DNA from: Polyangiaceae bacterium
Lineage (GTDB): Bacteria > Myxococcota_A > Polyangia > Polyangiales > Polyangiaceae
Direction of reading: 5' to 3'
DNA length: 45,510 nucleotides
Assembly: GCA_009780955.1 (NCBI GenBank)
Contig: WQZB01000042.1
Coordinates: 1 to 45,510 of the forward strand
Part shown: one piece after another, positions 1 to 45,510 of the stretch
Position numbering within the stretch: the stretch's first letter is position 1
Layout: every line of letters starts with the position of its first letter
The notes under the pieces: model-generated
The model's database searches: none
What the model saw: only the letters and a program-made list of their open reading frames with translations
Told to the model about the DNA's origin: nothing
Position numbers and translations under genes: made by a program

Positions 1-66
1 GACACAATCCGTCGTGGCCACAAAATTCCATGCTACCCAACGTGTTATCTGGGCGCGGATTGGAAT
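1..66. other. Left edge, no gene recognised
   Basis: The first 66 bases precede repeat copy A1. They can be translated in more than one frame, but none of the translations resembles a known family or continues the MATE transporter frame found after the repeat. It may be the end of a gene lying outside the window or non-coding sequence. Confidence 0.3.
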
Positions 67-176
67 GGCCTTCCCCGGCGGCGCGCAGGAAGGCGGCCTT
101 GCCGCCTGACGAGCACCAGCCCAGGGGAAGGCAGACCATGGCGAGCCGTAGGCGTAGCCATGGTGGATGGGGCCCC
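67..176 (+). repeat. Structured repeat family A, copy A1
   Basis: About 110 bp, closely similar to copies at 2576-2685 and 3840-3949. It can fold into three stems. An outer stem pairs GCCTTCCCC (68-76) with GGGGAAGGC (124-132). It encloses a hairpin AGGCGGC-CTT-GCCGCCT (91-107). A separate stem pairs ACCATGGC (136-143) with GCCATGGT (157-164). The enclosed hairpin differs from copies A2 and A3 at four base pairs, each changed on both sides. That covariation indicates the fold matters. The repeat interrupts the 3' part of a MATE gene and supplies an in-frame ATG at 138. Confidence 0.85.
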
Positions 177-326
177 AAAATTCCGCTCGCCCTGCTCCTC
201 GGATTTCACGCGGGCTGGGGTGCACCGGGCCTTTGGTGGGGACTGCTCGTCGGGCTCGTCGTTGTCGCGGGCCTGCTCACATGGCGCTTCGTGCGCATCT
301 CGCGCGGCCATATTGAGAGGGTGTAG
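138..326 (+). pseudogene. MATE-family efflux transporter, C-terminal remnant
   Basis: From about 177 to 326 the sequence encodes the last two helices of a MATE (NorM-type) drug/sodium antiporter. The visible segment IPLALLLGFHAGWGAPGLWW followed by GLLVGLVVVAGLL is the typical end of that family, closing with ISRGHIERV and a TAG stop. Full-length MATE proteins are about 450 residues, so nearly everything is missing. Upstream lies repeat A1, which provides the only nearby ATG (138) and adds MASRRRSHGGWGP. The sequence before the repeat is not MATE-like. I infer a gene broken by repeat-associated rearrangement; a short expressed fusion peptide cannot be excluded. Confidence 0.6.
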
Positions 327-340
327 GTGGATTCACTCGC

Positions 341-1759
341 TCACTCGTCGACCGTCGACTCGAACTCAAAACCGGGTGCGCCGTCGACTCCTTCGTCATC
401 CCCTGGCTCGTCTAAACCCCCTCGCAGCAGGTATGCAGGGCCCTCCATCACTTCTACCTTTACGTCAAGGTGGCCTTTCTTGATGTCGGGACTTGATGCT
501 GCATAGATCTGGTACTCAATGTGGAAGCCCGTTGGAACGCACCCGGTAGCGAACCACGCCTGGAACCGAGGAAGCTCGATGCTGGAATGGTGATTGACGC
601 CGTGCACAAGGATGCGTACGTGGCGCTTATCCTTTGGATCGAAGACGAGTCGCTTTGAAGACAGCCCGCTAACAAGAGGGACTATCAGGCCCGACAGGCC
701 CGGTCGTTGGGGCATGAACGCCGAAGACTGCAAAGCCTTTATCGCCGCTGCAGCCCCACTTTCTAACACAAATCCTCTCCCCAAATACTTGTGGAGGGGA
801 GTCTCAATCTCTTTTGGTTTAGGTGGCAAGGGCCGTTCTTTGACCTTCGGTAAGGATCGCTTCTCGCCAATAGCGACGTTGGCGAGAAACGAAAGGTCGA
901 TTTCGATGTCGTTGGCGTTCCCTATCCCGTCATTCGCGAGCACCAGCTTAACATCGAAGGTGTGCGCCCGCATAACTGCAGCCTCCCTATGCTCGACCAT
1001 CCACTTGCGCAGCTGCTCGAGATACTCGTCTACCAACAACGGGCTCGGCGGGCGGTGCGTGATGTTCAGCCCGAACTTACGTGCGATTTCAAAGCCAGCA
1101 CGTTCGGACGCCAGCTCTTCGTCGAGGTCTTTGTCTGTAGGCCTTTCGAGACCATGCAACTTGATCGAAAGGGGATTCGAACCTCCGGCGAAACCTAGCG
1201 ATAGGTTCGGCGCAGGGTTCACTCGCTTTTCCAGCTCAATGATCTTCTTTTTTAGCTCCCGTTTCTCCAGCTCCGTCTCGTCCGGTTCGTCGGCGAGACG
1301 TTGGTCTGCTGGAGGACAAACAACAGCAATATCAAAGCCATCGGCCATGCAGGTAAGGAGGATATCCGAGGTTACACATACGACAGGGACATTCGGATAC
1401 TGCCTGCGGTCACGGAGAATGCAAGCGATAAGCCGGTCGTCAGCAACGGCTGGATCCAGGCTATGTTCCGCGAAGAGGTCCGCCTTGGGCTCGTGTGCAT
1501 TCACTTCGACGCGAACGCGGGGGCGTATCTGCCAATTCTTCGTATTCCGAAGGTCGCCGATCCATGACGACCAGTCCCGAGCGCGTTTCTGGATCGTCCC
1601 CCGACTTCGATCCTTCTTGTCGTTGACCTCACGTAGCAGGACAGACGTGACGACAAGCATGACCTCCTCCGCCTCTACGACGGCACACCAGTCGATCTCC
1701 CTAAACGCTCGGTAGTGGAGTGCCACGTTCGCGTCTGGGTACACGCGCTTCACGATCAT
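341..1759 (-). CDS. Large PIN-domain protein
   Basis: A 472-residue protein whose first ~150 residues have the layout of a PIN ribonuclease domain: YPDANVALHY with D9, then SVLLREV with E44, then DPAVADDRLIACIL with D107/D108, then VTSD with D132. These acidic residues would bind the metal ions used for RNA cleavage. Residues about 158-176 form a charged, probably coiled-coil helix (ELEKRELKKKIIELEKRV). The remaining ~290 residues, rich in beta-like stretches, match nothing I recognise. It is far longer than VapC toxins (~130-150 aa), so it may be a stand-alone defence or RNA-processing nuclease. It is transcribed divergently from the toxin-antitoxin pair, with about 95 bp between the starts. 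Base composition looks less GC-rich than the housekeeping genes, consistent with acquisition. Confidence 0.7.
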   Translation of the reverse strand: MIVKRVYPDANVALHYRAFREIDWCAVVEAEEVMLVVTSVLLREVNDKKDRSRGTIQKRARDWSSWIGDLRNTKNWQIRPRVRVEVNAHEPKADLFAEHSLDPAVADDRLIACILRDRRQYPNVPVVCVTSDILLTCMADGFDIAVVCPPADQRLADEPDETELEKRELKKKIIELEKRVNPAPNLSLGFAGGSNPLSIKLHGLERPTDKDLDEELASERAGFEIARKFGLNITHRPPSPLLVDEYLEQLRKWMVEHREAAVMRAHTFDVKLVLANDGIGNANDIEIDLSFLANVAIGEKRSLPKVKERPLPPKPKEIETPLHKYLGRGFVLESGAAAAIKALQSSAFMPQRPGLSGLIVPLVSGLSSKRLVFDPKDKRHVRILVHGVNHHSSIELPRFQAWFATGCVPTGFHIEYQIYAASSPDIKKGHLDVKVEVMEGPAYLLRGGLDEPGDDEGVDGAPGFEFESTVDE

Positions 1760-1854
1760 TCAGTCCAATCTCCGCGTACGCCTGTCCGGTGTCAACACGC
1801 CGCTCCCGAGGCCACATGCACGCGAAAAGAACCACGTATGCTAAAATCGACGCG

Positions 1855-2100
1855 ATGTCGAAGCAGACGGCCATCAAGCTTCAAGTCGAAGTCGGCCCGG
1901 ACCACACGATCAAACTCCCAGACGAGGTTCCCGTCGGTCCTGCCGAGGTGATCGTCCTCGTGTCCGAAGGTAGCTCCGTGCGACCGATCGCCGAAAAGAG
2001 CTTGCTCGGCCTCTTTGCCGACGAACCAGAGGTCGTGGACGAGGCAATGGCGCACATTCGTGAGCGGCGTAAGAGCTGGCGAATGCGGCCGGCAACATGA
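1855..2100 (+). CDS. VapB/AbrB-like antitoxin
   Basis: An 81-residue protein overlapping the following PIN toxin by four bases (ATGA), the usual arrangement for a type II toxin-antitoxin operon. The N-terminal part (LQVEVGPDHTIKLPDEVPVG) looks like a short beta-hairpin DNA-binding domain of the AbrB/DUF2281 kind. The C-terminal part (SLLGLFADEPEVVDEAMAHI, then RERRKSW) is the helical tail that in such families wraps around the toxin. The start at 1855 was chosen because the conserved-looking part begins there; earlier in-frame ATGs extend into the divergent promoter region. By family, it should neutralise VapC and repress its own promoter. The exact antitoxin subfamily is uncertain. Confidence 0.75.
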   Translation: MSKQTAIKLQVEVGPDHTIKLPDEVPVGPAEVIVLVSEGSSVRPIAEKSLLGLFADEPEVVDEAMAHIRERRKSWRMRPAT

Positions 2101-2534
2101 GCCGCGCGCTTCTCGATACGGATATCTTCTCGGAGATTCTCAAGGGCCGAGATCCGACCGTCGCCCGCGCGGGTGCCGACTACCTTGCTCGCCATGGCGA
2201 GTTCATTGTGTCCGTCGTGAGCGCAATGGAGATCGCGTACGGCCTACGCCGCGCAGACCGATTCGAGCAGCTCGAGGAGTTCGCGTCGACGCTCAAGACA
2301 ACGTGCAACGTCCTCCCGTTCGAAGAACCCGCAGCACTTCTCGCGGGCCGCATCGAGGCCGATCTCGAGAAGCGCGGCACGCCCATCGATTTCACCGACG
2401 TGATGATCGCTGCAACGGCGCTTGTGGTGCGCCTGCCCGTGGTGACCGGAAACGTGATGCACTTCGAGGCGGTGAAGAAAGCCGGCTACGAGCTTTCTAT
2501 CGAGAACTGGCGCGAGACCCATCTACGAGCATGA
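2097..2534 (+). CDS. vapC: VapC-type PIN-domain toxin
   Basis: A 145-residue PIN-domain ribonuclease, normal length for VapC. The metal-binding acidic residues are visible: D7 in LLDTDIF, E45 in SAMEIAYG, D98 and D101 in TPIDFTDVMIAAT, and the VTGN segment near residue 117. VapC toxins cut tRNA or rRNA and stop translation when the antitoxin is degraded. The start overlaps the antitoxin stop, implying translational coupling. The stop codon lies about 40 bp before structured repeat A2. Function follows from family membership; the RNA target cannot be read from the sequence. Confidence 0.92.
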   Translation: MSRALLDTDIFSEILKGRDPTVARAGADYLARHGEFIVSVVSAMEIAYGLRRADRFEQLEEFASTLKTTCNVLPFEEPAALLAGRIEADLEKRGTPIDFTDVMIAATALVVRLPVVTGNVMHFEAVKKAGYELSIENWRETHLRA

Positions 2535-2575
2535 GGAGCATGAACATTCCGTTTTGCGAGGATGCAACACTCGCG

Positions 2576-2718
2576 CGCCTTCCCCGGCGGCGCGCAGGAA
2601 GGGCCGCTTCGGCCCTGACGAGCACCAGCCCGGGGGAAGGCAGACCATGGCGAGCCGAAGGCGAAGCCATGGTGGATGGGGCCCCCACATCTCGCGCGGC
2701 CCCATCGAGAGGGTGTAG
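2576..2718 (+). repeat. Structured repeat family A, copy A2 with MATE-derived tail
   Basis: Positions 2576-2685 repeat copy A1 with the same three-stem layout: outer stem 2577-2585 with 2633-2641, hairpin AGGGCCG-CTT-CGGCCCT at 2600-2616, and an ACCATGGC/GCCATGGT stem. It is followed directly by ATCTCGCGCGGCC...GAGAGGGTGTAG (to 2718). This is nearly the same as the last 30 bases of the MATE remnant at 296-326, but without the hydrophobic segment between. A2 therefore looks like a duplicated, internally deleted version of the A1 locus. It sits directly after vapC. Confidence 0.85.
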
Positions 2719-2740
2719 ATCGTCAACTCGAAAGCGGGCC
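2719..2740. repeat. Solo end of MITE-like family B
   Basis: CGTCAACTCGAAAGCGGGC (2721-2739) matches the terminal inverted repeat of family B (CGTCAACTTGAAAGCGGGC in the copy at 25320-25443) at all but one position. The rest of the element is absent. The remnant forms the last codons and the TGA stop of the unknown minus-strand gene ending at 2723. Confidence 0.6.
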
Positions 2741-3676
2741 AAGTGCAGCATGCACGCTTTCGACGATGGCAACAACCAAGGCAACCGGGGGATCAGGCAA
2801 AATGTTGACGCCACGATTCGCCCACGGTGCTGACCACACGACTTCCACGGTGCCGTTGGCGATGACGAGCTGCTCGATAGGATGCATGAGAAGCAGCTGA
2901 CGAACTGAATCGGTGAGAAGAGCAGCCGCAATGCCTGGGTTGCCATCGACTTGACACGCCCTATCGAAGGCGGCGTCGCCAGAAAGACTAGCGCTGCCAA
3001 GGGCCTTGCCAAGCCATTTGAACGTTCGCCCAAGCATGTCGAGCGCAGCGAGCCGCTGGACGAAAAGAGTAATGCCACTCGGGATCGACGCGCGCAAACG
3101 GCATGTCACCCGTCCCGACGTAGCCACCAAGAACGTCGATGGGCCGTGTCCGTATGCGGCGAGCAGAAGGTCGACGTCTCGTTCACGAAAGCGAGCGCAC
3201 ACTCCCTCGGTGTAACCCCAAGTCGTGATGACAGCGTCTTTGCGCGAAGCAAGGCTCTCGACCACGAGATTACCCACAGCAAGCGGCCCTTCCCGTTGCC
3301 CAAACGCCGATATCGGAAAAAACCAAGGGAATTCAGGCTCTGGAGGACACTGTGGAAGAGGAACCGTTTCCCGCGCCTTTTGGACGGCTCGGTCGACTTC
3401 GCCAAGCTTGCTCGAAAGTTGCGCGATCGCTTCTTCCCAACTTTGAAACTCTTGTTCGTCGGAAGGAACAACGGTGTGGACGCGATTCACCAGATTGGCG
3501 ATTTCGCCTACGAGGGGCGCCGGCACGACTGCGCATCGTACCGGCGCATACCGATTCCTCAGCTGTCGAACGTGAGCGAGCTTTTCTTCCACGCGCTCGT
3601 TGAGCCCCGATGGCAATCGGTACGGCGACGTGCCCTCGATGCGCTCACTCATTAAGGAAGCTTTCATATTGGTCAT
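2723..3676 (-). CDS. Hypothetical protein, 317 aa
   Basis: Predicted soluble protein of 317 residues; no family recognised. The N-terminal third is helical and charged (NERVEEKLAHVRQLRNRY, then EEAIAQLSSKLGEVDRAVQ), suggesting a coiled coil. The C-terminal half has alternating hydrophobic segments without a clear motif. The ATG at 3676 was chosen because it overlaps an upstream stop as TAATG and has GGAGG-like bases before it; in-frame ATGs at 3667 and 3652 are alternatives. The last codons (GPLSS, TGA) derive from a family B repeat end, so the native C-terminus may have been replaced. Function unknown. Confidence 0.6.
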   Translation of the reverse strand: MTNMKASLMSERIEGTSPYRLPSGLNERVEEKLAHVRQLRNRYAPVRCAVVPAPLVGEIANLVNRVHTVVPSDEQEFQSWEEAIAQLSSKLGEVDRAVQKARETVPLPQCPPEPEFPWFFPISAFGQREGPLAVGNLVVESLASRKDAVITTWGYTEGVCARFRERDVDLLLAAYGHGPSTFLVATSGRVTCRLRASIPSGITLFVQRLAALDMLGRTFKWLGKALGSASLSGDAAFDRACQVDGNPGIAAALLTDSVRQLLLMHPIEQLVIANGTVEVVWSAPWANRGVNILPDPPVALVVAIVESVHAALGPLSS

Positions 3677-3840
3677 TACGGCTCCGCCTCCGCTAAGGGC
3701 GGATCTTCGATACAGCCGCCTACGATAATAGGACCGACCGCGAGCCCGCCACATAACTCCTTCTTCCCGTTGTGATCCGCATCGCGCACACCAACGTGCG
3801 CTGCCACCGCATGCACCACGGCACGATGCAGTGACCACGC
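3676..3840 (-). pseudogene. Truncated reading frame upstream of the unknown gene
   Basis: An open frame on the minus strand ends in GGLAVGPIIVGGCIEDPPL, AEAEP and a TAA that overlaps the next gene's ATG (TAATG, 3674-3678). That coupling is typical of a real upstream cistron. Going upstream, the frame runs straight into repeat A3 at 3840, and no recognisable start remains except an ATG inside the repeat. I infer the 3' end of a gene cut off by the repeat. The family is not recognisable from about 55 residues. Confidence 0.4.
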
Positions 3841-3949
3841 GCCTTCCCCGGCCGCGCGCAGGAAGGGCCGCTTCGGCCCTGACGAGCACCAGCCCGGGGG
3901 AAGGCAGACCATGGCGAGCCGAAGGCGAAGCCATGGTGGATGGGGCCCA
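3840..3949 (+). repeat. Structured repeat family A, copy A3
   Basis: Third copy of the ~110-bp structured repeat, nearly identical to A2. Outer stem GCCTTCCCC (3841-3849) with GGGGAAGGC (3897-3905), inner hairpin AGGGCCG-CTT-CGGCCCT (3864-3880), then the ACCATGGC/GCCATGGT stem. It ends two bases before the stop codon of the FGE-like lipoprotein gene, so it could act as a 3' processing or termination structure for that transcript. Confidence 0.85.
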
Positions 3950-3951
3950 TT

Positions 3952-5793
3952 TCAATACAAGCGCATGCAGCGCGCGCCAGTCTTGCCGTACTTGTCGACG
4001 AAGTTGACGCCCGTTGTCCACAAGGGCCCATATCCAGCGAGATGGCCTTCCCACGACGAGCCAGTCCATCCGTACCAGCCACCGTTGTATTGGGAAAATT
4101 CGAGCATGTTGCCTCCGAGGTCCATCCACGACTCCTGCGGCGCGGGGCGGGCTTGGCTTGCGATGTCGCCCGGGAACCGGCCGGGGGGCGCGATGATGGG
4201 CGTAAAGTCATTCGCGAACGTGCCGTAATCGACCAGCGGGAAGAGGTAACGTGGATCTTTCGCGCCGAAGTTCGACACCCCTGCGTTGTAATTGGCAATC
4301 TTAGCAACCTCATCAGCGGGGGTTGGGGTATCGCCCCACGGCCAGGCTTTCGGCCCGTACGCCGCCGATATCGCGTCACGGCTTATGAGGTAGCCGCCAT
4401 CCCATGCGCAGAACGCCGCGAACATCATGGCCGTCATGCAGTTCATCGATTTCTCATCGAGGATATCTTGAGAAATGGTGCGCGGCGGCTCCCCGAAATA
4501 TGCCATTTGCGTGGCGTCGGACCAATACGTCCGATGGCCGTACGCGCCCGCGTTCATTCCGCAGCCGCTCGTTGCAGTCTGCTCACCAGGCTGCACGCCT
4601 CGGTAGTACGACGTGGGCCCGAGCTGATCGGCGAGCCCCATGTCGAGATCGATGGTGGTTGGCTGCCCATTGGGATCCGTCACATAATAAGGAAACGTCA
4701 CGACTTGACCGGTCTTCTTCGAAGGCAATCCATCGGCCTGCGACGTAAACCCGGTCGATGCAGGGAATCCCGTTTTAGGGAACATGGCGGCGAGAATCGG
4801 ATCGACCAGGATGCGCTCCTTCACCCAAGCCTGGATGTTCGGGACGCCACCGTATTGCGCCTCGATCGCCGCGACCCACGCGCGCACGCGGCCCGAGGTG
4901 ATTTCATATTTGTCGACGTAGACGTTCTTGGTAACACCGCCCGCGTCCTTCATCGTGAGGCCGGGCACCTGCAATGTCTTGCAGCAGCTCTCGTGATTCG
5001 ACGCGACTTCGGTGGGGCCGCAGCTATAGCCGCCGTGCAAAGCCCGACAACTCGGGGCTTCGACGCATAATTTGTAATTTGCACACACCGTACTTTCGCA
5101 ATCGGTGTCGACCTGACAGCTCTTGGCCAGCGCACAAGGGGGCGCCGCGGGAACCGTAACACCGTCGAACGACTGCTCCGCGCCACCGCAGTCCACGTCC
5201 GTCTCCGTGCCATTTTGGACGCCGTCACTCGACGTTGGCAGAGCGCATTGGTCGTTTACGCAATAGCCCAATCCGCAATCCGTTCCGGCAATGCACGCCT
5301 TTCCCAAGGAGCATTTTTTCGCGTTCAGTCCACCACAATCAATGTCGGTCTCGCCGTTGTTCTTCTTGCCGTCCGTATCGCTCGGGGCCGCGCAAATGCC
5401 GGCATTGCAGATGGACTCGCAGTCGTCATTGACATTGCATTGGGCGTTTTCAGGGCACGGCGTACCCGAATCACCTCCGCAGTCCACATCCGTCTCGCCG
5501 GCATCCCTGCGCCCGTCGGAGTGTGCGTTGTCGGCTGGTGGCGTACAGAGCCCACTTGCGTCGCAATAGTCGCTCGTGCAGTCGGCGTCGATCTGACAGA
5601 CGATTCCATCTGCACACGCCGTTGAGGTACCCAAACCACATGTCTTGTCCGGAGGCACGCAATCGGCATCGTTGCCGTCGGTGCACGAGCTCATACCTGC
5701 CTTCGGCTCGTTCGACTTGGCAGGGATGTCTGGCGTGTTCGACGAAGAACATGCCGCGACGACGAACAAAAACAACCACCATTTTTGATGCAT
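3952..5793 (-). CDS. Cys-rich lipoprotein with FGE/SUMF1-like domain
   Basis: A 613-residue secreted lipoprotein. The start at 5793 gives a short signal (MHQKWWLFLF) and a good lipobox VAAC with C15 as the lipidated cysteine; a longer in-frame start exists but would bury the signal. Residues about 30-270 carry several cysteine modules of the form DG-x-x-N-x-x-ETD-x-DCGG (for example NNGETDIDCGG, NGTETDVDCGG), common in myxobacterial surface proteins. The C-terminal ~300 residues look like a formylglycine-generating-enzyme/sulfatase-modifying domain: YVDKYEITSGRVRAWV near its start, DLGGNMLEFS, and the terminal GARCMRLY corresponding to the family's G-x-RC ending. Many such domains are not active FGEs but ligand-binding or structural. 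Repeat A3 abuts the stop codon. Confidence 0.8.
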   Translation of the reverse strand: MHQKWWLFLFVVAACSSSNTPDIPAKSNEPKAGMSSCTDGNDADCVPPDKTCGLGTSTACADGIVCQIDADCTSDYCDASGLCTPPADNAHSDGRRDAGETDVDCGGDSGTPCPENAQCNVNDDCESICNAGICAAPSDTDGKKNNGETDIDCGGLNAKKCSLGKACIAGTDCGLGYCVNDQCALPTSSDGVQNGTETDVDCGGAEQSFDGVTVPAAPPCALAKSCQVDTDCESTVCANYKLCVEAPSCRALHGGYSCGPTEVASNHESCCKTLQVPGLTMKDAGGVTKNVYVDKYEITSGRVRAWVAAIEAQYGGVPNIQAWVKERILVDPILAAMFPKTGFPASTGFTSQADGLPSKKTGQVVTFPYYVTDPNGQPTTIDLDMGLADQLGPTSYYRGVQPGEQTATSGCGMNAGAYGHRTYWSDATQMAYFGEPPRTISQDILDEKSMNCMTAMMFAAFCAWDGGYLISRDAISAAYGPKAWPWGDTPTPADEVAKIANYNAGVSNFGAKDPRYLFPLVDYGTFANDFTPIIAPPGRFPGDIASQARPAPQESWMDLGGNMLEFSQYNGGWYGWTGSSWEGHLAGYGPLWTTGVNFVDKYGKTGARCMRLY

Positions 5794-5996
5794 AAGTCGC
5801 ACGTTGCCTTCCCTAATAAGTGCGTGCGCGATAGGGCGCGCCACGTTATAGGTTTAAGTTTAGGCACGACAACCCGTTTGCGACAGCAAAAGAACACCGC
5901 GCACACCGCACACATCCTCGGCGTTCTCAAGCGGTGCGCTGAAACGCGCAACGAGCGACGCGCGCGTGCGAGTCACCTTGTCAGTGAGTCACCTCC

Positions 5997-7211
<1,215 letters not shown>

Positions 7212-7212
7212 T

Positions 7213-7797
7213 TCAGTTCTCTCCTCGCTTCCAAGCCTTGCGACCGAATGACATGCCTTCGTCGGCGCGGAACGGCGCGAGCTTTTCCAAGGGGACGCCG
7301 GCTTCTTCTTCCGTGCGATAGGGAATGAGCGGCTGCGTTTTGTTGGCCGGATAGTCCTTGAGAAGCGGGTGCCCCTCGAACTCAGGATAAAGGAGAATGC
7401 GGCGCAGGTCGGGGTGGCCTTTGAACGTGACGCCCATTAAATCGTACGTTTCGCGCTCAAACCAGTTTGCACCCGGCCACACATCGGTAATCGAGTCGAT
7501 TTCGGATCCGCCCCTATCGGCGTTGCCAACGCGCGCTTTGATGCGAATGCGGTGACGGCGCGAAACGGAATAAAGATGCACGACGACCTCGATGCGCGGA
7601 TTGCGATCGGGATAGTCAACACCGCAAAGATCGACAAGCATATCGAAATTCATTTGCGGATCATGACGTAGAAATACGCAGACTTCCTTCCAACGCGAAG
7701 TCGTCACCAAGGCCGTATCGTCACCCCACGCCGAATGCGTTTCGATAATGGCGTCACCAAACTTGTCTTTGAGGACTTGAAGCACGCGCTCGCTCAT
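7213..7797 (-). CDS. nuoC: NADH-quinone oxidoreductase subunit C
   Basis: A 194-residue NuoC (30-kDa subunit) of complex I, a peripheral-arm scaffold protein without cofactors. The signature region is clear: WPGANWFERETYDLMGVTF, then GHPDLRRILLYPEFEGHPL and LKDYPAN. It overlaps nuoB by four bases (ATGA-type) and is followed at once by nuoD, so the genes are translated as one operon. NuoC and NuoD are separate here, not fused as in Escherichia coli. Confidence 0.97.
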   Translation of the reverse strand: MSERVLQVLKDKFGDAIIETHSAWGDDTALVTTSRWKEVCVFLRHDPQMNFDMLVDLCGVDYPDRNPRIEVVVHLYSVSRRHRIRIKARVGNADRGGSEIDSITDVWPGANWFERETYDLMGVTFKGHPDLRRILLYPEFEGHPLLKDYPANKTQPLIPYRTEEEAGVPLEKLAPFRADEGMSFGRKAWKRGEN

Positions 7798-8381
7798 CGT
7801 GCGGCCTCCTCTCGGCGAAGGCGGAGCTGGACTAGCGTTGCGGGATCTTCACGTGGCTTGACGACTCGGGGCCTGCGATCTCCACTTGTGATCTTGTCTT
7901 GCAGAAGCATGAGGCCATCGATGACGGCTTCGGGCCGCGGAGGACAACCCGGAACGTAGATATCGCAAGGAATGATTTTGTCGATTCCTGGCAGCGTCGT
8001 GTAGTTGTCGTAAAAACCACCGGAGCTCGCGCATGTGCCAAAGGCTAAAACCCATTTGGGCTCCATCATTTGCTCGTAAATGCGTTTGAGCACCGGCGCC
8101 TGGCGCTGGCTGATGGTTCCCACGACCCAAAGCAAGTCGCTCTGGCGAGGCGAAAAACGCGGTGCCTCTGCGCCAAAACGCGCGGAGCCGTCGAACCGAG
8201 GGCTCGTCAGAGCCATGAACTCCATCCCGCAGCACGCGGTGACGAAAGGATATTTGAAGAGCGACCACTTGCGTGCCCAACCGAGCAGCGCGCCGACCTT
8301 GGTTGTTGCAAACCCCGAGTTGGAGCTGCTGCCCAGCGTGACTGTATGCGGTCCGCCGGCGTCCGACTTCAACTCTCCCAT
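7794..8381 (-). CDS. nuoB: NADH-quinone oxidoreductase subunit B
   Basis: A 195-residue NuoB (PSST subunit), which carries the [4Fe-4S] cluster N2 that passes electrons to quinone. The four cluster cysteines are visible: the adjacent pair in TACCGMEFM, one in FGTCASSGG and one in YVPGCPPRPE. The start at 8381 (MGELKSD) overlaps the end of nuoA by 13 bases and fits the family's length; the frame is open further upstream, but that extension is only antisense/overlap sequence. Confidence 0.97.
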   Translation of the reverse strand: MGELKSDAGGPHTVTLGSSSNSGFATTKVGALLGWARKWSLFKYPFVTACCGMEFMALTSPRFDGSARFGAEAPRFSPRQSDLLWVVGTISQRQAPVLKRIYEQMMEPKWVLAFGTCASSGGFYDNYTTLPGIDKIIPCDIYVPGCPPRPEAVIDGLMLLQDKITSGDRRPRVVKPREDPATLVQLRLRREEAAR

Positions 8382-8731
8382 TCGAGAGCTCCCTTCTTCA
8401 CGACGTAAACGAGAGCAACGATGACCACACCGAGAAAGCCAAACATCGACCCCACACCAACCCACCCAAGGCTTTTGAATTGAATCGCCCATGGGTAAAG
8501 AAAGACAGTTTCGATGTCGAAAACCACAAAGAGAATCGCCGTCAGATAAAACTTGACCGAGGGCCTGAGGTGGCGACCGCCGGAGCTTTCCGAGCCGCAC
8601 TCGAACGGCTTCATTTTCTCGACAGTTTTGTTGACCTTTCCACCAAGGTAGGTGGCCCCCAGAAAAAATGCCCCAGCGAGCAGCGCTGCCACGGCAATCA
8701 TCAAGAACATCGGCGCGTAAAGGGCGATCAT
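8369..8731 (-). CDS. nuoA: NADH-quinone oxidoreductase subunit A
   Basis: A 120-residue membrane subunit (ND3 homologue) of complex I with three predicted membrane helices. The loop between the first and second helix contains the family motif MKPFECGSES, with the conserved cysteine that lies near the quinone channel. The second helix is followed by FDIETVFLYPWA. It is the first gene of the nuoABCD run, so the operon promoter should lie in the ~115 bp between its start and the palindrome cluster at 8848. Confidence 0.97.
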   Translation of the reverse strand: MIALYAPMFLMIAVAALLAGAFFLGATYLGGKVNKTVEKMKPFECGSESSGGRHLRPSVKFYLTAILFVVFDIETVFLYPWAIQFKSLGWVGVGSMFGFLGVVIVALVYVVKKGALEWES

Positions 8732-8847
8732 CCAGAGTGTTCCTTGTGAGACAGATGAGACTTACAGGCTTTAGTGCCACGCAGCTCCGAAAGTCAACGG
8801 CGCGCTCATAAAAGGCGGGCACCCACAAGGGCCAACAAACGCAATCC

Positions 8848-9016
8848 GTAGGGGTGTATGGCCATACACCCCTACACCGCAACCGCCAACAAAACGCAAT
8901 GCGTAGGGGCGCCATTCATGGCGCCCAACCGTGGCGGCCGATCCGAGGGCGCGATGAATCTCACCCCTACGTCCAACAAACGCAATGCGTAGGGGCGACC
9001 CTTGTGGTCGCCTTAG
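8848..9016. repeat. Cluster of four REP-like GTAGGGG palindromes
   Basis: Four hairpins share GTAGGGG/CCCCTAC flanks but have different cores. 8848-8875 is a perfect 28-bp palindrome with core TGTATGGCCATACA. 8903-8926 has core GCGCCATTCATGGCGC. 8947-8970 has GCGCGATGAATC with a decayed right arm. 8989-9016 has core GCGACCCTTGTGGTCGC. The spacers also recur, for example CAACAAACGCAATGC directly before a hairpin. A partial relative is at 8815-8830. The last hairpin overlaps the TAA stop of the TPR gene ending at 9013. The cluster lies between nuoA's start side and that stop and could serve as a terminator. Confidence 0.85.
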
Positions 9017-10125
9017 GCATTCAACAAATGAGCCTTCCACGCGGTGAGTGCTGGTCCGAGCATTCTTTCTACTTCGCGGATGTCGTCGGAGAGCTCCTTC
9101 TCGGAAGCGCCTGACGCGAGGGCATCTTTGAGGCATGCGAAGGCCGCAACGTAACGACCTCGCTTGGTGAAGGCACGCGCGAGGAGCGGAAGCACATCTT
9201 GCGCAAGACCGCCAAAGGCCATCGCGCGACGAAGCGGGGCAACGGCTTCGCCTGGGCGGTTGTTTCTGAGCATTGCCTCTCCGAGGCGACGAAAAAGATC
9301 GGCGGCCGTCAAGCCTTCTTGGGCGTACTGAATGCCAATGCGGAAAACTTCTTCGGCCTGATCGATCTCGCGGAGGTAAACGCAGGCAGAGCCGAGCAGG
9401 CCAAGACCTTTGGCGATAAGGGCACGCGCCTCGGGCGACAGCGCCTGCCCTTCCGGTGTGCGCAAGAAGATGGCAAGCGGAGCCGGCCATGTGCCGAGAA
9501 GCGCAATGACCTTCGGCCATTCCTTTCGCGACGCAAACGTCTCGGCCTCAGCCACCTTGGACAGATCGATCGCCGAACGCGAGCCCACCTGTGCCCGCTC
9601 GAGTTCTTCGCGCACGAGCGTTCGTATGCGCGCCCGAAACGCATTGAGTTCGTACACTTCGGCAACGCCGTCGTGGGAAACGGCGATCTCCGCACGGCTA
9701 CCATCGATGGTGAGCGAGGAGAGAGAGTAGCCGTAAAGTGGTGCAAGCAAGAGGTAGCGCACACCGATGAAGAGTTGAATGGCCTCGACATCCGCTTCGC
9801 GTTGGGGAATAGGCGGCGCTTTGCCATCTTCGACAAGTAGGGCACCAACGAGACGGCGGCGAAAGTCGGCAAGCGTCAAGCGCTGGGGATCGAGCTCCGC
9901 GTCCTCGTCGTTACCCACAACGAAGTCGACGAGCGTTTGATCCGGAGTACGACGATCGATGGTAAGCGAGGTGATGCGCGTGCCGATAATGATCGAGAAA
10001 GCGAAGAAGCGCTCGCCGACGATCTCGCAAAGTGCCTGAAAGGCACCAATGGAATCGCCAACGCGCTCGAACCATCCGTCGGTACGATAAGCAGCTAGCG
10101 AGAAGTGTTTTTTCAAGGTGGGCAT
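9013..10125 (-). CDS. TPR-containing protein, unknown role
   Basis: A 370-residue soluble protein with no signal peptide. Residues about 1-190 are an unrecognised N-terminal domain with beta-rich segments (FFAFSIIIGTRITSLTIDRR). The C-terminal half contains helical repeats consistent with tetratricopeptide repeats: LGLLGSACVYLREIDQAEEV, LFRRLGEAMLRNNRPGEAV, LPLLARAFTKRGRYVAAFAC. TPRs mediate protein-protein contacts. The TAA stop lies inside a REP-like palindrome. There is a gap of about 170 bp, containing a degenerate family B repeat, to the upstream gene, so this is probably its own transcription unit. Confidence 0.75.
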   Translation of the reverse strand: MPTLKKHFSLAAYRTDGWFERVGDSIGAFQALCEIVGERFFAFSIIIGTRITSLTIDRRTPDQTLVDFVVGNDEDAELDPQRLTLADFRRRLVGALLVEDGKAPPIPQREADVEAIQLFIGVRYLLLAPLYGYSLSSLTIDGSRAEIAVSHDGVAEVYELNAFRARIRTLVREELERAQVGSRSAIDLSKVAEAETFASRKEWPKVIALLGTWPAPLAIFLRTPEGQALSPEARALIAKGLGLLGSACVYLREIDQAEEVFRIGIQYAQEGLTAADLFRRLGEAMLRNNRPGEAVAPLRRAMAFGGLAQDVLPLLARAFTKRGRYVAAFACLKDALASGASEKELSDDIREVERMLGPALTAWKAHLLNA

Positions 10126-10140
10126 CGAATGGAAAAACCG

Positions 10141-10252
10141 CTGTTCTGTTCTGGTCCGCTCCTAGCCGAGCCGTGCGAGGGTGTGTACGTGTGCTATACA
10201 AGCACACGTACCTCGCCGCCGCCTTGAACTCGCGCCAACTTGAAAGCGGTCT
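10141..10252. repeat. Degenerate family B MITE with inserted hairpin
   Basis: The right end 10227-10252 (GAACTCGCGCCAACTTGAAA then GCGGTCT) and the segment 10151-10173 (CTGGTCCGCTCCTAGCCGAG) match the right half of family B at 20717-20839. Between them sits about 50 bp absent from the other copies. It holds an 11-bp perfect stem, GTACGTGTGCT (10185-10195) with AGCACACGTAC (10202-10212). The left terminal repeat is missing. The hairpin lies upstream of the TPR gene and downstream of the TIGR02757 gene and may work as a terminator. Confidence 0.65.
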
Positions 10253-10294
10253 CGTTGCAACATCTTAGGCTCTTACGGAAGATCATGCCAGAAC

Positions 10295-11239
10295 TCACCA
10301 GTTTACACATACAGGCTTGATCTCGCACCCGCTGCAGCATGCCGTATCTGCCACCGTATTTGGATGCGACGGGCAATTTTGGATCATGCCCAGGTGGCAG
10401 AGAGAAAAATCGTATCGAACCGGATCGTGTTCGTCGAAAAAAGCTAAGCTTTTCGTAATCTCAACGGCTGTTTTCCACGAAACGTCGCGGCGCGAGGTCA
10501 AGCCAAGGTTATAGCCAAGCCTGTGGATATGGACGTCGACAGGAATGACGAGACGTCTTGCCGGCACATCCCAAAGGCCAAGGTCAATGCCGTCCGCAGG
10601 GCGCACCATCCACCGCAAAAACAAGAGCAGACGCTTGGCCGCGCTGCCGGCGCGCACGTTGGCGAGCACGTGCGATGGGCCGCGACGCCCGCTTTTGTCG
10701 CGTTGGCCGCGCTCGCCGGCGCACGGAAGGCCACCGGCAATCCGGATGAGATCGCAGAACGATGCGAGAGCTTCCTTGAGCGCATCGGCTTCATCGCCTC
10801 GGGCAGCCGCTTTTTCGGTCGCGTTGGCCGCGTCGGCCCTCGCGAGCTCGGCAACGAACGCGGCGCCGAGCGATCCAGCCTCGAGCTGCAGTTTGCGCGC
10901 GCCAACGAGCAGTGCCCATAAATCGTCGCCCCGCAAAACACGATGGCGAAAGTGATTCAGGCGCGAACGGAGCTCGCGAGGTGCATCGGCAGCCGCCGAT
11001 GGGCTTGGCCCCGCCAACGCGACTAGCGCGAAAAGCTCGGTCAGCTTTCGACCAATGACCTTCACGTTTCCGAATGCACACGCTGCCGAAACAAGCGCAA
11101 CGAGCTCGCGGTCTTCGAGCTGCGTGTAGCGATGCACGAAGTCGACGGGATCGGCGGAGCGGCGAGCGCGGAGATCTTCGCGTGCGCGAATCGCTTCGAG
11201 GAGCGCCTTCACCTTCGCCAGTCGCGCACGCGCACTCAT
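10295..11239 (-). CDS. TIGR02757 (DUF2400) family protein
   Basis: A 314-residue protein of the TIGR02757/DUF2400 family. Family features include the opening DPVDFVHRYTQLEDRELVAL, the AFGNVKVI segment, the conserved LFLRWMVRPADGIDLGLW region, VDVHIHRLGYNLGLT, and a C-terminal cysteine cluster (NCPSHP, CCSGCEIKPVC) that may bind an iron-sulfur cluster or zinc. The layout recalls helix-hairpin-helix DNA glycosylases, but the biochemical role of the family is not established. The middle is expanded by an Ala-rich stretch (residues about 130-155). It follows the secreted TPR gene with a 6-bp gap. Confidence 0.9.
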   Translation of the reverse strand: MSARARLAKVKALLEAIRAREDLRARRSADPVDFVHRYTQLEDRELVALVSAACAFGNVKVIGRKLTELFALVALAGPSPSAAADAPRELRSRLNHFRHRVLRGDDLWALLVGARKLQLEAGSLGAAFVAELARADAANATEKAAARGDEADALKEALASFCDLIRIAGGLPCAGERGQRDKSGRRGPSHVLANVRAGSAAKRLLLFLRWMVRPADGIDLGLWDVPARRLVIPVDVHIHRLGYNLGLTSRRDVSWKTAVEITKSLAFFDEHDPVRYDFSLCHLGMIQNCPSHPNTVADTACCSGCEIKPVCVNW

Positions 11240-11245
11240 CGCGTT

Positions 11246-12334
11246 TCAGGGCGTGATGCTGTCGTCTGTGTCACGCGGCGCACGCAGCGAAGGCTTCTTT
11301 TTACCAGACTGCGCAGTCTGCGTTCTTGCGCGGCGTTCGGCCTGCATGCGCTCGGCCGTGATCGCCGAAAAACGTGCACGGGCGATTTCCGCCCACTTGT
11401 CGCTTTGCTCGCTTGCCTCGCGGCCTGCGCTTCGCTCGAGATACATTGCAAAAGCCTGTTCGGCGATACGCCAAAGCCGCGCTGATTCGGCCGGGTTCTT
11501 GGTGCTTTTCGCGAGGGCCACGGCGCCAATTCCCTCGTACCAGTAAATTTCGTACGCCGGCACAAAGAACACCAGATCATGCATGTGGAGCAGAGCCGAA
11601 ATGTGATCTGGGCTCGGGTTCATGCCCATCGATCTTTCGAGCTCTACGGCAAAGCGTGCCTGCTCTTCGGCAGCGAGAAAATCGCCCGATCTGTCGAGCG
11701 CCACAGCGAGATTCCATACGGCGAGCGGCACGCTTTCTCTTGAGACCGGAGCCTGCTGGGTGATGCGGAGCAGCTCACGCAGAATGTCGATGGACTCGGC
11801 AAGGTTGCCGAGATGCATCTCGGCCTCGGCAAGGTTGTGCATGGGTGTTGCGCAAAGCACCTGTTCGGTCGTGCGCTTGAGAACCTCGAGGTAGGCGTCG
11901 CGCTCGCACACGCGCTCGCCCGCGTGACCGCACGCGAAGGCGAGCGTGAGCCACGCCCTCTCGGCCATTGGATGGTCTGGCGCGTCACGAAGCGCCAGCT
12001 TCAATACATTTGCAGATCGCACATAATAACGCGCATCGATCCTCCCGAGTATCTCGTAGACGCGGCCGAGGTCGAAACGCAGACGCACATCAGGGCTTAC
12101 TTCGGCTTTCGCGTCTTCGAGCATCGCAAGCACCGCAAGCGCATCGCGGTCGCTCACGTTGCCCTCTTGTGCAAGGCGCTGCTGTACCTGCAGGTGGATG
12201 CGATAAGTGTACGATGCATTTTGATCGCGCGCTCGATCCCACATGCTCGGTGGTGATTCCGCGCGTGCCGTGCCAAAAGCGCTTGAAAAGCCAATGGCAA
12301 CGCCAAGCAGAGCGGGCAGCACAGCGCGCTTCAT
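11246..12334 (-). CDS. Secreted TPR protein
   Basis: A 362-residue protein with a Sec signal peptide (MKRAVLPALLGVAIGFSSAF, cleavage likely after TARA). The mature part is almost entirely helical and contains TPR-like units, for example WLTLAFACGHAGERVCERDA and MHNLAEAEMHLGNLAESIDI. The C-terminus is basic and ends in SGKKKPSLRAPR. The start at 12334 overlaps the upstream TPR gene's TGA as ATGA and gives the signal peptide, so the longer in-frame extension was rejected. Likely periplasmic scaffold of unknown partner. Confidence 0.75.
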   Translation of the reverse strand: MKRAVLPALLGVAIGFSSAFGTARAESPPSMWDRARDQNASYTYRIHLQVQQRLAQEGNVSDRDALAVLAMLEDAKAEVSPDVRLRFDLGRVYEILGRIDARYYVRSANVLKLALRDAPDHPMAERAWLTLAFACGHAGERVCERDAYLEVLKRTTEQVLCATPMHNLAEAEMHLGNLAESIDILRELLRITQQAPVSRESVPLAVWNLAVALDRSGDFLAAEEQARFAVELERSMGMNPSPDHISALLHMHDLVFFVPAYEIYWYEGIGAVALAKSTKNPAESARLWRIAEQAFAMYLERSAGREASEQSDKWAEIARARFSAITAERMQAERRARTQTAQSGKKKPSLRAPRDTDDSITP

Positions 12335-13407
12335 TGCGATCCAGATCGCGCCCCAGATCGCGACTGGCCGGCTCGTTTCGCCGGCACGCCGACGCCAAGG
12401 GCGCTTACGTGGGCGCGCGCATGAGAAACCCACTCGCCTGCTCTGCCCGCCCCGCTCACTCCACTGGCGCCATCGATGTAGCGTTGCCACGCCTCCCGCG
12501 CCATCGCCGGATCACTCGCTTCGAGAGCCATCGCGTCGAGCGCATCGCCCTCTTCTGGGACACCGGCGTTGCCGAGAAAATGCGCCGTGCGAGGATCACG
12601 CGAAATGCCTCTCGCCCGTGCAATGCGCGAGGAAAGAAGCGTCTTGGCTTCGTCTCGGTCCCCTGCCCTATCGAGAGCAAGAGCAAGCGCCACAACGTTC
12701 GCGACTTCGAGTGCGTCGTCGGCACTCGGTTGCGTCAGGTGCGTTAGGCGCGCCTGGCGCAATAGCGCGATGGCTGGTTCAACCCCGCTCGGGCCTTGAG
12801 ACATCATGAGCATTGCCGCCTCGAATGAAGCGGCGGCGCGCTCGTAAGCCGGAAGCGCCGTGGCTCTTGGGAGCAGATCCCGGTACGCCTGCGCGGCTAC
12901 ACTACTGCGATGCAGTTGGGCATTGGCGCGTGCCCATGAAAGGAGCACGATGGGCTCGCCCAGAGCGCGCTTGTCGCGACGCGCCGCCTCTTGCAACGCC
13001 GACAGGGCATCGTTCGCGCGCCCAAGGCGCAAAAGCGCCCGCCCACGAAGAACGTACGGCTCGGCGCGGCCCGGCAGAAGCTTGTTGGCGCTGTCGGCGA
13101 TCGCGACAACGTCGCTCGAGAGTGGGAGATCGCTCGTAAGCTTTGCCGCGCCACTCGCGAGCAGATCGCAAAAAGGACCAAGCTTTGGCACCTTGGCGCG
13201 CTCCCAGACATTCGCGCTGCTCGCACCGCCATTCGCATCCACGGCACTTTCGAGCCCAGCGCACAACGACGGCGCCGCCTGCGCAAGAACGAACGTGAGA
13301 GCCAATGCGAACACCACCGCAACTACGCTAGCAGAGACAAGCCAGCGCGCTGAAGGCTCAGTCGAACGGATTGCGCAATACAATCGTTTCTTCGCGGCGC
13401 GAGCCAA
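12331..13407 (-). CDS. Membrane-anchored TPR protein
   Basis: A 358-residue protein with a basic start (MARAAKKRL) and one hydrophobic helix at about residues 22-43 (WLVSASVVAVVFALALTFVL), then a helical-repeat region: AEPYVLRGRALLRLGRANDA followed by LSALQEAARRDKRALG is a clear TPR pair. It overlaps the purA stop by about 50 bases in another frame, so the true start could be internal, but the basic-plus-hydrophobic N-terminus fits a signal anchor. It is coupled to the next TPR gene by a four-base overlap. Probably a membrane-tethered adaptor acting with its neighbour; no specific function seen. Confidence 0.7.
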   Translation of the reverse strand: MARAAKKRLYCAIRSTEPSARWLVSASVVAVVFALALTFVLAQAAPSLCAGLESAVDANGGASSANVWERAKVPKLGPFCDLLASGAAKLTSDLPLSSDVVAIADSANKLLPGRAEPYVLRGRALLRLGRANDALSALQEAARRDKRALGEPIVLLSWARANAQLHRSSVAAQAYRDLLPRATALPAYERAAASFEAAMLMMSQGPSGVEPAIALLRQARLTHLTQPSADDALEVANVVALALALDRAGDRDEAKTLLSSRIARARGISRDPRTAHFLGNAGVPEEGDALDAMALEASDPAMAREAWQRYIDGASGVSGAGRAGEWVSHARAHVSALGVGVPAKRAGQSRSGARSGSQ

Positions 13408-14647
13408 CGCTCACGAGCAGCGCGGAGCAGTCGACCTCGGATTCGATGAAGTGCAAATACTCGCGAGCCTCGATCGGAAGGTCGTTCATTGCGCGTGCCG
13501 ATCCGAGCTCTTTGTCCCAACCGCGGAAGGTTTTGTAGATGGGTACAGCGCGATCGAGCTCGTCGATCGGCAAGACGGAAGTACGATTACCTCCCGGCGT
13601 GTCGTAAGCAACACAGACTTTGATTTCACCAAGCCCGGTGAGAACGTCGAGCTTGGTGATCGCGAGCCCACCGAGCCCGTTGACGCGGACGGCGTAGCGA
13701 AGCGCGGGCAGATCGAGCCAACCCGTTCGGCGCGGCCTGCCGGTTACCGAACCGAACTCAGCGCCCACCTGGCGAATGCGCTCGCCGATTTCGTCGTGCA
13801 GCTCGGTTGGGAATGGACCGCCGCCAACGCGTGTGGTGTACGCTTTGACAAGGCCTACCACCTCGTTGATGCGCGTTGGACCAATGCCGCTGCCAATGCA
13901 CGCGCCACCTGCCGTGGGCGACGAGGAAGTGACGAAAGGGTAGGTTCCGTGGTCGATGTCGAGCAGCGTTCCTTGCGCGCCTTCGAGAACGACGCGGTTT
14001 TTCTCGCGCACGGCGCGCTCGACGAGTGCTTGCGTATCGGCCAGCATAGCCGCTACGCGGCTTCGCACTGGCTCGATGGCTTCGAGGATTTCGGCGCAGC
14101 TCGGAACGTTGCCCCCAAGCGCGCGAATGGTTGGCGCCCAGTTCTCGAGCGCGCGCCCAACAAGACTTTTGAGGCGCGCCGGATCGCGCAGCGCACCAAG
14201 CGGAATGCCGCGACGGGCCACTTTGTCCTCATAGCAAGGACCAACACCGCGTTTCGTGGTGCCAATGGCGCCGTTGCCTTGCTCGCGAAGACCGTCGACA
14301 AGCACGTGATACGGCAAGATCGCGTGGGCGCGGTCGGAAACGACGAGACGCTCTTCAGTGCGCGTGCGCGTGGTCACACCGCGGCGCTCGAGTTCGCCGA
14401 GCTCGGTCACCAAACTCGTTGGGTCGATGACCATACCCTGCGCAAGCACGCACGTCGTGTTCGGCCGCAGAATGCCGCTTGGCACGAGCCTGACGATGAT
14501 TTTGTCGTTGCCAACGACCAGCGTGTGACCCGCATTCGGTCCACCGCCAAAGCGCACCACCATGTCGGCGTGCTCGGTGAAGATGTCGACGATTTTGCCT
14601 TTGCCTTCGTCGCCCCACTGTGCGCCCACGATTACGACGGCCGGCAT
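13358..14647 (-). CDS. purA: Adenylosuccinate synthetase
   Basis: A 429-residue PurA, the usual length. It converts IMP, aspartate and GTP to adenylosuccinate, the first committed step of AMP synthesis. The N-terminal GTP-binding loop GAQWGDEGKGKIVD, the GGPNAGHT segment, GVGPCYEDKVARRGI and the C-terminal LPIEAREYLHFIE are all diagnostic. The gene starts three bases after hisZ ends and its 3' end overlaps the membrane TPR gene, so hisZ, purA and the TPR genes are likely co-transcribed. Confidence 0.98.
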   Translation of the reverse strand: MPAVVIVGAQWGDEGKGKIVDIFTEHADMVVRFGGGPNAGHTLVVGNDKIIVRLVPSGILRPNTTCVLAQGMVIDPTSLVTELGELERRGVTTRTRTEERLVVSDRAHAILPYHVLVDGLREQGNGAIGTTKRGVGPCYEDKVARRGIPLGALRDPARLKSLVGRALENWAPTIRALGGNVPSCAEILEAIEPVRSRVAAMLADTQALVERAVREKNRVVLEGAQGTLLDIDHGTYPFVTSSSPTAGGACIGSGIGPTRINEVVGLVKAYTTRVGGGPFPTELHDEIGERIRQVGAEFGSVTGRPRRTGWLDLPALRYAVRVNGLGGLAITKLDVLTGLGEIKVCVAYDTPGGNRTSVLPIDELDRAVPIYKTFRGWDKELGSARAMNDLPIEAREYLHFIESEVDCSALLVSVGSRREETIVLRNPFD

Positions 14648-14650
14648 TCG

Positions 14651-15952
14651 TCACGCTCCTCGTGCTCCGGTCCTTAGCACGCTCGTGACCGCTTCGGTCG
14701 CTTCATCGATCGAATCGATCGAACTTGCAGTCGAATCGCATGCCGCGGCTGAGCCAGAAATTGTAACTTCGACTCCACTTGCGACGTCGACGAGCACGGA
14801 GCCATCCCAAACGAGCGCGAACCCCCACGATGCCGCGTAATTTTGTGCATGCTCGCGTGTTGGCAATGCCACGGCAGAAACACCCCGCGAACGAAGCGCA
14901 AAGAGCCTCATGTCGTCGGGCGGGCCGACAACGACGACCCCTTTGCGCCCGTTGTCGACTTGCCCGGCTTCCTTGCGGGCCCACGCGAGCGCATCGAGAT
15001 CGAGGCCAAGACCCACGGCGGGCATTGCCTCGCCGAAGCGCGCGAGCAACCCATCGTAGCGACCGCCGCCGCCGATAGGCTCACCAGGCCCAGGCGCGTA
15101 GATGGAGAAGATCGTACCCGTGTAGTATGCAAGCCCGCGCACTTCCGTTGCATCGGCGGTAAGAAACTTGCCCAACCCGCGTGCATGCGCTGCATCGAAC
15201 AGCGACAGCAGGCGCTCGGCCGCCGACGCCGACGGCGTTGCAGCAAGCAGCGCGCGCGCGAGGACGAGAGCTTCGCGCCCGCCACGCAAGCGCGCAAGCT
15301 TTTGCAGCGTGTCGCCATACGCACACCCAGAGGCAACGTCAGCGAGCCTTGCTTCGTCTTTCTTCGCGAGCGCCGAAGTGATGTCGTCGGCGCGCTCGCT
15401 CGACAACCCCGTGACGAGGCCTCGCACGATCCCGGCGTCGGAAATGTCGACGGTGAAGCGCGAAAGGCCCGCTTTGCGCAGGACATCGACCGCCAGTTCG
15501 AGCATTTCGAGATCGGCCTCGGGCCCCGCAATACCGCAAAGCTCGACGCCAACCTGGGGGATCTGTCGGTGCTTCTTCGCCCGCCCGATGCGCCTGCGGA
15601 CAACCGTGCCGTTGTAGGCGAGGCGATAAGGTGGCTCTCGGTCACGCAAACGCGTTGCCACGATGCGCGCGATTTGCGGCGTCATATCAGGCCGAAGCAC
15701 GCAAACCTCGCCCGATTCGGGCTCGACGAAGCGCAGCACGTCGCTTGGCAAGAGCATGCCCAACCCGCGCTCGATCACGTCTGCGAGCTCGAATGCGGGT
15801 GGTGTTACGAGCTTGTAGCCATAAAGCGCGAAGCGGGCCTGGACCAACTGCGCAAGTTGCTCGAGATGACGTGCTTCGTCGGGAAGCAGATCTCTTAGCC
15901 CCGCTGGAAGCGGATGCTCGAGTGAGCGCGGAAGGCCAGGCCGGGCCGCCAT
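14651..15952 (-). CDS. hisZ: HisZ-like ATP phosphoribosyltransferase regulatory subunit
   Basis: A 433-residue class II histidyl-tRNA-synthetase-like protein. Motif-2-like residues appear in RPDMTPQIARIVATR and YNGTVVRRR, and the histidine-site motif is RGLAYYTGTIFSIY. The C-terminal part is short and divergent instead of the regular HisRS anticodon-binding domain, and the gene directly precedes purA, an arrangement often seen for hisZ. HisZ lacks aminoacylation activity and activates the short form of HisG in histidine biosynthesis. A true hisS is the main alternative but less likely. The start lies 221 bp from the divergent sigma factor gene. Confidence 0.85.
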   Translation of the reverse strand: MAARPGLPRSLEHPLPAGLRDLLPDEARHLEQLAQLVQARFALYGYKLVTPPAFELADVIERGLGMLLPSDVLRFVEPESGEVCVLRPDMTPQIARIVATRLRDREPPYRLAYNGTVVRRRIGRAKKHRQIPQVGVELCGIAGPEADLEMLELAVDVLRKAGLSRFTVDISDAGIVRGLVTGLSSERADDITSALAKKDEARLADVASGCAYGDTLQKLARLRGGREALVLARALLAATPSASAAERLLSLFDAAHARGLGKFLTADATEVRGLAYYTGTIFSIYAPGPGEPIGGGGRYDGLLARFGEAMPAVGLGLDLDALAWARKEAGQVDNGRKGVVVVGPPDDMRLFALRSRGVSAVALPTREHAQNYAASWGFALVWDGSVLVDVASGVEVTISGSAAACDSTASSIDSIDEATEAVTSVLRTGARGA

Positions 15953-16173
15953 ATCTTTGTGCCCGTTATCGCAAAAGCGTTGTCAGAGGAAGCCCCTCTG
16001 CAGGCTGTGCAGGCTGTCTTATGACCTTCACGTGTCGGAAGTCTTTACAAGCTTGATCGGGTCCGCGTGTAGGCCACCAACGGGCCGACAACAGAAAAAC
16101 GCTCAAAAACCAGTCACCATGGCGTCGGCACGGCGATCGCAAAGGGAGCGCAACCCGCGGAAGGAACGACATA

Positions 16174-16773
16174 ATGGCCGTTGCCATCGACCCTCATACC
16201 CTCGACCGCGCCGCTGCCGGCGACAGGGCCCTGCTCGACAGCGTTCTCAGAATGATCACTCCGCACGTCGAGCGTCAGCTACTTCGTTACCCAGTAACCG
16301 ATGAAGATCGGCGCGACTTGCTCCAAGCCACACTCATGCAGATTGTTCGTCGGCTTGGATCGTTCCGCGCCGAATCGAGCTTCTCGACATGGCTTTTTCG
16401 CGTGACTGCGAACGAAGCGCTCATGCTGATGCGGTCGCGGCGGCGCCACCGATCGCACATTGTCGATGGCCTTGATTGGGAGGAGCTCGCAACGCTTGCG
16501 TCGGTGAACGACAACGAAGAAACGCGTTCCGACGTGAGAGTTGCCGCGCACGAGCGTGACGCGGCCGTGCAGAGCGCGCTGCGCGAGCTTCCCGAAGACT
16601 ACCGCGACGTCGTGGTCGCCCATTACCATATGGATCTTGGCCTACAACAAATCGCCGATCGGCTCGACATCACGGAAAGCGCCGTTCGGTCACGCCTTCA
16701 CCGAGCACGCGGCCGGCTCCGAGTGCTGCTCGAGCGACAAGACTCGACGCCACCCGTTACCCACGCGGCGTAA
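16174..16773 (+). CDS. ECF-type RNA polymerase sigma factor
   Basis: A 199-residue sigma-70-family factor of the extracytoplasmic-function group, with regions 2 and 4 only. Region 2 covers about residues 20-90 (RDLLQATLMQIVRRLGSFR, then FSTWLFRVTANEALMLMRSR). Region 4 covers about 130-185 (LPEDYRDVVVAHYHMDLGLQ, then IADRLDITESAVRSRLHRAR), with the helix-turn-helix that reads the -35 box. AAGGAA lies about ten bases before the ATG. No anti-sigma gene is adjacent: a REP-like repeat follows the stop, then a gene on the other strand. Regulation is therefore by an unlinked partner or at the transcriptional level. Confidence 0.93.
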   Translation: MAVAIDPHTLDRAAAGDRALLDSVLRMITPHVERQLLRYPVTDEDRRDLLQATLMQIVRRLGSFRAESSFSTWLFRVTANEALMLMRSRRRHRSHIVDGLDWEELATLASVNDNEETRSDVRVAAHERDAAVQSALRELPEDYRDVVVAHYHMDLGLQQIADRLDITESAVRSRLHRARGRLRVLLERQDSTPPVTHAA

Positions 16774-16790
16774 CATTGAAATGCGTGTTT

Positions 16791-16857
16791 GTAGGGGCGC
16801 GATTTATCGCGCCCTGGGGATCCGCCTGCGGTCGGGCGCCATAAATGGCGCCCCTAC
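16791..16857. repeat. Two-hairpin REP-like element
   Basis: A 67-bp unit that begins GTAGGGG and ends CCCCTAC. It holds two hairpins, GGGCGCGATTTATCGCGCCC (16795-16814) and GGGCGCCATAAATGGCGCCC (16834-16853), separated by about 19 bp. The outer GTAGGGGCGC and GCGCCCCTAC ends can pair with each other. It lies between the convergent ends of the sigma factor gene and the sulfatase-fold gene, where a bidirectional terminator would be expected. Confidence 0.88.
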
Positions 16858-16887
16858 CGACACCAACACCCCATGCACATGGCGTGA

Positions 16888-19254
16888 CTACGGAGGCGGC
16901 TTGACTTCGATTTCCTGTAGCCCACTCCGAATTGCTTGCATGCGATCGAGGGCCAAAGAAAGCTTGGTGCGATCCGCAGCGAGATCGTTTTTTTCTGCCG
17001 GATCGCTTGCAAGGTCGAACAGCTGGTAGCGGTTGCCGCCAGAGGAAATAAGCTTCATCCCCGGCGTATCGCCCGTGATGACGGCGCGTCGCACGCCGTT
17101 GTAAGGACCTGCCGGCATGTCGATGTAGACATCACGTTCCTCGAAGGCGCCGCCCTTCACGTCGAGATCACCAAGCAGGCTCTTGCCGCGAAGCTCGCCG
17201 TCTGCCGGCGCAGCAATGCCCATGAGGTCGAGCAACGTGGGCACGAGATCGATGTGCGAGCGCTTGACGGGAACGCGCACCGCTTTGCCTCCGGGCACGT
17301 AAACGATGAGCGGTACACGCACGAGCGACTCCCAAATCTCCGAGCCATGCCAACTCATGCCATGGTCGCCAAATGCTTCGCCATGATCGGCCGTTACCAC
17401 AATCGCGGTTTCGGCCGACCACGGCTGCGACGCGACATAATCGAGGATCCGCCCGACGTGCTTGTCGGTGAACCAGACTTCCTCGTCGTAGACGTTCTTT
17501 GCCACGTTGGGGCCCTCGAACTTCGGCGCCCCTGGGTGCGAGACGTATTGCGCATGCGGATCGAAAAAATGAAACCACGCGAAGAAGCGCCTTGTGCCGC
17601 CGTCCGGCAGCGCAGGGACGTTCTCGGGCTTCGCAAGCATGCGCAGAGCAACATCGGCCAAGCGGTCGCTCGTAATGCTCGTATCGTTGTCGCCCATGTT
17701 GGGCGGGATGGCTGATGTGTCCCACTCGTCCATGCCTTGGTTGAGACCCGTGGGATTGCGAAAATACCAGTGGCAGTGGCCTGCGAACGTGCGAAAGCCT
17801 GCATCGTGCGCACGTTCGGCCACAAAGGTATTCGACGGCGCATACGTGTTGAAGTGACTCCAGTCGCGATTCGTTTCGCTCGGGTACTTGCCGATGAGAA
17901 ACGGGCCAACGCTCTTGCCTGTGTAGGATGCAAGCGCATACGCACGCTCAAAAATCGCAGATTTTTCTGCAAGCCTGTCGAGGTTGGGCGAAACGCGCTT
18001 GTCGTAACCAAGAAAACCGAGGTCGGGGCGCAGCGTATCGATCGTAATGAGAATGACGTTGTACGCCGGGCGAACGCGCGGCTTTGCCGTTGCACCGGGA
18101 GCCGCCGGATGCCGCACAGACTTTGGATCGCCATTGCCATGGCTGGAAGGACCGGAAGGGCTGGAAGCGCTTGAAGGGCCGGCAAGCGGCGCGGGCGTGT
18201 CGGCTCCGGAGCAGTCTTCGTCGATGCCGTTGCCAGGGATGTCGACAGCATTCGAGTGGATGAGCGGATTGCGATCGTCGCAGTCGCCGCCACCAAAGCT
18301 GCCAGACTCACCGTCGCCGTCGCGATCGGTTGCGCGGCGAAGAATGGCGAGCGCAATTTTGCCTAACGGTGCGGATTTTTCGATGCCGCGCGCTACGGCC
18401 TGTTCGACATTCAGCGCACCACTCGCTCGAAAGCAGAGTGCGCCAAAGACGGCGACAAAAGCGAGCGAGCCGACCACGCCGGTGGCGACGGACCGACCAA
18501 ACTGCTTTGGCTTTGCCATGCCTTTGATGCCGCGTGCGAATACAATGGGCCCAAGGTATGCACCGAACGCGATCAGCGCGAGGGATCGAGCGGGACGCAG
18601 ATCGAGCTCGGTGCGCTTGAGCACACCGAAGATGCCGAGCACCCCGCCCTCGCCGCCCGTGTTGCCGGTTGCAACACCAATGGCGAAAAGAGCGCATACG
18701 ATGATCAGTGCCGCGCCACCGGTAACGATCGGGTCGAGCAGCTCTGGAACAGCGCCGCTGCCGAGCGCAAGCGCGCGGCGAACCCACGGCAGGAGCGCAA
18801 CAGCCACCGCAACGAGAATGAGAACAAGCCCTACGGCCGTGATGCCAAGAGTCAGCCCTGCCTCGAGCGGCTTGCCGGAGCCAAGCGCATCGCGGGCAAC
18901 GTTCGCGGAGCCGACGCAACTGGCAAAGATTGTGAAGATTAGCAGCGGTGCGAGCGCGGCATTGCGAAGTCGTTCGAGAACAGTACCACGCCGAAGATCG
19001 GCAAGGTGCTCGGTTGGGCTTTTGAGCTCGCCGGGCTCGAGCAAAAAGCTCGTGACGGCAACAGCGAGCGCCACGACGACGACCATGGGAAAGAGCACCC
19101 CAAGCTCGCCAAGCAGCAGACTCGAAGGCGCCATGGAGGCATCGGGGGTTCCGAGCGCGGCTGCGTTCACGACGCGCCCTTCGAGCAACGCAACGACCGA
19201 TGCCGCAACGGCAGCTCCCCCAAAAGCGAGCACCAGCCGAACTGCCCAAAACAC
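16888..19254 (-). CDS. Membrane sulfatase-fold protein with MopE-like motif
   Basis: A 788-residue fusion. Residues 1-300 hold about seven hydrophobic helices. Residues about 310-352 contain a calcium/metal-binding motif of the MopE type (TDRDGDGESG, GGDCDDRNP, IPGNGIDEDCSGAD). Residues about 395-788 are an alkaline-phosphatase-like sulfatase domain with metal-ligand segments NVILITIDTLRPD (D406) and TADHGEAFGDHG (D623, H624). The nucleophile position does not read C/S-x-P-S-R. It reads SYTGKSVGPFLIG, placing T445 there, so formylglycine cannot form. A phosphoryl- or phosphoglycerol-transferase-like or hydrolase activity on envelope polymers is therefore more likely than sulfate ester hydrolysis; this is inference. 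The convergent sigma gene lies beyond the REP element. Confidence 0.85.
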   Translation of the reverse strand: MFWAVRLVLAFGGAAVAASVVALLEGRVVNAAALGTPDASMAPSSLLLGELGVLFPMVVVVALAVAVTSFLLEPGELKSPTEHLADLRRGTVLERLRNAALAPLLIFTIFASCVGSANVARDALGSGKPLEAGLTLGITAVGLVLILVAVAVALLPWVRRALALGSGAVPELLDPIVTGGAALIIVCALFAIGVATGNTGGEGGVLGIFGVLKRTELDLRPARSLALIAFGAYLGPIVFARGIKGMAKPKQFGRSVATGVVGSLAFVAVFGALCFRASGALNVEQAVARGIEKSAPLGKIALAILRRATDRDGDGESGSFGGGDCDDRNPLIHSNAVDIPGNGIDEDCSGADTPAPLAGPSSASSPSGPSSHGNGDPKSVRHPAAPGATAKPRVRPAYNVILITIDTLRPDLGFLGYDKRVSPNLDRLAEKSAIFERAYALASYTGKSVGPFLIGKYPSETNRDWSHFNTYAPSNTFVAERAHDAGFRTFAGHCHWYFRNPTGLNQGMDEWDTSAIPPNMGDNDTSITSDRLADVALRMLAKPENVPALPDGGTRRFFAWFHFFDPHAQYVSHPGAPKFEGPNVAKNVYDEEVWFTDKHVGRILDYVASQPWSAETAIVVTADHGEAFGDHGMSWHGSEIWESLVRVPLIVYVPGGKAVRVPVKRSHIDLVPTLLDLMGIAAPADGELRGKSLLGDLDVKGGAFEERDVYIDMPAGPYNGVRRAVITGDTPGMKLISSGGNRYQLFDLASDPAEKNDLAADRTKLSLALDRMQAIRSGLQEIEVKPPP

Positions 19255-19265
19255 GAACTGTCTTT

Positions 19266-20234
19266 TTACCCGACCGTTCTCTTCTTCGCGAGCGGATGTG
19301 CCTCGTCGTAAACTTTGAGCAAGTGAGCCACAGAAACGTGCGTGTATCGCTGGGTTGTCGACAGCGACGCATGCCCAAGCATCTCTTGAATGGCACGCAA
19401 GTCAGCGCCGCCGTCGAGCAGATGCGTTGCGCAGGTGTGCCTTAGAGCGTGAGGGTGCAGGTCGGCACGCGCCACACCTGCAAGGCCATAGCGACGAACA
19501 AGGAGCTGAATCGCGCGTGGGCCGAGTCGCCTGCCTCGGGTCGAAACGAAAAGGGCATGCGGGTCGACCCTTCGCGTTCGGGGGTGAGAAAGCCTATCGC
19601 GCACAGAAAGCCACGCTACAAGGGCTTTTTCGGCTTTGCGCCCGAAAGGAACGACGCGTTCCTTGCCTCCCTTGCCCATCACACACACCGAGCGCTCGGC
19701 AAGCGACACGTGCGTGAGATCGATGCCCGAGGCTTCCGCAACGCGTAAGGCACTGCCGTAAAGCAGCTCCAGCAGCGCGCGATCGCGGAGCGCAACGGCT
19801 TGTCGCGCGCGCCGCGCAGAGACATTGGCTTCGGACGGCGACTCGACGACTCGCGATGCGTCCTCGGGCGACAAAACCATGGGCAATTCCCTGCGAGCTT
19901 TGGGACTTGCAAGCTCTTCTCCCGGGTTTGTGGCAGCGAAGTTATTTTTTTTCATCCACCGGCAGAACGCTCGTATGCTTGCAATTTTTCGGGCAATTGA
20001 GCTTGGCGCCAAGGTTCGGGCGATCGAGCCGAGCCACGCGCGCAGCACATACACATCAAGACCGCTTTCGATTTGACGCGAGTGTTGCGACGAGCGCTGA
20101 GCGGCGACGAACGCAAGCAGCGCGTCAAGGTCGCGTTCGTAAGCCAAGACCGTGTTCGAAGATGCGCGACGTTCGGTTGCGAGATGGATGATGAACTTTT
20201 GCTTCAGTTCGGAAAGTTCTATTGCATCATACAT
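19266..20234 (-). CDS. XerC/XerD-type tyrosine recombinase
   Basis: A 322-residue site-specific recombinase with the Xer layout: an N-terminal SAM-like core-binding domain (TERRASSNTVLAYERDLDAL) and a C-terminal catalytic domain. Catalytic residues are visible: Arg in LYGSALRVAEASGIDL, HxxR in PHALRHTCATHLLDGG, His in LGHASLSTTQRYTHV and Tyr in the same segment. Members resolve chromosome dimers at dif, but without a dif site in view a phage- or element-type integrase cannot be ruled out. The linker in the N-terminal domain contains SRQIESGL, encoded by 22 bases identical to the end of MITE family B. It ends 11 bases before the sulfatase-fold gene begins. Confidence 0.93.
   Translation of the reverse strand: MYDAIELSELKQKFIIHLATERRASSNTVLAYERDLDALLAFVAAQRSSQHSRQIESGLDVYVLRAWLGSIARTLAPSSIARKIASIRAFCRWMKKNNFAATNPGEELASPKARRELPMVLSPEDASRVVESPSEANVSARRARQAVALRDRALLELLYGSALRVAEASGIDLTHVSLAERSVCVMGKGGKERVVPFGRKAEKALVAWLSVRDRLSHPRTRRVDPHALFVSTRGRRLGPRAIQLLVRRYGLAGVARADLHPHALRHTCATHLLDGGADLRAIQEMLGHASLSTTQRYTHVSVAHLLKVYDEAHPLAKKRTVG
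20060..20081. repeat. Solo family B end inside the Xer gene
   Basis: GACCGCTTTCGATTTGACGC followed by GA is identical over 22 bases to the left end of the family B element at 20717, about 650 bp away. It lies in frame within the Xer recombinase coding sequence and encodes SRQIESGL on the minus strand. No other part of the element is clearly recognisable here. Confidence 0.75.
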
Positions 20235-20298
20235 CTTTTTCGGCCATCGTACAGCGTCACGCAGAGAGCGGCCCAGATCCTGCTAAATTTCGGTTTTT

Positions 20299-20916
20299 GT
20301 GGTGCGCCGCATTGCGGAAAAGCTCAAACACCTTTGGGTGCTCGCCACCTCGGAGCGCGCCTCGGCTCGCGAGATCGGCTGGGCAGTGGCGATTGGTGTG
20401 TTTGCCGGGTGCACGCCGGCCGTCGGGTTTCACGGCCCGTTTGCGGTCGCGCTTGCCACGATTTTGAAGAAAAATCGCTTGTTTGCGTGGATTGGGTCGC
20501 GCATTTCGAACATGTTTATTTTGCCGTTCATCGTGCTCGCGGAGGTCCAGCTCGCGCATCGCGTGCGCCAAGGCACATGGGTCACGCTCGATCGAAAACA
20601 CGTGGTTCGCGAGGCCCCGAACCTTTTGTTCGATTGGTTCCTTGGAACGATTCCGGTCGGCCTGCTCTTGGCCATCGTGTTCGGTTTAGTGGCTTGGGCG
20701 ATCGTCGCCCGACGCGACCGCTTTCGATTTGACGCGATTTCTTCGTTGGCGGCTCCGGTGCGGTCCTCAAAGCCGGAAGAGGCTATTCCGGTCCGCTCCT
20801 CGCCGACCGCCTCGAACTCGCGTCAACTTGAAAGCGGTCTAGAAAATGCTGAAACGATTAATAACCCGCAAGTGCACGACGAAGGTCCTCCACCGTCTTC
20901 GGGATCGCCTGCGTAA
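20299..20916 (+). CDS. DUF2062 membrane protein with MITE-derived C-terminus
   Basis: A 205-residue membrane protein. Residues 1-140 match the DUF2062 family in layout: AVAIGVFAGCTPAVGFHGPF, ATILKKNRLFAWIGSRISN and a hydrophobic FLGTIPVGLLLAIVFGLVAW. The family's function is unknown; it occurs in envelope-related contexts. The start is a GTG at 20299. From about residue 140 onward the protein is encoded by a family B MITE (20717-20839) and then by the antisense of the 3' end of pepP, ending in DEGPPPSSGSPA. The native stop appears to have been lost and replaced, giving about 65 extra residues. Confidence 0.75.
   Translation: MVRRIAEKLKHLWVLATSERASAREIGWAVAIGVFAGCTPAVGFHGPFAVALATILKKNRLFAWIGSRISNMFILPFIVLAEVQLAHRVRQGTWVTLDRKHVVREAPNLLFDWFLGTIPVGLLLAIVFGLVAWAIVARRDRFRFDAISSLAAPVRSSKPEEAIPVRSSPTASNSRQLESGLENAETINNPQVHDEGPPPSSGSPA
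20717..20839. repeat. MITE-like family B, copy B1
   Basis: A 123-bp element with terminal inverted repeats ACCGCTTTCGATTTGACGCG and, read inward from the other end, ACCGCTTTCAAGTTGACGCG, plus one further shared base. The sequence between is nearly the same, in inverse orientation, as that of B2 at 25320-25443. No transposase is encoded, so it would be mobilised in trans if it is still active. It is inserted in frame near the 3' end of the DUF2062 gene. Confidence 0.85.
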
Positions 20917-22183
20917 GGTTCGTGGGTTCGCCGCTCGTCACAACAAGGTTGTCTTCGATGCGCACACCAATGCCGCGCCAGTTGGGCGCGACTTTGTCAT
21001 TGCTCGCACTGATGTAAATCCCCGGTTCGACCGTGAGAACCATGCCAGGCTCGAGCAGACGGGCCTTCCCGCCTTCGTAATAGGTTCCGACGTCGTGCAC
21101 ATCCATGCCGAGCCAATGACTCGACTTGTGCATGTAAAATGGCTTGTATGCCTCGTTTGCAATGAGTTCTTCGACCTCGCCTTCGAGTAGCCCTAGCTTG
21201 ACGAGGCCGCGCGTGATGACATCAACACATGCATTATGCACTTGTTCGAGCGTGGAGCCCTTGCGTGCCTTGGGAATGGCAGCTTGCTGCGCCTCGAGCA
21301 CAAGTTCGTAGATCGCCTGTTGCTCTTTCGAGAACGTGCCAGAGATGGGAAATGTGCGCGTGACGTCGCTTGCAAAGTAGTCGTATTCGCAGCCTGCATC
21401 GATGAGCAAGAGCTCACCATCGTTCATTTTCTTATTGTTCGATCGATAGTGCAGGATCGTCGCGTTCGCGCCCGAGCCGACAATGCTGCCGTAGGCAGGC
21501 CTTTCCGAACCATGCGCGCGGAAAGTTTCGAGAAGAAGTGCCTCGACCTCGTACTCGTACATGCCTGCTTTTGCCCGGGCCATCGCGCGAATGTGGGCTT
21601 CGGCCGTGATGCTCGCCGCATGCTTCATGGCCTCGAGATCATCAGCGCCTTTGATGAGGCGCATTTCGTGCAAAATCGTGCCTGGATCGATGATTTCGAC
21701 GGGCCAGCCGATGCCACGCCGCGCACGCGCACGCGTTTGGTCAATGGCTTGGAGAACGTCGTCGTCCATCGCGCGGCTGACACCAAGCCGGTAATAAAGG
21801 CGCTTTTTGTTTTCAAAAAGCTTTGGTAGCTCGCTCGCAAGATTGTCGATGGGGAAAGCCTCGTCCGCGCCAAAGTGGGCTTTCACGCCGTCGACACCCC
21901 AGCGCCGCCCATACCAAATTTCGCGCTCAGGATCGCTTGGGCGCACAAACATGGTGGTTTTGCGCGAAGCGCCTACGTCGAAAACAACCACTGACGCGGG
22001 CTCGACAAAACCGGTTACGTAGTAAAAATCAGAGTCTTGCCGCCAGTCGTGCTCGACGTCGCCGTTGCGCGTGAACACCGGAGCTGCCGCAAGCACGCAC
22101 ACGGCATCGTTGCCGCGCATCGCTATCGCGTCGAGAAAATGATGACGACGACGGGCGACAACCTCGCTCTGACCAATGCACAT
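20858..22183 (-). CDS. pepP: Xaa-Pro aminopeptidase
   Basis: A 441-residue M24B metallopeptidase that removes N-terminal residues preceding proline, the same length as Escherichia coli PepP. The five dinuclear metal ligands are visible: two Asp in LLLIDAGCEYDYFASDVTRT, His in SSHWLGMDVHDVG, Glu in LTVEPGIY and Glu in VRIEDNLVV. The start at 22183 (MCIGQSEVVARRRHHFLDAI) was preferred over the much longer open frame because it matches the family's beginning. It lies 11 bp after the FHA gene on the same strand. The 3' end overlaps the convergent DUF2062 gene by about 58 bp. Confidence 0.95.
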   Translation of the reverse strand: MCIGQSEVVARRRHHFLDAIAMRGNDAVCVLAAAPVFTRNGDVEHDWRQDSDFYYVTGFVEPASVVVFDVGASRKTTMFVRPSDPEREIWYGRRWGVDGVKAHFGADEAFPIDNLASELPKLFENKKRLYYRLGVSRAMDDDVLQAIDQTRARARRGIGWPVEIIDPGTILHEMRLIKGADDLEAMKHAASITAEAHIRAMARAKAGMYEYEVEALLLETFRAHGSERPAYGSIVGSGANATILHYRSNNKKMNDGELLLIDAGCEYDYFASDVTRTFPISGTFSKEQQAIYELVLEAQQAAIPKARKGSTLEQVHNACVDVITRGLVKLGLLEGEVEELIANEAYKPFYMHKSSHWLGMDVHDVGTYYEGGKARLLEPGMVLTVEPGIYISASNDKVAPNWRGIGVRIEDNLVVTSGEPTNLTQAIPKTVEDLRRALAGY

Positions 22184-22194
22184 GGCAAAAACTT

Positions 22195-23268
22195 CTAATC
22201 CATGGCGTAGAAGACGAGCCAGATCAACGCAACGATCACAATCACGGCAAGGACAGCAAGCAAGAAGGCCGAGCGCCGGCTCAACATTGCGCCCTGCTTT
22301 TTCCATGCTTTGCGCGAAGGTCCGGGAATGGTGAGCGAGGCCACGTGTGCACTTGCCGCTGGGGCTGTTGCTGCTGCGAGCACCGCCCCGGAACCCTCGT
22401 TGGGCGGCGCGGGTGGTGGAGGGCTTGCTAACAAACGCTCGGTCACCTGCCTGATCGGCGGCGGTGCAGCAGGATCGCCTGACGGCGCTGGAGGACTGTT
22501 GGCAGGAGATGGTTGCGCGGATGGCGATGACTGCGGGGTTTCGTGCCCAGGCAAAGGCTGGCGTCGACGAGGCTCTGGCGTCATTGGGGCACTCACCTGC
22601 GCGGCGTGTGCCGCACGGCGGATTTCGGCGGGCAGCTCGAGCGACAAAACTGTTGCGCCAACGCGAAGCATGCGCGGGCGCAACCACTCGACTGTCGCAC
22701 CAGGATAGAGCGGCGCGCGACCGAGCCACGATCCACGGGTTGACGAGAGATCTTGGATGAAAACGCTATAGCCACGTCGCTTCACCCGCAGATGCTCTCG
22801 CGACACCTCACGATCTTCGAGCACGAGATCGCAGCTGCCATGGCGACCTACGACATACTCGCGCCCTTCCTCTGCGAGCACGAGCTCATCGCCAAAGTTC
22901 GCGCCCTCGACCACCCGCACTTTCGGCCCAGGGTTTTGGCGCGGCGACGGATCACCCTCGGCAGGCGGTGATGATTGAAGGCTTGGATCGTCGCCTTCGA
23001 GCGCTACGACGACGCTGCCGATTTGGATCTCGTCGCCTGGCATGACGAGCCGACGAGCGCCAGTGTCGAGCGGCACATCGCCGATGGCGCAATCGGCGCC
23101 GATGGCGATGAGGGCAATTTCACTAATGCGCGCGTGCTCATCATCGACGCCGGGTACATCGACGCGGACGTCGTTGGCCTCGGCACGCCCGATTCGGAGC
23201 GGATTAGGGCCAAGTTCGATCCTTCTCGTCTCACGAAAACAACCGCCGGGGGGAACGACAAGGTACAC
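22195..23268 (-). CDS. Tandem FHA-domain membrane protein
   Basis: About 357 residues with two forkhead-associated domains, which bind phosphothreonine. The first (residues ~1-90) contains PLRIGRAEANDVRVDVPGVD and DEHARI. The second (~115-205) has YVVGRHGSCDLVLEDREVSR followed by EHLRVKR and LSSTRGSWLG, a canonical GR-SH-NG-type pattern. A Pro/Ser/Ala-rich linker (~225-305) leads to one C-terminal membrane helix (AFLLAVLAVIVIVALIWLVF) and a short tail, so the FHA domains would face the cytoplasm. I place the start at a GTG at 23268 (VYLVVPPGG); the upstream ATG at 23394 overlaps the start of the divergent gene and adds a non-FHA leader. It probably reads Ser/Thr kinase signalling. Confidence 0.85.
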   Translation of the reverse strand: MYLVVPPGGCFRETRRIELGPNPLRIGRAEANDVRVDVPGVDDEHARISEIALIAIGADCAIGDVPLDTGARRLVMPGDEIQIGSVVVALEGDDPSLQSSPPAEGDPSPRQNPGPKVRVVEGANFGDELVLAEEGREYVVGRHGSCDLVLEDREVSREHLRVKRRGYSVFIQDLSSTRGSWLGRAPLYPGATVEWLRPRMLRVGATVLSLELPAEIRRAAHAAQVSAPMTPEPRRRQPLPGHETPQSSPSAQPSPANSPPAPSGDPAAPPPIRQVTERLLASPPPPAPPNEGSGAVLAAATAPAASAHVASLTIPGPSRKAWKKQGAMLSRRSAFLLAVLAVIVIVALIWLVFYAMD

Positions 23269-23392
23269 GCATCCGTTACTCTCGCACGTTCGACCGAGCT
23301 CCCCAAGAGGCGTCAACGAAGTGTGGAGGCGTGCACCTACATACTTGGCCCAAACTTGGCCCGAATTGCGCAACCACGCGACACTTTCACAC

Positions 23393-23860
23393 ATGAGAAT
23401 CGAACAGAACCCAGCCTCACCCGAACGCCGGCGCCGTCGCAGCGCCGATCCACTCGTGGCTTTGCACTATCAGCTTACTTCTGCACGCTCGCGCGCCGAG
23501 ATCGATACCATCGTGGTCGCCGATGCCTCGGGTCTGGTCGTTGCTGGCGCGGGCTCATGGCCGGTCTGCGAAGAACTTGCGGCTTACGCGCCCCTACTTG
23601 CCGAGCATGCCGAGCAAGGCGCGGCTTCAATGAGTGCTGCGGTCAATTCGCGTGTCGAAACCCTTCGGCGCGAAGTCGAAGTGCGCCTTGTCGCAATCGG
23701 CGAACAAGATGTCCTGCTTTGCGCCCACTGGCAGCGCTGCGGGCAAGAGCACCGCGCTGGCAGCGTGCTTCGCGATGTTGCGCAGGTTGACCAAGCCGCG
23801 GCTGGAGTGCGCCGAATTCTGACCCAGCGGAATCAAACGGGCTTTGACCAGGCCGTCTGA
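23393..23860 (+). CDS. Roadblock/LC7-like regulatory protein
   Basis: A 155-residue protein. Residues ~25-80 (ALHYQLTSARSRAEIDTIVV, then ADASGLVVAGAGSWPVCEEL) resemble the roadblock/LC7 fold, which in myxobacteria regulates small GTPases such as MglA. Similarity is judged by pattern only and is moderate. It is divergent from the FHA gene and followed by a conserved hypothetical with a 20-bp gap. The ATG at 23393 overlaps the longest possible FHA start, supporting the shorter FHA start chosen here. Confidence 0.55.
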   Translation: MRIEQNPASPERRRRRSADPLVALHYQLTSARSRAEIDTIVVADASGLVVAGAGSWPVCEELAAYAPLLAEHAEQGAASMSAAVNSRVETLRREVEVRLVAIGEQDVLLCAHWQRCGQEHRAGSVLRDVAQVDQAAAGVRRILTQRNQTGFDQAV

Positions 23861-23880
23861 CAAGGGTAAACGAAGTTCTT

Positions 23881-24522
23881 GTGAGTGAGTTGGATCCGCC
23901 CTCCCCGCCGGAGAGTACACCGCCGCCCTCGCCGTCCTCATCACCGCCTTCACCGAATGCGCCGAGTGACCGTGAGGGCAGGAAACGCCGGCTCGAGAGC
24001 GCGATTCCCGAGATTGTCCGGCGAGCCCTCGAGCTCGGCGTGGAAAAAGCGCGCGAGTCACCCGATAGCCTCAAACAGTTCGTAAGTGAGCTAAAGCTTC
24101 CGAAAGATATTGCTCGTTACCTTTTTCAGCAGATCGACGACACCAGAAGTGACTTGTTCCGCGTTGTTGCCGGCGAAATCCGAGATTTCCTCGATCACAC
24201 GAATGTGGCTGGTGAGCTACGGAAAATCCTGACGACCGTGCAGTTCGAGGTCAATACAACGATTCGTTTCACGCCAAACAGCGGCAATGAGCCAACGCCG
24301 ACGGGCAAATCGGACCCATCGGGCAAGTCGGGCGACGAGACCGAAACGAGCGGCGATTCAAAAACGCCAACGCCAACGAAAAAAGTTGAAGCAAGAGAAG
24401 CAAGCAGCACGGGCGATCCGAACGAAACAAAGCCAGCCTCGCTGCCAAAGCCCGAAATTAGAACTGCAATGCGTGTTCGCCGTCACGAACGCCCTCACGA
24501 ACCGCGACGCCCACACGCATAA
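23881..24522 (+). CDS. Conserved hypothetical protein, 213 aa
   Basis: Starts with GTG. The N-terminus (1-35) is Pro/Ser-rich and disordered. Residues ~40-125 form a helical domain (PEIVRRALELGVEKARESPD, LPKDIARYLFQQIDDTRSDL) resembling small coiled proteins related to granule-associated phasins, although I cannot assign it to them. The C-terminus is a charged low-complexity tail (GKSDPSGKSGDETETSGDSK). It lies between the roadblock-like gene and a zinc-ribbon gene with short gaps on each side, so the three are probably one transcription unit. Confidence 0.65.
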   Translation: MSELDPPSPPESTPPPSPSSSPPSPNAPSDREGRKRRLESAIPEIVRRALELGVEKARESPDSLKQFVSELKLPKDIARYLFQQIDDTRSDLFRVVAGEIRDFLDHTNVAGELRKILTTVQFEVNTTIRFTPNSGNEPTPTGKSDPSGKSGDETETSGDSKTPTPTKKVEAREASSTGDPNETKPASLPKPEIRTAMRVRRHERPHEPRRPHA

Positions 24523-24544
24523 AGATTTTGGTATAAGGCACACC

Positions 24545-25036
24545 ATGAGCAAACCGCTCCGTGCGGGGGGTGAGGTCGACGCCTGGTGCACGAAGTGCAA
24601 GCTTGTGCTGAATCACCGCGTCATCGCAATGGTTGGGCCGGTTCCTGCGCGCGTCGAATGCTCTACGTGCGGCTCCCATCACAATTTCCGCGCGCGAGCG
24701 CCAGGCGAGAAAGCCGAAAAGGCCGAGAAGACACGCCCAACGAGCACTCGCGCGAGCGGCGCGAGTGGTGGCTCGCCTTCTCTGCATTCGGCGCGCGGCT
24801 CGTCGAGAGCCGCGGCAGCCGCCATCGACCGTGCGCGCGAGTGGGAAAAGGCTATTGCGGGCAAGGGCATACGCGATTTCCGCCCCTACCGCGTAAGCGA
24901 AACATTTTCGGAAGGCGAGCTCGTCAAGCATTCCAAATTCGGCGACGGCGTTGTCACGCGCATCCTCGACGCACGCAAAGTGGAAATCCTTTTCAAAGAC
25001 GAATCGCGCATGCTCGCGCAGGGTCTGTCGGACTGA
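24545..25036 (+). CDS. Zinc-ribbon protein with UvrD-tail-like domain
   Basis: A 163-residue protein. An N-terminal zinc ribbon is formed by CTKC (residues ~15-18) and CSTC (~38-41). The middle is Lys/Glu/Ser-rich. The C-terminal ~45 residues (SEGELVKHSKFGDGVVTRIL followed by DARKVEILFKDESRML) resemble the small beta domain found at the ends of UvrD/PcrA helicases and in related RNA-polymerase-interacting proteins. A role in transcription or repair complexes is plausible but not shown. The start at 24545 fits the beginning of the zinc ribbon; a longer open frame upstream is antisense-like. Family C repeat begins 27 bases after the stop. Confidence 0.65.
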   Translation: MSKPLRAGGEVDAWCTKCKLVLNHRVIAMVGPVPARVECSTCGSHHNFRARAPGEKAEKAEKTRPTSTRASGASGGSPSLHSARGSSRAAAAAIDRAREWEKAIAGKGIRDFRPYRVSETFSEGELVKHSKFGDGVVTRILDARKVEILFKDESRMLAQGLSD

Positions 25037-25062
25037 CGCGTCAAGGGCTATAGCGCTAGGCG

Positions 25063-25214
25063 TGAGAGGGTGTTTACCAGCCGTCGCGAACGCCGCGAGG
25101 CCAAGGCGGGCCCGAGGAGCCCGCGTAAGCGTACGTTGTGGTACGTGCGCAGGCACCGCAGGGCCCAACGACGGCAATCGCGGCGCGCAGCAGGCTGGTA
25201 AACAGCCTCTGAGA
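25063..25214. repeat. MITE-like family C, copy C1
   Basis: About 150 bp bounded by inverted ends AGAGGGTGTTTACCAGCC (25065-25082) and, read inward from the right, AGAGGCTGTTTACCAGCC (to 25209). They agree at 17 of 18 positions. The right half (TACGTGCGCAGGCACCGCAG through GGCTGGTAAACA) recurs, inverted, at 36738-36810. No coding capacity for a transposase. It lies between the zinc-ribbon gene and the esterase, over the expected promoter and 5' end of the latter. Confidence 0.8.
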
Positions 25215-25235
25215 ACGCGCTCGAAACTTTCTTCT

Positions 25236-28200
25236 GTGCTCGCTGCTGCTGGCATTGCCGTATTCGTGCTCGCGGAAACGACGACCGCGAGACGCGCCAC
25301 CGCAACACCACTAGACCGAGCCCGCTTTCAAGTTGACGCGAGTTCGAGGCGGTCGGCGAGGAGCGGACCGGAACAGCCTGCTTCGGCTTTGAGGACCGCC
25401 CCGGAGCCGCCAACGAAGAAATCGCGTCAAATCGAAAGCGGGCAGATCGCGAGGCTGGATGCCGAAGCACAAGCCCCTGCCATTGATGTGAGGCTCGCGC
25501 CTTCCGCGTCAGGAGTGCTCGGCGCATGGCTCATGTGCGGACCATTCCGCGCCGGTAAGCCTGCTCTCGAAGCGGCCCCAATCGGTATTTCGGGCGGCGT
25601 TGCAGAAGCTTTGCTCACACCCGAGCTCGGAGCGAGCCTTGGCGAAGCGCGCGACCTTGGCAACGGCAAGAAGCTGCCCCCTGCCCGTTGGCTGCTCGCT
25701 TCAACGGCAAGTACAGAGGCCGATTTCGGCCCAAGCGGTGATCGCCCAGTCGATGTGAAGGCAGCCCTTGACGCGGGTGGCATGACCAACGTTGTCGCGT
25801 ACGCCGCGGGCGTGATTTCCGTAAAGCGCGCTGGACGCCACTACCTTCTTCTCGGCATCGACGACGGCGTGCGCGTGAGCGTCGATGGGAAAGTGGTTTT
25901 TGCGCGCGACGACGCAAGACCGGTCCGCGAAGACGACGACGTTGTCCCACTCGACCTTGCCGAAGGCGAGCACACCATCGTCCTCAAACTTCACCAACAT
26001 GAAGGTGCGTGGGCGATGCGGGTGCGGTTCGTCGACTCGTCGCTTCGAGTACCACTCGGAAGCTACCTGCGCCTGCCCGGAACGAGTGCCGATGACGCGC
26101 GCGGCCTGGCCGCGAAAATGTCATGGCTTTCGATCGACCGCACGTTCGATGCAGTAAGCCATTCTCCAAGCTATCGTCCCACGCTCAAGGTTCGTTTTCC
26201 TGAAGGCGCGCCGCGCGGCGTTCCTATTTTGATAACCGCGAAACTCGCTCGAGAAGGTCACGACGCGCCGATATTCGATCTTCAAGCAGGCAGCGTTACG
26301 GTGACGGCAAGCGGCGTGACCGATTTGGCGGTCACGCTGCCTCCGATTACGTCGCTCGGAGCTGACGCCACATTCGAGGCCAGTGTGGCGGGCCGCGTGG
26401 TTCGCTTGCCGTTCCCTAGCCGGCCGCTCACCGAACAGGCGCTCGCGCGCGCAACGCGAGCCCTTGCAACGGTCGACGAGCACGCGGCGTGGCTTGCGCC
26501 TGGATCGCTCGATTCGGTGCGTTTTCTCACACAAAGGCTCTCGCATCTCGTGGCTCGTGGCGATGCCGATGCCGATGCCCAGGCCGAAGAAGCACGCGAG
26601 CTCGATGGCCTCGCCGCTTCGCTCGAGCGCGGCCGAGACCCTTACCGTGGGAAAGTCGGCCCCGTGCGTCGCGCCATCACGAGCAGCATCGATGGCGCGC
26701 TCAGCGAATTCGGGCTTTACGTTCCGGCGGCGTATAGGCCAGATATAAGTCACGACATAAGTCGTAAGTTTCCGCTCATCGTTGGTCTGCACGGACTCAA
26801 TGGCCGTGCCATGGCCATAATGCGGTGGATGTTCGGCGGAGACGATCCGAAGCGTGATCAGGCGTGGGAAGACCGTCACGTGGGTGCGCTTTTGCCGATC
26901 GACGCGTTCGTTGTCACGCCTTCTGCGTATGGCAACACGCTGTACCGCGAGCTCGGTGAAACGAACGTGATGGATGTCATCGACTGGGTGAAAAAAACAT
27001 TTCCAATCGACCCGGCGCGCGTGACGATCACCGGGCCGTCGATGGGCGGCATTGGTTCGGCGTCGATTCCCCTGCACTTTCCAAACGTTTTTGCAGCCGC
27101 GGCTCCGCTGTGCGGCTACCATAGCGCTTTCGTTCGAAGCGACGTGGCGGGTAAGCCGATTCGCCCGTGGGAAAAATTCCTCGCCGAAGAGCGCTCGAAT
27201 GTTTTTTGGGCCGAAAATGGCGAGCGGCTGCCGCTATGGATTGTGCACGGCAAACAAGACTTGCCCGAAGCCAACAGCGGCGTGCTCATCGACCGTTATC
27301 ACGAACTGAATTTTCCAGTGAAACACGAGCACCCCGACAAGGGGCACAACGTCTGGCAAGAAACCTATGACGAGCTCAAAGGTGTCAAGTGGCTCGCTCA
27401 GCATGCGCGCGATTTGCATCCCGCTCATGTGCGCTTCAAAACGTCGCGAACGCGCTGGAACCAAAGCGCATGGATTACGATCGACGAGCTTGCAGCCGCA
27501 TCGGGCTGGGGCGAAATCGATGCGCGCATCGCGCGCGCGCACAAGAAAAACAGCGTTGTCGCCAAAACCCGCGGCGTCGATGCGCTGACCTTCACGCGCG
27601 ACCCTGCCCTTATCAACCTCGATGCACGCGTCGAGGTGATCATCGACGCGCAAGCATTAAAGTTTGATTCTGGCGAAGATCTGCGTGTGCACAAAGAGGG
27701 CACGGTTTGGCACAAAGGCCCTGCCACTCACAATGCCCCCTACAAGCATGGCGCCATAACAGGCCCTATTCGCGATGTGTTCTATGGCCCCGTGCTCTTG
27801 GTTTACGAGTCGAGCGCGTCGAGCTCCGAAGGCGCCATGGCGAGCGAGATCGTGGCACGATCGCTTGCGCGGATTCGCCCCGGAGTGCACGTCGCGTACC
27901 CAATCATGAGCGACGCCGAATTTTTTACCAAAGGTGAAGCGCTCGATAACGATCGGTCGCTCGTTCTCGTTGGGCGCCAGAACCGCGTGCTCGAAGCCAT
28001 GGAAAGCGCCGCAACCCAGGCCATGGCGCACCCGTTGCCCATCAAAGTGTCGGCCGGCGCGATTGCGATTGGCACCGAGCGCATCACCGGATCATCCCTT
28101 GGTGCGGCGTTCGTTTACCCAAACCCAACTCGCCCCGATCGCTACATCGTCGTGGTTGCCGGCGCGGACGTAACAGGAATGCTGCGCGCGCTCTCCTTGC

Positions 28201-28355
28201 CGGATTTGCTGCCGGACTTCGTGGTGTGGGACGAGGCACTCGTGCCCTCGCGTGGCCAGACGCTTCTCAACGCGGGAGCGGTGCGCGCTGGAGGTTTCTT
28301 CACGAAAGACTGGGCTCTACCAATAAACTTTGGTGACCCACGCAGGCCGCGGTAA
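25236..28355 (+). CDS. Large secreted esterase/peptidase of the alpha/beta-hydrolase fold
   Basis: Roughly 1,040 residues. A hydrophobic signal-like segment (VLAAAGIAVFVLAETTTARR) opens the protein. An N-terminal beta-rich region (residues ~75-290) contains a PA14-like stretch (GRHYLLLGIDDGVRVSVDGK). The middle is an alpha/beta-hydrolase domain of the depolymerase/prolyl-oligopeptidase kind: LIVGLHGLNG oxyanion region, nucleophile in ITGPSMGGIG, acid in IVHGKQDLP and His in DKGHNVWQE. A C-terminal ~300-residue region has no recognised fold. The start is uncertain: the frame stays open upstream through family C repeat to 24951, and the GTG at 25236 lacks the usual basic n-region. A family B MITE (25320-25443) is inserted in frame just after the signal segment. 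Confidence 0.8.
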   Translation: MLAAAGIAVFVLAETTTARRATATPLDRARFQVDASSRRSARSGPEQPASALRTAPEPPTKKSRQIESGQIARLDAEAQAPAIDVRLAPSASGVLGAWLMCGPFRAGKPALEAAPIGISGGVAEALLTPELGASLGEARDLGNGKKLPPARWLLASTASTEADFGPSGDRPVDVKAALDAGGMTNVVAYAAGVISVKRAGRHYLLLGIDDGVRVSVDGKVVFARDDARPVREDDDVVPLDLAEGEHTIVLKLHQHEGAWAMRVRFVDSSLRVPLGSYLRLPGTSADDARGLAAKMSWLSIDRTFDAVSHSPSYRPTLKVRFPEGAPRGVPILITAKLAREGHDAPIFDLQAGSVTVTASGVTDLAVTLPPITSLGADATFEASVAGRVVRLPFPSRPLTEQALARATRALATVDEHAAWLAPGSLDSVRFLTQRLSHLVARGDADADAQAEEARELDGLAASLERGRDPYRGKVGPVRRAITSSIDGALSEFGLYVPAAYRPDISHDISRKFPLIVGLHGLNGRAMAIMRWMFGGDDPKRDQAWEDRHVGALLPIDAFVVTPSAYGNTLYRELGETNVMDVIDWVKKTFPIDPARVTITGPSMGGIGSASIPLHFPNVFAAAAPLCGYHSAFVRSDVAGKPIRPWEKFLAEERSNVFWAENGERLPLWIVHGKQDLPEANSGVLIDRYHELNFPVKHEHPDKGHNVWQETYDELKGVKWLAQHARDLHPAHVRFKTSRTRWNQSAWITIDELAAASGWGEIDARIARAHKKNSVVAKTRGVDALTFTRDPALINLDARVEVIIDAQALKFDSGEDLRVHKEGTVWHKGPATHNAPYKHGAITGPIRDVFYGPVLLVYESSASSSEGAMASEIVARSLARIRPGVHVAYPIMSDAEFFTKGEALDNDRSLVLVGRQNRVLEAMESAATQAMAHPLPIKVSAGAIAIGTERITGSSLGAAFVYPNPTRPDRYIVVVAGADVTGMLRALSLPDLLPDFVVWDEALVPSRGQTLLNAGAVRAGGFFTKDWALPINFGDPRRPR
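25320..25443. repeat. MITE-like family B, copy B2
   Basis: Inverted relative to B1 and nearly identical along its whole length. The outermost pair differs: B1 ends GACCGC/GCGGTC, B2 ends GCCCGC/GCGGGC, so both arms changed together. It adds about 41 codons (from ARFQVDASS to SRQIESGQ) to the esterase without breaking its frame. Confidence 0.88.
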
Positions 28356-28392
28356 CACGACGGCCGAACACGATGTTCGGCAGCAGTGTTAC
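28352..28392. terminator. Nested palindrome after the esterase stop
   Basis: GTAACAC (28352-28358) pairs with GTGTTAC (28386-28392), enclosing GCCGAACA-CGA-TGTTCGGC (28363-28381), a perfect 8-bp stem with a 3-base loop. The left arm contains the TAA stop of the esterase gene. A strong stem directly after a stop fits an attenuator or terminator, but there is no following T-run. The TAACACGAC end is shared with the element at 42390-42497, so it may instead be a repeat. Confidence 0.5.
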
Positions 28393-28402
28393 ATTGACGC
28401 CA

Positions 28403-29227
28403 ATGACTGGCTCGTCCGCCCGCGCTTCGCACACGACAAAGAGGCCAAAGAGGCCAACGAGATTTGCGGCCGCGAGGCTGCTTGGGCTGCTGACCACGCT
28501 TGTCACGCTTGCGGTGCTTTTTTGGGCACCCGTTGCCCTGGCGTTCAAGCCGCCACCCATCGATAGCCACGTGATGGACACGGCCGGGGTGCTCTCGCCC
28601 GCTCAAGTCGAGCAGGTCGATCGCAAGCTTTCACGCGCTCGAGAGCAAACTGGCTTTGCCGTTGTCGTTTTTGTTCCAAGCTCGCTCGAAGGCGAATCGA
28701 TCGAAGACGTTGCCTACACCACATTCAACACATGGAAGGTTGGCTCGGCCAAAGGCGACGATGGTGTGCTTTTGGTCATTGCGCCGCAAGAGCGCAAAAC
28801 GTTCATTGCAACAGGCAAGGGTGTTGGTGGCGCGCTCACGGATTTGCAGTCGAGCCACATCAACCGCGACGTGATCAATCCGCTTCTCCGGCAAGGGCAA
28901 TACTACGAGGCCATCAACCGCGGCACGAGCGCGATCCTTGGCGAGCTTACCGCGGGCACACCAGGCGGCGTGAGCGACCCCGGGATGCACGCGCAGCGCG
29001 GACAGCCAGGCGCGCGCGATGTTGTGCGATCGGGCGTGTACATTGTTGGATTCATCCTTGTCATCGTCCTCGCCATTGTGTCGCCAACCTTCCGCAGCCT
29101 CCTTTTCTGGATGCTGATTTTCGGTCGCGGAGGCGGAGGCGGTCGAGGTGGCTTCGGCGGCGGGGGCAGTGGCTATCGTGGCGGCGGCGGAAGCACGGGT
29201 GGGGGCGGCTCGAGCGATGATTGGTGA
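28403..29227 (+). CDS. TPM-domain membrane protein
   Basis: About 274 residues. A signal peptide (ARLLGLLTTLVTLAVLFWAP, cleavage near ALA) is followed by a TPM domain (residues ~50-180: VMDTAGVLSPAQVEQVDRKL, TGFAVVVFVPSSLEGESIED, GDDGVLLVIAPQERKTFIAT). Next comes a membrane helix (VYIVGFILVIVLAIVSPTF) and a Gly/Ser-rich tail ending in GGGGSSDDW. This is the layout of YgcG-type proteins. TPM domains have been linked to photosystem repair in plants; in bacteria the role is unclear. The ATG at 28403 is preferred; one at 28373 lies in the preceding palindrome. The stop is followed within 12 bp by REP-like hairpins. Confidence 0.88.
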   Translation: MTGSSARASHTTKRPKRPTRFAAARLLGLLTTLVTLAVLFWAPVALAFKPPPIDSHVMDTAGVLSPAQVEQVDRKLSRAREQTGFAVVVFVPSSLEGESIEDVAYTTFNTWKVGSAKGDDGVLLVIAPQERKTFIATGKGVGGALTDLQSSHINRDVINPLLRQGQYYEAINRGTSAILGELTAGTPGGVSDPGMHAQRGQPGARDVVRSGVYIVGFILVIVLAIVSPTFRSLLFWMLIFGRGGGGGRGGFGGGGSGYRGGGGSTGGGGSSDDW

Positions 29228-29238
29228 CCGCCGCGGTT

Positions 29239-29381
29239 GGGCGCCATAAATGGCGCCCCTACGATGATGCGTTCTTGAATGTAGGGGCGCGATTCATCGC
29301 GCCCTCGGCGCCCCTACCTCTTTCGACGGCCTTTGACGCGATCGCGATCATCAGTAGGGGCGTATGGCCATACGCCCCTAC
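29239..29381. repeat. REP-like palindrome cluster over the rluB 3' end
   Basis: Hairpins GGGCGCCATAAATGGCGCCC (from 29239), GGGCGCGATTCATCGCGCCC (29285-29304), a half unit GGCGCCCCTAC (29307-29317), and a 28-bp perfect palindrome at 29354-29381 with core GCGTATGGCCATACGC. The half unit supplies the TAG stop of the pseudouridine synthase gene at 29314, and the last palindrome encodes its residues SRGVWPYAPT. Confidence 0.88.
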
Positions 29382-30411
29382 TGGCGCCGATGCCGCCACC
29401 AGTGCCTGTTGTGCGCGTGCGAGCAAAGCGGCCTGCACCAACATCGGGCTTGGGACGATCGCTGTGATCGCGCCATGAAGCCCGCCCGGGCTCGCTCGGC
29501 CCCCGCTCGCTTGGATAGCGGCCGCTGCTGGATCCCCGCCCTGCACCTCCGCCCCAGTCTTCGGTTACCTCGACGCTTCTGCGAGCGGGAGAGCCGCCGC
29601 CATAACGAGGTGAGCGAGGTGAATGCTCGACTGCCGGCACTGGACGCATGCGCCCGCGCTGCAGTGGTTCGCTGCTGCTTGCCCGAGTCGAGCGCGGAAC
29701 CCCGTAGTTTTTTTTTAGCGCCACAAGCTCGTCGCGCGTCAAGTGGCGGACCTTGCCAGGCCGAAGCCCTTCGACATCGATGCCCGCAAACGACAGCCGC
29801 GCCAGACGCATGACCGGAAAGCCCGTGGCTTCACCCATTCGCCGGATTTGCTGATTCCGGCCTTCGCGGATTGTCAACAAAAGCCATGTTTTGTCGCCCT
29901 CGTGGCGATCGAGGTGAACTTCGGCGGGCAACGTCATTCCGTCTTCGAGGCGCACTCCTTTTCGCCAAGCGTCGAGATCGGCTTCGGTCATCGCACCTTT
30001 AACTTTGATGACGTACACCTTTGGCACGGCGCGCTTCGGATGAAGGAGAGCATCTGCGAACTCGCCGTCGTTCGTCACAAGCAAAACGCCGCTCGTCGCG
30101 AAGTCGAGTCGCCCAACGGGGTACACGCGCGCGCCAAGGCTTGTGAGCAAGTCGCGCACGGTGGGTCGACCTTCTGGATCGCGCATCGTCGAAACAACAC
30201 CACGCGGTTTATGGAGAACCGCGTAGACAAGGTTTTCAGCAACGACACGCTTGCCGTCGACTTCGATGCGATCGCGGCGTTCGTCGGCCTTGACACCGAG
30301 TTCAGTGACAACGCGGCCGTTGACGCGCACGCGTCCGGCCACGATGAGTCCTTCAGCAGCACGCCGCGACGCAATGGCTCCGCGCGCGAGAATTTTCTGC
30401 AATCGTTCCAT
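29314..30411 (-). CDS. RluB/RsuA-family pseudouridine synthase
   Basis: A 365-residue rRNA pseudouridine synthase, probably RluB-like (23S rRNA). An N-terminal S4 RNA-binding domain (MERLQKILARGAIASRRAAE) precedes the catalytic domain, whose active-site aspartate is D103 in PVGRLDFATSG; RVYPVGRLD and NQQIRRMGEATGFPVMRLAR are family signatures. The core ends near residue 245. The remaining ~120 residues are low-complexity, Arg/Ser/Gly-rich, as in several extended RluB proteins. The last ~30 codons run into a REP-like repeat cluster that provides SRGVWPYAPT and the stop, so the terminal part is likely repeat-derived. Confidence 0.93.
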   Translation of the reverse strand: MERLQKILARGAIASRRAAEGLIVAGRVRVNGRVVTELGVKADERRDRIEVDGKRVVAENLVYAVLHKPRGVVSTMRDPEGRPTVRDLLTSLGARVYPVGRLDFATSGVLLVTNDGEFADALLHPKRAVPKVYVIKVKGAMTEADLDAWRKGVRLEDGMTLPAEVHLDRHEGDKTWLLLTIREGRNQQIRRMGEATGFPVMRLARLSFAGIDVEGLRPGKVRHLTRDELVALKKNYGVPRSTRASSSEPLQRGRMRPVPAVEHSPRSPRYGGGSPARRSVEVTEDWGGGAGRGSSSGRYPSERGPSEPGRASWRDHSDRPKPDVGAGRFARTRTTGTGGGIGASRGVWPYAPTDDRDRVKGRRKR

Positions 30412-30450
30412 GCGGTTTTCTCCAGGACTTGGCAGACTCTATGGACGCCC

Positions 30451-30487
30451 TTGACTGTCACGTATGTTCACGTAGTGTACATTCACG
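30451..30487 (+). promoter_or_regulatory. Candidate promoter with TCACG boxes
   Basis: TTGACT (30451-30456) is a good -35-like hexamer; TAGTGT (30473-30478) with 16-bp spacing is a weak -10. Three copies of TCACG (30458, 30468 and 30483) overlap this region with spacings of 10 and 15 bases. Located ~75-100 bp before the ribbon-helix-helix gene, they could be its own operator. This is pattern-based inference only. Confidence 0.35.
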
Positions 30488-30559
30488 AAGGTAGGGCACC
30501 GTCAAGCGGTTCGCTTCCTTCGCAAGCCCGGTGTAAGGCATCAAGCTTTCCCAGCCATC

Positions 30560-30892
30560 ATGCGGAAGAAGATCTCGACCACCATTTATGTGACGCCGGA
30601 GCAGGCTGATAAGTTGAAGCTCTTGCACGAGCGCACAAAGGTGCCGGTTGCGGTTTACATCCGCGAGGGAATCGACCTCGTGCTCCGCCACTACACGCAC
30701 CTTTTGCCCGGGCAGCTCGCGCTCGTCAACGCCGACCAGGTCAACGCAAGCGAGGCGCGCGAATCACGTGAATCACCAAGGCCTCCTGATGTTGCCAACA
30801 GCCCCGCTGCTCAAGTGCCGGTGAACACCGATGTGCGCGACACGCGCGACACGCGCGACACGCCATCGTCAGCCGCCGTTGGCCAGAAGTAG
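30560..30892 (+). CDS. Ribbon-helix-helix DNA-binding protein
   Basis: A 110-residue protein. Residues 1-45 fit a CopG/Arc-type ribbon-helix-helix: beta strand [17 protein letters not shown], then helix [19 protein letters not shown]. Such proteins dimerise and read the major groove with the strand. The C-terminal half is disordered and contains a direct repeat RDTRDTRDT, encoded by near-perfect 12-base DNA repeats (30835-30860). No toxin gene is adjacent; lepA follows 60 bp downstream. A chromosomal regulator, possibly of itself or lepA, is more likely than an antitoxin. Confidence 0.75.
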
Positions 30893-30951
30893 TCGCGAGA
30901 GAACCCGTTCGGTGCTCCGCATCTGGGTTAGGTTGCCACCCTCCAAAAGCG

Positions 30952-32775
30952 ATGCCTTTCCCTCAATCCAAAATTCGCAATTTTTCAATCATTGCACACA
31001 TCGATCACGGCAAATCCACGCTTGCCGATCGAATTCTCGACATCACCGGCGCGGTTACGCAGCGCGAGGCGCGCGAGCAGTTCCTCGACAAGATGGACAT
31101 CGAACGCGAGCGAGGCATTACGATCAAGGCGCAGAATGTCCGGCTTCGCTACAGCGCCAAAAATGGCGAAGTGTACCAACTGAATCTCATCGACACGCCA
31201 GGCCACGTCGACTTCAACTACGAGGTTTCGCGAAGTTTATCAGCATGCGAAGGCGCCATTCTCGTTGTCGATTCCACACAAGGCGTACAAGCCCAAACGC
31301 TTGCCAACGTGTACCTCGCCATCGATCAAGGCCTCGAGATTCTTCCGGTGCTCAACAAAGTGGACTTGCCTTCGAGCGACGTCGACAAAACGAAGCAAGA
31401 AATTGAGCAAATCATCGGCCTTGATACCGCCGATGCCGTGGCATGCAGCGGCAAAACCGGAGTGGGCGTGCCTGACATTCTCGAGCAAATCGTGCAGAAA
31501 GTGCCTGCACCCAAGGGCCGGGAGGATGGACCACTTCGCGCGCTCATTTTCGACTCGTGGTACGACACCTACCGCGGCGCGATGATCATGTTTCGCGTGG
31601 TCGACGGTACGATTCGTACCGGCGACAAGGTTCGATTCCTAGCCACGAAGCGCGAATACGAAGTGACCGAGCTTGGCACGTTTACTCCGCACCCCAGCGC
31701 GCTCGACGAAATTGGTCCGGGCGAGGTCGGCTTTCTTGCCGCAAACATCAAAAGTGTTCACGACACGAAAGTTGGCGACACCATCACGCATGCACCAAGC
31801 CAAGCGCACAAAGCGGCCACGATGGCATTGCCTGGCTTCAAAGAAGTGAAGCCCATGGTTTTCGCGGGCGTTTTCCCTGCCGACAGCACAGATTACCCGG
31901 CTTTGCGCGATGCACTCGAAAAGCTACAAATGAACGATGCAGCCTTTAGCTTCGAGGCCGATTCGTCGGAAGCCCTTGGTTTTGGCTACCGATGTGGCTT
32001 TCTTGGATTGCTGCATATGGAGATTATTCAAGAGCGGCTGGACCGCGAATTCAATCTCGATTTGATTACCACCGCGCCAAGTGTGGTTTATCATGTGTAT
32101 ACGACCGCAGCGTCAACCGAGATGGTGGTGGTCGACAACCCGGCAAAGCTTCCGCCGCCGCAAAACATCGACCGCATGGAAGAGCCGTTCGTCAAGCTCA
32201 CGGTGCACGTGCCGCAACAATACGTGGGCGCCGTGCTCACGCTTTGCCAAGACAAGCGCGGCACGCAGCTCGACATGACATGCCCAAGCGCTGACAGGTA
32301 TATCATTGTTTACGAAATTCCGTTTGCCGAAGTGCTCTTTGATTTTCATGACAAACTAAAAAGCATATCGCGCGGATATGCCTCGATGGATTACGAGCTC
32401 GTCGGCTACAAGCCCGGCAACCTCGTCAAGGTGGACATGCTGGTCAACGGCGATCCGCTCGATGCGCTGAGCATCATCGTGCATCGCGACCGCGCCTACA
32501 ACCGCGGGCGGGCCCTTGCCGAAAAGCTCAAAGAATTCGTGCCGCAGCAGCAATACGAAGTGGCCATTCAAGCGGCCATTGGAGGGAAAATCATTGCGCG
32601 CGAAACCGTGCGCGCGCTTCGCAAAGACGTGACCGCAAAGTGTTATGGGGGCGACATTTCACGAAAGCGGAAGCTTTTGGAAAAGCAAAAAGAAGGCAAA
32701 AAGCGCATGAAGCAAGTGGGCAACGTGGAGATCCCGCAAAAGGCTTTTTTGGCCATTCTCAAGGTTGATTCGTAG
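30952..32775 (+). CDS. lepA: Elongation factor 4 (LepA)
   Basis: A 607-residue translational GTPase that acts on stalled or mistranslocated ribosomes and in ribosome maturation. GTP-binding motifs are all present: G1 [10 protein letters not shown]3 [12 protein letters not shown]4 NKVDLPSSD. The LepA-specific C-terminal domain is recognisable in [36 protein letters not shown] and the end [20 protein letters not shown]. Length matches the family. It is preceded by the ribbon-helix-helix gene on the same strand and followed by a single REP-like palindrome. Confidence 0.98.
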
Positions 32776-32806
32776 TCGCAATGGAACGACGGAGTCGTAC
32801 CATATC

Positions 32807-32832
32807 AGGGGCGCAGCATGCTGCGCCCCTAC
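32807..32832. repeat. Single REP-like palindrome
   Basis: A perfect palindrome (AGGGGCGCAGCATGCTGCGC then CCCT) followed by AC. It has the family's GGGGC/GCCCC flanks with the core GCAGCATGCTGC. It lies 32 bp after lepA and before the M16 protease gene, in a position suited to a terminator. Confidence 0.8.
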
Positions 32833-32922
32833 CGATGCGTTCGCCAACGATGAAATCATCTCGATTTGAAACCGGAAGGCTTGACATGAGGGGCAAAGCA
32901 GTTTCCTTTGGGCAGCACTTCG

Positions 32923-34335
32923 ATGTCTGCAAAAATCGCTGCCCTGACCGCACGCATCAATGCTGACGAACCAGGCGGAGAGAACACGAACGGCGTTTGG
33001 ACCTACGAGGGTTCGATGCCGTTCGCCGATTTTGGCGCGGCGGCTCTAGACGCCGATGTACCGCAAGTGCATCGCTTCAAGCTAACGAACGGCTTGCGCT
33101 TGCTGCTTCTCGTGGATCACAGCGCGCCAACATTTAGTTACTTTACTTGGTTTCGTGTTGGCTCGCGCCACGAGAAATGTGGAAAATCGGGCTTGGCACA
33201 TTTGTTCGAACACCTGATGTTCAACGAAACTGAAAATTATGCAGCAGGCGAATTCGATCGCAAGCTCGAAGAAAACGGAGCGGAGTCGAACGCCGCAACC
33301 TGGCTCGACTGGACTTACTATTACGAGTCGTTACCCAAAGACCGACTCGCCCTCGCCGTGAAACTCGAAAGCGAACGAATGCGTCACCTCGTTCTGCGAG
33401 AGCCGCAGGTCGCCAGCGAAAAAGACGTGGTCGCAAACGAACGGCGCATGCGCGTGGACAACGACGTGGAAGGCAGCGCCAACGAAACGCTCTACAAGCT
33501 TGCTTTCCAAGAGCACCCTTACCAATGGCCCACCATTGGCTGGATGCAAGACATCGAAAACTTCACCGTGGACGATTGCACTTCCTTTTATAAAACATTT
33601 TATGCACCAAACAATGCCACCATCGTCGTGGTGGGAGACGTGCACGAACGCGATGTTCTAAAAAAGATTCGCGCTGATTATGGGAAAATACAATCATCGA
33701 TTTTGCCCGAAGAGGACACGACGCCCGAACCGCTGCAGCAGGGCGTTCGCGAGCTCGTGCTGGAAAAACCAACGGCAAGTGCAAAAGTGCTCCTGGGCTA
33801 TCATGGACCGGCCCTCGGCGATGCTAGCCATGCCACCTTGTCGGTCTTGAATGAAGTGCTTTTTGGCGGTCGCGCCGCGCGAATGTACCGCGCGCTCGTG
33901 ATTGACAATGAGTTTTGCACTGATTTGCGCGGCTGGGTATCCACATTCAAAGATCCGGGGCTTTACGAAATGTATTTCACGGCGCGCCCCGGCGTGGCCA
34001 TCGACGACATCCTCACGGTGGCCGATGGTGAACTTGCCAAGGTGCGCGAATCCCTCGTTACCGAAGACGAGCTCGTGCGCGCGAAAGCCAGGCTCGAACT
34101 CGGGCTTTTTCAATCGCTTGAAACCATGAGCGGCAAGGCCGAGCAAATCGGTTTCTACGACACGGTGCTTGGCGACCCAACCGCGGCATTCCGCAGGCTC
34201 GAAGCCTATCGCCGCGCAACTGCCGGAGAGCTGCGAACAGCCGCGAGACGATACTTCACTCTTGATGCACGAACGATCATTCGCGTCGTGCCCGATGCAA
34301 AGGCAAACAAGACAGGCAAGGAGAGCGCAGCGTGA
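32923..34335 (+). CDS. M16-family zinc protease, catalytic partner
   Basis: About 470 residues. The inverted zinc motif HxxEH is HLFEH (H93-H97), and the third ligand is E173 in ANERRMRVDND, 76 residues later as in active M16 enzymes. No signal peptide is obvious. The family cleaves peptides in a clamshell chamber; bacterial M16 proteins often work as a heterodimer with an inactive partner. The next gene, overlapping by four bases, fits that role. The ATG at 32923 was chosen; a TTG five codons earlier is an alternative. Confidence 0.93.
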   Translation: MSAKIAALTARINADEPGGENTNGVWTYEGSMPFADFGAAALDADVPQVHRFKLTNGLRLLLLVDHSAPTFSYFTWFRVGSRHEKCGKSGLAHLFEHLMFNETENYAAGEFDRKLEENGAESNAATWLDWTYYYESLPKDRLALAVKLESERMRHLVLREPQVASEKDVVANERRMRVDNDVEGSANETLYKLAFQEHPYQWPTIGWMQDIENFTVDDCTSFYKTFYAPNNATIVVVGDVHERDVLKKIRADYGKIQSSILPEEDTTPEPLQQGVRELVLEKPTASAKVLLGYHGPALGDASHATLSVLNEVLFGGRAARMYRALVIDNEFCTDLRGWVSTFKDPGLYEMYFTARPGVAIDDILTVADGELAKVRESLVTEDELVRAKARLELGLFQSLETMSGKAEQIGFYDTVLGDPTAAFRRLEAYRRATAGELRTAARRYFTLDARTIIRVVPDAKANKTGKESAA

Positions 34336-35702
34336 CACGCGAAGTTCACAGCACGCATGACACGACGCGCACGATGCGCTTCGACCTTGGCGGCGGAGCG
34401 GTGGGCTTTGTCGAAAGCGCGACAGCGGTGCCGCTCGTGTCCATCGTGGTGGCGCTGCGAACCGGATCGGTCGCTGATCCTGATGGCAAGGACGGCGTTT
34501 TTCGTTTGATGGCGCGCATGCTGCGCCGCGGTAGTCATGGCATGTCCGCCATCGAAGTCGAGCATGCCATCGACCAGCTTGGCGCCGAGCTTGGCCTCGA
34601 CGTTTCGCCGTCGACGGCAAGCCTGCACGGTCAAGTCATTCGGCGTAATTTGCGGCCGTTTTGCGAACTTCTCGCGACCATCGTGGGCAAACCAACCTTT
34701 GCCGAAGACGAGTTTTTGCGCCTGCGCCGCGAGAGCATCGCCGAGATTTACGACGCACGCGACAACGACCGCGCGCTCGCAAGTCGCGCATTTCGACGAG
34801 CGCTTTTTGCGGATCACCCTTATGCGCGCAGCGCCTCCGGGCGGCCATCGTCGCTCGAGAAATTGACACGCGACGATGTGGTCAGCGCCTACCAGCGTCA
34901 TTTCGTGCGTGCCGATTGCGTGATTGGTTTTGCCGGCGCAATCACGGAAGCCGAGGCGCGCGAACTCGGCGCGCTCATCGCCGGCGCCCTACGAGAAAAG
35001 AGTGATGGGGGAGATGGGCACGACGGGCCGGCGCAACCGGTCGACATCCCCGAACCCAAACCGCCGGCAGGCCGCTCGCTCATCTTTGTCGACAAGCCAG
35101 AGCGCACCCAAACACAAATCCTCATCGGCACACTCGGCACCTTCCCGCACGACGCCGATCACTTCCCACTCGTCTGCGCCACCGCAATTTTGGGTGGCAC
35201 ATTCACTTCACGCATGATGCGCGAAATCCGAAGCAAGCGCGGCTGGTCGTATGGAACGAGCGCACGCTTGACCATCGACCGAAGGCGACATGCCTTCGTG
35301 ATGGCGGCATTTCCAGCTTCGAACGACTGCGCGCCGTGCATTTCGCTCGAACTCTCCATGCTCGAACAATTCGTCCGAGGTGGGGTATGGCAACGCGAGA
35401 TTTCGTTCATCAAAAACTACATCGTAAGATCGCATGCTTTCGATATCGATACGGCTCCAAAGCGGCTCGGCCAGGCGCTCGACAGCGAGCTTCTCGCGTT
35501 GCCCGAGGATTACTACACGCATTACCTCGATCATGTGCGCGCGGTTACTCCCACGACGGCGAGTGCAGCGATCACGGCGCGGATCTCGCCGGACAACCTC
35601 GTTGTCGTCGTCGTTGGAACCGCGAGCGACATCGTCAACCAAGTGACGGCGGCCATTCCACGGCTTGCACGCCACGAAGTCATTCCCTTCGATCGCGAGT
35701 AG
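34332..35702 (+). CDS. M16-family protease partner lacking HxxEH
   Basis: A 456-residue M16-fold protein starting at GTG 34332, overlapping the stop of the catalytic subunit gene. The zinc motif is missing: the corresponding helix reads RMLRRGSHGMSA. The partner-specific C-terminal residues remain (RSKRGWSYGTSARL with the Arg-x-x-Tyr pair that completes the active site in two-chain M16 enzymes). I infer an obligate heterodimer with the preceding gene. The stop is followed immediately by a GGGCACC hairpin. Confidence 0.92.
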   Translation: MTREVHSTHDTTRTMRFDLGGGAVGFVESATAVPLVSIVVALRTGSVADPDGKDGVFRLMARMLRRGSHGMSAIEVEHAIDQLGAELGLDVSPSTASLHGQVIRRNLRPFCELLATIVGKPTFAEDEFLRLRRESIAEIYDARDNDRALASRAFRRALFADHPYARSASGRPSSLEKLTRDDVVSAYQRHFVRADCVIGFAGAITEAEARELGALIAGALREKSDGGDGHDGPAQPVDIPEPKPPAGRSLIFVDKPERTQTQILIGTLGTFPHDADHFPLVCATAILGGTFTSRMMREIRSKRGWSYGTSARLTIDRRRHAFVMAAFPASNDCAPCISLELSMLEQFVRGGVWQREISFIKNYIVRSHAFDIDTAPKRLGQALDSELLALPEDYYTHYLDHVRAVTPTTASAAITARISPDNLVVVVVGTASDIVNQVTAAIPRLARHEVIPFDRE

Positions 35703-35703
35703 A

Positions 35704-35726
35704 GGGCACCCCTTGTGGGTGCCCCC
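35704..35726. terminator. Hairpin after the M16 pair
   Basis: GGGCACC (35704-35710), loop CCTTGTG and GGTGCCC, a member of the REP-like set with core CACCCCTTGTGGGTG. It begins two bases after the stop at 35702 and ends 12 bases before the dehydrogenase start. A similar GGGCACCCACAAGGG half unit occurs at 8817-8831. No T-run follows. Confidence 0.6.
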
Positions 35727-35737
35727 TGTAAAGCCTG

Positions 35738-36709
35738 ATGAACAGCAAGCGACCCTTGGTTTTCGTGAGCGCAGCGCTTCCCAGCGACTGGGTGCTGCGC
35801 CTTGCCTCGCAATTCGAAGTCATCACGGGCGAAGACGGAGTCCGCTCGGCCGCTTTCGCCGCGTGCCGCGAGCGCATCGAGGCACTTGTTGCCCTTGTAA
35901 CCGACCACGTCAACGACGCTTTGCTCGCCACGACACCGCGACTTCGCATCGTGGCCAACGTCGCGGTCGGTGTCGACAACATCGATCTTGCGGCGTGCGC
36001 AAAACGCGGTGTCCTTGTCACCAACACCCCTGATGTGCTCACCGAGTCCACCGCCGATCTTGCCTTCGGTCTGCTACTGGCCGCAGCCAGGCGCATTGCC
36101 GAAGGCGACAGGCTCGTGCGAAAAGGAGGCTTTACGGGTTGGACCCCCACCTTCATGCTCGGCACACGCGTGCATGGTGCAACGCTCGGCATCGTTGGCT
36201 TGGGGCGTATCGGCCAAGCGGTCGCGCGGCGCGCTCGCGGGTTTCGCATGAATGTATTATACACTCAAAGGACGAAGCTATCCGAAGACATCGAGAGCGC
36301 GCTTGGCGCGACGTTCGTGGCCTCGCTGGACGACATGCTCGCCCGGGCAGATGCCGTGAGCATCCATTGCCCGCTCACGGCCGAAACCCGCCACCTTTTC
36401 TCGCAGGGCAGGCTCGCGCGCATGAAGCACGGCTCGGTGCTGGTCAACACCGCACGCGGCCCCATCGTCGACGAGGCTGCTCTTGCGAGCGCACTCGCCA
36501 ATGGGCCACTCGCAGCCGCAGGGCTCGATGTTTACGAAGCCGAGCCGAGTGTGCACCATGCACTTCTTTCGCAACAGAATGTCGTGCTCGCGCCCCACAT
36601 CGGCAGCGCTGACCGCACATCACGCGAAGCCATGGCCGCCATGGCCGTAGACAACGTCATGCGCGTGCTTGGGGGTGAGCCGCCGCTGTCGCCGGTCGAA
36701 TCCAGGTAA
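35738..36709 (+). CDS. D-2-hydroxyacid dehydrogenase
   Basis: A 323-residue NAD(P)-dependent dehydrogenase of the D-isomer-specific family, most like glyoxylate/hydroxypyruvate reductases or D-glycerate dehydrogenase. The nucleotide-binding motif GIVGLGRIGQAVARRARGF is clear. The catalytic Arg is in NTARGPIVDEAALASAL, the Glu in LDVYEAEPSV, and the His in LAPHIGSADRTSREAM. Substrate preference cannot be read. Its start follows the M16 genes by 35 bp with only a hairpin between. Confidence 0.92.
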   Translation: MNSKRPLVFVSAALPSDWVLRLASQFEVITGEDGVRSAAFAACRERIEALVALVTDHVNDALLATTPRLRIVANVAVGVDNIDLAACAKRGVLVTNTPDVLTESTADLAFGLLLAAARRIAEGDRLVRKGGFTGWTPTFMLGTRVHGATLGIVGLGRIGQAVARRARGFRMNVLYTQRTKLSEDIESALGATFVASLDDMLARADAVSIHCPLTAETRHLFSQGRLARMKHGSVLVNTARGPIVDEAALASALANGPLAAAGLDVYEAEPSVHHALLSQQNVVLAPHIGSADRTSREAMAAMAVDNVMRVLGGEPPLSPVESR

Positions 36710-36737
36710 TTCCACCGCTCCGTCTGCCGAAAAACCT

Positions 36738-36810
36738 CAGAGCATGTTTACCAGCCTGCTGCGCGCCGCGATCCCTGCGTTGGGTCCTGCTGCAGTGCCT
36801 GCGCACGTAG
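36738..36810. repeat. Family C, partial copy C2
   Basis: CTCAGAGCATGTTTACCAGC and the next ~55 bases match, in inverse orientation, the right half of C1 (25128-25214); the first 37 bases differ at two positions. The other terminal repeat is absent. The TTA within TGTTTACC provides the stop codon (36748-36750) of the Sel1 gene, whose last ~20 residues are encoded by the repeat. A related fragment TACGTGCGCAGACACCGCAG occurs at 42414. Confidence 0.75.
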
Positions 36811-38358
36811 ACTCGCGCGCTTTTGTGACATGGAGGGCACCCGCGCCATCTTCTTCTGAAGGACCAACCGTGCCCCCTCATGCCCCTGATCCGCCGCCTT
36901 CTTGTACCACTTCAGCGCCTCTGCATTATTCTTCGCGACTCCTCGGCCTTCGGCATACATCACACCAAGGTTGAACTGCGCGTCCGCGTACCCCCGTTCA
37001 GCCGCGCTTTTGTACCATCTCACCGCCTCGGCTTCATCTTTCGCGACGCCTTGGCCTTCGGCATACATCAACCCAAGGGTATTTTTCGCGTAGGTGCTCC
37101 CCTGGGCCGCCGCCTTCTTGTACCACTTCAGCGCTTCGACTTTATCCTTCGCGACTCCTCGGCCTTCGGCATACATCTGCCCAAGGTTGCCTTGCGCTTC
37201 CGCGTTCCCCTGCTCCACCGCCTTCGTCGTCCACTTCAGCGCCTCGGCATCATCCGGCGCGACGCCTAGGCCTTCGTAATACATAAACCCAAGGTTGGTT
37301 TGCGCGTTCGCGTTCCCCTGCTCCGCCGCCTTCCTCCACCACTTCACCGCCTCGGCTTCATCCTTCGGAACGCCTCGGCCGTTGGCATACATCACACCAA
37401 GGTTGAATTGCGCTTCGTCATTCCCTTGGTTCGCGGCCTTCCTCCACCACTTTATTGCTTCTGCGTCATCCTTCTCGACGCCTAGGCCGTTGGCGTACAC
37501 AAACCCGAGTTCGAATTGCGCTTTCGCGTGCCCCTGCTCTGCCGCCCTCCTCCACCATTTAACCGCCTCGACTTCATCCTTCGCGACTCCTCGGCCGTTG
37601 ACATACGCAAGCCCAAGGTTGAATTGCGCTTTCGCGTGCCCCTGCTCTGCCGCCCTCCTCCACCATTTAACCGCCTCGGCTTCATCCTTCGCGACGCCTA
37701 GGCCGTTGACATACGCAAGCCCAAGTTTGGTCTGCGCGTCTGCGTGCCCCCGATCCGCCGCCTTCTTGAACCACCCCGCCGCCTCTTTGTCCCACCACGC
37801 CACCTCGGATTCATTCTTCGCAACGCTCCGGTTCTTGACACACATCATCCCAAGGCCGAATTGCGCGTCTGCGTTCCCCTGTTTCGCCGCCTTCCCGTAC
37901 CACCTTACCGCCTCTACATCATCCTTCGCGACTCCTCGGCCTTCGGCATACATAGATCCAAGTTTGGTCTGCGCTTCCGCGTACCCCTGGTCCGCCGCCT
38001 TCCTAAACCACCTCACCGCCTCCGCGTCATCCCTCGCGACTCCTCGGCCTTCGGCATACATCACACCAAAGACAGTTTGCGCAACCACGTGCCCCTGATC
38101 CGCCGCCTTTCTCCACCACTTAATCGCCTCTGCATCATCCTTCGCAACGCCTAGGCCTTTGGCATACATCACACCAAGGTTGAATTGCGCGTCCGCGTTT
38201 CCTTTTTCTGCGGCTCGCCAAACGGGTTCCTGTGGCTGGGCGTTGCTCTGCTCGATCGTGCCTGTCGGACGAGGGTTCGGCGCCGACGCACACCCATACG
38301 TCGCCAAGGGAAGCACAATCAGCATGGCCATCAACGCCCTTGTTAAACGAATTCTCAT
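36748..38358 (-). CDS. Sel1-repeat lipoprotein-like protein
   Basis: About 536 residues. GGAGGAA immediately before the ATG at 38358 decides the start. A signal sequence (RLTRALMAMLIVLPLATYGC) suggests export; TYGC is an imperfect lipobox. Residues ~45-485 hold twelve Sel1 repeats of 36 residues (consensus A-x-QG-x-x-x-AQ-x-x-LG-x-MY-x-x-G-x-GV-x-KD-x-x-EA-x-KW-x-x-KA); the fourth carries a 7-residue insertion. Adjacent repeats are nearly identical in DNA (for example 37514-37580 and 37622-37688), indicating recent duplication. Sel1 proteins act as adaptors in signalling and envelope processes. The C-terminal ~20 residues (RAQALQQDPTQGSRRAAGW) come from repeat C2. Confidence 0.88.
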   Translation of the reverse strand: MRIRLTRALMAMLIVLPLATYGCASAPNPRPTGTIEQSNAQPQEPVWRAAEKGNADAQFNLGVMYAKGLGVAKDDAEAIKWWRKAADQGHVVAQTVFGVMYAEGRGVARDDAEAVRWFRKAADQGYAEAQTKLGSMYAEGRGVAKDDVEAVRWYGKAAKQGNADAQFGLGMMCVKNRSVAKNESEVAWWDKEAAGWFKKAADRGHADAQTKLGLAYVNGLGVAKDEAEAVKWWRRAAEQGHAKAQFNLGLAYVNGRGVAKDEVEAVKWWRRAAEQGHAKAQFELGFVYANGLGVEKDDAEAIKWWRKAANQGNDEAQFNLGVMYANGRGVPKDEAEAVKWWRKAAEQGNANAQTNLGFMYYEGLGVAPDDAEALKWTTKAVEQGNAEAQGNLGQMYAEGRGVAKDKVEALKWYKKAAAQGSTYAKNTLGLMYAEGQGVAKDEAEAVRWYKSAAERGYADAQFNLGVMYAEGRGVAKNNAEALKWYKKAADQGHEGARLVLQKKMARVPSMSQKRASLRAQALQQDPTQGSRRAAGW

Positions 38359-38569
38359 GGTTCCTCCATCAAGCAAAAAGCAGTCTGGTTCGCGTAAACG
38401 GTGGGCCATACACACCCTGACACTACTTCACGAGACCTTTTCCGTGTGGCGGGACTTATTCTGACCCCGTTTTTGTTTTTGGCCACGTTCGACAGCCAGC
38501 ATCGGCCAGAACCGGCGCGGGATCCGTCGGAGAGCAACGGCCCGACCTGGAGGGACGACGGCGAGCGGT

Positions 38570-40423
38570 CTAATAAGGCCACAATAAAGGCAGCACCAGC
38601 ACCATCACGATGCCGAAAAGGATTTGCAGAGGCAAACCCACTTTCACATAATCCATAAACGTATATTGCCCCGCGGACATCACGAGGGCGTTGGGAGGTG
38701 TCGAGAACGGGCTCGCAAAACACATGCTAGCCGCTACCGTTACGCCAAACAGAAGGGGGTAAGGGCTAATACCGATTTCGAGGGCAGAACGCAATGCAAT
38801 AGGAGTAAAAAGTACCGCCGTAGCAGTATTGCTGATAAAAAGCGTAAGGAACGAAGTGGCAAAATAGATACCTGCCATCAAGGCCATAGGACCAAAGCTT
38901 CCCAGCCCTTCCACCAATCCTCTGGATATGTGTTCCGTGGCGCCGGTTTTTTCAATCGCCGACGACATGGGCAACATGGCACCAATCAATACGACACTTT
39001 CCCAGTTGATGGTTTTGTAGGCCTCCTCGACGTTGCGGAAACACCCCGTGAGCACCATTCCCACGGCCGTCATCATCACGGCCGTAACGGCAGGCACCAC
39101 ATTGAAACCCATGAGTACCACCATGCCAATCATCAAGATCGCCGCCAGAGGCGCTTTATGGTCGAGCGTGATCTTCGATGCTTCGGTGAGCGGTTGCCCG
39201 ATGACCACCCACTCCGCCGATTCCTCGGTCAGCCGCGCGATGTCGTTCCATTCGCCCTGAACCAAGAGCACGTCGCTCGACTGGATTTTCTCGTCTTTCA
39301 GATCTTGCAGGATGTACTTTTTCTTGCGTCGGATCCCCAGAATATTCACTCTGTATTTTTCGCGGAAACCCGAATTTCTAGCCGACTGATTCACCAATCG
39401 CGAGGTGGGGAACACCACGACTTCGGCAATCCCAATCTCGTCAAACCGGAGCTTGCCGGCAAAGGCAGGCGCTTCTTCCTCCGATTCGTGCATGTCGATC
39501 ATGTCGACCTTGTTTTCGGCCGCGAAAAGCCGCACCTGCTCGAATGAGCCGGAAAGATACAGCACGTCGTTCTCGATGATCACGGTTTCGGGGCCGGCCA
39601 ATTTTTGATTGATGGTTTTCAGAAACGGATTATGGTTGTTGGCACGGCGTCTGATTTCCAACACATTGATGTTGTATCGCTTTGGTATTTTCAATTCCTG
39701 CAACTTCTTGCCAGTCAACGCCGATCCAGGAATCGATCGCACACGGAATAGGTTTTGCGAAAGCTGGTATTCGTTGGCCAGGTCCCCCAGCGATTTCGAT
39801 TTCTTGGTTTCGCTAGCATTCTTGTTTTTCGTGAGAAAAATTTTGCTCAAAGGGCCAAGGGCAACAATCCCCAGCGGGAGGCAAATCAAGCCGACAGGCA
39901 AAAACGAAAAAAACGAAAGGCCTTGGAAGCCTGCCTCCCTGAGAGCACTGTCGATCACCAAGTTTGGCGGGGTTCCGATCAGGGTCAACATTCCGCCCAT
40001 GCTGCTGGCAAAGGCCAGGGGCATCAGAAAACGGCTCGGGCTGGTGTTGGCCGCCGTGGCCAGGCTCACCACGATCGGAAGCATCAAGGCCACCGTGCCG
40101 GTGTTGCTTATGAAACCCCCGATGGTGGCCGTTACCAGCATCACCAGCACGAATAGTCTCGTCTGGCTGTTGCCTGCCAGAGTGAGTATTTTTCTGCTAA
40201 TTACATTGGCCAATCCGGTACGAAAAATACCACCTCCCACCACGAACAGCCCAATCATCATAATAATAATGGAACTCGAAAACCCAGCGAGAGCTTCCGC
40301 GGGCGTCAGGATGTCGAACAACATCAGAAGGATGAGCGCACACAGCGCGACGAGATCCGAGCGGATTTTGCCTGTTACGAAGAAGACCGTGGCGACGGTC
40401 AATATGATTAATGTGATGAACAT
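38570..40423 (-). CDS. SLC13/DASS anion permease with two RCK-C domains
   Basis: A 617-residue membrane transporter. Five to six helices (LIILTVATVFFVTGKIRSDL...) precede a cytoplasmic insert holding two TrkA-C-type (RCK_C) ligand-binding domains (~220-305 and ~325-395), then five to six more helices. The two re-entrant substrate loops are seen in FISNTGTVALMLPI and FISNTATAVLFTPIAL, and TLIGTPPNL/FSTPPNALV are family hallmarks. Substrates in this family are sulfate, dicarboxylates or other anions with sodium or protons. Composition and codon choice differ from neighbours (more AT-rich, many AAA/ATT codons), suggesting acquisition, perhaps from Bacteroidota. It ends 154 bp from the Sel1 region. 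Confidence 0.92.
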   Translation of the reverse strand: MFITLIILTVATVFFVTGKIRSDLVALCALILLMLFDILTPAEALAGFSSSIIIMMIGLFVVGGGIFRTGLANVISRKILTLAGNSQTRLFVLVMLVTATIGGFISNTGTVALMLPIVVSLATAANTSPSRFLMPLAFASSMGGMLTLIGTPPNLVIDSALREAGFQGLSFFSFLPVGLICLPLGIVALGPLSKIFLTKNKNASETKKSKSLGDLANEYQLSQNLFRVRSIPGSALTGKKLQELKIPKRYNINVLEIRRRANNHNPFLKTINQKLAGPETVIIENDVLYLSGSFEQVRLFAAENKVDMIDMHESEEEAPAFAGKLRFDEIGIAEVVVFPTSRLVNQSARNSGFREKYRVNILGIRRKKKYILQDLKDEKIQSSDVLLVQGEWNDIARLTEESAEWVVIGQPLTEASKITLDHKAPLAAILMIGMVVLMGFNVVPAVTAVMMTAVGMVLTGCFRNVEEAYKTINWESVVLIGAMLPMSSAIEKTGATEHISRGLVEGLGSFGPMALMAGIYFATSFLTLFISNTATAVLFTPIALRSALEIGISPYPLLFGVTVAASMCFASPFSTPPNALVMSAGQYTFMDYVKVGLPLQILFGIVMVLVLPLLWPY

Positions 40424-40479
40424 TTGCAGCGAGAGGATCGAAACGTCGAAGCGAAGTCGTTATGAATTATTTGAGCCAT

Positions 40480-40615
40480 GTAGGGGCGTATGGCCATACG
40501 CCCCTACGAAGATATGCGTTTCGTTGTAGGGGCGCCATTCATGGCGCCCGACCGCGTGGCGTTTTGGAATCCATACCATTGGTAGATCCCGAGGGCGCGA
40601 TGAATCGCGCCCCTA
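40480..40615. repeat. Three-palindrome REP-like cluster
   Basis: Order and cores repeat those at 8848-8970: a 28-bp palindrome with core GCGTATGGCCATACGC (40480-40507), GGGCGCCATTCATGGCGCCC (40530-40549), then GGGCGCGATGAATCGCGCCC (40593-40612) and CTA. The final CTA is the TAG stop of the S8 protease gene (40613-40615). The cluster separates the convergently arranged... upstream permease start and the protease end, both on the minus strand. Confidence 0.88.
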
Positions 40616-42367
40616 GATTCGTTTTGCATCAAGTGTCATCCGTGCAACCCACAAACACATGGCTGCATTCACGGCACAAAACACGCGCAGCATGAACGGC
40701 CCCCCAGCAAATAGGACTTCGCCGCTCATGGCAAGCTGCACGCAAAGCGCCGCACTGCCAAGTGCATATCCCCCCACGGCACCGCGCAAGCGCTTGCTGC
40801 CAAAGAAAAGTGCCACGAGCAGGAATGTTGGCGCCGCGCTGGCGAGAATTAGCCATTTGTGCGCAGCCGCCGAAAATAGCAAATCCCACTCTCCCACAGG
40901 CTTGATGAAGAGCTCGGTCACCCAGCGCAGGCTGCCCGCACGCGCCGGCACTCCAAACACGGGCAACACGGGCAATAGCCCTACGCCCGCAACCAAAGCG
41001 GCTGCCATTTTGCCTACGCCTCGCTCGATGGAACCCCCTTTCCTTTTGATGTGCCGAGCGACGGCCAACGCAAGCCCGAAGAGCACGAGCAGACGAACCA
41101 CGACGTGGGTGAAGTGCGTAGAAAAGACGGATTTCCCGGCGTCGAGAATCCCAGCGCCAAACAAGTTTTTATCGTTTTTCGGGATTGCCGTAGCCTGCAA
41201 AACTTCGCGCACGGCATCTGGATTCGTAATGCCCTGACCCATAGCGAGCGCGGCGGCGGCGGCAACGTGAGGAGACGCCATGCTCGTGCCGTTGAAAACG
41301 CCCCACATTTCGCATTTGTTTTTGCCTTCGTCGCAAATCGTTTGCTGCGTGACCGACACCCCTGGCGCGCCAATGGCCACTTCGGGCCCGCGCGACGAGA
41401 ACCATGCGAGATTGTCGTTTCGGTCGGTTGCACTCACGGCAATCACATCGGCATACGCTGCGGGATAGCCAACCGATTTGCCGGAATTGCCCGCAGCCGC
41501 AACGACAACCACACCTTTCTTGGAGGCGTACTTGACCGCGTTCTCGACAACCTTGCTTCGGATGGGAGAGCCGAGTGACAGATTCACGACGTTGGCGCCG
41601 TGATCGGCTGCCCATCGAATTCCCTCGGCAACGTCGGCCATCGTGCCCCAGCCTTGCTTCGACAGCACCTTGACGGGCATAAGCTTCGCGCAGTGCGCGA
41701 GACCGGCAACGCCAACACCGTTGTTCGTTGTCTGGGCGATCGTTCCGGCGACGTGCGTGCCATGACCTTGGTCGTCGGCGGCAATATCGTTATTACCCAC
41801 GAAGTTGTAACCACCCACGCAGGATGTACCTGCCAGATCGGTCCCCTTCATGAAACCGCTCTTGTCGTAACAAGCAATGCCCGTATCGACGACGGCCACG
41901 GTAACGCCCTGCCCGCACGCATAATCCCACGCGCGCTCGGCGCCCACGCGCGTCATGTGCCACTGCTCGCCAAACTTTGGATCGTTCGGAGTAAACAATG
42001 CTTTGGCAACGATGACGGGCTCGACCGCTTCCACGCGCGAGTCGCTCGTGAGGCGCGCGATGAGCTCGCCCAAGCGCGACGCATCAATGTTGGCAATGGC
42101 AATGTTGCCATCGTTTTTGACGCCAGGGCTGTTGTCACGCAAAGCAATATGAAATTCGCTGCCGAGGCGCTCGATATCGGCGTCGGTCAGATCGTCTTTC
42201 ACATCCACGACGATCTCACCCGGCATGACGTCGGGCAGACTCTCGAGAAACTGCGAGGTTGGCGCATTCGACGGCGCAAGATCGATTCGTTCCTGCTCCG
42301 CATAGGCGGGCTGCCCCACCGCGAGCCCAAAAGCACACGATGCGAAAGTGACAATGGCGCGCTTCAT
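40613..42367 (-). CDS. Subtilisin-family (S8) serine protease with membrane tail
   Basis: A 584-residue secreted protease. Signal peptide at 1-23 (MKRAIVTFASCAFGLAVGQP, AYA). Residues ~45-120 resemble a fervidolysin-type propeptide. The catalytic triad is D161 (VAVVDTGIACYD), H202 (DQGHGTHVAGTIAQ) and S362 (FNGTSMASPHVAA), with the oxyanion Asn near 294 (AAAGNSG). After ~405 there are four to five hydrophobic segments (VVRLLVLFGLALAVARHI, LAMSGEVLFAGGPFMLRVF), so the protease is membrane-tethered with an unusual multi-helix tail. The stop lies in a REP-like palindrome. Confidence 0.92.
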   Translation of the reverse strand: MKRAIVTFASCAFGLAVGQPAYAEQERIDLAPSNAPTSQFLESLPDVMPGEIVVDVKDDLTDADIERLGSEFHIALRDNSPGVKNDGNIAIANIDASRLGELIARLTSDSRVEAVEPVIVAKALFTPNDPKFGEQWHMTRVGAERAWDYACGQGVTVAVVDTGIACYDKSGFMKGTDLAGTSCVGGYNFVGNNDIAADDQGHGTHVAGTIAQTTNNGVGVAGLAHCAKLMPVKVLSKQGWGTMADVAEGIRWAADHGANVVNLSLGSPIRSKVVENAVKYASKKGVVVVAAAGNSGKSVGYPAAYADVIAVSATDRNDNLAWFSSRGPEVAIGAPGVSVTQQTICDEGKNKCEMWGVFNGTSMASPHVAAAAALAMGQGITNPDAVREVLQATAIPKNDKNLFGAGILDAGKSVFSTHFTHVVVRLLVLFGLALAVARHIKRKGGSIERGVGKMAAALVAGVGLLPVLPVFGVPARAGSLRWVTELFIKPVGEWDLLFSAAAHKWLILASAAPTFLLVALFFGSKRLRGAVGGYALGSAALCVQLAMSGEVLFAGGPFMLRVFCAVNAAMCLWVARMTLDAKRI

Positions 42368-42389
42368 GATTTGGATCCTCGTACAATTC

Positions 42390-42497
42390 TAACACGACTG
42401 CCGGAACTTCCCCTACGTGCGCAGACACCGCAGCGCCAACGGCGAACGAAGGCCAACGAAACGAAGAGGTCAGTCAAAATCGCCTCAAGTCGTGTTA
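42390..42497. repeat. Short element with TAACACGACT inverted ends
   Basis: TAACACGACT (42390-42399) and AGTCGTGTTA (42488-42497) are a perfect 10-bp inverted pair bounding 108 bp. The element fills the gap between the start of the S8 protease gene and the stop of lipA, both on the minus strand, so the S8 promoter must lie within or beside it. It contains a fragment of family C (TACGTGCGCAGACACCGCAG, from 42414). The palindrome at 28352-28392 has the same TAACACGAC...GTGTTACATT ends. Confidence 0.5.
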
Positions 42498-42500
42498 CAT

Positions 42501-43559
42501 TTACATTTTTTGTGATCGCACGAGGCTTCCCGGCGGAAGCAGCGCGCTGCCCGTGGCCGATGCCGCACGCTGCGCTTCGGTCAAGCGAGCCTTCATGAGA
42601 GCATTGGCCGCAGCAGGATCGCCCGCTGCGAGAATGCCGCGCACAAATACTTCGGCTGCCTTGTATGAGCTTCGCGCGAGCGGCGAGCTTGCCACGAACG
42701 AAAAGCCCATTTCTCGCCCCGCATTGGCGTAACCCTCGAATGTTTCGGGTGTGACGAAGCGATCGACGGGCGCATACTTCGGCGTTGGCCGAAGGTACTG
42801 GCCCAGCGTCACGATGTCGACGCCAACCTTGCGGAGATCTTGCATCGTTTCGAAGATTTCTTCATCGCGCTCGCCAATGCCGACCATGATGGACGACTTG
42901 GTGATCCGCGAAGGATCACGCTCTTTGACGTGCTCGAGCACGCGCATGGACAGTTCGTAGCTACAGCGCGCATCGCGAACGCTATTTTGCAGGCGCCGAA
43001 CCACTTCGATGTTGTGAGCCCAAACGCCGGGTTTGCTGTCGACGGTCGTGTCCACGTAATCGAGGTGGCCGCCAAAGTCGCCGAGCAGCGTTTCGATGAC
43101 GATGTCGGAGCGCAGCTCGCGAAGGCGCGTCACGGTTCGTGCAACATGCGATGCGCCGCCGTCGAGTAAATCATCGCGATTGACCATGGTGAGCACGACG
43201 TACTGCAAGCCAAGTCGAGCAATCGCGCGCGCCACGTGCTCAGGCTCGCGAACGTCGACGGCACCGCGTGGATCGCCGCTTTTGACCGCGCAGAAACGGC
43301 AGCCGCGCGTGCAAACATCACCAAGAAGCATCACCGTCGCGGTGCCCTGGGTCCAGCACTCACCCACGTTCGGACAGCGCGCTTGCTCGCAAACGGTGTG
43401 GAGATCGAGCTCGCGAAACGTATTTTTGAGTTGTCCGTAGGCATCGCCCCCAGGTACGCGCACCCTGAGCCAATGTGGCTTTGGAGAAAAACGCGATTCG
43501 GGCTTGGGATGATGGCTCACGACGCCGCTAACGTAGCTTTCAAACGCTTCCAACAGCAA
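42501..43559 (-). CDS. lipA: Lipoyl synthase
   Basis: A 352-residue radical SAM enzyme that inserts two sulfurs into octanoylated carrier proteins. Both [4Fe-4S] clusters are evident: the auxiliary cluster cysteines CEQARCPNVGEC with the terminal Ser of LARSSYKA, and the radical SAM motif C-x3-C-x2-C in DVCTRGCRFCAV. LipA proteins are usually ~300-330 residues; the first ~20 residues here (MLLEAFESYVSGVVSHHPKP) may be upstream of the true start. No lipB is adjacent. The TAA stop is preceded by an element that separates it from the S8 gene. Confidence 0.96.
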   Translation of the reverse strand: MLLEAFESYVSGVVSHHPKPESRFSPKPHWLRVRVPGGDAYGQLKNTFRELDLHTVCEQARCPNVGECWTQGTATVMLLGDVCTRGCRFCAVKSGDPRGAVDVREPEHVARAIARLGLQYVVLTMVNRDDLLDGGASHVARTVTRLRELRSDIVIETLLGDFGGHLDYVDTTVDSKPGVWAHNIEVVRRLQNSVRDARCSYELSMRVLEHVKERDPSRITKSSIMVGIGERDEEIFETMQDLRKVGVDIVTLGQYLRPTPKYAPVDRFVTPETFEGYANAGREMGFSFVASSPLARSSYKAAEVFVRGILAAGDPAAANALMKARLTEAQRAASATGSALLPPGSLVRSQKM

Positions 43560-43635
43560 GGTAAGAGGGGGTAACAGTCGGAAACACCTTTGCGCAAAGC
43601 CGTGGTAAGACCAGCAAAAAGTCGGAGAGACTCAC

Positions 43636-44508
43636 ATGGAAATTCGAACGATTGGCGTGCTTGGAGCCGGGCAAATGGGCAGCGGAATTGCGCAAGTCGC
43701 AGCCGCTGCGGGCTTCGATGTCGTCATGGCGGACGCATCGATGGAGCTTGCGCAGAAAGGTCGCACGAAAATCGACGCAACCCTTGGGAAGCAAGTCGAC
43801 AAAGGCAAAATCACGGCCGATGCCCGCGCAGCCCTCGTTGCACGCATCAAGCCGGTTGGTGGGCCCAATGACTTTGGCGATTGCGACCTGATGGTGGAAG
43901 CAGCCACCGAGAATGTCGAACTCAAACTCCAATTGATTTGTGCGTGCGATAAGGCCTTGAAGCCGGAAGCCATTCTCGCGAGCAACACATCGAGCATTTC
44001 GATTACCAAGCTTGCCGGTGCGACCACGCGGCCCTCGCGCGTCATTGGCATGCATTTCATGAACCCGCCGCCCTTGATGAAGCTTGTCGAAATCGTGCGC
44101 GCAGTGCAAACCTCGGATGAAACTTACAATCGTGTTGTAGCGTGCGCCGTCAAAATGGGAAAAGTAACGACCACGAGCCATGACGCACCTGGCTTTCTCG
44201 TCAATCGCATTCTCATTCCCATGCTTTGTGAAGCATGCTTTGCACTGCAAGAAGGCGTTGGCACCGCAGCCGACATCGACACGGGCGCAAAGCTCGGTCT
44301 AAACCACCCCATGGGGCCACTCGAGCTCGCCGATCTCATCGGGCTCGATACCGTGCTTGCCATTGCCGATGTTCTTCATCGCGACATCGGCGACGACAAA
44401 TACCGCGCGCCAACCATGCTTCGAAATCTTGTCAGCGCGGGCTGGCTCGGTAAAAAAACGGGCCGCGGCTTTTATCGATACGATGAAAAAGGGGCAAAGT
44501 TAGCATGA
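43636..44508 (+). CDS. 3-hydroxybutyryl-CoA dehydrogenase
   Basis: A 290-residue NAD(P)-dependent 3-hydroxyacyl-CoA dehydrogenase. The Rossmann motif GAGQMGSGIAQVAAAAG lies at residues ~8-24; the catalytic region includes SNTSSISITKLAGATTRPSR, GMHFMNPPPLMKLVEIV and the domain-closing DAPGFLVNRILIPM. It oxidises or reduces (S)-3-hydroxybutyryl-CoA in butyrate, butanol or fatty-acid pathways. GGAGAG lies before the ATG. It overlaps the enoyl-CoA hydratase by four bases, so the two catalyse successive steps from one transcript. Commonly named hbd/paaH; the exact substrate is not determined. Confidence 0.93.
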   Translation: MEIRTIGVLGAGQMGSGIAQVAAAAGFDVVMADASMELAQKGRTKIDATLGKQVDKGKITADARAALVARIKPVGGPNDFGDCDLMVEAATENVELKLQLICACDKALKPEAILASNTSSISITKLAGATTRPSRVIGMHFMNPPPLMKLVEIVRAVQTSDETYNRVVACAVKMGKVTTTSHDAPGFLVNRILIPMLCEACFALQEGVGTAADIDTGAKLGLNHPMGPLELADLIGLDTVLAIADVLHRDIGDDKYRAPTMLRNLVSAGWLGKKTGRGFYRYDEKGAKLA

Positions 44509-45293
44509 GCACCACGATCCTCACCGAACGCGATGGCGCCATCGCCACCATCACACTGAACCGACCCGACAAGCTCAATGCGCTGAATGCCGAAATGTTC
44601 GCCGCGCTCGATCAAGCCTTTGTCGATCTGTCGAGCAGCACGCAAAACGCGAACGTGGCGTGCGCCATTCTCACCGGCGCCGGCGACAAAGCCTTCGCCG
44701 CGGGCGCCGACATCGCCGCCATGCAGAACATGTCCGTCGAACAAGCGCGCGCGTTCTCGGAAACTGGCCATCGCGTCTGCGCGCGCATCGAGCACGCGCC
44801 CTTCCCGGTCATCGGCGCCATCAACGGTTTTGCGCTCGGCGGCGGCTGCGAAATCGCCCTAGCGTGCGATTTTCTTTATGCCAGCGATAAAGCCAAGTTC
44901 GGCCAGCCCGAAGTAAACCTTGGTGTCATGCCTGGTTTCGGCGGCTCGCAGCGGCTCGCCCGCCGAGTCGGAATCGGCCGCGCGCGCGAGCTTTGCTACA
45001 CCGGCGACACCCTTGGCGCGAGCGAAGCCTTGCGCATCGGGCTTGTCAACGGCGTTGTCCCGCATGCCGAGCTCTTACCCAAGGTCCGCGAAGTCGCCCT
45101 CAAAATCGCGCAGAAAGGGAGGCTTGCCGTCGCCCAATGCAAGCGTGCACTTTACACGGGAGCAGACGTGCCGCTCGACGTCGCCAACGCGCTCGAAGTC
45201 CAGTCGTTCGCCATGCTTTTTGGCACCAGCGACCGCGCCGAGGGCATGAAGGCGTTCCTCGAAAAACGCAAGGCCGCATTCACGGGGACGTAG
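44505..45293 (+). CDS. Enoyl-CoA hydratase (crotonase family)
   Basis: A 262-residue crotonase. Oxyanion-hole segments are AFAAGADIAAM and NGFALGGGCEIALACD; the catalytic Glu pair lies in FGQPEVNLGVMPGFGG and nearby. It hydrates 2-enoyl-CoA to 3-hydroxyacyl-CoA, the reaction before that of the preceding gene. It starts on the ATGA overlap with that gene. After the TAG, REP-like hairpins begin within seven bases. Confidence 0.93.
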   Translation: MSTTILTERDGAIATITLNRPDKLNALNAEMFAALDQAFVDLSSSTQNANVACAILTGAGDKAFAAGADIAAMQNMSVEQARAFSETGHRVCARIEHAPFPVIGAINGFALGGGCEIALACDFLYASDKAKFGQPEVNLGVMPGFGGSQRLARRVGIGRARELCYTGDTLGASEALRIGLVNGVVPHAELLPKVREVALKIAQKGRLAVAQCKRALYTGADVPLDVANALEVQSFAMLFGTSDRAEGMKAFLEKRKAAFTGT

Positions 45294-45299
45294 AAGGCA

Positions 45300-45388
45300 G
45301 GGCAGACACGGGGGTCTGCCCCTACAACCAACAACGTAATATCGTAGGGCGCCATTCATGGCGCCCGACCTTAGGGCGCCATAAATGG
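45300..45388. repeat. REP-like hairpins, last one interrupted
   Basis: GGGCAGACACGGGGGTCTGC, then CCCTAC (45300-45325); GTAGGGCGCCATTCATGGCG, then CCC (45344-45366); and AGGGCGCCATAAATGG (45373-45388). Intact copies of the last unit at 16834 and 29239 continue CGCCCCTAC. Here that right arm is missing and the next base is the end of a group II intron. Confidence 0.85.
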
Positions 45389-45510
45389 GTCGAGTAGCCC
45401 GAGGGGATTTCACCCTCGGGCCCTCCCAGAACCGGACGTGAGACTCTCGCCTCATCCGGCTCCTCCAATCCCGGCCGCAGGCTTCGCACCGAGACGCCAA
45501 TGCGCAAAGA
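45389..45510 (-). mobile_element. Group II intron, 3' end
   Basis: Read on the minus strand, 45462-45429 forms a textbook 34-nt domain V. The lower stem pairs GAGCCGGA with UCCGGUUC and contains the AGC triad at positions 2-4. The upper stem UGAGGC/GUCUCA is closed by a GAGA tetraloop, with a two-base CG bulge on the 3' side. It is followed by domain VI (45420-45398, CCCGAGGG stem with an A-rich loop). The intron ends CTACTCGAC at 45389, a typical AY terminus. The reverse-transcriptase gene and 5' end lie beyond the window. The 3' exon is a REP-like hairpin. Confidence 0.88.

Follow-up and report, generated by a model that had tools for sequence, protein, structure and literature searches.

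Why do three copies of a repeat in one bacterial contig differ in sequence and yet keep the same base pairing, and what is the repeat? The window analysed here (45,510 nt) comprises one entire contig from the 4.2-Mb draft genome of a Polyangiaceae bacterium (G000). It contains the repeat as three copies of about 124 nt with 81-94% identity to the middle one. We propose, with a probability of roughly 0.6, that it is a non-autonomous REP/MITE-like mobile element whose plus strand, when single-stranded, folds into an intrastrand DNA triplex of the class II purine motif, of the PIT/TM kind. The features to which the argument refers are the following.

67-176, plus strand: copy A1 (85.5 bits, covariance model R1)
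70-76, plus strand: A1 outer helix P1, 5' pyrimidine strand CTTCCCC (pair counts)
85-112, plus strand: A1 internal loop GCAGGA/GACGA around a variable apical hairpin (91-107); loop strands invariant in 22 aligned cores, apical pairs varying on both sides
124-130, plus strand: A1 outer helix P1, 3' purine strand GGGGAAG (pair counts)
135-164, plus strand: A1 second hairpin hp2 with a GTA triloop, the putative structured second loop of the triplex (folding, loop survey)
165-172, plus strand: A1 tail GGATGGGG, with 166-172 as the putative third strand on P1 (triad counts, 93 copies)
2552-2568, plus strand: A2 semi-conserved 5' flanking segment TTTTGCGAGGATGCAAC, not essential, in a form common to many copies in the relative G010 (CTTGCCACGATGCAGCA)
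2576-2685, plus strand: copy A2 (86.1 bits, model R1)
2674-2681, plus strand: A2 tail GGATGGGG, putative third strand (triad counts)
3840-3949, plus strand: copy A3 (82.4 bits, model R1); the minus-strand gene 3952-5844 has its stop codon 6 nt past the tail
3938-3945, plus strand: A3 tail GGATGGGG, putative third strand (triad counts)

The positions given for the three copies in the first-pass annotation are exact, and the stems that it assigned to all of them recur as a common fold of outer stem, apical hairpin and second hairpin, with folding z-scores of -4.1, -3.8 and -2.9 against dinucleotide shuffles. Its statement that four base pairs differ between copies and all remain paired holds for the apical hairpin, where AGGCGGC/GCCGCCT in A1 stands against AGGGCCG/CGGCCCT in A2 and A3, a run of four pairs being altered in both arms. 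The inner helix of A3 has one broken pair, C opposite C, at a position that is G-C in A1 and A2. The placement of all copies near gene 3' ends is clear for A3, fair for A2 (about 44 nt after a PIN-domain gene) and, with about 170 nt to the next stop on the minus strand and the contig start on the left, weak for A1. Three copies alone cannot show selection on structure, since one template switch in a palindrome yields several 'compensated' pairs. Pieces of one common sequence (CATCTCGCGCGGCC..GAGAGGGTGTAG; window 160-327 and 2688-2718) follow both A1 and A2; to the eye they resemble 3' remnants of one gene, perhaps MATE-like, and a rearrangement at the element is possible.

A covariance model of structure and sequence retrieved 121 copies of the element in two genomes: 7 in G000, with A1, A2 and A3 alone in the window, and 114 in G010, the same-genus Polyangiaceae MAG Emb289P4bin34 (WQYX01), presumably a termite-gut MAG to judge from the sample name. 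Within a set of 108 family genomes, copies beyond those of these two are confined to two further members of the genus, with two weak copies each, and one member of another genus, with one (0-2 copies per other family member). The core pattern had three matches in the window and none in 100 shuffles; a broad pattern over genome contigs gave mostly chance matches, with only the Polyangiaceae MAG copies scoring with the model, and a looser one over the 108 family genomes gave, outside G010, counts mostly of the same order as a reversed-pattern control. The element had no match among the Rfam 15 covariance models at gathering and E-value thresholds.

Each copy is modular, consisting of a semi-conserved 5' segment, a core hairpin, hp2, the G-rich tail and the 3' end. 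Among 57 copies extracted independently, P1 (the outer helix) shows T-A/C-G and C-G/T-A changes; the middle helix P2 exchanges GTC/GAC, GCC/GGC and GGC/GCC, and the inner helix P3 exchanges C-G/G-C. The apical helix occurs in nearly thirty forms that differ in sequence and length and keep their pairing. In 22 gap-free distinct cores that could be aligned, 96.9% of the cells are paired, compared with 81.3% after shuffling (0 of 500 shuffles), cells with a double change number 67 against 19.5, and covariation reaches 0.403 where shuffling gives 0.127; a one-column shift of the partner lowers pairing to 42-46%, and RNAalifold, unaided, returned nearly the same structure. The loop strands GCAGGA and GACGA are constant in the 22 cores, an invariance that, like that of part of P1, was partly imposed, because the extraction pattern fixed those letters and left position 7 of P1, P2, P3 and the apical helix free. 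The first-pass annotation had proposed selection on structure, to be checked by a covariance-model search of the genome and its relatives, and this proposal is supported: instead of stems disrupted as often as conserved, nearly all pairs are kept in the 57 copies and most helices vary in a paired manner. The wobble pairs give a mixed strand signal, with T.G in P2 on the plus strand and C.A in P3, equivalent to G.T on the minus strand. Hammerhead-like and kink-turn-like readings of CUGACGAG were rejected, as there is no partner at the cleavage site and the inner-helix covariation excludes the register. Some copies (L242, L246, L249 and L255) carry large inserts of nested hairpins in the apical hairpin, that of L255 including a GTAG..CTAC palindrome; the apical loop thus seems to be a tolerated insertion site.

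The G-rich tail that follows hp2 (in the window, GGATGGGG) is complementary to nothing in the element and is the mirror image of the purine strand of P1 (P1b). Read as a third strand on P1, it follows the rule C-G.G / T-A.(A or T) in 647 of the 651 triads of 93 copies, whereas 5000 shuffles that reassigned the tails reached a mean of 556 and a maximum of 585. A pyrimidine strand (P1a) CTTCCCC goes with the tail GG[A/T]TGGGG, CTTCCCT with GGATGGGT, CTCCCCT with GG[A/T]GGGGT, and CTCCCCC with GG[A/T]GGGGG; the triad state switches at positions 3 and 7 only, and all four combinations occur. The tail was located by a pattern open to all variants whatever the P1 type, and an earlier listing made without the pattern agrees. 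Two of the apparent violations (L225 and L243) have a P1a C opposite a P1b A and a T in the tail; this T matches the P1b A, so the tail follows the purine strand. The same code is obeyed by distant copies in G003 and G006 (C-G.G) and in G104 (T-A.T). The new finding is this covariation between the G-rich tail and P1, of the sort expected of a third strand.

In the purine motif the third strand is antiparallel to the purine strand of the duplex and reads A(T).A-T and G.G-C (PMC4666352). The triad code fits this on the plus strand only; on the minus strand it would call for a parallel pyrimidine strand with A at A-T pairs, and that is no canonical code. The geometry is suitable, as hp2 sits at the foot of P1 and allows the tail to fold back. 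Judging from the triad covariation, the tail may be taken as the third strand of an antiparallel purine-motif triplex, in which P1a would pair with P1b and the G-rich tail would return antiparallel along P1b. Loop 1 would then be the long hairpin with the invariant purine-rich internal loop GCAGGA/GACGA, and loop 2 would be hp2, usually closed by a d(GNA) triloop; among the hp2 loops surveyed, 62 of 110 are GNA on the plus strand and 0 of 110 are TNC.

The triplex literature cites an article under the title 'Exclusion of RNA strands from a purine motif triple helix', and purine-motif triplexes are a DNA structure. This, together with the d(GNA)-type loops of hp2, makes single-stranded DNA the likely folded form, and the plus strand as DNA, rather than RNA, is probably what folds. 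A role as RNA, whether as a structured 3' untranslated region, a terminator or an mRNA-stabilising hairpin kept for its function after stop codons, appears unlikely to us, even though 36 of the 93 copies, read on the strand of the gene, start no more than 17 nt from its stop codon, and as RNA the hairpins of either strand fold strongly. On the mRNA strand the tail code becomes A at A-U and C at G-C, not a canonical RNA triplex, whereas on the plus strand it is canonical for DNA; moreover, the GNA loops lie on the other strand, the hairpins are not followed by a T-tract, many copies are away from stop codons, and Rfam gave no match.

The putative triplex is short (7 triads), and with only two variable positions it reflects few independent events, at least three; raw copy counts overstate the evidence, since the copies are relatives. 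Given two variable positions, four types and universal relatedness, the covariation of tail and P1 could be an accident of four subfamilies with one founder each, but this we consider improbable. All four combinations exist among 85 distinct cores, a single P2/P3 background (GCCCGCGC) carries all four P1/tail types, and the distant copies in G104 (T-A.T) and in G003 and G006 (C-G.G) conform to the code. Four combinations at two positions require recurrence or recombination beyond three single-lineage changes, and recombination as their source is very unlikely, as it would take a three-segment exchange that spares a neighbour four letters away. About as improbable is that mutation itself, by quasi-palindrome correction (template switching) and gene conversion, keeps the arms of a high-copy palindrome complementary: four adjacent pairs do change together between A1 and A2/A3, and the apical hairpin varies freely between backgrounds by exchange and expansion, but such copying yields inverted or direct repeats and never the mirror relation of tail and P1b, so that a mutation-only origin of the tail/P1 match is already disfavoured, and the internal loop is invariant while the helices vary. 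For the apical hairpin taken by itself, such an origin may hold.

The closest known counterparts of the proposed triplex-forming element are intrastrand triplex motifs, namely the PIT elements and, in E. coli, TM_ECO (Holder et al. 2015, PMC4666352). They share with it the strand order (pyrimidine, purine, purine third strand) on one DNA strand, the class II purine motif with the same triad code, as found here in 647 of 651 triads over 93 copies, and a G/C-rich, intergenic, many-copy occurrence that is patchy between close relatives. TM_ECO measures about 37 nt, its stems being 9 nt and its loops 3-6 nt long, whereas the present element has a core of 50-115 nt, 7-nt stems, and hairpins for both loops, hp2 being about 20-38 nt. 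Since both loops are hairpins longer than 20 nt and the ITxF loop range is 1-6 nt, it is a variant rather than a standard member of the PIT/TM group, and a search limited to 1-6 nt loops would miss it. TM_ECO also has no fixed distance to genes, whereas the present element abuts gene 3' ends and shows covariation of triads among its copies. For TM_ECO, the best studied of the bacterial intrastrand-triplex repeats, DMS footprinting detected no stable triplex in vivo in E. coli (PMC4666352). In the present family every combination of triads at the two variable positions exists in nature, which provides compensatory mutants for a direct test of whether such repeats fold and matter in cells.

Among mobile repeats, the element resembles the REP/REPIN/BIME family served by TnpA_REP (RAYT; PMC8266576, PMC3116915) as a high-copy, mostly intergenic palindrome (114 copies in G010, at sites that adjoin gene ends) spread in one lineage, with some inverted pairs, probable recognition as single-stranded DNA, and a CT dinucleotide next to the fold, recalling the CT next to the hairpin at which REP elements are cut (PMC8266576). 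It differs in being much larger (about 110 nt, compared with a 20-50 nt palindrome directly after a GTAG-type tetranucleotide) and in lacking the strict GTAG foot at the stem: its minus-strand end reads GNNG, set off from hp2 by the 8-nt tail. No TnpA_REP was found, the search for PF01797 (Y1 transposase, HUH) giving nothing in G000 and one IS200-like gene in G010 that is unlinked to the element. Identity with RAYT/REP was therefore rejected, for want of both the GTAG at the stem and the transposase. With MITEs the element shares a non-autonomous, dispersed form of about 110-150 bp, but the stand-alone form has no simple terminal inverted repeats, and the flanks of 93 copies showed none of the target duplications expected of a DDE transposase, save for one 38-bp direct repeat above the shuffled level (L069). 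The integron attC site likewise folds as single-stranded DNA and sits right after stop codons; it too was rejected, since flanks read by eye showed GCTTAAC at some 3' ends and no R' partner, hence no RYYYAAC (R'') and GTTRRRY (R') end pair in the right order, and the copies do not stand in cassette arrays. Target-primed reverse transcription, suggested by the variable 5' and fixed 3' ends, was discarded in view of the missing target duplications.

The placement at gene ends is sharp and of fixed orientation, the element following the 3' end of a gene encoded on the opposite strand. For 36 of 93 copies, a convergent coding frame ends -1 to +17 nt from the tail, with modes at +4 (15 copies) and 0 (7 copies); many other copies do not adjoin a stop codon. 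The adjoining genes in G010 encode what we take to be ordinary proteins (PheS, LysC, CarB, HflX, BamA, ribonucleotide reductase and others). At 12 such gene-end sites of G010, orthologues in G000, G002 or G006 have no element next to the stop codon, and in most cases their C-termini coincide to the residue or differ by a few residues; HflX is shorter in G010 than in the relatives, and the PheS stop, TGA in three relatives, is TAA at the element junction in G010. Thus the element came after the split and supplies or preserves the stop codon. These 12 sites and the copy numbers show that it has dispersed in one lineage. The 3' junction has the consensus C-Y-N-C-T-(T/A)-A-A, and close pairs of copies include two inverted and three direct ones.

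As to the mechanism, the fold would form in the cell as single-stranded DNA, for instance on an exposed replication strand, and a trans-acting enzyme would recognise it and join its 3' end (consensus CYNCT, then TAA) to targets, those insertions being tolerated that keep or rebuild the stop codon of the convergent gene. The fixed 3' end with its CT dinucleotide, the lack of duplications and the strand-specific fold suggest, as the most likely guess, that the mover is an HUH-type or analogous enzyme acting in trans on folded single-stranded DNA. That this enzyme transposes the element by reading the triple helix itself, with the triads kept by selection over many copies, is a tentative extension that we hold possible but rather doubtful. 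If true, it would be the first evolutionary evidence of a natural DNA triplex maintained for function. The sharp gene-end placement also points to an undescribed harmless route by which a mobile element may enter dense genomes.

Several further repeats were observed in the window and in G010. In G010 a repeated sequence starts right after its GGGGAAG (continuing as CAGGTGTGATTGGAGTC) at contig ends, for example in L319-L330; of 15 junctions listed, 14 involve the P1b arm and one, in L324, the P1a arm. Contigs break inside this sequence, which is probably an insertion sequence, and the element is its site-specific target. A short palindrome GTACTCTC..GAGTACA lies 20-60 nt upstream of many G010 copies (L196, L054, L094, L128, L194). 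A separate MITE with the ends CCGCTTTCRARTTGACGCGA occurs in the window at 20718-20840, 25319-25441 and 10219-10254 and in L043, L045, L046 and L050; some copies of the element ride inside a separate MITE with CCGCTTTC..GAAAGCGG ends, and several MITE copies in G010 hold the element plus an added upstream hairpin (GGTCCGC..GCGGACC). REP-like palindromic repeats with the GTAG tetranucleotide (GTAG..CTAC; GTAGGGGCGCCAT..ATGGCGCCCCTAC) are found in the window at 8847-8995, 16792-16857, 29233-29381, 40476-40620 and 45341-45370, and no Y1 transposase for them was found in the G000 genome. Finally, a match to group II intron domain V/VI (RF00029, 59 bits) lies at 45389-45465 on the minus strand, at the end of the contig.
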